Assembly (NCBI RefSeq): GCF_000004075.3
Contig: NC_026659.2
Location: 24,756,272-24,820,271, forward strand
Direction of reading: 5' to 3'
DNA length: 64,000 nucleotides
DNA from: Cucumis sativus
Taxonomy: Eukaryota > Streptophyta > Magnoliopsida > Cucurbitales > Cucurbitaceae
Positions 1 to 64,000 of this stretch are shown here, piece by piece (the first letter of the stretch is position 1; each line of letters begins with the position of its first letter). Below the pieces are notes generated by a model. That model ran no database searches and had not been told where the DNA came from. It was given only the letters and a program-made list of their open reading frames with translations. Both the position numbers and the translations under genes were made by a program.

Positions 1-1531
1 GAATGATCGTCAAAAGTTTCAAATCAGTGTTAGGGAGAGGACGAGTAAGTATAGTTTAGTATTTTTGAGTAATCTACCGGTTCTGAAAGATTAACTAACA
101 AATGCTCATAAATTAGGAACGAAGATAAAAAATCATATCAGTACTATCAACCAACATATTTCATAAAGCTATTTTTTAAAAGAATATTTTAAGTGATTAT
201 CAAATATTAAACGCTATTTTTTAAAATGATTTTTCTTAAACAAAACTCGAAAGTTAAGCTAAACACACGTATTAGTCTAGGTAGTTCTTGAAATTTAATA
301 AATATCAATTTAGTCTTTTCTAGTTTAACATTTATAACAACTTAATTCTTAAAGTGAAAAAAAAATATATTGCACAATTGACAAACAAATTATGAATCAA
401 AACCATTTATAAATAATAAAGATGAACTCGTATCATAATAAAATTTGAAAATTAAGTTAAATTGGGAAGTATAAGAAAATTGTTGCAATTTTAGGTTTGG
501 AGACCCCATTGTCACAAACTTTAAAATTTTTCACCCATTTCACTCGATCAATTAACATAAGTTACTAAAAACAACGGTTAGTTTAACTAAATTTTGAACT
601 TGCACTAATTCTTAAATATGTGGTCATTGATGTATGAGCATGCCAATAATTGTCATCCAAGTGAGCCAACTGTTAATAATTGTTGTCGAAGTGAGCCAAT
701 TGTTATTGCCGATAATGGTTGTTGTTAGCGAAGATCATTGAAGAAGTTTGGTTTGAGGGTTTTCTGCATGAAATGGTTTATTTATGAACTAAATGTACGA
801 TAGTTTTTTATTTTCTAAAACAATGAAAAAAGTCCCTTAATTTTAATTATCAATTTCTTTTTTAAACAATTCATTGTCAATCACTCAATTTTCAAGTATT
901 CATAGTTAAAATTATTATTGATTCCAAACTAATTGTTTTTTTTATCAATGTATCGTTCAACTAACGAATCAATTAAATTTATATAAAAGACATCTTATTC
1001 TCGAGTATACCATTACTATACAACTAACCAATTAAACAACTCTTAACCGACCAAGTTATCGAAGACATTGAAGAAATAGTAGTTTGATACGCCAAGTTGT
1101 AAAATATGCTACGATAGTAAAAATCACTAATTAAAAGATAGTTTAGGTCAATGATTAGAAGAAAGTTAAAATGTAATCAAACATAATTTAATAAAATGCT
1201 AATATAGTTTTAATAGTAAATCATAAGTATAAAATTTTATCAAACCATAAAGATTATAGTTTACCTTTATCAAGCTTAACGACCAAATTTCTAATTTAAT
1301 GTAATCCAAAATCCATGTTTGAATTGAGCATTTTCGACTTGAATTGTAATATTAATCTTATTTCATTTATATCATTTTTATTTTTTATGCTTTAATTTTG
1401 TTCTTGTCCCCGATCCAACACATATTTGATCACTTTTTTATTTCTAGTAATCCTGTTTACATTCTAGCTCCTCGAACTCCTCGAACACCCCTTGATTGTT
1501 TTCTTACAAGAAACATGCTAGAATGGAATGG
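1..1531. other. AT-rich intergenic region
   Basis: No gene is supported here. The sequence is AT-rich spacer with stop codons in all frames. A short imperfect duplication of a 'gtgagccaa..tgtta' motif lies near 655-710. The last ~130 bases before 1532 lie downstream of the MORF gene on the minus strand and probably include its 3' untranslated region, but no clear polyadenylation signal was singled out. Confidence 0.6.
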
Positions 1532-3321
1532 TTATAACTTACCTGCACCCTTTAATGGTAGTTTCCTTGATGGGAAGCCAATGGAAGTTTGATGGTAAGG
1601 CATTGGACCTCTTCCTTCAGAAGCATTGCTATTCATATGTGAAGGATCTCTCCTTTCTCTACGACCTGGGGGACCGTGATTTTGAGGTGAACCTCGTGGC
1701 GAATAGTTTTGTGAAGCTATGAAATGGCGTCCATCTCCTTGTGTAGAACCCTGTTGGGAGAAGGATGGATTACCTTGCCTATTCGACGATGATCTAGATA
1801 CCCTCTCATATATTGGTTGATCAGGATTTCTTGTCTGATGTTTTCTCTCCTGCCCTCCACCAGATTGAATGGGTGGTCGTCTTGGTATAATGACTCCATT
1901 TATATATTTGTCTCCTGATTATTACAAAATAAAGTTGTAAACTTAGAAGAATCAAAGCGAAATTTCATCATGAGGATACATGATAGAAGCAAATTTAGTC
2001 ATTGTCAATTTGGACAGTTGCATACCTCCATACTCCTTGTTTACAAGATCAATATAAGAATCAGGCAATATAAACACAACACCAGGTAGACCTAGTAAAG
2101 GAAATATTTAAAATCAGAATTGAACATGGCATCTGAAAGGTGTAATTAGATGTCATCAAACAACTACCCCGAAATTTCTCTGATTCTTCCTTTGTCATCA
2201 CAGCTTGAAACCCCTTGTACGTTGTAGTACTACAAGCGTACATCTTCTGTTTTGCTTCTTCCACACTGTTCATGGTTTGGGGAAAGAAGAATGTTAGACA
2301 AAAGCATAACTCTATCAAAATTAATCATCATCTCAAGATACTAGACTAGAGCTGCAGCAGCTTCAAGTCATTTAAATGCAAGGAAAAAGGTGAGAAATAG
2401 TATGAACATAGTAAAGATTAGGCATTGTAAGAGGATCATCATGCAACAGCAACAGCAATAAACAAACAAACAAAGGAAGAGAAATGGAAACTCCACTTCT
2501 CTTATTTGGAATAATATATCAAGGTATACTCGTTAATATTCAATTTAAAATAGTGGGGAAGTCATTTCATATCTGTAGCATTTGTGTTGTGACTGAAAAC
2601 TGCTTAGGAACAATATTAGTCATCCCAAAATACTGTGGGGAATGCCATATAGACAAATCACCTATCAACATGTAGTGAATGAAGGCTTCAAAAACAAAAC
2701 ATAAGTTATGCATAGCAACACCTAGAGTCAGAATAAAGAAACGAGAAAACAAAATCCAAATCAGAATATTCAACATTGAAAAGGGTTCCAATAGAAGAAC
2801 AGAATACTGACTAACACAAGTAGTTGAAGAAACAATTCTAACAAAGTTGCGGCTCTCATGTAATAGAGAGTATGGAAGCAACAGAGGCAGAATGTAAGTT
2901 TACTTCTAAAAATAATTCAAAAAGTTTTTTTTCATAAGTTAAAAAAATCAAACCTAATATTTAGGCCTTTGGCACAGGTTTCTTCGTAGGCACAAACCAT
3001 CTCCTCGGGAGTGGGTTTTGGGTCCTTGGGAAATTCCATGATGATGAGCCAGTGGTTGTAATCGGCGCCCTCCAATGCTAATGTGTCGGACCCCACCTTG
3101 TCATCTTTGTTGTTGGACCCAAATGATGATTGGGAATATGAAGCCATTGACGACGGTATCAGTGGCCTCAGTGGCCAATGTGGTGAGATAATAGCCAGAG
3201 ATTTAGATAGTAACGGAACAGAAGGACAGAAATTAGAGTGGCTGGTTTGACGTGCCGTATAGTGGTGGAAGGCGGAAAGAGCGGATAAAATGCGGCAGAG
3301 ACGAAGTGAATGAAGTGCCAT
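1532..3321 (-). CDS. MORF1-like multiple organellar RNA editing factor, short copy
   Basis: Four exons on the minus strand: 3321-2954, 2265-2168, 2091-2026 and 1914-1532, with GT/AG borders and matching phases, giving 304 residues. After a mitochondrial-type presequence (MALHSLRL, rich in Ser, Arg and His) comes the MORF box: [12 protein letters not shown], then [34 protein letters not shown] and the [12 protein letters not shown] segment. MORF/RIP proteins bind PLS-type PPR proteins and each other in plant organelle C-to-U editosomes; this sequence most resembles mitochondrial MORF1. The start at 3321 is chosen by alignment with the tandem copy at 6298-9995; an in-frame ATG at 3498 would add 59 residues without counterpart. 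Two oddities: ALEGAD replaces the usual LEGCD, and the tail is cut short (see findings), with about 75 residues after the MORF box instead of the long repeat tail of its neighbour. Likely functional, but expression is not shown by sequence. Confidence 0.85.
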
Positions 3322-5980
3322 CAGCGGTGCAAAAGTGTGATCGGAATGGACAGGAAACGAGACAGGTGTTATTTCACATTTCCGTTGATTTTTCAGTAGA
3401 AAGAAAGACCGAAAAAGGAGAGAACAGAGATTCGAAGTAGACGAGGTGAATGAAGAAGTGAAGCTGACGGGAGAGAAGACAACCGGCGGTGGTAGCACGC
3501 CGGAGAGATATGGAAAGGATGGTCCAGTGAAATCGGGCGACGGACGTGAAGTGAACGAATTAAATATTAGGGATTTGGGTTATAGGAAGTAAAAATTGCG
3601 AAGAAAATAGTGAACATTATAGATTATTGTTTGATGGAAACTAAGAATCTTTGTTATAAGAGCAACATGAAATATGCAGATTATTGGATAAAATTAAGAA
3701 TATTTCAAAATTTTGAGCATTAGTTGAATTATAAAATCAGACAAATTTCATCTAATTTTTCTGAGCAAGTGTACTTTTATTTTATTAATAATTATCCAGT
3801 GTTCTAAAGATGTCATGGCAAATACACTCTTGGCTACCAAAAATTAACAATCAAATACTAACCGAGATTGAAGAAATTAACCTTATTGTGATGTTGAGAG
3901 AAAGAGTGATTAGAGATTAAAAGAAATTTAATGGAAGGGAGCGGAACGAAAGGGGGCAGCCAGCAGCCGAGGAAGGGTGGTGGACAAAGGAATAAAAGAC
4001 AAATGAAAGAGGGAATGACTACTAACCTTATTGTGAGGCAAAACAAAAGATTAGGGAGGGGTAGCGAAAATTTTTAAAATGGGAGGGACTTGTAGAAAGG
4101 AAGAAAGAGGGAGGGACGGAGAGCGTTGAAAAGATGACACGGCTAGGTTGAGGAGCGAGCGAGTTTTGATTCTTTAGAATTTTGGGCTTATATATATATT
4201 GTAATTGACCCCTTATTTTTCCAACCCAAAGAACCGGCCCTTCTTTCTCTTTTTTTTTTTTTCACTTTTCTAACCCAACACAAAATTTAACCCCTACGGT
4301 TTGAGTTGGATAATTCGGATTAGTCAGATTATCGATTTTTTATAACAACAACGAAAGAAAGTTTATAAATGCTTAGTAAATCAATCTAAACGGCTCATAT
4401 TTAACCTATATAATGCTTCAATATATATACATATCCAAACAAGAGAGCAATGTTGATGTGTATAACCTTGAGAGTTTGTCTTTTTCAAAAGCTAAGCTCG
4501 TAACTGCTACCAATTGCACATGTAAAACTATGTCAATATGAACAAAGTTTTCAAAAATATCAAAGGCTTTCCTGTAAAAGTGAAAATGTATACTCAAGCC
4601 TGTTTGGTTTGTTTACACTAGGAGACTTTTAATTAATCTCAAATTAATGTAAAAAGATTATTGTTAATCACCATTAACCAATAATTTCAATTTTGTGTTT
4701 AGAAACACTTTCATCAGCTGACTTTTTTCGGTTGAGTTGGTCAGCAGAATTAGTCGTGGGAGATAATCGACATAGTCACCAGAGTTGGCCGCTGAAAGTG
4801 AATCAAAGGTAGATGTTGTAAGTCGATGTGGAGGTGGTGGTCTTCGATAGAGATGAGGCAGCATAGTGAACACCAAACATAACCTTGTTGTTGGAGTCGA
4901 AAATCGGAGCTGTGTAATGGAAGAAAACAAAAGTTTAGAGTGAAATAAATAAAATGCACATAGAATCGAGTATTTCAAAATTGTGTTATTTTTATCGAAG
5001 TGAAAACAATACTTGTATTGAATGGTAAATAAAAACCAACCACTAATGCCCTAACAATATCAATAACACAGACTTCAAAAAATTTCAACTATTTCACTAG
5101 GCCAATAACTCAAGTTCACAAAAACATACTAAAATTTGTATGGATGACCCAAAAATTGAGCCTAAAATGCCATTGACCCGAATTAAAAAAATATACATAT
5201 GTACATATATATATATATCTAAATGACATGACTCTAAGAAATAACAAAACTAATTACAATAGGTATGCTAACCTAATTAAATAATCTTGCAGTTAATCGG
5301 TTTAAGTTAAGAACTATAAAAATTAAGTGTATTTCATAAATCAAAATTTATCATTGCTATGGCAATAATTAATAGAGGGAGATGAATCAAGCTAACTCAC
5401 GTAGGTTATATCTCAAATTCAAATGCAGTTCAAGCTCCTACAGAAAGAAAGAAAAAAGGAAAAAAAAACACAAAAAAGCCTTCCCTAATTGTTTTTTTAC
5501 CAGCAAGAAACACGAGACAAAATGGAATGGCCCATAGCTTTTGTAAAGATCTCTTCATATTAAATATTCAGACTGCCTCAGAATCTCCCCTGTAGAAATC
5601 AAAAGTTCTTGTTATTAAAATGTAACAATAAACCACATATTCACGTACGCTTCATGAGTGTTTTGGGACAACGAGTTGAGTTATAAAGTCTAGAGTCAAT
5701 ATGTTGGAATTAAATGTTTGTATTAGGGTGCAAAGTTGTAAGCTGGAATTCTTCGTTGAGAGGACTGTGAACTTCACTATTGAAGTTGAGTTGTTTAGCA
5801 TCCAAGAAGATGGTGGGCCGAAAACAAGTTTAAAGAGGTTTTCCAAAGAGAGAGGGACACAGCTATTCTACTAAAAATCAATAATCAAACGATAAGAAAA
5901 ATCAATGGACCAAACTATTTAATGTTTACTATATAAGAATGCCATACTTGTTTGTTCCATGCTTGTTCACCAAAAGTGTG
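3322..5980. other. intergenic region between the two MORF genes
   Basis: 3322-3600 is the 5' leader/promoter of the short MORF and is recognisably homologous to the leader of the long MORF near 9996-10280. The rest is spacer. Around 4200-4345 there is a fragment rich in 'caaccca', 'ggttTGAGTTGGATAA' and 'GTCAGATTATCGATTTTTT' words, which recurs near 53930-54000 and belongs to the dispersed 'gggttgggtt' repeat family. A coding-looking patch on the plus strand at about 5690-5870 (..FFVERTVNFTIEVELFSIQEDGG..) could be a retroelement relic but was not identified. Confidence 0.5.
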
Positions 5981-5989
5981 GCTTCGTTG

Positions 5990-6297
5990 TTCTTCTTGCA
6001 TGTTTCTTTGGTCATATTGGAAAAGTCTTGACCTTCAGTAGAGCTTGGATAAATCTGTCCTTGACCATAAGACATTCCTGCTCCTTGGAAAATTCTTGAC
6101 CTTCGGTAGAGCTAGGAAAAATCTGTCCTTGACCGTAAGACATTCCCTCCATGACCATGATATCCACCTTGCCCATACGGTCAACCCCGTGAGGGATTAA
6201 GGCCACAACCAAAATTGCCCTGACTTGGTGGAGGCATATAATCTCTATGCTTTCCTTGAGACCAATAATTTCCTTGCACGTGGTTATAACTTCCCTG
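5990..6297 (-). pseudogene. relic of the MORF tail beyond a premature stop
   Basis: Reading the minus strand past the TGA at 6300-6298 in the same frame continues the Gly/Tyr-rich repeat: QGSYNHVQGNYWSQG, then PPPSQGNFGCGLNPSRG, a second in-frame TGA, then PYGQGGYHGHGG. Equivalent units inside the intact tail read QGSYNHDVQGNYWPQG and GGPYVLGGYRGHGAG. The segment is therefore former coding sequence now outside the open frame. It may be transcribed as 3' UTR. Confidence 0.7.
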
Positions 6298-9200
6298 TCA
6301 CCTTTGATTGTAGTTTACTTGATGAGAAGGCATGGGACATCTTCCTCCCTGATAAGAATCTCCTCCTAGAGGAGCATAAGTGTTTGTAAGTGAATGATCT
6401 CTCCTTTCTTCAAGCCCTGAGGTAAAGCCACTGCCAAATATACCTTTGCCTAGTGGAGGCATGTCATAACTTACTTGCACCCTTTGATTGTAGTTTAGTT
6501 GTTCTTCATGCATGTTCCTTTGGTCACCTAGGGAAATTTTTTTACCTTCGATAAAGTTCGGATAAGATCCATGGCTCTGTCCTTGACCATAAGGCGTTCC
6601 TGCTCCATGACCACGATATCCACCGAGCACATAAGGTCCACCCTGTGTAGGATTAAAGCCACTACCATAATTACCCTGGCCTGGTGGAGGAACACAATCT
6701 CTCTGTTCTCTTTGAGGCTGATAATTTTCTTGCACATCATGATTATAACTTCCATGCTCCCTTTGACTATAGTTTCCTTGATGAAAAGGCATGGGATTTC
6801 TTCCTCCATGATAGGAATCTCTTCCTTCAAGAGCATAATTGTTCACAGGCAAATGGTCTTTCATTTCTCCAAACCATGGGGTAAAGCCACCACCAAAATT
6901 AACCTGGCCTGGTGGAGGTGCATAATCTCCCTGCTCCCCCTGGGGCCAATAATTTCCTTGCACATCATGGTTATAACTTCCCTGCTCCCTTTGATTGTAG
7001 TTTCCTCGATGAGAAGGCATTAGACCTCTTCCTTCATGATAGGAATCTCCTCCCTCAGGAGCATAAGTGTTCATAGGTGAATGATCTCTCCTTTCTCCAA
7101 GCCCTGTGGTAAAGCCACTATCAAAATTACCTTGGCCTAGTGGAAACACATAATCTCTCTGCTCTCCTTGAGGCTGATAATTTTCTTGCACATCATGGTT
7201 ATAACTACCCTGCCCCTTTTGATTGTAGTTTCCTCGATGAGAAGGCATTAGACCAGTTCCTCCTTGATAGGAATCTCTTCCTTCGTAAGCATAGGTATTA
7301 ATAGGTGAACAATCTCTCCTTTCTCCAAGCCAAGTAAAGCCACTGTCAAAATTACCTTGGACTAGGGGGGACACATAATCTCTCTGCTCTCCTTGGGGTT
7401 GATAATTTCTTTGCACATCATGGTTATAACTTCCCTGCCCTCCTTGATTGTAGTTTCCTTGATGAGACGACATTAAACCTCTTCCTCCCTGATAGGAATC
7501 TCTTCCTTCAAAAGCATAAGTATTCATAGGCGAACAATCTCTCCTTTCTCCGGGCCGCAGGGTAAAGCCACTATCAAAATTACCTTGGACTAGTGGGAAC
7601 ATGTAATCTCTTTGCTCTCCTTGAGGTTGATAACTTCCTTGCACATCATGGTTATAACTTCCTTGCGCCCTTTGATTGTAGTTTCCTCGATGAGAAGGCA
7701 TTAAACCTCTTCCTCCCTGATAGGAAGCTCTTCCTTCGAGAGCATAAGCGTTCATAGGCGAATGATCTCTCCTTTCTCCAAACCGTGGGGTAAAGCCACT
7801 ATCAAAATGACCTTGGACTAAGGGGAACATGCAATCTCTCTGCTCTCCTTGAGGGTGATAACTTCCTTGCACATCATGGTTATAACTTCTCTGTCCCCTT
7901 TGATTGTAGTTTCCTCGATGAGAGGGCATTAAACCTCTTCCTCCTTGATAGGAATCTCTTCCCTGGGGAGCATAAGTGTTCATAGGTGAATGATCTCTCC
8001 TTTCTCCGAGTTGTGAGGTAAAGCCACTATCAAAATTACCTTGGACTACTGGGAACACATCTCTTTGCTCTCCTAGAGGCCGATAATTTCCTTGCAAATC
8101 ATGGTTATAACTTCCCTGCCCCCTTCGACTGTAGTTTCCTTGATGAGGAGGCATTGGAACTCTTCCTCCTTGATATGAATCTCTTCCTTCAGGAGCACTA
8201 GTGTTCATAGGTGAATGAACTCTCCTTTCTCCAGGCCTTACGGGAATGTAATTTTTGGGTGGACGTTGTGGCAAATAGTTTTCTGAAGCTCTAAAATGGC
8301 GTCCATCTCCTTGCATACAACCCCGTTGATTAAAAGATGAATTGCCCTGCGAGTTTGGCGCCGTTCTAGGTGGCCTCTCATTTCTTGGTTGATCTGGATT
8401 TCCATTACGATCTATGGGCTCCTGCCTTCCACCATATTGAGTGGGTGGTGGTCTTGGAATAATTGTTCCATTGATATATTTGTCTCCTGAATATTACAAA
8501 ATAAAGTTGCAAACTCAAAGGTCACGATACGTTTAGTATCAAGCCAAAAATTCATCAGGAGGATACATCACTTGGTTAACTATAAAGCAAATTTAGTCAT
8601 TGTCAATCTGGACAGTTGCATACCTCCATACTCTTTCTTTTCAGGATCAATGTAAGCATCAGGCAATACAAACTCAACACCAGGTAGATCTAGTAAAAGA
8701 AATATTTAAAATCAACACTGAACATGGAATCTGAAAGTTGTAATTAGACATCATAAACAACTACCGCGAAATTTATCTGATTCTTCTTCTGTCATCACAG
8801 CTTGAAACCCCTGATACAAAGTTGTACTACAAGCATACATCTTCTGTTTTGCTTCTTCCACACTGTTCATGGTTTGGGGAAAGAATGTTAAACAAAAGCA
8901 TAACTTTCTCAGAATACTAGCGCTGCAGCAGCTTCAAGTCATTTAAATGCAAGAATAGGTAAGGAATGGTATGAACATAGTAAAGAATAAACATTGCAAG
9001 AGGATCGTGCAACAGCAACAAAACCAATATTCACTTGAGGCATGTCATGGGTAGTTGTAGATAGACTGATGATACACCGATATTCTCTTATTGTAGGACC
9101 CTTACATAGCCATACAATATCAAAAAAGTTAAGAAAACCAGAGGACACATATCCTGAGGCAACATTAAAACTTGAACTCGTGAACTTACAAATATATGAA

Positions 9201-9995
9201 CTACAATAGCTTAATCTTAGCAAAATGAAAACTCCACTTCTCTTCTTTGAAATAATATATCCAGGTTTACTCGTTAATATTCAATTTTAAATAGTTTGGA
9301 GTAATTACGTACATCCACCATTTGCGTTGTGACTGAACTGTGAAGGAATCAAATTGATCTTAAAATAATATTGGGGATGTCATATAAATGTCCTTATCAA
9401 CATGTAATGATTGAAGGATTGCAAAAAAAATCCCAAGTATGGATAGCAACACCTAGAGTCAGAATAAACAAAAATGCAAATTAGAATAGTCAACATTCAA
9501 ATGATCTCTAGGGAAAAAAAACACGATTAATTGAAGAGACAATTCTAACGAAGTTGCGCCTCTCATGTACTATAGAGAGTGGAGGCAACAGAGGCAGAAT
9601 ATAAGTTCTAAAACTCAAAGTTTTTTCAGAAGTTAAAAGAAATCAAACCTAATATTTAGGCCTTTGGCACAGGTTTCTTCGTAGGTTCGAACCATCTCCT
9701 CTGGAGTGGGTTTTGAGTCCTTAAAGTCCATGGTGATGAGCCAGTGGTTGTAATCGCAGCCCTCGAGTATTAACTTGTCAGGTTCTTTTTTCCTCGCAAA
9801 TGATGACCGGGAATAGGAAGCGATTGACGACAATCTCAATGGCCAATGTGATGAGATCATAGCGGGAGACTTGGATACTGACGGAGCGGAAGGACAAAAT
9901 ATAGAATGGCGGGTTTGACTAGATACTGCCGCATATCGGTAGAAAGTAGAAAGAACAGACAAAGAGCGACGGAGACGAAGTGAATGAAGTGCCAT
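6298..9995 (-). CDS. MORF1-like RNA editing factor with giant Gly/Tyr-rich repeat tail
   Basis: Four minus-strand exons: 9995-9649, 8862-8765, 8689-8624 and 8486-6298, all with consensus borders, encoding 899 residues. Residues 1-75 form a mitochondrial-type presequence; the MORF box runs from about residue 77 to 190 ([69 protein letters not shown]). The LEGCDYNHWLITMDF block is the MORF1 signature. From about residue 230 the protein is a tandem array of roughly eight 76-residue units containing GERRDHSPMN, GRDSYQGGRG, GNYNQRGQGSYNHD and QGNFDSGF. MORF1 proteins normally carry a shorter Gly/Gln/Tyr-rich tail, so this is a family feature strongly expanded. The frame ends at a TGA that interrupts a further repeat. 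It is a tandem paralogue of the gene at 1532-3321, with homologous introns. A telo-box tract (TAGGGTTTAGGGTTT, 10287-10301) lies upstream. Confidence 0.88.
6300..8260 (-). repeat. coding minisatellite, ~228-bp unit, about 8 copies
   Basis: On the plus strand the word 'gatctctcctttctcc' or a near variant recurs close to 8215, 7990, 7760, 7530, 7305, 7077, 6855 and 6395, a spacing of about 225-231 bp; the last interval is roughly double and contains a divergent unit. All changes between units preserve the reading frame. Each unit encodes about 76 residues rich in Gly, Tyr, Gln, Asn and Arg. Confidence 0.9.
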
Positions 9996-11310
9996 GATCG
10001 GTGCAAGACTGTAATCGGAAAGGACAGGAAACGAGACAGGTCGTTATTACACATTTCTATTTATTTTTCAGTAGAAAAGGTAGACCAAAAAACAAGAGAA
10101 AGTTACCAAGCACAGTGATTCGAAAGAAGAATTCCAGTGGAGCGTCAGCCGTGAAGTGAACGAAGAAGCGAAACTGATGGGAGAGAATATGACCGGCAGC
10201 GGCGACACGCCGTAGTGCCGGAAGGTCGTCGGAGATAGTAGGAAGATCCCGATCGACGGGCATGAAGCGAACGAATAAAAAAAAATAGGGTTTAGGGTTT
10301 TAGAATAAAAATCATAAGATAATTTCTCGGGTCGACCCATTTTGGAGGAAAAAAATGACAAATTTCTCACTTAAAAAAAACTTTGGTCAATTAATCTTTA
10401 CCTAACATCATATGTGTATATATATACACATCAGATTTGATTTCTTATGCTAATGCATAATCCATTTCAACCATAGACTAGATTGATCAAATATATATAG
10501 ATTATCGATTAAGATCAAAAACAAATATTATGATCAAATGTATAAGTTACGTATTTGTAAAGAACATTCATCATAAACTGGTACAACATACTTTATTTAC
10601 AGCACGTAAGGTTTTCAAGAACATACCTTGCAACACACTTGCATTAAAAAAAAACTGCCAATGATACAAGGCAACCCATAAAAGCCAACCAAACAACAAG
10701 AAAGTTCAAAAGAGAGACATAACAACTACCAAATAATAAAAGAAGATTTTCGTGTTCGAACTAAGCAAACATAGATTTAGAATTTCTATGATTGAGTCAT
10801 TGAGAATAAAGATGTACGTAGTTGGTATATGTATTAAGTTTTAATTCTTGTATGCTTTTCTTAACCTTGTTTTGATGTTTTAATAAAATTTGATGTATTT
10901 TTTAAAATCGAATAATCTCACGAGAACTAACTTTTTTTTTTCTATAAATAATTAATAATTTCAAACTTCCATTTTTCATCTAAATTTTCTCTCCCTTCTC
11001 TCTCTTTGTTTCCTTTTCTTTAATTTGTTGAACTTCTTTTGCTTTTTTCTCTTAACTTCGAATGTTTGTTTCCCTTCTTAAAAAGAAATTGATTTTTATC
11101 TTAATACAACACCTCTAGCTTTTGATTAACCTATCTATGTATATGCTTCTATAGTTTTTTTCTTTAGATACAACACACCAATTAGTGAGATTACGATAAT
11201 TTACTACTCTTTTAAGAATTATTGATACTCATATATACATAATACCATCGTCTACAAAACTAAAACCCTGACCAAAACCCTTACTTGAATTTCTTCAATC
11301 CAATCCCCAA
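9996..11310. other. intergenic region, divergent MORF/mTERF promoters
   Basis: 9996-10300 is the 5' leader and promoter of the minus-strand MORF gene, with a telo-box tract at 10287-10301. The rest is AT-rich. Near 11255-11283 the leader of the first mTERF gene contains 'aaaaccctgacc' and 'aaaaccctta' telo-box-like words just upstream of its ATG. No gene is seen between. Confidence 0.6.
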
Positions 11311-12432
11311 ATGTTCAAATTTTCCTCCACGTTTCTTCTTCATTTCATCCATAAACGTTCTCTCAATACCCTTTCTACTTCTACATTGCCTTTACCCTCT
11401 GTTTCTACCATCCAATTTCTCACTAATTCATGTGGCCTTTCTTCTGGATCTCCTACTTCCCACGGTCGAAAGCTCCAATTCGATGAAAAAAACATCCAGC
11501 AGTACGAAGCCATTATCGGTTTCTTGAAATCTCATGGATTCGAGAATTCACAGATCGCCAAGTTGGTCTCGAAGCAACCTTCCATCCTTCAATCCAAAGT
11601 ATCCACCAATCTGAAGCCTAAATTTGAGTTCCTCCAGGAAGTCGGTTTCGTCGGTCCTTTACTTCCTAAGGTAATTCTAACAAGCCCTGCGATTCTTCTC
11701 AGGAGCTTAGATTCTCAGTTGAAACCATCATTTCGTTTCATGAAGGAAATGCTTGAACCGGATGAAAAGGTAACTACTGCTATTTGTCGTTATTCAAGGC
11801 TTCTGACTTGTAATATTAAGGGTAATTTTAAATCTATCGTTGATGTTTTGGTCAGTGAAGGAGTACCTTCTAAGAATATAGCCAAAATGATTGCATATAA
11901 GCCTACAACTATTATGCATAAGGTTGACAGAACGATTCATGCAGTGAAAACGGTTAAAGAATTAGGCATTGAACCAGAAGCTCGCATGTTTGTTTATGCA
12001 GTTTTAGTGAGGCTTTCAATGAGTGATTCAACTTGGAAGAAGAAAATAAATGTTATGAAGAGTTTAGGATGGTCTGAGAAGGAGATTTTTACCGCATTTA
12101 AGAAATATCCACTTTATTTAACTTGTTCAGAGGAGAAATTGAGGGATGTTGCAGATTTCTGTTTCAACACTGCAAAGTTGGATCCAGGAAGTGTAATTAT
12201 TTACCCGAAGTTCTTCAAATGTTCAGTCAACGAGCGGCTCCAACCGCGGTACAAAGTTCTTGAGGCTTTGAAGGTGAAAAATCTTCTTAAGAGCAAAAAG
12301 ATTGCGTGGTTGCTTGTAGAAGGGGAGAGAATTTTTTTGGAGAACTATGTTCTTAAGTATTTGGATGAAATCCCAAATCTTATGGACATATACCGGGGCA
12401 ATGTCGTAGCCGAAACCAAATCTGCTCCATAG
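11311..12432 (+). CDS. mTERF-family organellar protein, copy 1
   Basis: Single-exon gene of 373 residues. The N-terminus (MFKFSSTFLLHFIHKRSLNT) is basic and Ser/Thr-rich without acidic residues, a mitochondrial-type (possibly plastid) transit peptide. The body consists of ~30-residue mTERF helical motifs, each with a Pro-x-x-x-hydrophobic core: KQPSILQS, TSPAILLR, RYSRLLTC, YKPTTIMH, KYPLYLTC, IYPKFFKC. mTERF proteins form a right-handed superhelix that binds organellar nucleic acid and affects transcription, splicing or translation. Plants have an expanded set, mostly intronless and often in tandem; this gene belongs to that type, and its target cannot be told from sequence. The start is the ATG conserved at 15706 and 21620. 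Neighbours are three paralogous units downstream on the same strand. Confidence 0.9.
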   Translation: MFKFSSTFLLHFIHKRSLNTLSTSTLPLPSVSTIQFLTNSCGLSSGSPTSHGRKLQFDEKNIQQYEAIIGFLKSHGFENSQIAKLVSKQPSILQSKVSTNLKPKFEFLQEVGFVGPLLPKVILTSPAILLRSLDSQLKPSFRFMKEMLEPDEKVTTAICRYSRLLTCNIKGNFKSIVDVLVSEGVPSKNIAKMIAYKPTTIMHKVDRTIHAVKTVKELGIEPEARMFVYAVLVRLSMSDSTWKKKINVMKSLGWSEKEIFTAFKKYPLYLTCSEEKLRDVADFCFNTAKLDPGSVIIYPKFFKCSVNERLQPRYKVLEALKVKNLLKSKKIAWLLVEGERIFLENYVLKYLDEIPNLMDIYRGNVVAETKSAP

Positions 12433-12749
12433 GATTGGAAAATTGTAAGTTAAAATCTTCTCAAAGTCTAAATTTCAGCATAATGATCTTCAAATGAGAG
12501 AGCATCTTTCTTGTTATTGAGTCTACTGTTTCAAACAACACTGCTTCTTGAGCTTTTCAAGATCTCTCCCTTTTTTCAAGTGGGAGAAATCTGTTGTCTT
12601 CCCTCCCAATTCGAGGTATTGCCTAAATATTTTGCTATATATTTCTTGGACCTGTTAATTGCTTGGTTGTGTATGATTAATGTTGAAATGGGAGACCTTT
12701 TGTTTTTCCCTTCCTCATCTTTTTCTTGAACTTTTTAAGCTTTGTAGAC
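12433..12749 (+). other. 3' flank of mTERF copy 1, homologous to the flanks of the other copies
   Basis: The words 'gcataatgatcttcaaa', 'ctgcttcttgagcttttcaa' and 'ttttgtttttccc' occur in the same order after copies 2, 3 and 4 (17390-17640, 18580-18840, 22950-23200). The duplicated unit therefore includes several hundred bases of 3' flank. Confidence 0.75.
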
Positions 12750-13060
12750 ACAACCGTTTAGTATCGATAACAGGATGATTACTAGGACGAGGGACTAATT
12801 CCTATACATTACTTGCATTGCAATTTAACCATAAATCACCCAATTCAGCCTCTTTAAAAGATTTTGGTTGAATTTTAGATACAAAAGCAATGCTATTCAA
12901 TGCATTTAAAGAAGAGCAAGTTCTTATCCCTTGTGATACATCACCTATTATTAGTTCTTGAGGATGATGAGTAGAGAGAATGCCAATGTCAGTTTTGGGT
13001 TCAAACTTTTCAAGTTTTCCTTTGTCTTACAGAATGAAACAATTGCAACCAAACACCTTT
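12750..13060 (-). mobile_element. Ty1/copia pol fragment
   Basis: The minus strand translates to FGCNCFIL, KGKLEKFEPKTDIGIL, HHPQELIIGDVSQGIRT and AFVSKIQPKSFKEAELGD. These match conserved words of copia polyproteins between integrase and reverse transcriptase (FGC-x-C, G-K-F-x-x-K-x-D-x-G-I, HP-x-x-L-I-I-GD, the IEPK-x-x-x-EA block). Part of the normal stretch after DIGIL is missing and a stop follows FIL, so it is a dead, internally deleted fragment. It lies within sequence that is continuous in the 3' flanks of the other mTERF copies. Confidence 0.75.
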
Positions 13061-13302
13061 GAAAGAGTTGAAATGATGTTGAAATGGGGATGCTTTTTTT
13101 TTTTTTCATTCCAATTGTGAGATGAGACATGAGAGTTGTAGATAAAGCTTATGCTTTGTGTTTGTAAGGTAGAGGAGAATTGAATGAAATATTGTAGTTG
13201 AAGGAAGGGATGTATTATTTGCTATTCCAAATAACAATCTTATTGTTTTGCCAATTTGAATAGCAGAGTTAAAGTTCCAATTCTTTTTTATTCCTACTTT
13301 TA

Positions 13303-14609
13303 TGTAAGAAAAGATCGAACAACCTTTAACTTTTATTCCTTAACAATGCATTTAGTACAAAAACATAATGATACAACACACAACCAAAAGATAAAAATCA
13401 ACCCTTAAATTTAAACATCTTGCAGCTTCTCGCTTAGCAAACCCAAACTTCCTCTTTTCTTTGGTCTTTAACACTTAAGCCCTGAAAGATAAATTTTAAG
13501 CAATAAGTCTAAAGACTTAGTGAGGTTTTATGAAATCATTTTTGCAATACATTTTTATGTACATCAATAACATCAAAATATTTCATTTCGGATAAACATT
13601 TATTTATGCTTTACAATCAAATCGCATAAACAAACATTAGTCAAATACTCTTTTCGCCAATGATCCTGAATCGTTCTTTAGGCTTGGTCTCATTATCTCA
13701 TGTTTGACTATTGTATCAATAGCATCCGAGAACATATAGATATATCCTTGTTGTTCAAGCCGCTAAGCTTTATACGATGCTTTCAACGCATAAGCTCGCT
13801 TTTTTCATCATGTGGTTCATACACCCCACACTCCATGATGATCTTGACTCTTTATGTGCACATAAAAATTAACATCAAATCATACTTTATCAAATCAAGC
13901 TTCCACCATTATAAATCACGCTTGAAACACATAAACTTTTCATATAAATCATTTTCGAAATTCTTTTGTCTTTGAAATCGTTCTTCAAAACAGTAAAGTG
14001 AAATCACATAAACCATTCAAGAAAATCACTCACAGATCGCATATCAAATCCTTGGTCGATAAATTTGCCCGATTTCTTATTGTCCTCAAAATTTCAGCGA
14101 AAGATTCAATCGAATGTGTCTTGTAACCTCCTTGGAGTAAAGACTCTTCACTTTTTACACGAGAATGATATTCCTCTCTTCTTTTAACTCAAACTTAACT
14201 TTTCCTTGTTCAAATTAAACAAGCAGCCCTAATATAGAAAATAGACTCAAAATTTGAAACTTTTAAAACTAATTTTACTCAAAATGCTAGAGTGAATTGT
14301 GAGCAACTCAATATCGAAGTTGGCCTATTTATAGAGTTCCTTGCATGAGTACAAATTGACACCTCATCCTTGCTTAAATCCATCTTAAACCTTCTTCTTA
14401 AGGCACCTTCGGCTTATTTTACACCTTAAAATGCATGCTAACAAGGTTTTTACACCTCACTAAAACTTTAAGCTGCTTGCCCTTATCATAACATAATTGT
14501 CCAAAACGCATAGCTAACTTCCAAGGCCATCACGCCTAACGTCTATGACACTTATTTCTCGTCTTAAACTCTTTGGAGAATATAAGATACCTAAATTCCG
14601 GGTCTTACA
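13303..14609 (-). mobile_element. putative solo LTR, ~1.3 kb
   Basis: The segment begins TGTAAGAAAAG and ends CCGGGTCTTACA, so both ends carry an inverted TGTAAG/CTTACA as in LTRs. On the minus strand it has a TATA box (CTCTATAAATAGG, near 14330-14320) and no open reading frame. Paralogue comparison supports an insertion: around 13290 and from 14610 the flanks ('gttaaagttcc..', 'ttgcaattatt..') are contiguous at 23420-23450 after mTERF copy 4. I found no clean target-site duplication, so the exact borders are tentative. The start TGTAAGACCCGG resembles plant Ty3/gypsy LTRs. Confidence 0.6.
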
Positions 14610-15705
14610 TTGCAATTATTAAACTTAAAACAACAATAAAAGCCCTTTGATGTACCCTTTATGTAATCACACAAGTAGTTTTTTAAAAAAACAACTAATT
14701 AAAAAATAAAATTAAAAGTGAGACCTATGGACTCAAATATTTTTGCTTTCATGGCCATTGGATCACAAAAAAAAAAAAAAAAGGTTGATATATCCCTCTC
14801 AAACTAGTCTAATTTCGTCGTAAAATTACAGTAGAAGTGAAGAATGAAAACGGATCAAAAGCATTTCCAATTTCTATAGCAGTTTTTCTTTAAAGAATAC
14901 CAATCGAATTCAAAAGGCTCAACGACGAATATTATATTAATTCATGGCAATCTTGTTGCTTCTTGTCGTCTTAAAGGTACGCATTTCAATCCACTATATT
15001 TATCCTCTTTTTGTAAGTCGTATTGGTGATGATGTCGATATAACTGTAAAATATCAAAATCGAATGTCATATTCAAAGTAAAGACTATGCGTGTAAAAGC
15101 AATCAACATTCACTATGAAACAAGGTTTGAAAGGTACAAACTCTTATTTATATCAAATTTTAAATTGGGTATATTCCAAACTTTTATGCCACAAATTAAA
15201 TTATGAATGATTTGAATTTGTATCAAATTAAAATTTGGTTATATTCCAAACTTCCCCCTCAAATTTAAATCATATCAAGTTTGATACGTCAAATTGAGTC
15301 AAAAATTTTAATTTATATTTTGAGATCCATCTCTTCATAAATCGAATAAAAGAAGGAAAAAAATTTAAATCGATAACAAATTGTCACGACGTTAATTTTG
15401 AAAAATATAATTTAGTACCAAATAAAAATTGAACTTAGAATAATTAAAAAGTTGTTATTCATTTGGTCAAATTAAAAATATATATATATATCTATAAAAT
15501 TTGTCACTCACATTAAAAGAGCTAAAATATATAAACAATGTTATGAGATTATATTTCCAAAATTTACATAATATAATAAACTCTATATTTTATTTGTTCA
15601 ATTTTCAATACACATATTTTTATATTATATTAATGGAAACGCCCAATTTTGTGCCGTTCGAATTCAAAACCCTAAACCAAAACCCTCATTCAATCCAATC
15701 CCGAA
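14610..15705. other. upstream region of mTERF copy 2
   Basis: AT-rich spacer. From about 15130 it is homologous to the region upstream of copy 4 (from about 20820), sharing words such as 'ccacaaattaaatta', 'caaattaaaatttggtta' and 'aaattgagtcaaa'. Near 15665-15690 the leader contains telo-box-like 'aaaccctaaacc' just before the ATG. An A17-18 run lies at about 14766-14783. Confidence 0.6.
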
Positions 15706-17181
15706 ATGTTCAAAATTTCCTCCACATTTCTTCTTCATTTCATCCATAAACGTTCTCTCAATACCGTTTCTACTTCTACATTGCCTTTACCCTCCGTTTC
15801 TACCATCCAATTCCTCACTAATTCATGTGGCCTTTCTTCTGGATCTCCTACTTCCAAAGGTCGAAAGCTCCAATTCGATGGAAAAAGCATCCAGAAGTAC
15901 GAAGCCATTATCGGTTTCTTGAAATCACATGGATTCGAGAATTCACAGATCGCCAAGTTGGTCTCGAAGCAACCTTCGATCCTTCAATCCAAAGTATCCA
16001 ATAATCTGAAGCCTAAATTTGAGTTCCTCCAGGAAGTCGGTTTCGTCGGTCCTTTACTTCCTAAGCTAATTCTATCGAACCCTGGGATTCTTATCAGGAG
16101 CTTAGATTCTCAGTTGAAACCAACATTTTTTATCTTGAAGGAAATTCTTGGTGAAAAAGGAAATTCTATAAAAAATTCATGTGGCCTTTCTACAGAATCT
16201 CCTTCTTCCGCGGGTCGAAAGCTCCGAATCGATGAAAAAAACATCCAGCAGTACGAAGCCATTGTCGGCTTCTTCAAATCACATGGATTCGAGAATTCAC
16301 AGATCGCCAAGTTGGTCTCGAGGCAACCTTCGATCCTTCAATCCACAGTATCCACCAATCTGAAGCCTAAATTTGAGTTCCTCCAGGAAAACGGGTTCGT
16401 TGGTCCTTTACTTCCTAAGCTAATTCTATCAAACCCTGGGATTCTTATCAGGAGCTTAGATTCTCAGTTGAAACCAACATTTCGTCTCATAAAGGAAATG
16501 CTTGAATCGGATGTAAAGGTAACTACTGCTATTTGTCGTTCTACGTGGCTTCTAACTTCTAATTCCAAGGGTCCTATGCGATCTAACATTGATGTTTTGG
16601 TCAGTGAAGGAGTACCTTCTAGGAATATAGGGAAAATGATTGAATTGAACCCTAGAACTATTACACTAAATGTTGATAGAATGATTGATGCAGTGAAAAC
16701 GGTTAAAGAATTAGGCGTTGAACCAAAGGATCGTAAGTTTGTTCTTGCAGTTAGTGCAGTGGTTTCAAGGAGTGATTCAGCTTGGAAGAAAAAAATAAAT
16801 GTTATGAAGAGTTTAGGATGGTCTGAGAAGGAGATTCTTACAGCATTTAAGAGATATCCACCTTTTTTCAATTGTTCAGAGGAGAAAATGAGGGATGTTG
16901 CAGATTTCTGTTTCAACACTGCAAAGTTAGATCCAGGAACTCTAATTAGATACCCTGTGTTATTCAAGTATTCAGTCGACAAGCGGCTCCGACCGAGGTA
17001 CAAAGTTCTTGAGGTTTTGAAGGTGAAAAATCTTCTTAAGAACGAAAAGAGTGCTCAGTTGTTTTTCCGAGGGGAGAGAGAATTTGTGGAGAATTATATT
17101 GTTAAGCATTTGGATGAAATCCCAAATCTGATGGATATATACCGAGGCAATGTCGCATCCGAAACCAAATCTGTTCTATAG
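15706..17181 (+). CDS. mTERF-family protein, copy 2, with internal tandem duplication
   Basis: Intronless, 491 residues, 118 longer than copies 1 and 4. It has the same presequence (MFKISSTFLLHFIHKRSLNT). Residues from about 39 (NSCGLSSGSPTS) are repeated in frame 118 residues later (NSCGLSTESPSS); at DNA level the repeat is 354 bp, 15820-16173 versus 16174-16527. This doubles the first two mTERF motifs (KQPSILQS/SNPGILIR and RQPSILQS/SNPGILIR). The rest follows copy 4 closely: RSTWLLTS, LNPRTITL, RYPPFFNC, RYPVLFKY. No internal stop or frameshift is present, so a longer superhelix could be made. The two halves are not identical; the first resembles copy 1 (EVGFVGPLLPK), the second copy 4 (QENG-x-VG, RLIKEML). 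Confidence 0.88.
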   Translation: MFKISSTFLLHFIHKRSLNTVSTSTLPLPSVSTIQFLTNSCGLSSGSPTSKGRKLQFDGKSIQKYEAIIGFLKSHGFENSQIAKLVSKQPSILQSKVSNNLKPKFEFLQEVGFVGPLLPKLILSNPGILIRSLDSQLKPTFFILKEILGEKGNSIKNSCGLSTESPSSAGRKLRIDEKNIQQYEAIVGFFKSHGFENSQIAKLVSRQPSILQSTVSTNLKPKFEFLQENGFVGPLLPKLILSNPGILIRSLDSQLKPTFRLIKEMLESDVKVTTAICRSTWLLTSNSKGPMRSNIDVLVSEGVPSRNIGKMIELNPRTITLNVDRMIDAVKTVKELGVEPKDRKFVLAVSAVVSRSDSAWKKKINVMKSLGWSEKEILTAFKRYPPFFNCSEEKMRDVADFCFNTAKLDPGTLIRYPVLFKYSVDKRLRPRYKVLEVLKVKNLLKNEKSAQLFFRGEREFVENYIVKHLDEIPNLMDIYRGNVASETKSVL

Positions 17182-17873
17182 GATTGGAAGGTAGTTAGTT
17201 AATTAGTGTCATAGTTCTTCTATTAGTTGCTCTAAACAAAGATTGACTTTTGTGAATGGAGACCCAGTAGAGGAGGTCTACCTCAGCCCTGCGTCTCAAA
17301 GAGAAAATACACCGTTGATTTGCTAAATGACACAGGTATGTTGGGTACGGTCGTGCTGACATTCATAATGTTCTTATAGTTTAAATTTGAGCATCATGTG
17401 ATCTTCAAACGGGAGAGCATTTTTGTTGTTATTAAGCCTACTGTCTTAAATAACACTGCTTCTTGAGCTTTTCAAATGGGGTGGGAGGGTTGTGTTGTTT
17501 TTGCATCCAAATTAAGGCAATTAGTTAGGTAAATCTATTTGGTGTATAATTCTTCATAGACATGTTAATCTTGAAATTGGAGGCCTTTTTGTTTTTCCCT
17601 TTCCTAATCTTTTAGTTATTCCTTGAAGTTTTGTAAGTTTGTAGACTAATTTTGAAAGAAATGATGTTGAAATGGGATGAGAGACATGAGACTTCTACAT
17701 AAACCTTATGCTTTGTGTTTGTAAGGTAGATGAGATTTGAATGAAGTATTGTAGTTGAAGGAAGGGATGTGTTACAAATACATTTCCATTTCCCCATACT
17801 TCTTTTGCTATTCCAAATAACAATCTTATTATTTTCACGAAATTTTCATAAATATAACACCCTAAAATTGAAA
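17182..17873 (+). repeat. 3' flank of mTERF copy 2, nearly identical to the flank of copy 4
   Basis: 17182-17820 matches 22742-23390 almost base for base at the start (for example 'gattgacttttgtgaatgga' and 'gtatgttgggtacggtcgtg'). The end of this flank, up to 'ataacaccct' at 17873, recurs directly at 18840-19062 after the pseudogene. Confidence 0.8.
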
Positions 17874-18554
17874 CCATCATTTTTTTTCATGAAGGAAATT
17901 CTAGAATCGGATGAACAAGTAACTGCTGCTATTTGTCGTTCTCCAAGGCTTCTGATTTGTGATTTGAAGGGTAATTTTAAATCTAGCGCTGATGTTTTGG
18001 CCAGTGAAGGAGTACCTTCTAGGAATATAACGAAAATGATTACATTGAACCCTAGAACTTTTATGCAAAAGGCTGATAGAGTGATTGGTGCAGTGAAAAC
18101 GGTTAAAGAATTAGGCATTGAACCAAAGGCTCGCATGTTTATTTATGCACTTTTTGTAAGGCTTTCAATGAATGATTCAACTTGGAAGAAGAAAATAAAT
18201 GTTATGGAGAGTTTAGGATGGTCTGAGAAGGAGATTTTTTAGAGATTTCCATTTTATTTAACATGTTCAGAGGAGAAATTGAGGGATGTTGCAGATTTCT
18301 GTTCCAACACTGCAAAGTTAGATCCAGGAACTCTAATATCTTACCCTGTGTTATTCAAGTATTCAGTCGACAAGCGGCTCCAACCGAGGTACAAAGTTCT
18401 TGAGGTTTTGAAGGTGAAAGATCTTCTTAAAATCAAAAAGATTGCTTCGGTATTTGTGAAAGGGGAGAGAATTTTTGTGGAGAAATATGTAGTTAAGCAT
18501 TTGGATGAAATCCCAAATCTGATGGACATATACCGGGGCAATGTTGCAAGTTAA
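17874..18554 (+). pseudogene. truncated mTERF pseudogene, copy 3
   Basis: The homology starts abruptly at LKPSFFFMKEILESDEQ, equivalent to residue ~136 of copy 1, so the presequence and first motifs are gone. The frame runs with good similarity (GVPSRNITKMITLNPRTF, VKELGIEPKARMF) to SLGWSEKEIF and then meets an in-frame TAG at 18240-18242. There, copy 1 has eight codons (TTT to CCA) where this copy has five, a 9-base deletion. Reading resumes in the same frame: FPFYLTCSEEKLRDVADF to DIYRGNVAS, followed by TAA at 18552. The C-terminal ETKS end is also lost. It cannot make a full mTERF. Confidence 0.9.
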
Positions 18555-21290
18555 TAATGTTCTTAAAGTTCAAAATTTGAGCATCATGATCTTCAAAGGG
18601 GGATAGCTTTTTTGTTGTTATTAAGACTACTGTTTCTTCTTGAGCTTTTCAAGATCTCTCCCCCTGTTTTCTGGTGGGAGAGTTGTGTTGTTTTTGCATC
18701 CAAACTAAGGCAGTTAGTTGGGTAAATCTATTTGATGTATATTTCTTCATAGACATTTTAATCTTGAAATTGGAGGCCTTCTTGTTTTTTCCTTTCCTAA
18801 TCTTTTAGTCATTCCTTGAACTTTTGTAAGTCTGTAGACTAATTTTGAAACCAAGGATGAGGTTGAAATGGGATGAGAGACATGAAAGTTGTAGGTAAAG
18901 CTTATGCTTTTGTGTTTGTAAGGTAGAGGAGAATTGAATAAAATATTGTAGTTGAAGGAAGGGATGTAATACAAATACATTTCCATTTCCCCATATTTCT
19001 TTTGCTATTCCAAATAACAATCTTATTATTTTCACGAAATTTTCATAAATATAACACCCTGGAAATTGGCTTGTCTATCGGTGATAGTTTTGCTATATTT
19101 GTAATTTTTTTATAATGTTACTATATCCTTAATTATTATTGCTAAAATAGTCGTCCATTGCAATTTTTCTAGCCTTTATTTTGAGAGGTTCCTCGTAGGC
19201 TTTAAATGGGGTTGGGCTAATGGTTTTGTTGGATTTAAGCTTGAACTCAGTATCTTCTTCGACTCAATCTTTCATCATGTGCTTAAATTAGATTCGGCCT
19301 AAGCAAATTTAAATATTTCCTTGTAAATGGCATAAAATTGTTATAATTGTTAATATGAAGAAATAAAATATGTATATATACTGCTATGAAATTGAGGCCT
19401 CTATCCTGAAAAAACTCACCTTCTTCATCTCCAATATGTTGTGAGCAAGAGGAACATTCATCTTCAATATGCTGACCATTATGGGGTCTGTTGGAATGGT
19501 ATGACAACTCTAGAAGGTATGAATAAGGTTTAATGATGTTAAATAACCAGATTGATAAAATTCAGTAATAGAGTGTGCAATCAAACTCAACCACAAAAAA
19601 TATACAACTAAAGTTAAATGAAAAAATAATTAGAAAAGAAGATACTGTTAGTCAAACTTGACTTACATCCACTTAGAGTTGAACTGTTACAAATTAGTCA
19701 TGAAATGTTAAAGTTTTAAAAACACACAAATGAAAACTCTCTAAAAAGACTGAGTATATAAATTTACGCTTACAATAATTAATTTTCACAATACAATAAG
19801 AATTCTTTCAAGAACAAAAATGAAAAGTTTTAGAGAGAATAACAACAGTGGCTTTTGTAAATTTTGAGGATTGTAAAGTTAAACAAAGTTCTTAAAAGTG
19901 TGAGGGAATTTGAGTATTCAAAACAGGAAAAGATACTAAAATACAAAATCATTTTGAGTCATTAGATGTAAGTATGATTGATATTTAAACTCAATTAGAC
20001 ATTTAATACAAACACAATAATAATATAATAATGTATTTTAAAAAAAAATACTTTGTTTAAAGCCTAATACAACAAGTTCACCATCTTTAGTCGATAAACA
20101 TAAAGGTAAATAATAATATTAAATTTATTTTCTTTTAAAAATCAATCAAAAAACAAAAGTCACGTGTTTACTTCCATTGCTCGAAGTGACTTTCTCTACT
20201 TGGTTGATTATTTGATTGTCACATCATCATCTCAGTTATTTTTTCATTAAGATTCTTTCAATTGTGATTCAAGAGACGTAAGAATAATTGTTCCAAGCTA
20301 ACTATTCAAAATAATAAATTTATTAATAAAAGATTGAATTTGTTATCATCAAAATATTAATTAATTAATTAATTAATTTAAAATTAAGGACCAAAAATCT
20401 AACATAATAGTAAATAGTCAAAAGGAGTGATAAGATAGAGTTACCTAAATCTTGACGTGATCAATCTCCATATGAACCAAAACAAAACTTTTTGTTCGAT
20501 ATCTCTATGCAAACCATCATCAATGATATGGTGACTTGCCCAACACACCTAGAAATACAAATAAAAACATAGAGAGGCAATAAGAAAAAAGAGGTAAAAA
20601 AAAAATGGAAATTCTTTTTTTCTTTAAAGAGAAAAAGAAATAGAAAAGGAACGAAAAGAGGAGAGAGGTGCAAAGAAGAAAAAAAAAATGGATAAAAGAA
20701 GTACACCAAATTCAAATTTCAACTCAAATTAACTTACACATACCGTAAGTTTTTATCTCAAATTAGCTATAATCTCAAATTTATCCTAAAATTGAAAACT
20801 TCTATTTATGTCAATTTTAAAATGGACTATATTCCAAATTTTTGTGCTACAAATTAAATTAGGAATGAGACCTTGAATTTATCTCAAATTAAAATTTGGT
20901 TAATTCTAAACTTCATTTCCAAATTTAAATTATGTTTGATACGTTAAATTGAGTCAAACAAAATTACTATTATATTTATTTATTTAAGATTCATTCACTT
21001 ATATACGTTCATAAATCTCGAACCAAAGAGAAAATTTTTACCGAACAAATCATCACGTCATTTACAAAATTTAATTATGAAAAATACAATTTGAAACTAA
21101 CTAAAAAATAAATTTGAGTTTAATTGAAAATTAATATGTATTCGAATTGAAATTGAAGATATAATTTTGTCACGACTTCACATGTTTTTATCGTCAAATT
21201 TGCATTAACTTTACTTGTTCTGGTCAAATTTAAAAACACACACAATCTATAAAATTTCACTCAAATTAAACGAACTAAAAGATATAAACA
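18555..21290. other. intergenic region between pseudogene and mTERF copy 4
   Basis: 18560-19062 is the mTERF-unit 3' flank. From about 19070 to 19160 lies the 3' half of a small MITE-type repeat ('tctatcggtgatagttttgctatatttg'-like words). 19404-19515 on the minus strand has an exon-like coding patch (see findings). A short (ATTA)n tract lies near 20355-20378. From about 20740 the sequence is homologous to the upstream region of copy 2. No gene is supported. Confidence 0.55.
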
Positions 21291-21476
21291 GGGATAGTTG
21301 CAAATTTAGCAATTAAATTCAAATTAATTAGGTATATAACACAATTTTAAAAAAATTGTAAATATAGCAAAATTTGTCGATAATAATTTTGCTATATTTG
21401 TAATTTTTTATAAATATTGTTATATCTCTAATTATTATTGCTAAATTTACCATTTTTTTTAATGTTGCAATTTCCC
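21291..21476. mobile_element. MITE upstream of mTERF copy 4
   Basis: The element starts GGGATAGTTGCAAATTTAGC and ends near GCAATTTCCC, with an inner inverted pair AAATTTAGCAAT/ATTGCTAAATTT. The middle carries 'aaatatagcaaaatttgtc' and 'ttttgctatatttg'. The same family occurs at 55937-56183 and about 56515-56747. Copy 2, otherwise homologous upstream, lacks it at the matching point ('tataaacaatg', near 15530-15542). Confidence 0.7.
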
Positions 21477-21570
21477 ATATAAATATATATACAAAAGTTG
21501 ACGTAATATGGAAATACTAATATTTTATATTATATAAGAGAAACGCCCAAAATTGTGTCCTTCAAATTCT

Positions 21571-21590
21571 AAACCCTAAACCTAAACCCT
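21571..21590 (+). promoter_or_regulatory. telo-box-like tract before mTERF copy 4
   Basis: AAACCCTAAACCTAAACCCT lies about 30 bases upstream of the ATG. Interstitial telomere-type AAACCCTA motifs are common in plant promoters and leaders of genes expressed in dividing cells. Similar shorter tracts precede copies 1 and 2. Confidence 0.5.
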
Positions 21591-21619
21591 TATTTGAATT
21601 TCTTCAATCAAATCCCGAA

Positions 21620-22741
21620 ATGTTCAAAATTTCCTCCACATTTCTTCTTCATTTCATCCATAAACGTTCTCTCAATTCCATTTCTACTTCTACATTGCCT
21701 TCACCCTCTGTTTCTACCATCCAATTCCTCACTAATTCATGTGGCCTGTCTTCTGGATCTCCTACTTCCAATGGTCGAAAGCTCCGATTCGATGAAAAAC
21801 ACATTCAGCAGTACGAAGCCATTATCGGTTTCTTGAAATCTCATGGATTCGAGAATTCACAGATCGCCAAGTTGGTCTCGAGGCAACCTTCAATCCTTCA
21901 ATCCAAAGTATCCGACAATCTGAAGCCTAAATTTGAGTTCCTCCAGGAAAACGGGATCGTCGGTTCTTTACTTCCTAAGGTAATTCTATCAAGCCCTGGG
22001 ATTCTTCTCAGGAGCTTAGATTCTCAGTTGAAACCATCCTTTCGTCTCATAAAGGAAATGCTTGAAACGGATGAAAATGTAACTGCTGCTATTTGTCGTT
22101 ATACGTGGCTTCTAACTTATAGTTCCAAGGGTACTCTGCGATCTAACATTGATATTTTGGTCAGTGAAGGAGTACCTTCTAGGAATATAGCGAAAATGAT
22201 TGAATTGAACCCTAGAACTATTGTACAAAATGTTGATAGAATAATTGATGCAGTGAAAACGGTTAAAGAATTAGGCGTTGAACCTAAGGATTTTAAGTTT
22301 GTTCATGCAGTTACTACAGTGCTTTCAATGAGTGATTCAGCTTGGAAGAAAAAAATAAATGTTATGAAGAGTTTAGGATGGTCTGAGAAGGAAATTCTTA
22401 CAGCATTTAAGAGATATCCACCTTATTTAACTTGTTCGGAGGAGAAAATGAGGGATGTTGCAGATTTCTGTTTCAACACTGCAAAGTTAGATCCAGGAAC
22501 TCTAATTAGATACCCTGTGTTATTCAAGTATTCAGTCGACAAGCGGCTCCGACCGAGGTACAAAGTTCTTGAGGTTTTGAAGGTGAAAAATCTTCTTAAG
22601 AACGAAAAGAGTGTTCAGTTGTTTTTCCGAGGGGAGAGAGACTTTGTGGAGAATTATATTGTTAAGCATTTGGATGAAATCCCAAATCTGATGGATATAT
22701 ACAGAGGCAATGTCGCATCCGAAACCAAATCTGTTCTATAG
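21620..22741 (+). CDS. mTERF-family organellar protein, copy 4
   Basis: Intronless gene of 373 residues, colinear with copy 1. The presequence is MFKISSTFLLHFIHKRSLNS, followed by mTERF motifs RQPSILQS, SSPGILLR, RYTWLLTY, LNPRTIVQ, RYPPYLTC and RYPVLFKY. The last third (from KKKINVMKSLGWSEKEI) is almost identical to copy 2, including ETKSVL at the end, indicating recent duplication or gene conversion between copies 2 and 4. A MITE sits about 145-330 bases upstream of the ATG in this copy only, so expression could differ from copy 2. As for the other members, the organellar target is not deducible. Confidence 0.9.
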   Translation: MFKISSTFLLHFIHKRSLNSISTSTLPSPSVSTIQFLTNSCGLSSGSPTSNGRKLRFDEKHIQQYEAIIGFLKSHGFENSQIAKLVSRQPSILQSKVSDNLKPKFEFLQENGIVGSLLPKVILSSPGILLRSLDSQLKPSFRLIKEMLETDENVTAAICRYTWLLTYSSKGTLRSNIDILVSEGVPSRNIAKMIELNPRTIVQNVDRIIDAVKTVKELGVEPKDFKFVHAVTTVLSMSDSAWKKKINVMKSLGWSEKEILTAFKRYPPYLTCSEEKMRDVADFCFNTAKLDPGTLIRYPVLFKYSVDKRLRPRYKVLEVLKVKNLLKNEKSVQLFFRGERDFVENYIVKHLDEIPNLMDIYRGNVASETKSVL

Positions 22742-25064
22742 GATTGGAAGGTAGTTAGTTAATTAGTGTCATAGTTCTTCTATTAGTTGCTCTAAACAAA
22801 GATTGACTTTTGTGAATGGAGACCCAGTAGAGGAGGTCTACATGAGCCCTGCGTCTCAAAGAGAAAATACACCGTTGATTTACTAAATGACACAGGTATG
22901 TTGGGTACGGTCGTGCTGACATTCATAGTGTTCTTATAGTTTAAATTTGAGCATCATGTGATCTTCAAACGGGAGAGCATTTTTGTTGTTATTAACCTAC
23001 TGTTTTAAATAACACTGCTTCTTGAGATTTTCAAATGGTGGGAGGGTTGTGTTGTTTTTGTATCCAAATTAAGGCAATTAGTTAGGTAAATCTATTTGGT
23101 GTACATTTGATCATAGACATGTTGATCTTGAAATTGGAGGCTTTTTTGTTTTTCTCTTCCTAATCTTTTAGTCACTCCTTGAAGTTTTGCAAGTTTGTAG
23201 ACTAATTTTGAAAGAAATGATGTTGAAATGGGATGAGAGACATGAGACTTCTACATAAACCTTATGCTTTGTGTTTGTAAGGTAGATGAGATTTGAATGA
23301 AATATTGTAGTTGAAGGAAGGGATGTATTACAAATACATTTCCATTTCCCCATATTTCTTTTGCTATTCCAAATAACAATCTTATTATTTTCATGGCATA
23401 TAATACCAATTTAAATAGCAGTGTTAAAGTACATTTTTTTGTTTGCAATTATTGGGTTCTCAATGACAGTGGTTTGTTTTAGGAATTGTCATTTTCAAAA
23501 TATTTATTGACTATTGCAAAAATTAATATTAATATACTTATACTTATATGTTAAATTACAAAAAAAAATTCACACTTTATAGTTTGTGTTAAAAATTATC
23601 ATCCAAAATTTTAAATTAGAACTAGTCTTCAATTTATTTAACTATTCACACATGATATTTTGCTATTACTGTCACCAAATTACTTTTTAAGAAATTGAAG
23701 GGAAAAAAAAAAATATCACCTTATTTTCCCTTTTCTTTTATTTTTTTAATAAAAAAATAGTTGAAAGAGGAAAGTGAAATCATCTAATTAATTTGTGGAA
23801 ATGATGAAAGCGTGAAAAATTGTATTACAATTTGTTTAGAAGAACAATGGACTCTATAACATTTGATTGTTAAGAAAAACTAGTTTTTAGGTAAATGACC
23901 GCCACAAATTGAACTTATGAACTCTTGGTTAGTTATTGAGAATAAAAAAATAACAACAACAAATTACGGAGAAATTAAAGCAATTAATAGTTATATTCTC
24001 TTACAATAATAATCTTCTATCATATTATTTGTTTAGCTTCATTGTTTTGATTTGGATAATCATATTGCGAATTATCTATGTTGCAACAAGTAACGAGAAA
24101 AAAACTGGCATTGGAAACAAAACTGTACAAATTTACGAAGCATCTTAGTGATGGATAGAGAAGATACGTTTATTGGTTGATATGTTATTTCTTTGTTTAC
24201 TTGAAGAGATAACGTGTATCTAATTCTTGAGATTTTATTTAAAAAATACATTGAACGTTTTTTAAAAACAAAAATTAAATAGGAAGATTTTGTTTAGTGC
24301 CAAAATATTGAAAATGTTGTGTAAGTGTTTGAAATAAACAATGATATGAATAAAAAGTTGACTTGTTTTAGTTTGGTAGGTTAAGTTATATAAAGTAAGC
24401 AAATAGAATTTGTAAAATTTTATTTCTTATGATAGGGCTCCAAATTGGTTTGTAAGTTTTTTTCCTTCAATATATACATGTATGTTATAGTGCATAATTT
24501 ACATACAGTACTGTAGGAAAAACGGTATGAGTTTACAATATATATATATATATAGTAGAATATCACTAACCAATCCTACCTATTTACCTATTATGTGTTG
24601 GTGTCAATGCTTATGAAGAAAGAAATCACATTGACAAATATATATGAAAGGAACTCACGATGATGAAATCTATGAAAGAAATCCACGACAATAAGGTTTG
24701 AGAAAGAAACCTACATGGTTGTTGGATGAAGGCAAACGCAACATTGTCAACAAAATAGTGGACAAAGGGAGAAAAGCAGCAACAAGGTGGATGGAGAGAG
24801 TTGCGACATCGATAGTAGGAGGCGATAGTTGGGATGTCAATGTTGACATGGAGGAAGGTGGCGGTTGGGTGGGCAACGACGAGATCTTTTTGGTGGTAAG
24901 GTGGACGAGACTATGAGAAATGGTTTTAGAACGAAGGTTTTGGAGGGAAATAGTTTTGCAAAGTGGGTTTTGTGAGAAAATGATTTTGGAAAATGGTGGG
25001 TTTATCGGAGCCCTAAATCATTAATTGACATGCATATTGTGAAAATGTGGAGAGGTATAAATCT
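22742..25064. other. intergenic region, mTERF flank then spacer
   Basis: 22742-23450 is the copy 4 3' flank and gives the uninterrupted reference for the insertions found after copy 1. Beyond it is AT-rich spacer with a short (TA)n tract near 24540-24553. A 73-codon open patch at 24698-24916 has no recognisable homology. Confidence 0.5.
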
Positions 25065-25656
25065 TAGGGGTGTAATCGGGTTGGGTTGGGAGACATTTTC
25101 AACTCAACTCATATTTTTCGAGTTATACCGGTTGACACCCGAATAACTCGAACTTAATTTCCAACCCAACCCAACGAGTAAAACATGGGTTGGATTGGGT
25201 TGTTGGGATCTATTGTTTTATATATATGCTTTGACTAGAATGGAGGAGATTTGAGATATGGGGAAGATTAGAGATGACAAATATTAGAGATATCAGAGGG
25301 GACGGAGGAGATGTCGAAGGAGACGAAGGAGATATGAGATCGGAGGAGACATAGGAAATTGAGATCTAAGATCGTTCTGACGGAGGAGACAAAGGAAGAG
25401 AGATGAAGTAAACGACGTAGGAGACGTCAAAGATGGTGCGACGCGCGAGGGAGAGTCAAAGGTGAAGTGTCACGTGACGACGTGGTAACTGAGAAAACCT
25501 AATTAGTAATTTTCTTTTCTTATTAAATAATATATATATTAATTCGAGTTGAGTTGACTCAACCAAAATTTTCAACCCCTAACTCACATTTTAACTTAAC
25601 CTAACGTTTTAATTAGTTCGAGTTATTCAGATTCAAGTCATATTCTTACACGTCTA
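25065..25656. mobile_element. hAT-like non-autonomous element
   Basis: The start TAGGGGTGTAA and the reverse complement of the end, TAGACGTGTAA, match at 9 of 11 positions, a hAT-type terminal inverted repeat. The subterminal region is made of 'gggttgggttggg' and complementary 'caacccaaccc' words. The interior is purine-rich with repeated 'ggaggaga'. No transposase is encoded. A related copy lies in inverted orientation near 59600-59940. I found no convincing 8-bp target duplication. Confidence 0.5.
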
Positions 25657-25817
25657 ATAGTTGTAATAGAACCGTAATATTTGTGTAAACAATCAATATA
25701 TTATACCTTTGTATAAATAAATAGGGAAATAAAAGATAACGTTGTAATATTAAAACCAAAGAAGAAAGTGTTATAATGTCCAATTTGGGAATTTCTGTAA
25801 ACGTTAATTAGTCTAGA

Positions 25818-25830
25818 TGGGCCGGGCCCA
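25818..25830. promoter_or_regulatory. palindromic site II element of RPL5
   Basis: TGGGCCGGGCCCA contains two TGGGCC/GGGCCCA site II motifs in opposite orientation, 150 bases upstream of the ATG. Site II elements (TCP-factor sites) together with telo-boxes are the known promoter signature of plant ribosomal protein genes. Confidence 0.75.
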
Positions 25831-25883
25831 TTTAAATAAGTAAATGGATCATCACTCATCAGCCCATTAACAAAGAAAAAAGA

Positions 25884-25900
25884 AAACCCTTCTAGGGTTT
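25884..25900. promoter_or_regulatory. inverted telo-box pair of RPL5
   Basis: AAACCCTTCTAGGGTTT is a near-perfect palindrome of two telo-box cores spaced by TCT. It lies just before a TATATAA stretch and about 80 bases upstream of the RPL5 ATG. Confidence 0.7.
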
Positions 25901-25981
25901 TTTATATAAGGTTTCACTTCTATTCTCTTCCGCCATTCTTCTTCGTTTTCCTCCTCCGCTCGCGGCTTAAGCAAATCTACA

Positions 25982-28137
<2,156 letters not shown>

Positions 28138-28997
28138 AAATGAAAATTAGCAAAACAACTTGAGTTTTTGGTGTCTTCATCCAAGGATTTTATTCGAGTT
28201 CTGCTATTTATTATTTTAAGTTTCTTTTGTTGGTCTAGACTTTTTTTCGTCTTTGGAGTGTTAAGTTACTTTAGCTAATGATGCATTTGCTCATTTTCCG
28301 ACCTTTATCACTTTTGAGACACAGCCATAATCTCTTCTAATGCAAATCAAGTTTTGACTCAACCGTGTTTGTTCGTTTTTTAAAATCAAAGTTATTGGCA
28401 ACAACTATACTTACCTTTGAATCCCTTGCTACTACACTAACATTAGCATTACTATCTTTTCTATTGGAGATTATCCAACCTTTGTGTTGTAGTGCATATT
28501 TTAGTGCATATAATTCACAATTGGAATTAAGTTGTAGAGATTTGTCAAGAAATAGAACACAAAATATAGACAATTTAATTTCTAAATTATAGGGAAATGG
28601 TTAAACATATGGTTTGTCCAACCCATATACCTATATAGAGATTACTTTACACTCAATTTATTCTAAATCTATAGACAAGGAAGGGAGTGATAACTTGGAG
28701 CATGATTAACGGTTTGCTACTGGTTAATTTTCAGAGTGAAATCCATGAGTATCATAATTGTAAAGATAAATTTCCACTCCACTTGAAATTGAAATTGGGG
28801 TCCAGAGCTATATTGCCTTATCCACAACCGACCAATAGATTTCAATAACCATTCTCTAGAGAACCCCTATGCGATATCCTCTTTGAGAGTCTGTTGTTTA
28901 CACATAAGAAATGTATTGCACAAAAGAAGAGAAAAAAAAGGTCTCTTCTATTCTAATATCATAAACCTCTCATATGGTGATGTGAGATTGAGAAACA
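28138..28997. other. intergenic region
   Basis: 3' UTR and terminator region of RPL5, then spacer leading to the promoter of the small gene at 28998. A minus-strand open patch near 28570-28340 (..CELYALKYALQ..) weakly recalls the RNase H domain of retroelements, but is too short to assign. Confidence 0.5.
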
Positions 28998-29608
28998 ATG
29001 GCACATTCACTATCTTCTATATCGGCTACAGCTAATGTCACAGCTACTCTATCGCGCTCTATCCGATTCAGCAACACACAATGTTCTTATCAAAGGCTTC
29101 CAAATCCACAAGCTTGCAGTAACGCTTGCAATGAAACTCAACATACCAATCTCATCTCACGCAGGTACAAGTCTAATACAAGTGAACATTATATTATCAA
29201 CGATAGATTTTGAGTTGGTTTTAAATTTCGTAATATCTACAAATTCTTTTGCATAATTGCTATTAGATGCAATTGACCCTAATAATAAGTTACATGCATT
29301 ATAAATTTTTTGTGTTCAAATTCCTCTAAGATCATTAGCCACACATCCAATGTGGTGTGGCTCAAAATTGCAGAAACACTGCCTTGATCCTGACAGGGGT
29401 AATGCTGGGTGTGAATGTGGTTGACCGGAGGGCGGAGGCAGCGGCAAGAAGACCGCCACCACCTCCACCGCAAGAGAAGAAGGACCCCAATCTGAGTGGG
29501 GTTCAGGCAAAAGTGCTAGCTAGTAAAAAGAGAAAGGAAGCCCTTAAAGAAGCTACAGCTAAGCTAAGAGCGAAAGGGAAACCTGTTGACCAGCCACCAC
29601 CTGAATAA
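28998..29608 (+). CDS. small putative thylakoid-targeted plastid protein
   Basis: Two exons, 28998-29164 and 29374-29608, joined in phase 2 to give 133 residues. Residues 1-54 are Ser/Thr/Asn-rich and almost free of acidic residues, as in a plastid transit peptide. They end in a twin arginine (RR), followed by hydrophobic ALILTGVMLGV and an AEAAA cleavage-like site, the form of a Tat-type thylakoid transfer signal. The remaining ~60 residues start with RRPPPPPPQEKKDPN and are Lys/Ala-rich and helical (VQAKVLASKKRKEALKEATA), ending DQPPPE. The layout reminds me of a small conserved plant protein sometimes annotated as photosystem I subunit N-like, but I could not verify that. Function unknown. 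The 208-base intron has GT/AG ends; without splicing neither half forms a complete targeting protein. Confidence 0.75.
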
Positions 29609-29941
29609 TTTATGTGAATCCCAAACTTTTTGATGTTTTCGCATTTCTTCCGTCCGATATTATGTTAATCCCCACCTGAATAAAGAGTGCATATTTATAT
29701 TAACAACTCTAATATTCGTTTGTGAAGTAAGAAATATGATCAAGGCCATGTGGCCATTCTATTGATTGTACTCTATTCTATGAGTTAGCTATGAGTACCA
29801 AGAGCCTAATGCGATTAGGGTTTTATGATTTTACTTTTTTTGGAGTCGTGATGGAATTAACTTCTAAATTCTATCATGAAAATCAGATCGCTGAAATGAT
29901 GGAGAATAATTACCTACGGTGTAAAATTATCAGTATGGATG
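29609..29941. other. short convergent intergenic region
   Basis: This 333-base gap holds the 3' ends of two converging genes, the plus-strand small gene and minus-strand CASTOR. Two 'cctgaataa' words (near 29600 and 29675) could serve in 3' end formation. No further gene is seen. Confidence 0.5.
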
Positions 29942-32900
29942 TCATTCTTTTTCAGCTATCACTACGAAAACGTCTCTCAAAGACCACTTCCGTCGCTCAT
30001 TCTTGGCTGGAGGGTTGATGACAGCTCTTTCAGCATTTGCTGAACGATAACCAATTACAATCTCTCTTCGTTGTCGAGCTCGTAAAAGTACTTCATAGAA
30101 ACTCAGCTCCTCACCTTCGCGAAGGTATAGATCAGCTTGCCTTATATGCAATTCATTACCCTGATAATAACAGAAATGCGGCAGGTTATGCGTATGACAG
30201 AGTACGACAGAAAAGATTAAAAAACAAAACTAAAACTACATGTTAGAACGGATATAAAGAGGATATAAATGTTCAGTGCCTATGAGAGATTGAGATGTAA
30301 AAAAAGGTTCATCATTTATCATATGTTCAGTTTTCTCAATGTGGGTTGGGAACACAAGCAATCGTGTTTTTGCTTATGATCATATGCATCTCAGTTCTGA
30401 TTGGAAAGGAAACGTACCTCTTCTGCAAAGAGCTCCTCCAAAACATCATTTATCTGTCGATCCTCAGCCACCATGGCTAAGGCCATACTGACAAGTTCAT
30501 TAGACAAGACATAATCGCTGATTTTTGACATTGAAAGGAGATTTTTAGTTCTTGGATCCAGAATTTCACTTATAATAACAGACTTATCAGAAGCCTGCTG
30601 CATTTCTCCAATCCAGGAGCCTTGTGAGAAACTTCCTTTGTGTGCTGTACCCTTGGCATATCTGACCGGCATACGCTTAGCCTGCCAAAAGCAAAAAATT
30701 TATTGAACAAATGGCCAAATGGAAAGATGAAACCATTGACATATATATTATAAAGAGTAACAGTTTCCATAGATATTGATTCTAGACTATTAGGCTTTCA
30801 GAACCGTGAAGATTCACGTGGGAAGTGCAACGAAATTTTCATGAAAGTGCTAGGATTTATGTCAATGCAACGAATCTGGTTTTGCATCTCTATATGAAAG
30901 AAACTAACCTTTGAAAGGGTATGTACAGATGGAGTCTTAACACTTTAATTTCCATGTTTCTGAATGGAATTTTTTGGCAATCTTTTGCTTATCAACTCAA
31001 ATGAAGATTTTTTCATCAAAACACCAATGAAATTACGTGTTATTTCAGCATTGTAATCAACATGACCCCGAGAAGTGGAATGAGTAGGAAGTATAACATG
31101 ATTCGGGGGGGGGGGGGGGGGGGAAGCAAAAGAAAGGAAAAAGACCATGAAAACAAGAATTTATACCCACATCAAATCTCAAGAGCAGTACCTGAATATC
31201 ACGTATTAACAACAAGGTTGCTAGAGATCTTGAATCAGCCTGAATAGCTGAATCCTCTACAGATTCATCAGCAAGAATCAAAATCTGTACAGATCATGGT
31301 TATGTCACAACAGGATAAAATACAAAGAAGAAAACAACCTACTTGTAACACTAACAAAGTAGCTCTAAATTCATACTTCACTTCCAGGGTGAAAAGAAAT
31401 CACGCTACTCACTGAATCAAATGATTCCAAAGGAAGGCTTTCCAAATGACGCCGAATTACAGCATTTCCCTCACGGTCAACCAAAGATATATTCTCCAAT
31501 CGGCTGATATCAAGACCACCATCAACAAGTTTCTTTTCCCTCTCATTCTCAGGAACATCATTGAACATCCAAAGCTCTGAACCCGGAGCTAAAAATGCAT
31601 CCAATACCTAAAATTGCAGAAACCAATGAGGGCAATAGAGTGCTCACTCTTATAAATAAAGCGGCATGCATGAATTTGTACAAGAAGTGGTGTAATACCA
31701 AAAACTTTTTGATTGAATGAAAATCTGTCTCTCAATATGAGAAGAGATGTTTATTTATAGATGAAATGTATACAAGTAGTTATTGACTAAGTAAGAAAAT
31801 AGAAATAGTAAAACAGTCCTGAGTTAGTATCATTCTACCCCGAGATTGTCCCGAGTTTATATTATACCACCCTGGGTTTGTCCCGAGCTTGTATACATCC
31901 CGAGTTTGTCCCGAGTTATTACATAAAAAAGAAAGGACAAATATGGTATCTATGCTCAGTAGTTGAAATTTGAAAATGAAAAATGTGACAAATGCAACAA
32001 AATGATTATGAATTATGATCATGCCGTGAACGCTAAGACCTGCACCCAAGAAGCACTGGGAGCATGTTCTCAGATCTTAATAACATTACCATAATCATAT
32101 CCTCCATATCTCGCCGCCAACCACACAACAGGATTCTTTCAGCAGATTTTGGAACAATAAAGTCTTTGGGAAGACTTCCCCTCCAGACCTGCAGCATTCA
32201 ACGCCAAGAAGAAATAATTAGGGCTTTAATACAAAGTACTCACCACAATCATATCGTCAATGTCTCTCCTCCATCCACAAAGTAGAATCTTCTGTGGCTT
32301 TCTCGTTGGTCTTGCAATATGAATGAATGATGCTTCTCTTACCTGAATGATCAAATTAATTGCAATATTGTAAGTTTAAATTGTACGGTGTTTTTCTCGC
32401 TTATATCCATTATTATAGGCATCATCCAAGGAAATCTATCAGATCTTCCTTTTTTTCCCTCCTTTTCTTTTCTAGATAAGAACTTTGCCCCTCTCTTTCC
32501 TTCATCCACGAAGTAGAATTTTTTGAGGCTTTCATTCTGGACCTCCCAATATGCAGGTTTCTCTCTCTCTCTCTCTCTCTCAAGATTGCTCTTTGTCAGC
32601 ATAACTTATTTGCCAAATAAATTCAGAAATTTTCCTCATAGACTAAGCTCAGCAGTGACTCTTTATCAATCTAATTCCTTCTTTTGGATTTTGAATTACT
32701 TAATCAAATCCTCCCCCCAACACCCCTCACCTGGCATGACTGTAAAATTCCTAAAGATACATTGGAGTATAAAATACCACTACATGAAAGGAAAAGCAAG
32801 CAATACAGCAACAGAACGTGAATGCCCATTGTATAGAATAAAAAAGTTCCTACAGGGAAATGAAAGCACCGTAGGTAAAGGAGCTGGAGCGTAAGTATCA

Positions 32901-35069
32901 TCATCTTCTGCTATAACAAGAACTTCATCACCTTCTTCCAGGATATACGAGTCTTCAGGATTCAGTACAATTTTTCCACCTCGTGATGCAACCTTGATTC
33001 CACAAGGAATCGCATCAGGAAAGCTAATCAATACGTCCTCAAATTGCATACCATTCAACTGTGGCCATCTTTTGATGTAGAATTCACAGTTTTCAAAACC
33101 CAGGATATCTTCCCAAATCTACAACCGTATGAAAAGAAATACACAATTTGCTCATAAAAGATATAAAAAGAAAATATTTGAAACAGTAAGGCCGAACATG
33201 CGTGAAGAGAAGCACGAAGACAATATTTTATTTTATATTAAAACATAAAACAGGCTCGTTTGACTCAATAAAAACCTGAGCAAGTCCTGGCTGTCGAGCA
33301 CATTGAATCATTAGACGTCCAATCACATCGTGAGCCACTACAGTTTCAACAAGCTCTCCACCAACAAGTTTAACAAGAACCTCATTATCAAGATCACTAA
33401 GTTCCACTACTATGTGTCCTCTCAGACCTTCTTTAACTCCAGTTAGGCTTAAAACAGTTCTCAATGCACGGGCATCACTCTGCAAATTACACGTATCAAA
33501 TAAAAATCAAGTATCATAGCTCAATGATACCAATCCACTTACTTGATCAGCATTTCCGTCCTCAGCAATGACAATAATTGCACGGGCCTTTGACACCGAG
33601 ACCTGTATGTATGGTGTCAGAAAAAATCCTAATGAAAATAATGATATGCACAATTCCAAGTTTACGGTATTCATGGACCAGAAAGACATTGTTAGGTTTA
33701 ACAAATTCTGAGTTGTGCATTTTCGAGGGTGAAAACTTCTAGACAGATGGAAGAAAATCTCAGCACCACAAAGTTGGTGTATTACATAGAAGTACCTTCT
33801 TCAAGTCTGCCAGGATTAATGGACTTCCAGTTCTGCATATAACAGAGGTTCCCTTAAAATCAAACTCCATTTTAGCAATGTCAAGTTCCATTTCTTCTTT
33901 GTCTCGTTCAGCCATCACCACAACAATTCCTCCTCCCAAGCTCTCATTGGCTATAGAAATCTGATTCAGAAGTGACCCCTAGATCCACGTAATAGCATTG
34001 CACATAGAAAAGGAAGGAGAAAAAAATCAATTACAATGTCCTATAAATACTTTACCAGATTTTGCATCAGGTAATTCTTTAAAAGCATAAACCATGCAGA
34101 TTAATTGAATAAATTTTAATAAATGAAACATCATCATAAGATGAGAAGAAATCAAATTTTACCAGTTTGTCGCTCCATCCAAGGATCAAAGTGTGATCTT
34201 GTTCAACAACCTCACTTCTTCCTTTTCTAAGTGAGTCAAACTTTTCAGATATTGAATCGGATACAAGGCCAAGCATCATAGCAAATATTAACATCCCACC
34301 GAAGCTAACAGAAACTGATACTAGCCTTGGACCAAAACCTTCAGAGTTTGCATGATTTCCAGAATCAGCCACGTACGTCCAAGATAGCCAAAGACAATCG
34401 ACTAAGCTATCATCTGTCACTCCAAATAGTGCTAAACCTCCCAGCATAATCAATAGTAGAGTTGCTATCAACAATGCCAGTGGCTTAGCATATGGGTGGA
34501 TAGAGAAAAAGACATCCACCTTATACGCAAGTCGTTTATTGAGTGAAACTTCTTCCAAATTATGATCCAACGATCTCGATTTAGAGACATAGTCAATGTA
34601 CTTAAGGATAATGATAGGAGCAAACAGCAGTGTAAGGGATGCGATTGACGCTAAAGTTTTTAATTTTTTATCTGTAAAAACATCAGTAACTTCGTCTGGT
34701 GAACGTACATCATCTTCATTTCCATCGTCAAACAAATTGCAAACTCGTAATTTGCTGTTTAGATTAGAAATCCGGGTCTGAAAGTGGAAGAAACTTACAT
34801 TGAAGAACCAAGCAGCACATGCAGTGGGAAAGCTCGTTGAATTCATAAAAAAATAACAGTAAAAATAATTATGGAATTAGAGTCAAACGTCCACCGAAAT
34901 CACAATTGGAAAACTCAGTACCTCTAAATTGTTGACTTGCTCCTGTAAATATAAGTTTTCATGCACGATCGTTGCAAAACTCACGACAAAAATCTACACA
35001 AATACGAGCATGTCAACTTCAAATCGTTAACAACCGAATATACGTCGAGAGATAAGGAAATAGAGGAAT

Positions 35070-35109
<40 letters not shown>

Positions 35110-35539
35110 CCGATGCTGTAATAGCCAAAAAAATCCATCGAACTTTCAGCGAACTGTCAATCGACTTAGACAAACGAGAAGTATCAGAGACTTTCTTAAC
35201 GGAGCTCGAGACGTCCGGCAGCTCCAACTTCCGTTTGGAAGAAAATTCAACTTCGGAACTTTTAAGCGAGAGATCACTACGACGATCAAAATCAAATCTC
35301 CGTCGAGTACGAGCAAACTTGACATCATTAGTGATGGTTGAAGAAGAATGCGAATCGGAAATAGAGGACGAAGTCTTGCGATACCTATGGTAATCGGTGT
35401 AACGCCGAGACAAGCGAGAAGTATCGGAAAAACGGCGGATGTAGTTGGGAGATTTGGCGGGGTGAGAGTGTACGAAGGATTGTGGAGGGAAGAACCAGTC
35501 CCTGCTCGAGGAAGGAGATGATTCAGAGTCAAGGGACAT
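29942..35539 (-). CDS. CASTOR: ion channel CASTOR (CASTOR/POLLUX/DMI1 family)
   Basis: Twelve constitutive-pattern exons plus one alternative: 35539-35111, 34993-34922, 34777-34163, 33978-33796, 33602-33543, 33479-33276, 33118-32870, [32342-32244 or 32188-32090], 31607-31413, 31284-31192, 30681-30418 and 30160-29942. With either alternative exon the protein has 893 residues. The N-terminus is Ser/Arg-rich (MSLDSESSPSSSRDWFFP); transmembrane segments lie near 134-153, 209-230, 265-288 and 318-341. The filter ADSGNHA at 304-310 carries the Ser described for CASTOR rather than the Ala of DMI1/POLLUX. The C-terminal half is the conserved cytosolic RCK-like region (ILGWSDKL, VVMAERDKEEMELD, NPEDSYILEEGDEVLVIAEDD). 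CASTOR is a nuclear-envelope cation channel needed for calcium spiking in root symbiosis; non-nodulating plants keep it for mycorrhiza. The end WSLRDVFVVIAEKE is typical of the family. Confidence 0.96.
31105..31123 (+). repeat. G19 homopolymer in a CASTOR intron
   Basis: Nineteen consecutive G residues on the plus strand, C19 in the CASTOR pre-mRNA, in the intron between 31192 and 30681. Its length may be a sequencing or assembly estimate. Confidence 0.85.
31691..31923 (-). mobile_element. short solo-LTR-like element in a CASTOR intron
   Basis: The 233-bp segment starts TGTAATACC and ends GTTATTACA, so TGTAATA/TATTACA forms an inverted end pair. On the minus strand it contains four or five short 'ctcgggacaa' repeats, then a TATA-type ATCTATAAATAAAC, then TTCATTCAATCAAAAAG, an order typical of small Ty1/copia LTRs (U3 repeats, TATA, R/U5). 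No target duplication was recognised. It lies between the second alternative exon and exon 9. Confidence 0.5.
32090..32188 (-). other. CASTOR: CASTOR alternative exon 8b
   Basis: 99 nt, phase 0 at both ends, AG acceptor and GT donor. It encodes VWRGSLPKDFIVPKSAER followed by ILLCGWRRDMEDMIM (33 residues). The SLPKDF and PKSAERIL words are like the published legume CASTOR sequence, so this version looks ancestral-type. It joins in frame to exon 7 (..PAPLPT) and exon 9 (VLDAFLAPGSELW). Confidence 0.85.
32244..32342 (-). other. CASTOR: CASTOR alternative exon 8a
   Basis: 99 nt, phase 0 at both ends, AG acceptor and GTGAGT donor. It encodes VREASFIHIARPTRKPQK followed by ILLCGWRRDIDDMIV (33 residues). 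It matches exon 8b at about 14 of 33 positions, nearly all in the second half. The first half differs completely. No stop or frame break is present. Confidence 0.85.
32560..32581. repeat. (CT)n microsatellite in a CASTOR intron
   Basis: About eleven CT units on the plus strand inside the intron between exon 7 and exon 8a; the pre-mRNA has (AG)n. Confidence 0.85.
35076..35106. repeat. (GA)n microsatellite at the CASTOR intron 1 donor
   Basis: A run of GA units on the plus strand ends about four bases from the exon 1 donor site, so the transcript reads GTTTTC followed by (CU)n immediately after exon 1. Confidence 0.85.
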
Positions 35540-36600
35540 TGTGGTAATTACATGAAATTATTGGGGTATTTTAGAATAAAAGCGAATAGCGAGAGTTTCT
35601 TTTTTCGTAGTTTGTCTTCCCATTGTTAAATATATATATATAACACACAATGTTTAATTACTTGTGTACTTTTCTTATAACCATTTATATAACAATTCAA
35701 TTCTAATCCTTCTTTAAAAAAATTCTAAATGAAAATTAAGTAAAAATAAAAACGAATGTAGAAAAAACGGCCGATTTTTTGAAATTTAGTCGTCGAAAGA
35801 AACATTTTGAAAGTACGTGACAAAAATGAACAAAACTACCATAACTAAAACAATTATTTTAGAAATATAATAGACAAAAAGTTAATAATACATGAACCAA
35901 AGCGTTCGTTTTTTTACCTTAAATTTGTTAAAATTTGATCTAACATTTCACTATTTGCATTTTTAATCTCGATTTATTGTTATTAAATATAATTATTTGT
36001 CTATTATCTAATTTAAAATAATTATAATTACTTAATTTCCACTTTCACTAGTTGTTATCACTGCAGAATTAATTTAAACTTTTAATCCTAAAAATCTAAG
36101 TGGGTATATAATGAAAAATCAAATTAAAACGTAGAAGCGACTAAATTATAACCAAAATCAAATTTAGTACTTACTAGGCTTAGTTAAATTTACATTTATT
36201 TCTAAAATTATAGTATTTGATGAAAATGGTAGGTAAGAATTCCAACCAATCATGTTCAAGGTATATACTTTGGCTTATGCTGATATTATATTTTTTACTG
36301 AAATAATATGCTCATATGATTTTAAATGATGTTGGTTGGTTGTACTTTATGAATAATTAGTCAATAATTAAATTTTATAAATTTATACCATAGTTTTCTC
36401 GAAAAATTAAAAAGAGAATATTCTACCACAGTATAGGTCAACACATTCTTATTGTTGTTTTTATTATTATATTTTAAACAAACCAATGAAATAAATTACG
36501 TTTTTTATTTGTTGGAACAATAAAGTATTGCAATTGACTTTGTATTGATGCGAATGCCTAATTTCCTTTTATATTTGATGGAGAATTGCATTAGAGAAAT
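35540..36600. other. intergenic region between CASTOR and SNRNP40
   Basis: The CASTOR promoter side is AT-rich with a short (TA)n near 35628-35640. The rest is spacer without recognisable genes or elements. Confidence 0.55.
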
Positions 36601-36688
36601 TGGGCTGGATGGCCCAAACAAAAGCCCACAACTTTAGGCTCAGCCCAAAATGTAAATTGCAAAAAAAAAAAAAAAAACCAAACCCTAG
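36601..36688 (+). promoter_or_regulatory. site II and telo-box promoter elements
   Basis: TGGGCT at 36601, GGCCCA near 36611, AGCCCA near 36623 and CAGCCCA near 36641 are four site II-type words within 50 bases. They are followed by an A-run and the telo-box AAACCCTAG at 36680-36688. This arrangement is usual for plant housekeeping genes and suits the spliceosomal gene downstream. Confidence 0.65.
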
Positions 36689-36689
36689 T

Positions 36690-37767
36690 CTTCATCGTTC
36701 ATTTCAGGCTTGACTCCCACTGGAATCGTCTTCTTCGTTCGTCCCTCTCCCTCCCATCTTACCTTATCCGACGACCGACCGGCACTCCGGCGTACCACTA
36801 ACGCTACTGCAGGCGTCCTTTGTTTCCGCCAACTTCGACTCTTTGTTCACTTCCTGTCCGACGCTCAATTGGTTTGGATCCATCTTCGTTGTATCTCTAT
36901 GCTTCTTAGTTGGTAAAGTTCTCTTTTTTTATTTTTTTTGTTTGCTGTTCTTTATATATTGAAACATGAATAGAAATGTGCAATGTGTTTGGTATTTGTT
37001 TCTGTATCTTTGTTCTCTAAAATTTTGGAATTAAAAAATATAATACAAGAACTTGAATTTCATAATTTTGAGTGGAGAAGTTTATTAAAAATGAGAAAAA
37101 TAAACGAGAACAGTTGCTAATGCTTCCCTCCGTTTCTGAAATCTGGAAACTAGAAATAAAGAAACTAATATTGGACTGCCACACTCTCAGCTTTTCCTTG
37201 GATGTGGAAATCGAGTTTGGCACAATCAGTGATTTGGCTAATTCGATTGTGCAGCTCATCCTCCTTGTTTTTTTGCGTATTATGTTACTTTGCTTTTGTA
37301 ATTAGACTAGTTGGTCGGATTATTTTTAGAACATTTCCAATTGCTTTAGTTTTCGGTTTGTTTTTAATTGTTGGAAGGCAGTTAGGTTGGGATTTGGGAA
37401 TAGGCAAGGGTGTAGCTGCTGATGTTCACTGAGATTTGTGGGTGAACGTTTTTGAAGTGGTGATTATAATGAGAGGTTTAGTGTGAAATACTCATTACTG
37501 TGTATATCAAGTTATCAACATTTGTTTTGAAAGGTTATCTTGTTTCAGACTAAAGAAAGTTGTTGGGTGGTGTAGTTTTTATAGAATAGTTGCACAGAAA
37601 TATAGAAGATAGGATTCTCAAGTCATTTCTTATATTTTAATCATCATTCACGAGTCAAGTCCTGTCGTGTGTGTTCTATCTGAATCTTGTTCTATTTTCT
37701 TACACATCTCAATTAATTTTTTTTTTTCCATTTTAGAGGTTTTGTCAAATATTTAGCATAAGTCAAT
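36690..37767 (+). other. 5' UTR with intron of the U5-40K gene
   Basis: A leader exon from about 36690 to 36912 (TTAGTTG|GTAAAG donor), an intron 36913-37736 (TTTTAG acceptor after a T-run), and 31 leader bases before the ATG at 37768. The intron is inferred from splice consensus. The leader exon is CT-rich and lacks an in-frame ATG to the main frame. Confidence 0.55.
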
Positions 37768-38802
37768 ATGCAAGTCCCTTCAGAAGGAGAAAATGCTTTG
37801 GCTACGGTTGGTCCTCGGCCAATGGAATGGTCAACCGTTCCATATAATCCTCCTCAAGGACCTGGGCCGAATGTGAAACAGCGAACATCTAGTCTGGAAT
37901 CACCAATCATGTTGTTGTCAGGCCATCAGAGTGCCATATATACATTAAAGTTCAATCCAGATGGAAACGTGGTTGCCTCTGGGTCTCACGACAAGGAAAT
38001 TTTTCTCTGGAATGTACATGGGGATTGCAAGAATTTTATGGTTTTGAGAGGGCATAAGAATGCAGTTCTAGACCTTCATTGGACTGTTGATGGATCTCAG
38101 ATAGTTAGTGCCAGTCCCGATAAAACATTGAGAGCATGGGATGTTGAAACTGGAAAACAAATTAAGAAGATGGCAGAACACTCTTCATTTGTCAATTCAT
38201 GTTGCCCCACGAGAAGAGGGCCGCCACTAATTGTCAGTGGATCAGATGATGGAACTGCAAAACTTTGGGATATGCGTCAAAGGGGCGCTATTCAAACATT
38301 CCCGGATAAATATCAGATTACAGCAGTAAGTTTCTCAGATGCATCAGACAAGATCTTCACAGGTGGAATCGATAACGATGTTAAGGTTTGGGATTTGCGC
38401 AAAGGTGAAGTTATGATGACACTTCAAGGTCATCAAGATATGATAACTGGTATGCAGTTGAGTCCTGATGGTTCTTATCTCCTCACTAATGGAATGGATT
38501 GCAAGCTCTGCATATGGGACATGCGCCCATATGCACCTCAAAACCGATGTGTAAAGATATTTGAAGGGCACCAACATAACTTTGAAAAAAACCTACTGAA
38601 ATGTAGCTGGTCTGCTGATGGTAGCAAGGTCACTGCAGGTAGTTCAGATCGGATGGTTTACATATGGGATACAACGTCTCGACGAATATTGTACAAGCTT
38701 CCTGGCCATACTGGATCTGTCAATGAGTGTGTCTTCCATCCCAGTGAGCCTATTGTTGCATCTTGCGGTAGTGATAAACAGATATATCTTGGGGAGATTT
38801 AA
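37768..38802 (+). CDS. SNRNP40: U5 snRNP 40-kDa WD40 protein (SNRNP40/Prp8-binding)
   Basis: Intronless coding region of 344 residues, the normal length. After a short tail (MQVPSEGENALATVGPRP) with PMEWSTVPYNPP come seven WD40 repeats forming one propeller. Their GH and WD marks include LLSGHQSAIYTLKFNPDG, FLWNVHGD, VLRGHKNAVLDLHW, RAWDVETG, KLWDMRQRG, KVWDLRKGE, TLQGHQDMITGMQLSPDG, CIWDMRPYAP and YIWDTTSRR. The unusual H-N-F-E-K-N-L-L-K-C segment before repeat six is characteristic of this orthologue group. The protein sits in the U5 snRNP beside Prp8 and acts in the nucleus in pre-mRNA splicing. ATG choice follows the conserved N-terminus; the only intron seems to be in the leader. Confidence 0.93.
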   Translation: MQVPSEGENALATVGPRPMEWSTVPYNPPQGPGPNVKQRTSSLESPIMLLSGHQSAIYTLKFNPDGNVVASGSHDKEIFLWNVHGDCKNFMVLRGHKNAVLDLHWTVDGSQIVSASPDKTLRAWDVETGKQIKKMAEHSSFVNSCCPTRRGPPLIVSGSDDGTAKLWDMRQRGAIQTFPDKYQITAVSFSDASDKIFTGGIDNDVKVWDLRKGEVMMTLQGHQDMITGMQLSPDGSYLLTNGMDCKLCIWDMRPYAPQNRCVKIFEGHQHNFEKNLLKCSWSADGSKVTAGSSDRMVYIWDTTSRRILYKLPGHTGSVNECVFHPSEPIVASCGSDKQIYLGEI

Positions 38803-39379
38803 TCTACATTCGAAATCGTCAATCTGTACTGTAAGTGCTCTTGTCAATTACTTAATTGCTTCTATTTTCCTAATGTAAGTGACCCACAAAAATGATTTTT
38901 GGACGTAGGATTCAAGGTGACATTTCTGGGTAATGTAGTAAACGTCTTCATGACATAAAAACTTGCAATTTGAACTTTGTTTCCATGTGATTTTGTGGGA
39001 TTAATTTGTAGGCTTTTTTGCAGCCACTGTTTTCTATGGGTAATCTGAGGGACTACAATAGTTTAGTTGAGTACTATTCGAGGTTCAAATTATTTTAGTT
39101 CGAGTTTAGAAAGTATTTGTCCAGGAAGAGCTTGCAATACTAAAACAAGTTATATCATATGAATTAAATCGAAAGGGATAAATTGTTGTAAAAAATTCTT
39201 TGGAGATTTCTTCATCTTATTCTCTAGTTAAACTTCACATACACACTTCCTTGCTTTAAATTTTGGTGAGACCTGTATTAGAGCATGTTTAAAAAATATT
39301 TTCTTGGGTTTGGTTGTATTTTCTTAAAAATTATTATAGAGTACTCTTATTAACAACAAATTACTATAGAAGAACTATC

Positions 39380-39490
39380 ACAGGTTAACTCGGTGATAAA
39401 ATAGAATAGTCTCATGTGTTCAATTCATTGTGGTCACCTACTAGAGTTTTCTTGACATACAAATGTTGTAGGATCACAACCCCTCACAAA
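39380..39490 (+). mobile_element. degenerate SINE fragment
   Basis: 'tgtggtcacctactagagttttcttgacatac' and 'aaatgttgtaggatcacaacc' words match, in order, the body of the better-preserved SINE at 51110-51250 (gtggccacctacctag.., tgacacctaaatgttgtagggtca). The upstream tRNA-like part is poorly kept. Confidence 0.5.
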
Positions 39491-42400
39491 TATAAAAAAG
39501 TAGGATCACAACCGCTCACAAATAAATTAAATATGTTTCTATAGTTGGTAAAGTATAAGTTTAATTTATATGGCTTATAAATATAATTTTGTTCTCATTG
39601 TTTCAATAACGAGCTTTGAAGTATATGAATAAAAATGTTATTAAAAATATTTTAAAAAAAGAATGTATACATAAATTATAATAATAAAAGAAGATGATCG
39701 AAGAAATCGAACATGAATTTTAACACTTTAATATTTTTAACGTGATATATATTTCTAAACTGTTTTAGATTAATTCAAAGAATTTGTGAGTTCCACGGCT
39801 ATCAGAAGAATTGGGTTTCATAGTTTACGACTTCTTAGTATTTAACTTCTTATTCCAACCACTCTCAAAATGTTTAAAGACAAATGACTCTTTATGTTTA
39901 GGACATGTATTGTATTCGTTACCTTAGGATATTTAGTTTTATAGTTTTATCTTCATCCTTTTTGAAACCTATTTTTATAGTTTTATCTTTTTTTTTTTGT
40001 AAATGTATTGTAATAAATGCTGGGGTGGGGATTTGACATCTATTTTGATCTTTCTTAAGATACAAAAATCACCCCTTTCGCATCAATAACATAATTTCAA
40101 AGTTTTTTTACGATTTGAAAAAGAAAATGCTCGATCGTCTATTAACTCACAAACTTTAACTCATATGTCATTTCATTACTTAATTATATAAATACTTCAA
40201 CATAGAGTATAAAAACGTGGATGAGGACAAATTTTTTTTGACATTTTTGTCCTTCCTTGGTATTATTTTCTATTATTGCATCGGTAACAATTTTGTCTTT
40301 TCACTTTCTTGTTTTAATGGTAATTGAAGAATAAATGAGATTGATTTTTTAAATACCTTATGAATTTATTAGGTTAATTATAATTTATAAACTACTTATA
40401 GCTCTAAGAAAACCGAAAGTTCATCAACTTCTAAAATAAAAATAATCAATAATTCATTTTCCTCTTTTATCTTGTTCTATTTGAAATTATGCTAATTGAA
40501 AAAGAAAGTAAATGATTTATAAATACCTTATTAGATAATTATTCTAATTGTAAATTTGTAACTTAAGAAAACTGAAAAGTTTATCCAACTTTTAAGTGCA
40601 AAGAATTAATAACTAAATCGGTTAACTTATATAGCATCAATTAGTTGAGTTTTGGATTATTATAAAAATCATTTTTTCTCCTTCCCAAGTTTGCAAACAA
40701 ATTGGATAGCATTCAACAAAGAAAATATCTTTGTTTGATTGCATGATTCTAATCCTATAGTTTCAAGGTAAGCCTTTTCTTTTATTTCTCTGTTTTTTAT
40801 TTTTATTTATTTATTTATTTTAGTTGTTATAAGGTTTTCGAGATATGTTTGTTTTAAATTTTTATCTCTACAAAGTCTTTTACATTTCATCAATGTTTCA
40901 AGTTCATATATCTCTCGATCTATCCATCAAAGGCTAGACTGATCAAATTGTGGGATTTCTAGATTTGGTCTAATATGTAAATCCATAGGTATCACTAAAA
41001 GTGAAAGCATATTCGAAGGTCCATACAAACAACAATAGAACAAGACCCACTGATAGAAAAATCCATCTTTAAATGATAGCTATTTGATAGTGATTTATGA
41101 AATAATTACTAAAAAAATCTCATCAATTGTCATGTGTTTAAGAATATCTACATGAGGAAAACTTTGTGTTTGTCATTTCTCTTGGATTTGTATTTTTACT
41201 CCATTGCCAACTTGCCTTTCTAAAAGTTTAGTATAGAAAACTAATGTAATATAATTAATTCATTTTTTTAACAGGGACAAAGTAGAATTGTATAAAAGTG
41301 ACATTTGCATGATTTCTTTTGACACTGTGTTCATAAATTCACGTACAATTTCACTCGATAGCGCAACTATAAAACTTCTTTAACTCCTCGGTTTTATTTT
41401 AAAGTCTTTTAAATGCAATAAAAGTATAAAATTCGAATCACAAACCTCGAAATCACCAACTAACGACCAATCTAAGAATATAAAAATTAGCGAAAATCAA
41501 ATCAAATTCGAAAGGAATAGAACAATAAGAATAAGATAAATGAAAAGAGTAATATAAAAGATTTAAAGGGTAACATTGAAGAAAGAGGAAAATTCAAAGG
41601 GCAATATTGTCATATTCTTTTAAAAATAAAAAGGAATACAATAGACATAAAAATATCTCTAAGCCTAATGTTCATTGAAATTAAAATCCAAAACTAAGCT
41701 TTGTTGTAAGCCACTAATTATGGATGAATAGATGTATGAATAATAATATCACATTTTGATAAAGACAAATCCAAAATTTCCACTCTTATCAGCATAATTG
41801 TGGGGACAATAAACACATTTTTGGAAAACTAATTATTTTCAATCGTATTCTATGCTTTTTCTAGTCTCCAATTTTGACGAAGATATGCATTTACTCGTTG
41901 AGTTTTAGAAACATGACTGTTTAGTTTTTAGATTTGAAACAATTGTCTCGTTTCATCCACAAGTTTTCAAAACATATATTTTTAGTCTTTAATTTTTTAA
42001 AACAGGTTTATAAAATCTGAACTGATATATTCTTACAAGTCTAGGGCTGGAAAATGAATTCACCCAACACGTACTTTTATCAAAATTCTGGGACTAAAAA
42101 TGTATTTTCTTCCTCAAAGCAATTAAAAAATAAAACAAATTGATCGACTATTTATCCTTCACACAACAAAACCATTAAAAAATCACTAAAAACAAAATTA
42201 ATTATACTCGACTTTTGTTGTGATGTCTAAATATTTTATCCAATTTTATACTTTTTACAATTTTCCTATAAAACTTAAAAATATATAATAATTAAAAATT
42301 GGTAGAAAAATATTAAAACTATTTATAAAATATATCAAACTCTTTCTAAATCATTTAAGTTTTATTTTTCTATATTTTATAAATACTTTCATCTTTTTTT

Positions 42401-44822
42401 TCTAATCATAAAAATTTCATAAGGTTTTCCTTTCTTTATAGTTCTAAAAATTATAAAAGCGAAAAATGAATCAGGAAGCAAACGAAATTTAATAACTGGA
42501 AGTAATTGTATAGGATAAAATCGACAAATATGATCTAATTTCAACATTATAATTTATGACGTCACTTTTAACATAAAAATCAAAGGGTATTTTAACTTTA
42601 TCATCCAATTTTGGCTAAACATTCTAATTATGAGTTTTGTGATGAACCGTTAATTAACGAAAGGCCGATTTGTGCATCGAAATTTTGACTATGACATTTG
42701 AAAATGAAATTTGTCGAATCTTAAGAATTATGCTTTTCTTCTTCTTCTTATATTTTTCTCTCTCCAAAACATATATTTAATTTATTCTTTTAATCAAATA
42801 AATTACTTCAAATTCTCATCAATATATATATATACAGTAACTAAAAATTTAGCAATTTTTATTTATTTTTACAAAATTAAAATTGTAAATATAGCATACA
42901 ATTGAACAAATTGCTTTTTTTAATTATTTATTATTATTCTAATTTTACCTTACATGTATTTACACTTTTTAAAAATAATAAGAAAAACAAACTATTTGAT
43001 AGGGTGATTTTTGTTGAATATTTTGTAAACTTTATCATTTATTTATAAATTAAAATACTTTTATATTTTTAAAAAGATATAATACATTTTGGTATTTTAA
43101 TAAACTAATACACTTTTAAATAAATATTATCATTTATGTAATTATTGTACTATAATTTTAGTTAATTGTGTGAAGGTGAAAGTTAATTTTGTTCTTTGTT
43201 TTTTCATAGGATTAGTTTGATTTTGATAGTCATGGTTTGAGTCCTACCCTTAGTTTTTGTTGTGTTCTCAAATAAAATTATTTTCTTATTCTAATATGGC
43301 GGAAAAGAAACGTTTGCGATCGAGAGTTTGAGAGAATATAAGAATATAAAATTATTAGAATGATTGTTATTTTAGTGCTACGTCATTTTTTTTGTTAGTC
43401 AACGTTAACCGATAGAGCATTTAAAACTATTTTTCAAACATCCAGGACTCAAGTATTATTTTTGAAACATTAGAGACTAAATAGACAATAACACTAAACT
43501 TTAAGAATCAAATGTGCATTTTTTTTCCAACTTTCTAAGATTAAAGGTGATGACGTGATATACGATATTTTTGATGTAGCAACAAGTGGCTCAATTATTC
43601 GGGTGTTCATCAATAAACCAAGAAAAACTAATTTAATGATGATAACAAAAAAAGTCAAATAATCAAAAGTTTGAAATTTTACAATATTTTATATAAGCCA
43701 ATGAAAATTTGACACGTGGCAAAATATTTTATTTATATCATTTAGTGAAATGATCAAAATTCTTAGTATAATTTGAAATGCAGCTCATAAAAAAGTCGAC
43801 CTATAATAATCAATCACTTGCTTGTTTAGCCTTTCTAACTCATATGTAGTTGAAATTTGTTTCGAAAAGCTTCTAAAAATTCTAAGAATTGTTATTACAA
43901 AATTTGTATTTTTTCGTAGCCAATAGAGAGATTTACTCTGAGAATTGTTCTTATAAAGTTTGTGAGATTAGATTTGTAAATCCAATGTGGAAGAGAGTAT
44001 TTTTCATATTGTTTTTCATCCCAAAACATTATAAAAATAAAAATTCAAATATCTCACGTTTTATTGAGAGTAAGTTTGAACATAATCTCATATTTTTAAT
44101 GAGTAAAAAATTGCGATATTAATAAAAAATAAGTTTCCTAAATTGACTTTCCGTTTACATTACTCATAAAAAAGAAAATCTATTACACATTATTTATAGA
44201 AAAATGGTAAAAAAGTAGAACATTTAACAAAATATGTACGCTTCAAGTAAAGTGTAATTTTTTAATTTTATTTTTAGTGATTTTGTTCTATGAAATATTT
44301 ATATTTTGTCAAAATTTTCTATTTTTTTAAAAAACTTCTTATTTATATTCTAAATTTTATATGAAATTAAGTATTTTTTATAGAAAAATTAAGAATACTT
44401 AACTTAAATTGGAAAAGTTAAACAACAAATAGAACATTAACTATGAATTCGATAAAAAGTCTACGATACAAAACTATGAAAAAATGATAATCAAAACGAG
44501 CGTAGCTAAATTGGCATTAATATGTATTTGTGAGAAGATACCACTCTCCATCCTATTATACAAAGACTATGAAAAAAATGGTTCGAAGAGACGTAAATGA
44601 CTTTTTTGGTTTTGTATTATTAAATATACAAAAGTTGTGTGGTTTTGAAGTTGTTTACAACTAACAAAGATAAGTAAATAATTACACAAAAGAATTAAAG
44701 TCAAGTTTAATAATTTGTGGCTAAATTGCTTTTAAGGTACGAAACCATATCATAACCACGTGAGAATTACTCCAATCCATCAGCTTTGTTTTCGAGTATT
44801 TTTAGAAGTCCAAGTAATTTTG

Positions 44823-44986
44823 TAGGGATGAGCAAGATAGATCGAAAAACCAAGTTGACCGAAATGGGTCAATTGAAAAACGATAAGGGTCGATCAGAGT
44901 TAAGTTTCAGAAAGTTTCGAACTTAAATTTTTTCAAAAAGTATTTTTAAGTGTTAAACCAACTCGATCGACCTATGATCACCCCTA
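44823..44986. mobile_element. 164-bp hAT-type MITE
   Basis: It starts TAGGGATGAGCA and ends TGATCACCCCTA; the terminal 12 bases pair with two mismatches. The interior holds 'gatcgaaaaacc' and 'actcgatcgacc' in opposite orientation. No coding capacity. Confidence 0.55.
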
Positions 44987-46434
44987 ATTAGTCGTGTATT
45001 TCAATCAGTAAAACTAAAACGACAACGCAATTTGACTCGTATAATTTTTTGTTGTGTTTTTTTAATATTTACATAACCAAATGGCAAGTCTTTAAAAGAC
45101 CACTTTATTACTATTTTGATAAGAAATTATTTACATAATACATCAAAATCTAAGGTTTCATGAATAATTGACAGTAACATACTTAATTCTACCGATCTCG
45201 ATTGTTAGTAAACAAACTTGTCAAAATCTCCGATTTCCTTAATAATTTTGTTATTTATTGTCATTTTTCATATCTTCATAGCATTATTGCCACGTCACTA
45301 GGGGAAGATTACAACTACAAGAAACCAATTATTGATAACAAAAAAATCAAAATTGCACCAATAAAAGTTAGAAGAAAGCAAAAATTGAGAGAACCTCACT
45401 CACAACCATCCACAAACAAAAAATCTTGAAAAGGAAATAACCAAAAAGTCTATGTCATTGGAAACCTTCCATAAATTATAGGTGTAAATGGTAAAAAGTA
45501 AAAAAAGTACTATTCACCCTCCATGCAAAAATTAAATGTAATAGATTCTTAGTGGTTTTTGAGAAAACTTTTATTTTCAAGGTAGAGAAATTTATATAGA
45601 TATAAAAAAACAACGAAATATTACGAGCCCACGAAAGTCGACCTATTTTTTTTTATAAATATTCAAGGTTTGTTCCTTTTTCATCTTATTTTACCATTTT
45701 TCTTTTTCTCTTATTTTTCTGCAAATTTTATTTTATTTTTCCAAACGGTTATTTGGTTCAAGATGGTGTATATCTATGTTTTTAATATATATTTTTAAAT
45801 TGTTATTTAGTTGTTTAAGATCATGTACCAAATATAAAACATCTTAAAAAATTGTTTGAAATATTAGTAAACAATCATCGTCTAGATTTGAGTAGTGAAA
45901 TCTAGATGATCTGGTATGTGTACAAAATATATTACACGCGTAAGTGTCAATTAATCGTCCGTTGAGAAGAGATTTTTTTATATTTCTTATTATGATTGGT
46001 AGATTTTTTTCATTTTTAAAATTATTATATAAATATTTTGCCATTTTGTTATATTTTTCAAAAAAACCCCTCAATCAAATACTTTCATTAACATGTTCAT
46101 ACTTTTATTTATATTTTTAAATTTTTAATACTGATACAAAAATAAATCAATGTTTTTATTATATTATAAAAATAATAAGTATTTTTAGCTTGTAAAAGTG
46201 GTGAATATTTATTTACTAATTATATTTTACATTTTTCGTTAATAAATAGAGCTTTTACAAAAACAATAGTAAAAAAAATTTATGATAATAGAGTTGGTGT
46301 CAATTTGGAAGAGTAACAAATTTAAAAGTGAATCATTTTATAGTCATATAATTAACATGTGATAGTATGAGTTATTTTCTAAAAGTCCATATTTTACGCA
46401 GAAATATCCATACTTAAATGGAAATGTCATAGTA

Positions 46435-46440
46435 CACGTG
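46435..46440. promoter_or_regulatory. G-box upstream of cysteine synthase
   Basis: CACGTG, a bZIP/bHLH binding core, about 255 bases upstream of the ATG. Function is inferred only from position. Confidence 0.35.
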
Positions 46441-46693
46441 GCCCACTCATATGGTGGCAATAGAAAGAAAGGCCAAAAGAAGAAAAAAGAAAATATCTCA
46501 CGAACGTTAATATTACTATGGAAAAGGAAACGAATAGACAGAAGCGGACAGCCTCACACACACAGTATAAAATCTCATGAAAGGAATAACGAAATAATCC
46601 GTCTCACTGGGAGCTCCAAGGGCCATTTCTGAGTGTTCGGATAAACAACACTTGTGAGCTTCACTACAATCCTCTCTTTTCTTCCCCCCATTA

Positions 46694-49600
46694 ATGGCTT
46701 CCTCTTCTTTCATCAATTCCTCCATTTCCCCTCTCTCTTCCTCCGTCTCCAATTCCAAATCATCACTCCTCCTCTTCAATTCTCCCCCCACTTCTCTCAG
46801 AATCCTTCCATCTCTTCTTCACTCCAGTAAGAGCAATTTGCATGCCACTCTCTCTGTTACTTGCAAGGCGGTATCCATTAAGCCTCAAACTGAGATTGAA
46901 GATCTTAACATCGCTTCAGATGTAACTCAGGTGAACAAACTCCTCCTCCTTCTTTCACGGTTTCTTGATTTTTATTTGATTGCCTAAATTAAATTCCATG
47001 TTTGTGTTATTAAGCTTTGCCTCCGTCGTCGGTTATTGTCAATTCGTATAACTAATTTTTGTGGATACATTTTTGGATTGTAATGGTAATATCCTTCATT
47101 ACGGTGGTTTTGGTATCATACCTTTGATTTTAGCATTTTTCTTGGTTCTGTTGTAGTAGTAGTAGTAGAGATCATGAAGAAGTCAGACTTCAGGAACCAA
47201 ATAAATCGTGTTTTGAATGTTTAGGAACAGCTGTGTTTTCAGGAATCAAATAAAGTCACCTGGTCAATCTGTTTTCTCTTATTGTTTGAATAGATTGAAC
47301 TTCACTTCACCCTATGTTTCTTTGCATTAATAGTTTATTTCCCTGAGATGCAGCTGGTAGGTAAGACTCCCATGGTCTACCTGAACAATATCGTCAAGGG
47401 GTGTGTTGCAAATGTTGCTGCTAAACTTGAAATGATGGAACCATGTTGTAGTGTCAAGGACAGGTGAGAAAATATAGCAGGAGGAAGTCAAGTGGTCAAC
47501 TATTGTATGGCATACTGTTTTTGTCCGTTTATCCTGGTTATACCCCTTTCCAATATTCTTATGCCAACTATTGAGAGAATGATTACATGTCTCAGTGAAT
47601 AGATTAACTGATGAAGCTAGCTAATAGGTTCATGTGAGTCATATACTATCTATGCTTATCAGAGAATGGGTGCATATTCTCACTATTTGTACTCATATTG
47701 TCTTCAGGATTGGATATAGTATGATTTCTGATGCTGAGAAGAAAGGGCTTATTTCACCAGGAAAGGTAAAATTATATGAGACAAAATTTTATTGCTTCTT
47801 GAATCTGCGTTTCATTACATATGTGATTGGATAAAAATGTGTTATTGAATAAATTATACACTGTATCCCTGTCTTCCCATGCATTTTTTGTTTTTAACAT
47901 GTTTTCAGACCACGTTTAACACCACAACAGTAACTGAAAATATGACTACACGAAGCAGCTTGTCTTAGGGATTGAATTTTTTTAATGCCCTGTCTGAGTG
48001 TCATGTATACTTAAGCATATGGACCTTCTCATGGTTCTTTAAAAATAAGAACTGCGCTTCTCATTTTAGATACTTGTATCAACAAAGAAAACTTGCAGAG
48101 TAACATATCAAAACTGTTGGTTAGTTATGACATCTTCTTTTTATACTTTCCTACCTCCCATCATGATAGTGATTATCATTATTAAGCTGCATATCTTGGG
48201 TGTGCTATTTTGTTTTATAACTTGGAACCATTAGATAAATATTTCCGATCTCTACTTGATGTAAGTGCAGAAATTTTCTGGTCTGGCCCAGAATACTCAA
48301 TAACATTATACTCTTGTGTATTTTCAGAGTATTTTGGTTGAACCTACCAGTGGAAACACAGGAATTGGTCTTGCATTTATTGCTGCTTCAAAGGGATACA
48401 AACTAATATTGGCCATGCCAGCTTCGATGAGTTTGGAGAGGAGAGTTCTTTTAAAAGCATTTGGAGCCACAGTTGTATTAACGAATCCAGCAAAAGGCAT
48501 GAAGGGAGCAGTTGAGAAAGCTGAAGAGATCCTACAAAAAACACCTAATGCTTATAAGCTCAATCAATTTGACAATCCTGCTAACCCTAAGGTATGGCGT
48601 TTAAAATATTACGTGAAAAGACCTTGATCACCTAGTTATTTTAAATTTAAGACCCAATTAAAATTAAATCAAGGTTGCTACTTTTTCATAATAAGTATGT
48701 GGTCACACAGTTGCTCATGTACAAATAATTGTTGAACTCTAGAGCTAAAGTGTTTGAATATTTATTAATTAAAGATGCACGTACAGGAAAAGAGTGGGGG
48801 AAATTTTTTAAATTTTGAGTGTGAAAAAGACCATAATAGTTTTTTTAACTCATAAATTTATAGCACTACAAAACTTAATTTTTCACTTTCTGTTCTTTTA
48901 TTTCTAAGTATGCCAAATCATATCTCGGAATTATATCTCCTGAGTGGATGCACTGAAAGTTATGCAACCCAATTGAAGTGGCAAGTGAAACTTTCCCATT
49001 AAGGACAACTATTTTGCATTAAGATTACGCAGCTAAAAACATACCCATACAAGTTATCATTGCCTAAGTTTCTACCTTGGAACATTCTGTATTTTGATGT
49101 AGCAAATATAATTAAAGATATGGAAGCTACTGTTTGTGAAGGTCCGACATGAACTCTACTACCAGACAAAATGCGAGTACAGTAGAGAAGAGTTCAATAG
49201 TTTTCAACATCTATAAACAAGAGTCGCTTTGTTTGCATGACATACTTTGAAATCTAATATCAAGGCCTAGACTTTGTTGTCACGGATGATATGACTAAAA
49301 CAAAGAACAGTTCAGTAGCTTTAAACATCTATATAGAAGCATGGTTGTGATTTCATGGCATACTTAAAAATTTAAGTTTGTCTTGATTCTTTTGTAATGG
49401 AAGATATCATATGGCTTTTGCAAAGGAAAGCTTTGATGAAATACGAGTTTGAATTTTCAGGTACACTATGAGACAACTGGTCCAGAGATATGGGAAGATA
49501 CTAAAGGCAAGTTGGATATTTTAGTTGCAGGAATTGGAACAGGTGGTACAATTTCTGGTGTTGGCCGGTTTTTGAAAGAGAAAAATCCAAATATTAAGGT

Positions 49601-52600
49601 AATATTATTTTCTAAGCAGTTAGCTACGTCGAAGTAGCATTATATTTATTTTATTTAAATTTGAGTTTGTTGAACGGTAAGGTATAAGGTAGAGCATTAA
49701 TTAGCCTAGGTATCTAACAAGTAACAACGAGAATGAAGGGTGAGGGTCAAAGTTTTCTTTTATAGGCTCGTCTTCTTATTTATTTCTTTCATTTTCTCTC
49801 TTATTTTTACTTATTTCTAGTTATTGAAAAGAAACATCTTGAAAAGAGTGTTCTTTCTCAACCCCTCTCCAGACTTCTTTCCCACCCCCCCACCATTTGC
49901 CATCAACCATGACCCCTCCCTTTTCACCAACCTCTCAACAACATCAACACGACCGGCTCACCACACTCAGCTATCTTTGAGCTAAAGTAATATACCATTG
50001 AACTAGACCACATATATAAAGGAGAAGAGACTAAAATCAGAGTTGACGGAGAACCACTTACTTTTCATCTCCATTTGTCTACCATTGCTTCACTGGCCAT
50101 TTGACTGCTTTAAAGACCTATAACATGCTTTGCTCAAACAACGTTTTTTTGGAAAGTTTTGAAACGAAGATCAAACTTTATGATGGGTAGAGAAGAGAGT
50201 CAATTAAAAGGGTACCTAGTAGTAGAGATCACAAAGTTTGATAGCAATGTTGGACTTGACAAAATTATTGTACTTATATGCATTGAAAGAAAAGCCTGGG
50301 GAGCCTTCCTAAATCTTTTATCCAATCATATAACTACTTCATAGAGCATTAGCCCGACCACACCCACCTCCCCCAATAGCTCTTTTGAAGACAGTGGCAC
50401 ATCCTGTAAAGAAGTATTGAAGAAGGAACAAAAAACTTCATTAACAGATGTCCACATTATCTTGATCTCGTTCATTGGTATATAATCACTTAGGAGAGTT
50501 GGAACAACATATCAGCCGCCTGTGCGGTAGATCCTTTCCAAGCAGACATGAGATTGTTGAAGTGCGAACATTATAGCAAAAATCTTTTGCAACATTGTAG
50601 ACTGGTACAAGGTTGATCCTTTCAACCTAAAGTTATTGGTTTGGTTGCTTGAGATAGCCAAAAAGAACATGGCCGTCTCTTCATTTGGAGGTTGGACTAA
50701 GTTATTGCAACTTATCCACAATGCTATCAATACCCAAGAGAGAATGTAAGATCACGTCCCTTGTCTTTTTCTCCACAAGGTTGTATTATCTGTAAAGCTG
50801 CACAGGAGTCCCAAAGTCACTTATTTATCAACTGTCATTATGCCATAAGCTATTGGAAAAAACTGATTGATGGCATCAGAGTGGCACCTAACTTCTCCCT
50901 TTTGACGTCAATGGTCTTCTTAATTACACCCTAATGGCAACCCTTACACTGAAGGGAAAATAATTCCTTGGATGAATCTCAATCAGCCTTTTTCGTGGAT
51001 AATTTGGAAGAGACACAACAAATCTTTTTTTCAAGATAGGGAGACTCTTTTGATTGTTACTTCGAAGATAACCTTTTTCTTGATATGACTTCGTGCAAAT
51101 CACTGCTTTGGGTTGACCTAGTGGTAAAATAGGAGACATGCTCAATAACTAATTAAAAGGTCATGGTTTCAATCCAAGTGGCCACCTACCTAGGAATTAT
51201 TTTTCTATGAGTTTCCTTGACACCTAAATGTTGTAGGGTCAGAAAAAAATCACTACTTTTTATAGATCTCACCTCTCTTTTGATCAATAGGAGAGATCTT
51301 TTATAACTTCTTTAATTTGGGCATTAGCCATTCTTTCATAAATTTCCTACACCCAATGAAATTTGCTTCTTATATAAATATATAGTTATTATAGTCTAAG
51401 AGCTTTTCTTCGGTTCCATTCTACAGGTTATTGGTATTGAACCTACTGCAAGTAACGTAATTAATGGAGGAAAGCCTGGTAAGTAAACCATTTAACTTCT
51501 ACTGATTATTATTTATGCATTTTATTTATTTTTTATAACACTAAACAGCGGTGTCCATTATATTATTATGGAAACACAGGACCTCATAAAATTCAAGGAA
51601 TTGGAGCTGGTTTTATACCCAATAATTTGGATGAAGGTGTAGTTGATGAAGTCATCGAGGTCTGTTGCACTCAATTAAGCATTTTTCTCTTCTAGTTAAA
51701 CCTCTATGTGAGAATTGAATGTTCCAGCCAGCAACATACAACCTTGTTTAAGATTAATCCAAGTGCAGAATTAATGCTCCCTAGCACTATAAATGATCTG
51801 ATATTCCTCAAGACAACACTGTGCACTGGAAACTAGTTGGCTGAGATATGCCTTATTTATATTGTTGGCAGGATAACGCACATAATATAACTCTTAAGGC
51901 TTATTTAGGTTTCCATTTAAAATTCTGACCAGTAGTGACCGATGCAGATATCCGATGAAGAAGCTATTGAGACTGCAAAACAATTGGCAATGCAGGAAGG
52001 CTTACTGGTTAGTGTACTCATTAATCTTTTTTACCAGTGTGAAATGTCAATCTTGAACCGATGAAAAAGTTTTCAATCTGAAATGATATGTCAAAAGACT
52101 CAAAACAGAAAAGAAGTGTTTTTTCAGCTAACTCAACTCTAAAAAGTGAGGTTACTTTTTTAGGCCCGTTCAATATTTTCCGAAGTGTACGTATAGTTCC
52201 TGAGGTTAACTCATTGACTTGTTATTAGGTGGGTATTTCTTCTGGAGCAACAGGAGCTGCCGCACTGAAAGTGGCAAAAAGACCTGAGAATGCTGGAAAG
52301 CTTATTGCGGTATGCACCCTTTTTGTGTATATAGATAAACTTTAATTGGTTTTCCCCTTCTCATGGTCAGTTACGAAATTTCTCTAGGGAGGGAAAATGG
52401 CAGGCTGCTCAATGTTTGAAGTTGGTTGGATAAGAGAGAATATCACGTATTTTTTTATCTATTTTTTGGAGTCAAATTCAGAAAGATATAGGATATTTCA
52501 TTGTTGTCTTAGCATCTTTTACCCAACCAAAGAAGCTTTGGTAGTACGCAATACTGGGACAATTTTAAAGTCTTTGAGCATTGGGATTTGACCTGCTGAT

Positions 52601-53176
52601 GGCATTTTCTTTTCTTTATTAAAGACATTGATTATAGGACGAAGCCTTTGGAAATATGATCTGAGGGATAAACTGCACAAATATCTTTTAAAAAATGTCT
52701 AAAAAATGTCTATTGCTTATAATCGTATATGAATGGGGTTGAGGATTCCACCTTGGAAAGGGGCCTCATATTCCTTTAAAGATAGGTGAGCTACTTTCTC
52801 TTGTTGCTAATTGATTTTGACACTTCTCTATTTACTAATTGATTTTGACACGAAGGATAAACCGTGCAGGTATCTTACAAAAAAATGTCTATTTCTAATA
52901 TTAGTATATGATATATGAGTTACTTCTCTGTCAATTGATTTTAAGATGAAACCCTATACTATCTAATAAACAAAAGGACTCGTTTCGACTTATATATATA
53001 TTGTCAACTAAAATCTTCTTGTCATTTTGTTTCCCATGAGTTGAATTAATTCTCTGTCACCTAATTAATCACTCCCTTTTCAGGTTGTATTTGCAAGCTT
53101 TGGCGAACGATACCTATCCTCTGCCCTTTTCCATTCAATCCGAGAAGAATGCGAAAACATGCAACATGAGCCATGA
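46694..53176 (+). CDS. plastid cysteine synthase (O-acetylserine (thiol) lyase family)
   Basis: Ten exons: 46694-46930, 47354-47463, 47708-47765, 48328-48591, 49461-49598, 51427-51478, 51580-51659, 51948-52007, 52229-52309 and 53084-53176, giving 390 residues. Residues 1-60 form a Ser-rich plastid transit peptide. The PLP lysine is K114 in CCSVKDR; the substrate loop TSGNTG is at 142-147; the phosphate-binding GTGGT is near 249-253; SSGA is at 337-340. The enzyme makes cysteine from O-acetylserine and sulfide; CCSVKDR and FGERYLS fit the plastid OAS-TL B group, but the plastid S-sulfocysteine synthase CS26 is close and cannot be excluded. Unusual residues: [12 protein letters not shown] where relatives have FPSFGERY (A364), and [11 protein letters not shown] where they have an Ala run. 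Intron 5 (1.8 kb) holds LINE and SINE relics. Confidence 0.92.
50140..51100 (+). mobile_element. decayed LINE-type retroelement inside intron 5
   Basis: Plus-strand translation of 50776-50930 gives [19 protein letters not shown] followed by [10 protein letters not shown], the zinc-binding motif found at the C-terminus of plant LINE reverse transcriptases (C-x2-C, then H-LF-x-x-C and W-x-x-L). After a frame change, 50963-51085 gives [20 protein letters not shown] and FFQDRE, the usual continuation (IW-x-x-RN-x-x-F). The patch at 50159-50344 may belong to the same element's 5' portion but is less certain. All frames are broken. Confidence 0.6.
51110..51250 (+). mobile_element. tRNA-derived SINE (Au-type) in intron 5
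   Basis: The 5' part looks like a tRNA promoter: A-box-like GACCTAGTGGT (51115-51125) and B-box-like GGTTTCAATCC (51165-51175). It is followed by 'gtggccacctacctagga' and 'tgttgtagggtcag', which I recognise as the body of the plant Au SINE family. The end after 'gggtcag' is cut short and no poly(T) or target duplication was clear. Confidence 0.65.
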
Positions 53177-53679
53177 AAAACCATTTTAATTAGACCTCCA
53201 ATTCATCACACCAATGCAGGAAGGAATAGAAGTGGAACGGTAGACAATCGAAGCCGGGCCAAGTGATAGGTTGTTGTTAGTTGGCTTTGTTTATTTGGTG
53301 TTTTGTTGGGAACTGTTGTTTTAAAAGGTAGGCTTTATGTTGGTGCAATTTGAATAATAATAATAATGTGTTATTTTTGTTGGAGAGAACGATCCCTTCT
53401 CAAATTCACTGCAGTCTATGCAACGTTTGGATTTTGTAAGTCGAACCCTTACAGATTTCTTCTCAGGAATTCAGTGACAATAAGAATTTTAGTGGTCATG
53501 TTTATCTCCATTTTTTTTTCTTTTACGACGACGATAACAAGGTTGGAGGACTGAGTCTCTAATTTCTAAAATCTAAGATTATGAATTTATCGTCCTTTTC
53601 ATATTTTAGTTCGAGCTTGTCATGAGAGGTAAAAACTTGAACATATTTTTTGCCAGATGACCGAGGCATACAATCGGGT

Positions 53680-54010
53680 TGGAGTAAAATCATGGACCAA
53701 CCCATATGTATCCGGGTTGACAATAAAATGAACCCAATCTCAACCCAATCCAAAAAACTCGAGTTAAAAAATTCGAATTGGGTAGAGTTAAGTTGGTGGG
53801 TTGGTTTTTATTATCTCTTACGAAGTGCAAGGTGACATTACTTTTAGGTTTATATATACATATATACATACATAATCGGGTTGGGTCGAGTCAGCTTGAC
53901 TCCTGGCTCAATTTTTTTTTTCCTCTAATTTTCTAAATCAACTCAATCCTTACGATTTGGGTTGGGTAATCCGAGTTGGTCAAGTTATTGATTTTTTTTT
54001 AACATCTTTA
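53680..54010. repeat. hAT-like 'gggttgggt' repeat fragment
   Basis: Words 'gaacccaatctcaaccca', 'aattcgaattgggta' and 'gatttgggttgggtaatccg' recall the elements at 25065-25656 and 59600-59940. Its end ('gtcaagttattgattttttt') matches 4318-4340. Borders are unclear. Confidence 0.4.
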
Positions 54011-55936
54011 ACTAAATTATAAGTGAAGTAAAAAAAGATATGAATTTGATGAATGGTTTGTGTTATTTTTAAGCCTAGTTGAAGTAGATGTAAATAGAGA
54101 GATTAACTAAAACAATACTCTTTTCAAGTGTTTGAAATATTTTTAAATTTTCTTGTTGGGAGTGAATAGGGTGGCAATGGTGGGGGCATGTATGTGTTAT
54201 TATTACTCACATGACAGTGGCACTCTCATTTGACCAAAAAGATAGTGAGAGTTATGTCAATCCTTTTCTTTGAAAAAACTTTTATATGTTTCCTATAAAC
54301 TATAGCATAAAGCAAAGCTTGGGCATATTCCACTTAGAACAAACCCACCCAGAATTAATTTGATTGGTGAGGATATGAGTAGACTAGGGGTTTGTAATCT
54401 AGATGTGGCACTTAAATTCAGGTTATAATTGGTTCAAAACTCCAATCTTCTCTTTTTAAAAAGTTATAGCATGAGAATGTTGGCATGTTGTTGGTTGTTA
54501 TACCATTCAGTAGGGAATTATATGGTCAAGTCTTGGATTTGTACAAAGATATGTTATTCAACTTCAATTCAACCGAGGAAGTGGTGTACGACTAATTGGT
54601 CAAGTTGAATCGGTTAAAGTAAGTATTAACTCAATGTTTAGCTTACTAACTTTACAAACTAAGCAAAATTTAGTTATTTTTCAATTTAATCTTCTTAATT
54701 CCTTAAGCTTGGTTGGTAAGTTTGAAAATCAAAGACATAGCCTTGACTTTTTTCCTTTGAGATGCGTTGTTTTCCATCCCACCTCTTAATTTTCTATTGA
54801 GTTATGGTCCACGTCGTAATCTTCATGCGCGTCTTACCAAATAATGCAACCACAAGGTCTACCACACATAATAAAAACAAAGGGTTACCTTTATATATAT
54901 ATAATTCTACACGTGAATCAAACATACATGTTAAAGTTATTATAATTAGTGGAGTGGGTTGTAGCATAGTATACTATATAATAGAAAAGATGTGAAAAGC
55001 AAAGAAATGTAATGAGAGAAGTAGTTTTATACAATAAAATTAGTTGGAAGTCGAAAAGTACATATAGGGCTATCACATTGCCTAATTGTAGCCTTTAATA
55101 GTTTATAGGCTCTCTCAAATGTAAAGCACATGGAAACTACAATTGAATTATAATCAAAGTTAAAAAACAAAGTATTTAACTAATCAACCAAAGTTAGACA
55201 TGATCAAAAGTGATTATGACTAACATATATATGTTCGTTCTTAGAGATTTCACATTTGTATGTTTGGTACGTAGGAAATTTGAAAAGAAGAGATTTAGTG
55301 GAAATAAAGTTGTATTTTTTGAGTTTTTAAGTATGTGTTTGGTAGCATATTTAAAAATTAGATTATATTAGTTCGTAGTAAATTATTATTATTCTTAGTT
55401 AATTTATGAATATGGTTTACAATCACTGTTTTGTAATATTGTATAATTTATAGAAACGAGTTTAGTTTTTAAATGTCGTTCTCATCTTTATTTACTATTA
55501 TTCTTCATTTCAAAACTTAAATACTATAAAATTGTTGTTTTTCAAAATTAGTCCTATTTGGATTATAGAATTCGTAACCGTTTTCACGGACACAACTTGA
55601 GAGTTGGTTTGCCTTACTCATCTTTGTAATAGTATCATAGTCTATAAAACTCAAACACGTACTCGAGTCAATAATTTTATATTGAAATATACGACCAAAG
55701 AAAGGCTCACCTAGATCAAGAATCATAACGCGAATAGTTCACTTTTAGTTTATACTTTGCTTGTCAATCAATTTTAGAATAAAACTCGTGTTATTTAGTT
55801 ACTCACGTAACTTTAAAAGGCATGCAAAATGGAATATAATAAACTTAAGCTTTCATTATCTGAAAGCCTTAGTCATGCATCCTTTTGATATAAAGTAGTT
55901 TTACATGTGATTAAGAACATCGTCCCTTTTTAATTT

Positions 55937-56183
55937 AGGAATAGTTGCAAATTTAGCAATCAGATTCAAAATAATTAAGTATATAACAACAATTGAAAAA
56001 AAATTTGCAAATATTACAAAATTTGTTAAATTCTATATATAATAGAAGTCTATCACTGATAAACCATGTTGCATATATCGGTCTATTAATTCGAATCTAT
56101 CAACGATACAAGTCTATCGGTCATAGTTTTGCTATATTTGCAATTTTTTTAAAATGTTGCTACGCCTTTAAATTTTTATTCCT
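55937..56183. mobile_element. MITE, same family as 21291
   Basis: Begins AGGAATAGTTGCAAATTTAG, ends in TTTTATTCCT, with inner 'aagtatataacaac' and 'ttgctatatttgcaattttt' shared with 21291-21476. It has an extra middle portion with repeated 'aagtctatc' words. Confidence 0.6.
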
Positions 56184-56514
56184 AAAATGACCATTAATTA
56201 TAATTTCTCTTTAATTTAATATTATTACACGATATATATCTATATATATATAAAATAATAAGTTTTTTTGTAATTAAAAGTGAAGATGTGAAATCGCCAA
56301 AACGCTTTGGGTAATTGAAATCGCCTTCCCACCGTCGTGAATGGTGGAGGAAAAGTTCGCCTTTACAACCATTTCCCCATATCCAACTCTTCCCTCCACA
56401 TTTATCAAATACCATTTCTATACTTTTTCTTTTTTCTCTTTTCTAACCTATTTAAACCCGAAGACCAATTAAATTAAAAATAAGTTCGTTCTAATCAATT
56501 GTTACTTTAAGAAT

Positions 56515-56747
56515 AATAATTAAGTATATAGCAACATTTAAACAAATTTGCAAATATAGTAAAATATGTTGCTCATAGATTTGCATGATCTATGAGTCAT
56601 AGATCAATATTTGCAAAAAGGTCTATTAGTAGTGAAAACTTCTATCATCGATAAAATTTGACAAATTTTGTTATATTTGTAAATTTTTTAAAATGTTGCT
56701 ATATACTTAATTATTTTGAATTTAATTGCTAAATTTACAACTATCCC
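56515..56747. mobile_element. MITE, same family, 5' end decayed
   Basis: The 3' end TTGCTAAATTTACAACTATCCC is the reverse complement of the family's 5' end. The interior has 'aagtatatagcaac' and 'gttatatttgtaaattttt'. The 5' terminal repeat is too diverged to place exactly. Confidence 0.55.
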
Positions 56748-58569
56748 ATCAAAATGTTTACAAAGATAACAAAAATAGTACTGTATGTATTATGATACAT
56801 TGTGTCTAACATGAAACAGATAGCTAGATATAGTCCATTTCGATCTATCTCAGATAAACTGTTATATATTTTTTTGTTGTATTTGTAAATATTTTTAATT
56901 ATTTTGTCATTTAAAGTAATTTTTCTTGCTTATCGTCTAGAGAGATCGTAATTTAAATCGTACGTTTTTTAAAAAAAGAAACTCTTATGAATAGCAAAAA
57001 AATTGAAACTATTTGTAGAAAAGAAATGTAAATGGCTATAAATTAAAATGGATGAGTATTTGTTTGTTTGAGAGTATTATGTGCTTAAAAATGTAACAAA
57101 TAAAGTTAAACATGAAATATAAGGTAAGATTATAAAAATCATAAGTAAAAAATACATAAAGAATAAAGTGTGAATGCACACACACCTATATAATCAATAA
57201 TATGAAGCAAATTGTTGGGCACACATGTTTGAGTTGTTAATTATTAAACCTAACATAACCATATCATATATATATATATTATATGAATTAAGCCAAAGTT
57301 AGCATTGTTATTTCTAAAAACACATGTGTGTGTTTGAGAATATATGTTAATTAAGTACTTAACGATTAGAGATCGATACTGTTATCATATAATATTAGAA
57401 ATTTGAGGATCGGATTGGATGGTAAGATCGATTTAATAGACAATTCAAACTATGTTTGATATATTGATCATAGTTCATTAAATGTGATCTGAATAGTTTA
57501 GTTTTAAGTATACATTCCAATTTTAGTATTTATGATATATTTTTTTTCTTTTTAATTTTTTCTGTCTAAAACTTAAATTTATTATTATTATTATTATTTG
57601 GTTCTATTACATATTTTAAATATACATTTAATATATATGGTTTTGTATTTTTTTTAACACCAATTTTCTTGGGTTCCATAACTGATTTTCCAAACTATAC
57701 TTTTTAGGAATTTAAAATGATTTTCAAAAGTAAGTTGGGGAGATAGTGCCTAACTGTCCAATTAACCTTACTTTTCTAAACTTAAAAAGAGAAAATAAAA
57801 GTGTTATTTATTTATTTGAGTAAACAAAAACTAAACCATACCATATGGATTGAGTTGGAGTTGAATGAATCATCCGAATTTTTCAACAACTCTAATAAGA
57901 GTGAGTAAATACGAAAAACTGAAAAGAAAACTAACTAAAAATTGATCAATCAATCAACAATTTGTTTGCATTCTTCGATAACCAATATCAGTTTAAACGT
58001 TTACTAAAGTTGACTCCACGACAATTAAATTGAAAATGAAATCTATATCCAACCACTACACACCTTACCCTTTTGCACGAAAACAAAAAATGAATGGATT
58101 AATTGCATGGAATTTCTTCTTAACCTATATTTGGCCCAACAACATTAGAAGGGTAAGGAAGAAAATTTTGCATTTTTTTATTTGAATACATTTAATTTAA
58201 TTCAAAAATATTTTGGAAATTTAAAAAATATTGTGAGATGGAATTTATGATCATGAATATTTGGACTATTTTTGGAAAAGTTTGAAAAAGAAAAATAATG
58301 ATATTATTTAGGGGTGAAACAAAAGAAAAGGTTTAAGAATGAATAGAAGCGTAAAAAAATGATGGAAGGAAGAGTTTAGAAATGGCGGTGAAGGGCGGGG
58401 CCTAGCTTTCTCTCATCTCCCACGTTCCCTCTCTTTTCTTAATTTCATCTAATCTTCTTCACTTTCCCACTTGGCTTCTCCTCATTTCCCCCATCTATCT
58501 CTATTTACTATTTATTCTCCTCTTCTTCTTCTTCACTTCCTCAATCCCCCATGCCTTTTTCTTCATTCC

Positions 58570-61500
58570 ATGGATTCCAAACAATTTGACCTCTCTTCTT
58601 CCCTCCCCTCACACAGGTATATATAATTCCATATTCAATCACCCCATCCATCTCATCCCTTTCCTCTCATTCCACTCTCTCAATTTTGTTTTTAATTACT
58701 CCCCTGCAGGTGGTGGTCGAAGAACACCGTTGCGATCGTCACCGGAGCGAATAAGGGCATAGGATTTGCCCTAGTTAGGAAATTAGCGCAATCGGAACTC
58801 ACTGTCGTATTAACGGCTAGAGATGAAGTAAGAGGATTAAAAGCCGTTGAAACGCTGCGAAATGAAGGACTAGGCCATGTTCTGTTCCGGCGTCTTGATG
58901 TTTCCGATCCCGACTCCATTGTTGCCTTCGCCGCCTGGTTCGGTTCCAATTTTCAAGCTCTCGACATTCTTGTGAGTATTTCTTTCTTAATTTTTGGAAT
59001 TAATCTTCCTTCCTTCCTTCACTTTCTCTCTCGCTTTGCATCATCATTTCACTTGCACGCATTCTGTTTCTTAGGGAACGCAACTACTCTTCGTTTTCTT
59101 CTTTATAAATTTGCAAATTCATCCCTGAAGTTTGGTGAAATTAGAATTGTTAGTGTCCTGTCACGTCACGGACTTATAAACAACACTTCACTTCAGCCGA
59201 TGCTCCATTCTATTCTGTCTCTTGTTGTCACGTTGTGTTAATTAAAATTACGATCCTTCAAATCTCCACAAAATGTGCCCAAAATATCCATATATATGTA
59301 TGTAGTAAGTGAATACTCATTGTTCTCAACAAATTATTATCATTATTTTCTTAGATTACATGTTCATAGTCTGTACTATTTTTTTAACATTAAAATAACT
59401 TACATATATCTTCCAAATACAAATTCTTATTACCCAATTCTTATAATTATGCTATCAGCTCCTTGCCATTTTTGTTTTCTAAATTATGGTTTGAGATTTT
59501 TCAAGTTCTCCTAACCATTTCATTTCTACTTTTTTTTAAAATTATTTTTTATATAATTCCAATAAAAAATTATTTGTTTTTTTTTTAAATCCAGTCTAAT
59601 AATCGGACAGATTGGACTACCCAAGTTGAAAATTTTGGTTTTTTTTGAGTTGAGTTGAAAACTTTAGTTCAATGCACTCGAATATATATATATATAAAAG
59701 TAAAGTGAGAAGTATTGCGTTAAACAATTGTGTAAGAAGTTAAGTGATCGTATAAAAAGTTAGTCGATTATTTAAGAAGGAAACGATCGCTTGGATTAGG
59801 AATGAAAAAAAAATAACCCGACGACCAAACCCCTAAAATTAAAAAGTTAATTGGATTAATTTGGGTTGTCAATCCAACCAATTCGAAAATACGGATTGGT
59901 TGAGAATGTTTCCCAATCCAACCTGTTTACACTTCTATCTTTTTCTTTTCTTTATTTAGAATGTAAGTTGAGTATCTCGGATGGACGTCCTTGATGTAAC
60001 TGTGTGTTTAGTTTTACTTTTTAAAGTGTTTGTTTTAAAGAATAGATCTTTACGAAAAAATTTAAAGTTTTTTAGAACCTTTCGTTTAAATCCAAACGAT
60101 ATTATTGAAGAATATAATTTTCTTTTATAGTCTAGGTATGCTCTATGTTTGCCTTGTCTTTTCTGTTTTTTGTTTTTGTTAATTCTGTTGGTTCTATTTT
60201 GTTTTTATGTTAGTTCACATAGTTAGGTATGAGACAAATAAATTTTGTAGGTGAATTTAATATAAACGGTGGTGAAGCCATTGGAATGAGTAATTTAAGA
60301 TCTGTGTGACAGAGGATGAAATTCAAAATTAATTATTGATTAAAGTAAAAAACGAAATAAATGTCATATTAGATAATAGAAATAAAATAGGATTCAAACT
60401 GTTTTTTCAAACCTAATTAACTAACTCAGTGTTTGAGACACTCTAAGTTTTCCATTTAGTTGACAAGATGATATAGACTTTGACTTACAGTATGATTAAA
60501 TTTTTCTGAAGTATTTATAAATTTAGGACATTTTCAAATATTTAGAAAATTTCTTTTAGGATGTTAGTAATCTTTAAACACGTTCAACCTTGAAAGATTT
60601 GTTATAGAGACCTAAGTAATTGTAGAGTTATTTTTGTTTGTAATTTATTATAGGAGACATGATCACATGTTATGCTATAATATTCTTATTTAATAGTTCT
60701 ACCAAAGATTTTAAAAAGTGGAAAACAAAAGTCAAAGAATTATTGGGTTTCATTTCACGTTTCTTTAAAAGAAAAGTAAAAACTGTTGTCTTGTGGGGGA
60801 CGACTGGCAATAACTTTATGTAACTCTTTTTTTTCCAACTTTTTTCGTTTTATTAATGTTTTACAACCCTTTTTAGCCATAAGAATCAACACTTTCTAAA
60901 ACTTCAATATATTGCGAAATAAATAAATATACATATATATATTATTTGTTTGTATTGACCAATCTTCATTTTTGTGTATTTCCACTTGAGTTGGGCACAA
61001 AGTCTAGTCTTCATAACCTCAAAAAAAAGTTATGCTCTTTGACTACTACCTCCACGCCGCCCCCCTCTCGCCAGGATTATATCATACACACGCTACAATA
61101 ATATTCCACTCAATTATGATAGTTAGGTTGCTTTTTTTTGTTTATTTTAGTTTCCCACCTTTGAAAAATATGTTCGTTGTATATTCCTAAGTTTTGAAAA
61201 GCATTCCCATTTAGTTAGAGTTTTCAAAATGCATTGTTTTTTATGAACTGTGGTTGAACAATTAGATGATTGGTAAAAACATACCATATCACTTCCTTTG
61301 TGCTATGTGGTTGGTATAGATCGCAAAAAAGAGAGATTGAGTCCCACATAACATATGTAAATAATTAAATTCCATTTTTTTTTTTTTTTGTTTAATAATA
61401 AATATTCACATAAGTGAGATTTGGTTGGGTCTTGATTTACTCATGCAGGTAAACAATGCAGCAGTGTCATTCAATGACATATACGAGAACTCAGTTGAAA

Positions 61501-62125
61501 ACGCAGAAACAGTCATGAAAACAAATTTTTACGGCCCAAAACTACTGATCGAAGCTCTAATTCCTTACTTCCGCTCTTCTTCTTCCAAAACCCGAATTCT
61601 AAATATCACCTCAAGGCTGGGAACCGTAGATGTAAATTAAATTAACTTTTGTTTTTTTCATTGAGATGATTATATTTATACTTCATATTTGATATAATAT
61701 TGTTATCTAAAATAATGCAGAAAGTAAGGAACGTAAAAGTGAAAGAGATTCTAGAGAGTAAAGATGTGAGTGAGGAAGACATTGAGGGTGTAGTGAATGC
61801 ATTTCTGGAGGACGTGAAGACAGGGACGTGGAAGAAGGGAGGCTGGCCGGCACTATGGACTGAATATGCCATGTCGAAGCTGGCGTTGAACACTTACACT
61901 AGAGTTTTGGCGAAGCGATACGGTGTGTATGGGAGTGTGAGTGTGAATAGTTTTTGCCCTGGCTTCACACAGACGTCGATGACAGGTGGGAAAGGAACAC
62001 ATACAGCTGATGCCGCCGCACTCGTTGGTTCTAGACTCGCTTTGTTGCCGCCTCACCTGTTACCTACAGGCCAATTCTTCTTCTGGGGGCCTAACTATAC
62101 AGTACCCAGAAAGTCTAAATTATAG
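58570..62125 (+). CDS. short-chain dehydrogenase/reductase (carbonyl/salutaridine reductase-like)
   Basis: Four exons: 58570-58616, 58710-58971, 61449-61631 and 61721-62125, with GT/AG borders and agreeing phases, giving 298 residues. Classical SDR marks are all present: TGANKGIG at 27-34 (NADPH loop), LDV near residue 76, NNAA at 105-108, catalytic S158 in NITSRLG, and Y213/K217 in YAMSK. The ~40 residues between S158 and Y213 are the long insertion typical of the plant carbonyl reductase/(+)-neomenthol/salutaridine reductase branch, monomeric cytosolic enzymes that reduce ketones or aldehydes with NADPH; the substrate cannot be predicted. There is no transit peptide. Intron 2 is 2.5 kb and contains a hAT-like repeat. 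A decayed duplicate of the last exon follows at 62401. Identity as an SDR is certain; subfamily is inference. Confidence 0.93.
59593..59942. mobile_element. hAT-like non-autonomous element in SDR intron 2
   Basis: The reverse complement of the 3' end reads TAGAAGTGTAAACAGGTTGG and continues parallel to the start of the element at 25065 (TAGGGGTGTAATCGGGTTGG), including 'attctcaacc' and 'cgaatt' words. The 5' border is approximate. Confidence 0.45.
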
Positions 62126-62400
62126 AACCACATACTCTTCATCTTTGTTGCTTCTTGTTTTAATAATGCTGCTATATTATTTATATATTCTTGAATTTTC
62201 ATAAACATAACGGTTCAAAATTACTATTGGAATAGAATTTTCTTATAACTTCAAATGAAAATTAGGAGATGGTAGTTGATAGTGACTTCTCAATTGTCAA
62301 AAAATTCTAAAAGACTTTTATGCTATAGATATAATCTTAAACAAGAGATTTTAGGCACTTTGAGTATAGTATAGTTTATGTTTCAAGGTGTACTACATTA
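62126..62400. other. 3' flank of the SDR gene
   Basis: 3' UTR and spacer; no feature recognised. Confidence 0.5.
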
Positions 62401-62605
62401 GGTTGAAAGCTTGAACACTTACACCAAAGTTTTGGCAAAGTGACATACATTCATTAGTGTGTTGAATAGTTTTTTCATTTGCTTCACACAAACATGCGTC
62501 GTCCACACGACAGATATCGTTGTCACCTTACCGACTATCAGCTGGCCCGTTCTTATGGAGAACCTAACTATAATAATGTATCTATGAAACTCCAAATTAT
62601 AAACT
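62401..62605 (+). pseudogene. decayed fragment of an SDR last exon
   Basis: 'gcttgaacacttacaccaaag', 'gttttggcaaagtgacatac', 'tgaatagttttttcatttgc' and 'ttcacacaaacatgcgtcg' follow 61880-61980 of the intact gene (ttgaacacttacactag.., gttttggcgaagcgatac, tgaatagtttttgccctgg, ttcacacagacgtcg). After a gap, 'ctggcccgttcttatgg', 'cctaactata' and 'ctccaaattata' follow its 3' end. Stops and deletions break the frame. It is the remnant of a tandem duplicate. Confidence 0.75.
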
Positions 62606-64000
62606 GTGGGGAATGGCAATGACACACCTTGTTCCATGCCATTCCCTTTTCTATAATAATTCAATTTCTTCAAAAGAAATTGTCATATAATAGACATTTG
62701 CTGTACTGTTTGAACACCACATAGATGATTGCTACTAGCTAGCTAGTCTTTTCTTATAAACATACCCTTCAACTTCTTTCATTCTTTTAAAAGTTACAGT
62801 AGCAAATATTACAATTAAATTTTTGAAAATGTTTCAAAACTATCTCATCAACTTTGATGGTTAACTAAGACATATTCGACATAAACATCTTTCGTGATTT
62901 AATACTAACAATCAATAATCAATAAACTATAAATTATAATATAATGTACCATAAACAAATTTGTATATTAAAATTGTGCAATAGAAAAAGAAATCATTAG
63001 AAAGATATTTATATTTGTGAAGATTGGGTTCAGGAAATATGTTGAAAAATGAAGTCAATCATCTTTCAATAATTGGGGACTAAGTCTAACAAAGTAACAA
63101 ACGAGGAAAAGGCAAAAGTTTATAAATATATTGAATATTATTCGGACGTGAATTATATAATAATTAAATAAGATTATTGGCAATAATTAAGATCATGACA
63201 AAATATTTTCGTTCACACTACATGGGACTTTATTATATTGTTTATTTATTATTATCATTGTTACTTTTGGATTTATATTTTATTAAATTAAATTGTTGAA
63301 ATGCTTACGACATAATATTTCTTATGAAAATTACTACAAAATGCCAAAATATTTAGATCGTTTATATAAATAATATTAAATAAATTATTTGATGTCACAT
63401 AAGATATGTACACAACTATCGTAGTAGATAGTTTTTGTTATAGTATCATTTGAAATAAGAGAAAAACAATGTAAAAGAAATACTTTCGTTTTCAATGCCT
63501 TTGTGAGATCGATGAACATGAGACAAATAACTCATTCCCAAAACTTATGTTATGTACGTATGTGTTTAACTCCTTCAACAATAATCAAAGATCTTTTAGT
63601 TATATCAAACTAGTCATTTTAGCTTAAGTATATATATATTACCCACTTGATCTACCAAGTCGATATGGTGCAAATTGATCGATTGATAGGATTGACCTTG
63701 CAAAACCTATTGAAAATGTTACACTAAGTAATTAAATATGTGTTTATATACATCATGTCATATTAATTGATCACTATTTTATATTTAATTCATTTATGAG
63801 AAGATAGAATTAGCTAACATATAAAAGAAAATAATAATAATAATTAAAAGAGATACACCAACTTAAACTAAACTATTAATATATATTTGTTAATTATGCC
63901 AAGTTGCTATATTTTAAATCTTAAATCCATTTTTGGATCTATGTGTGAAAAAGAAAATTCACCTATGAAATGAAAAAATAAAATATAAAACTACCAAAAC
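62606..64000. other. AT-rich intergenic region
   Basis: No gene, RNA gene or recognisable element seen. Only short AT-rich microsatellite-like stretches (for example near 63630 and 63830). Confidence 0.55.

Follow-up and report, generated by a model that had tools for sequence, protein, structure and literature searches.

In a 64,000-nucleotide stretch of the Cucumis sativus genome (hereafter the window, with its first letter as position 1), the gene of CASTOR, a nuclear calcium channel of plants, carries two adjacent segments, 8a and 8b, either of which could serve as its exon 8. This raises the questions of whether the gene gives rise to two alternative channels with one segment used at a time, how old the arrangement is, and which part of the protein it would change.

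The CASTOR gene of cucumber and its two versions of exon 8

The assignment of the gene to CASTOR, made in an earlier note on this DNA, is borne out by the cucumber protein, which matches the Lotus CASTOR gating ring (6o6j) with 1030.6 bits vs 900.4 bits for Medicago DMI1/POLLUX (7vm8). The Castor_Poll_mid domain is present, and in a tree of 17 proteins with exon 8 removed the cucumber protein groups with Lotus CASTOR and not with POLLUX. All 13 exons, spliced by hand, have lengths that are multiples of 3 and GT/AG borders. The features are as follows.

29942..35539, minus strand: CASTOR coding span; 13 exons when both 8a and 8b are included, from hand splicing
35539-35111, 34993-34922, 34777-34163, 33978-33796, 33602-33543, 33479-33276, 33118-32870, minus strand: exons 1-7
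32870..33118, minus strand: exon 7, shared; RCK1-RCK2 linker, first half, plus the counterparts of Lotus E552, D553 and D554 (cluster II Ca2+ ligands)
32244..32342, minus strand: exon 8a; 33 residues, 605-637 of P0006; 18 variable residues (Lotus 565-582) followed by the common beginning of RCK2
32189..32243, minus strand: 8a-8b intron, 55 nt; a stop is met on read-through
32090..32188, minus strand: exon 8b; 33 residues, the type of the Lotus CASTOR structures and of 12 legume rows
31413..31607, minus strand: exon 9, shared; in frame after 8a as well as after 8b
32342-32244, 32188-32090, 31607-31413, 31284-31192, 30681-30418, 30160-29942, minus strand: exons 8a to last

Exons 8a and 8b are of equal length (99 nt each), both in phase 0, and lie 55 nt apart. 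Splicing confirmed what the earlier note had read from the letters, namely two 99-nt phase-0 segments with AG acceptors and GT donors (ATTCAG/GTA...GTG/GTGAGT for 8a and CTGCAG/GTC...ATG/GTAATG for 8b), each joining in frame to exons 7 and 9, and it reproduced the two 33-residue translations given there. Whether 8a, 8b, both or neither is included, the reading frame from exon 7 into exon 9 is kept and closes with a single terminal stop; a channel of 893 aa results from 8a alone or 8b alone, and one of 926 residues from both. The spliced 8a form is identical over its full length to a protein already on record (P0006, 'ion channel CASTOR isoform X2 [Cucumis sativus]').

The two exons agree well in their last 15 codons (34/45 bases in common, with 7 silent codon differences) and hardly at all in their first 18, where 14/54 bases are in common, which is about chance level. 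The first 18 residues had been called completely different; nearly all of them do differ, and V1 and S5 agree (2/18). Judged by sequence, 8a and 8b are homologous exons, and the near-chance similarity of the first 18 codons together with the silent differences in the shared part indicates that the duplication is old rather than recent.

The POLLUX paralogue (G000:C5:24643499-24648105) lies on the same contig as CASTOR, about 0.14 Mb away. A search for a duplicated exon there came out negative: this locus has one exon 8, and a second copy was rejected because the remaining matches to 8a or 8b have E values of at least 0.59. POLLUX/DMI1 (7vm8) is like CASTOR in having one 33-residue segment at the same place, and unlike it in that the segment is a single exon in the cucumber locus and falls with 8b in the exon tree described below.

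Several other features were noted in and around the gene. In intron 10, before exon 11, the minus strand has 19 C in a row (31105-31123). Intron 8b-9 contains a dispersed repeat (31685-31816) that matches 14 other places in the genome, on several contigs, at 76-81% identity over about 80-140 bases; one further place matches the stretch neighbouring this repeat. A WD40-repeat open frame adjoins CASTOR (37768-38802, plus strand), and three open frames of the mTERF family lie elsewhere in the window on the plus strand (11311-12432, 21620-22741 and 15706-17181), the first two of which, at 373 aa each, are 78% identical (292/372) and form a tandem paralogue pair.

Distribution and age of the exon pair

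Three protein searches, from which the best 120 of 1062, 1126 and 1133 hits were taken, gave 179 distinct proteins, which were classed by a simple script rule on the residues preceding the shared half. Among these proteins from the matches listed, 89 have 8a alone, 13 have 8b alone and 77 have both, counts that do not measure usage since the searches were aimed at 8a. The 77 comprise 68 in which the two exons are cleanly joined, 5 in which the intron is translated, 3 with a shortened 8b, and 1 with 8a twice plus 8b. In three models (P0012, P0090 and P0157) 8a is joined to a point 17 residues inside 8b, which looks like a gene finder dodging the tiny intron. An exact repeat of 8a stands before 8b in P0005 from Xanthoceras sorbifolium, which may reflect either a new duplication or a mistake in the assembly; P0146, also from Xanthoceras, has a single 8a.

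Exon 8a was found in 166 of the 179 proteins from the matches listed, from gymnosperms to eudicots, and a duplication restricted to cucumber was accordingly rejected. By the names listed, it is present in cucurbits, Fagales, Rosales, Malpighiales, Sapindales, Malvales, grape, Cornus, Ericales, Lamiales, Solanales, Asterales, Heracleum, Ranunculales, Persea and Tasmannia, and among monocots in grasses, Asparagus, Vanilla, Curcuma and Ananas; rice, poplar, citrus and potato have it as cucumber does. Ginkgo (P0050) and Cryptomeria (P0123), both gymnosperms, have the two exons, as do angiosperms. The earlier note had suggested a search of CASTOR loci in other species; among the proteins listed here, 8a is found in Ginkgo, Cryptomeria, magnoliids, monocots and many orders of eudicots. 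Its statement that family proteins contain only one such segment fails at the level of annotation, as the 8a isoform is already a database record and such isoforms are annotated in many species. No name of a fern, lycophyte or bryophyte occurs among the matches listed (best 120 per protein search).

In a tree of 56 exon sequences, which with only 33 columns is weak in detail, 25/25 8a exons, those of Ginkgo and Cryptomeria included, lie on one side of a 100/100 branch. Among distinct versions, mean identity in the variable part is 0.66 within 8a, 0.66 within 8b and 0.13 between them, and in the shared part 0.95, 0.91 and 0.75, respectively. The Ginkgo and Cryptomeria genes that carry the pair group with CASTOR (branch 99/97) in the tree of 17 proteins without exon 8, where Cryptomeria was flagged as a long row and its placement is less sure, and a second Ginkgo gene with a single exon (P0131) falls on the POLLUX side of that branch. 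Since the gymnosperm genes bearing the pair group with CASTOR and the 8a exons form one lineage, the pair was very probably present in CASTOR before the living seed plants parted.

Among the rows listed, the legumes, in which the channel has been studied most, are an exception to this wide distribution. When a Lotus gating ring carrying a consensus 8a was used as query, all 12 legume rows among the best 120 matches listed had 8b only (Lotus, Abrus, Spatholobus, Glycine, Vigna and Cajanus); Abrus and Spatholobus were checked as Papilionoideae, to which Lotus, Glycine, Vigna and Cajanus also belong. The thirteenth protein with 8b only is a POLLUX-like protein of Ginkgo. When an 8a exon was put into three of these legume proteins and they were compared locally with a similar query, they scored 508-515 bits vs 463-469 without it, and outscored the other rows compared. 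Because legume proteins score higher with 8a, annotated legume 8a proteins should have topped the list, and the 8a form thus appears, judged on annotated proteins, to have been lost in papilionoid legumes. A tree built from 21 proteins after removal of exon 8 places P0174, a protein with 8a alone, outside the legumes (100/99). Lotus japonicus CASTOR (6o6j, 6o7a, 6o7c) is orthologous to the cucumber protein, with the same RCK1-linker-RCK2 layout and an exon 8 of the 8b type; it differs from cucumber in that Lotus and the other legume rows listed are without the 8a type.

Probable exclusive use of the two exons

We consider it likely, from the short intron between them (54-66 nt) and its predicted branch point 26 nt from the donor, that 8a and 8b are used in a mutually exclusive manner. 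Steric exclusion by a short distance from donor to branch point, as in alpha-tropomyosin, offers a possible mechanism. As there, the intron between the two exons is tiny and a likely branch point lies close to the upstream donor; unlike there, the CASTOR branch point is a motif-based prediction from the following feature.

32217..32221, minus strand: candidate branch point CTAAT, from a motif scan; its A at 32218 is intron nt 26, 29 nt before the intron end

This is the sole YTRAY motif 12-60 nt before the end of the 8a-8b intron, though the scan is a weak predictor of branch points, as it gave no motif in 5/12 CASTOR introns. In human introns, according to the available part of PMC11291888, impairment reaches about 90% or more when donor and branch point are less than 47 nt apart; the candidate A at nt 26 compares with a human limit near 46-47 nt, which may not hold in plants. 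No figure for the minimum intron length of plants was found in the literature searched. Intron 5 of CASTOR, at 63 nt, must be spliced, which puts 55 nt not much under an intron length that cucumber does handle. The short intron is also seen in read-through models from other species, being 54 nt in Cucurbita pepo, Populus trichocarpa, Eragrostis and Phragmites and 66 nt in Papaver, and in all five models the translated intron starts with VS and ends with Q, which fits GT...CAG. Given this geometry, a very short intron with a likely branch point near the 8a donor, 8a and 8b would not readily be joined, and splicing would yield either 7-8a-9 or 7-8b-9.

The names of the annotated proteins bear on the same point. 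Among the 179 proteins, 54 show 'isoform X' in the name as listed, and these comprise 42 with 8a alone, 5 with both exons cleanly joined, 3 with both and the intron, and 4 with 8b alone (legumes). The other 125 comprise 47 with 8a alone, 63 with both cleanly joined, 2 with both and the intron, 9 with 8b alone, 3 with the shortened join and 1 with the repeated 8a. We read the both-exon models as the work of gene finders that chain every in-frame exon. P0174, which has only 8a, is an 805-residue frame on a contig of 2,939 bases that is most likely a spliced transcript.

If the exons were not exclusive, the 926-residue form with both would be a regular product and 8a a cassette exon. This would agree with the fact that 'both' and 'neither' stay in frame, with the 77/179 proteins from the matches listed that have both exons, and with the five clean both-models named 'isoform X', for example Nicotiana attenuata X5, N. 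sylvestris X7 and Solanum stenotomum X4. Joining the two would, however, demand removal of the 55-nt intron with its predicted branch point at nt 26, and five models retain that intron while three others skip part of 8b. The product would also double the first strand of RCK2 (CGWRRD twice), probably a poor fit to a closed fold, and 8a stands alone in 42 of the 54 'isoform X' proteins, so that we hold regular joint inclusion to be quite unlikely. A different view of 8a, as a decaying or unused copy or as a recent copy from POLLUX, draws on its absence from the 12 legume rows listed, by which it is dispensable somewhere, and on the 61% in common between cucumber 8a and POLLUX exon 8. Against this, 8a keeps an open frame and is conserved in species as far apart as Ginkgo, rice and cucumber, and 8a-only proteins are on record. 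Decay of one exon across species, which the earlier note had named as evidence against its reading, left no sign in 8a or 8b in the proteins compared, the absence of 8a from legume rows notwithstanding. The divergence of its variable part from 8b (14/54 bases in common) and the 7 silent differences in the 15 shared-part codons speak against a recent copy, and an origin from POLLUX was rejected because the three POLLUX exons fall with 8b, not 8a, at 100/100 in the exon tree. This account is highly improbable.

Exclusive use could alternatively be imposed by regulators, either splicing factors or RNA structure, and not by the short intron. The acceptors and donors of both exons look usable, a tissue-specific choice would need regulators anyway, and the 63-nt intron 5 is spliced. 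On the other side, no inverted repeat of at least 12 was found over 31608-32869, from intron 7 to the end of intron 8b-9, and the short 8a-8b intron recurs in five other species, grasses and Papaver among them; regulators in place of the short intron seem to us rather unlikely. The full statement, that an old tandem exon duplication places one exon in each mature mRNA, that the choice is made exclusive by geometry, and that the two straps alter the coupling of the RCK domains, is in our judgement probable, and is put no higher because the branch-point motif is a weak predictor.

The exchange in the calcium sensor and its possible meaning

The claim that either exon can be read in frame, and that the two forms differ where the chain enters the second RCK domain, is supported by mapping onto the Lotus structure, in which the cucumber residue number is taken as Lotus + 40 and exon 8 corresponds to Lotus 565-597. 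In the available part of Kim et al. (PMC6697748), the RCK1-RCK2 linker of CASTOR (553-580) is described as 'well-structured' and as wrapping the C-terminal subdomains, tying the RCK1 C-lobe and C-terminal subdomains to the RCK2 N-lobe 'like a rope'. On that numbering, the 18 residues that vary (Lotus 565-582) make up the linker's second half plus two residues. The same source gives E552, D553 and D554 as cluster II Ca2+ ligands of Lotus CASTOR and describes how R589 and R590 sandwich H463 and how R590 bridges to D442 at the cluster I Ca2+ site. D553 and D554 are encoded by exon 7 and are common to both isoforms; R589 and R590 map to the shared half of exon 8, where they are kept in 80/81 and 81/81 distinct 8a versions, respectively, and in 49/49 and 49/49 distinct 8b versions. 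With the ligands in exon 7 and the arginines in the shared half, both isoforms keep the Ca2+-site residues and differ in the strap. The two straps would leave the Ca2+ ligands in place and change the coupling of RCK1 to RCK2, and it is plausible that the swap alters Ca2+ dependence; channels with different Ca2+ dependence could in turn produce different nuclear Ca2+ spiking.

The STREX exon of the Ca2+-gated channel BK offers a parallel, as it too sits in the RCK1-RCK2 linker and, according to the part of PMC12346439 available to us, shifts activation; it differs from the CASTOR pair in being a 58-residue insertion, not a swap, and its sequence is unrelated. In animal ion channels, mutually exclusive tandem duplicated exons are a known kind (PMC9741552, in part), and the CASTOR exons resemble them in being tandem, homologous, of one length and ancient. 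Unlike them, the CASTOR pair is in a plant gene and its exclusivity is predicted.

The CASTOR isoforms are already in databases under automatic names. The literature searched on CASTOR gave no description of the exon pair, though the classic rice and Lotus papers may mention it; none was found in the available portions of PMC8890496 and PMC7676867 (maize castor), and those of PMC9114929 mention soybean DMI splice variants without specifying them. Mutually exclusive exons are little described in plants as a whole. A Picea MADS-box case concerns first and last exons, as far as the accessible text of PMC6243048 goes, and the authors of Kassiopeia, in the text seen of PMC3923563, stated in 2014 that none was described for Arabidopsis in PubMed and predicted that the mechanism is widely used.

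The CASTOR pair sits in the Ca2+ sensor of a channel that is needed for mycorrhiza and nodulation. The CASTOR structures and the mutant rescue in the available part of PMC6697748 concern legume proteins, whose listed relatives have one form only, so that a part of the CASTOR repertoire, which rice, poplar, citrus, potato and cucumber have, may have escaped study. A tentative extension, which we think unlikely as a whole, is that CASTOR is a two-state channel throughout seed plants, in which a splice switch older than the parting of Ginkgo and angiosperms sets the Ca2+ dependence of nuclear spiking, and that papilionoids gave up one of the two states while the common symbiosis pathway was being adapted to nodulation. 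If this were true, the picture obtained from Lotus would be half of the channel's repertoire.
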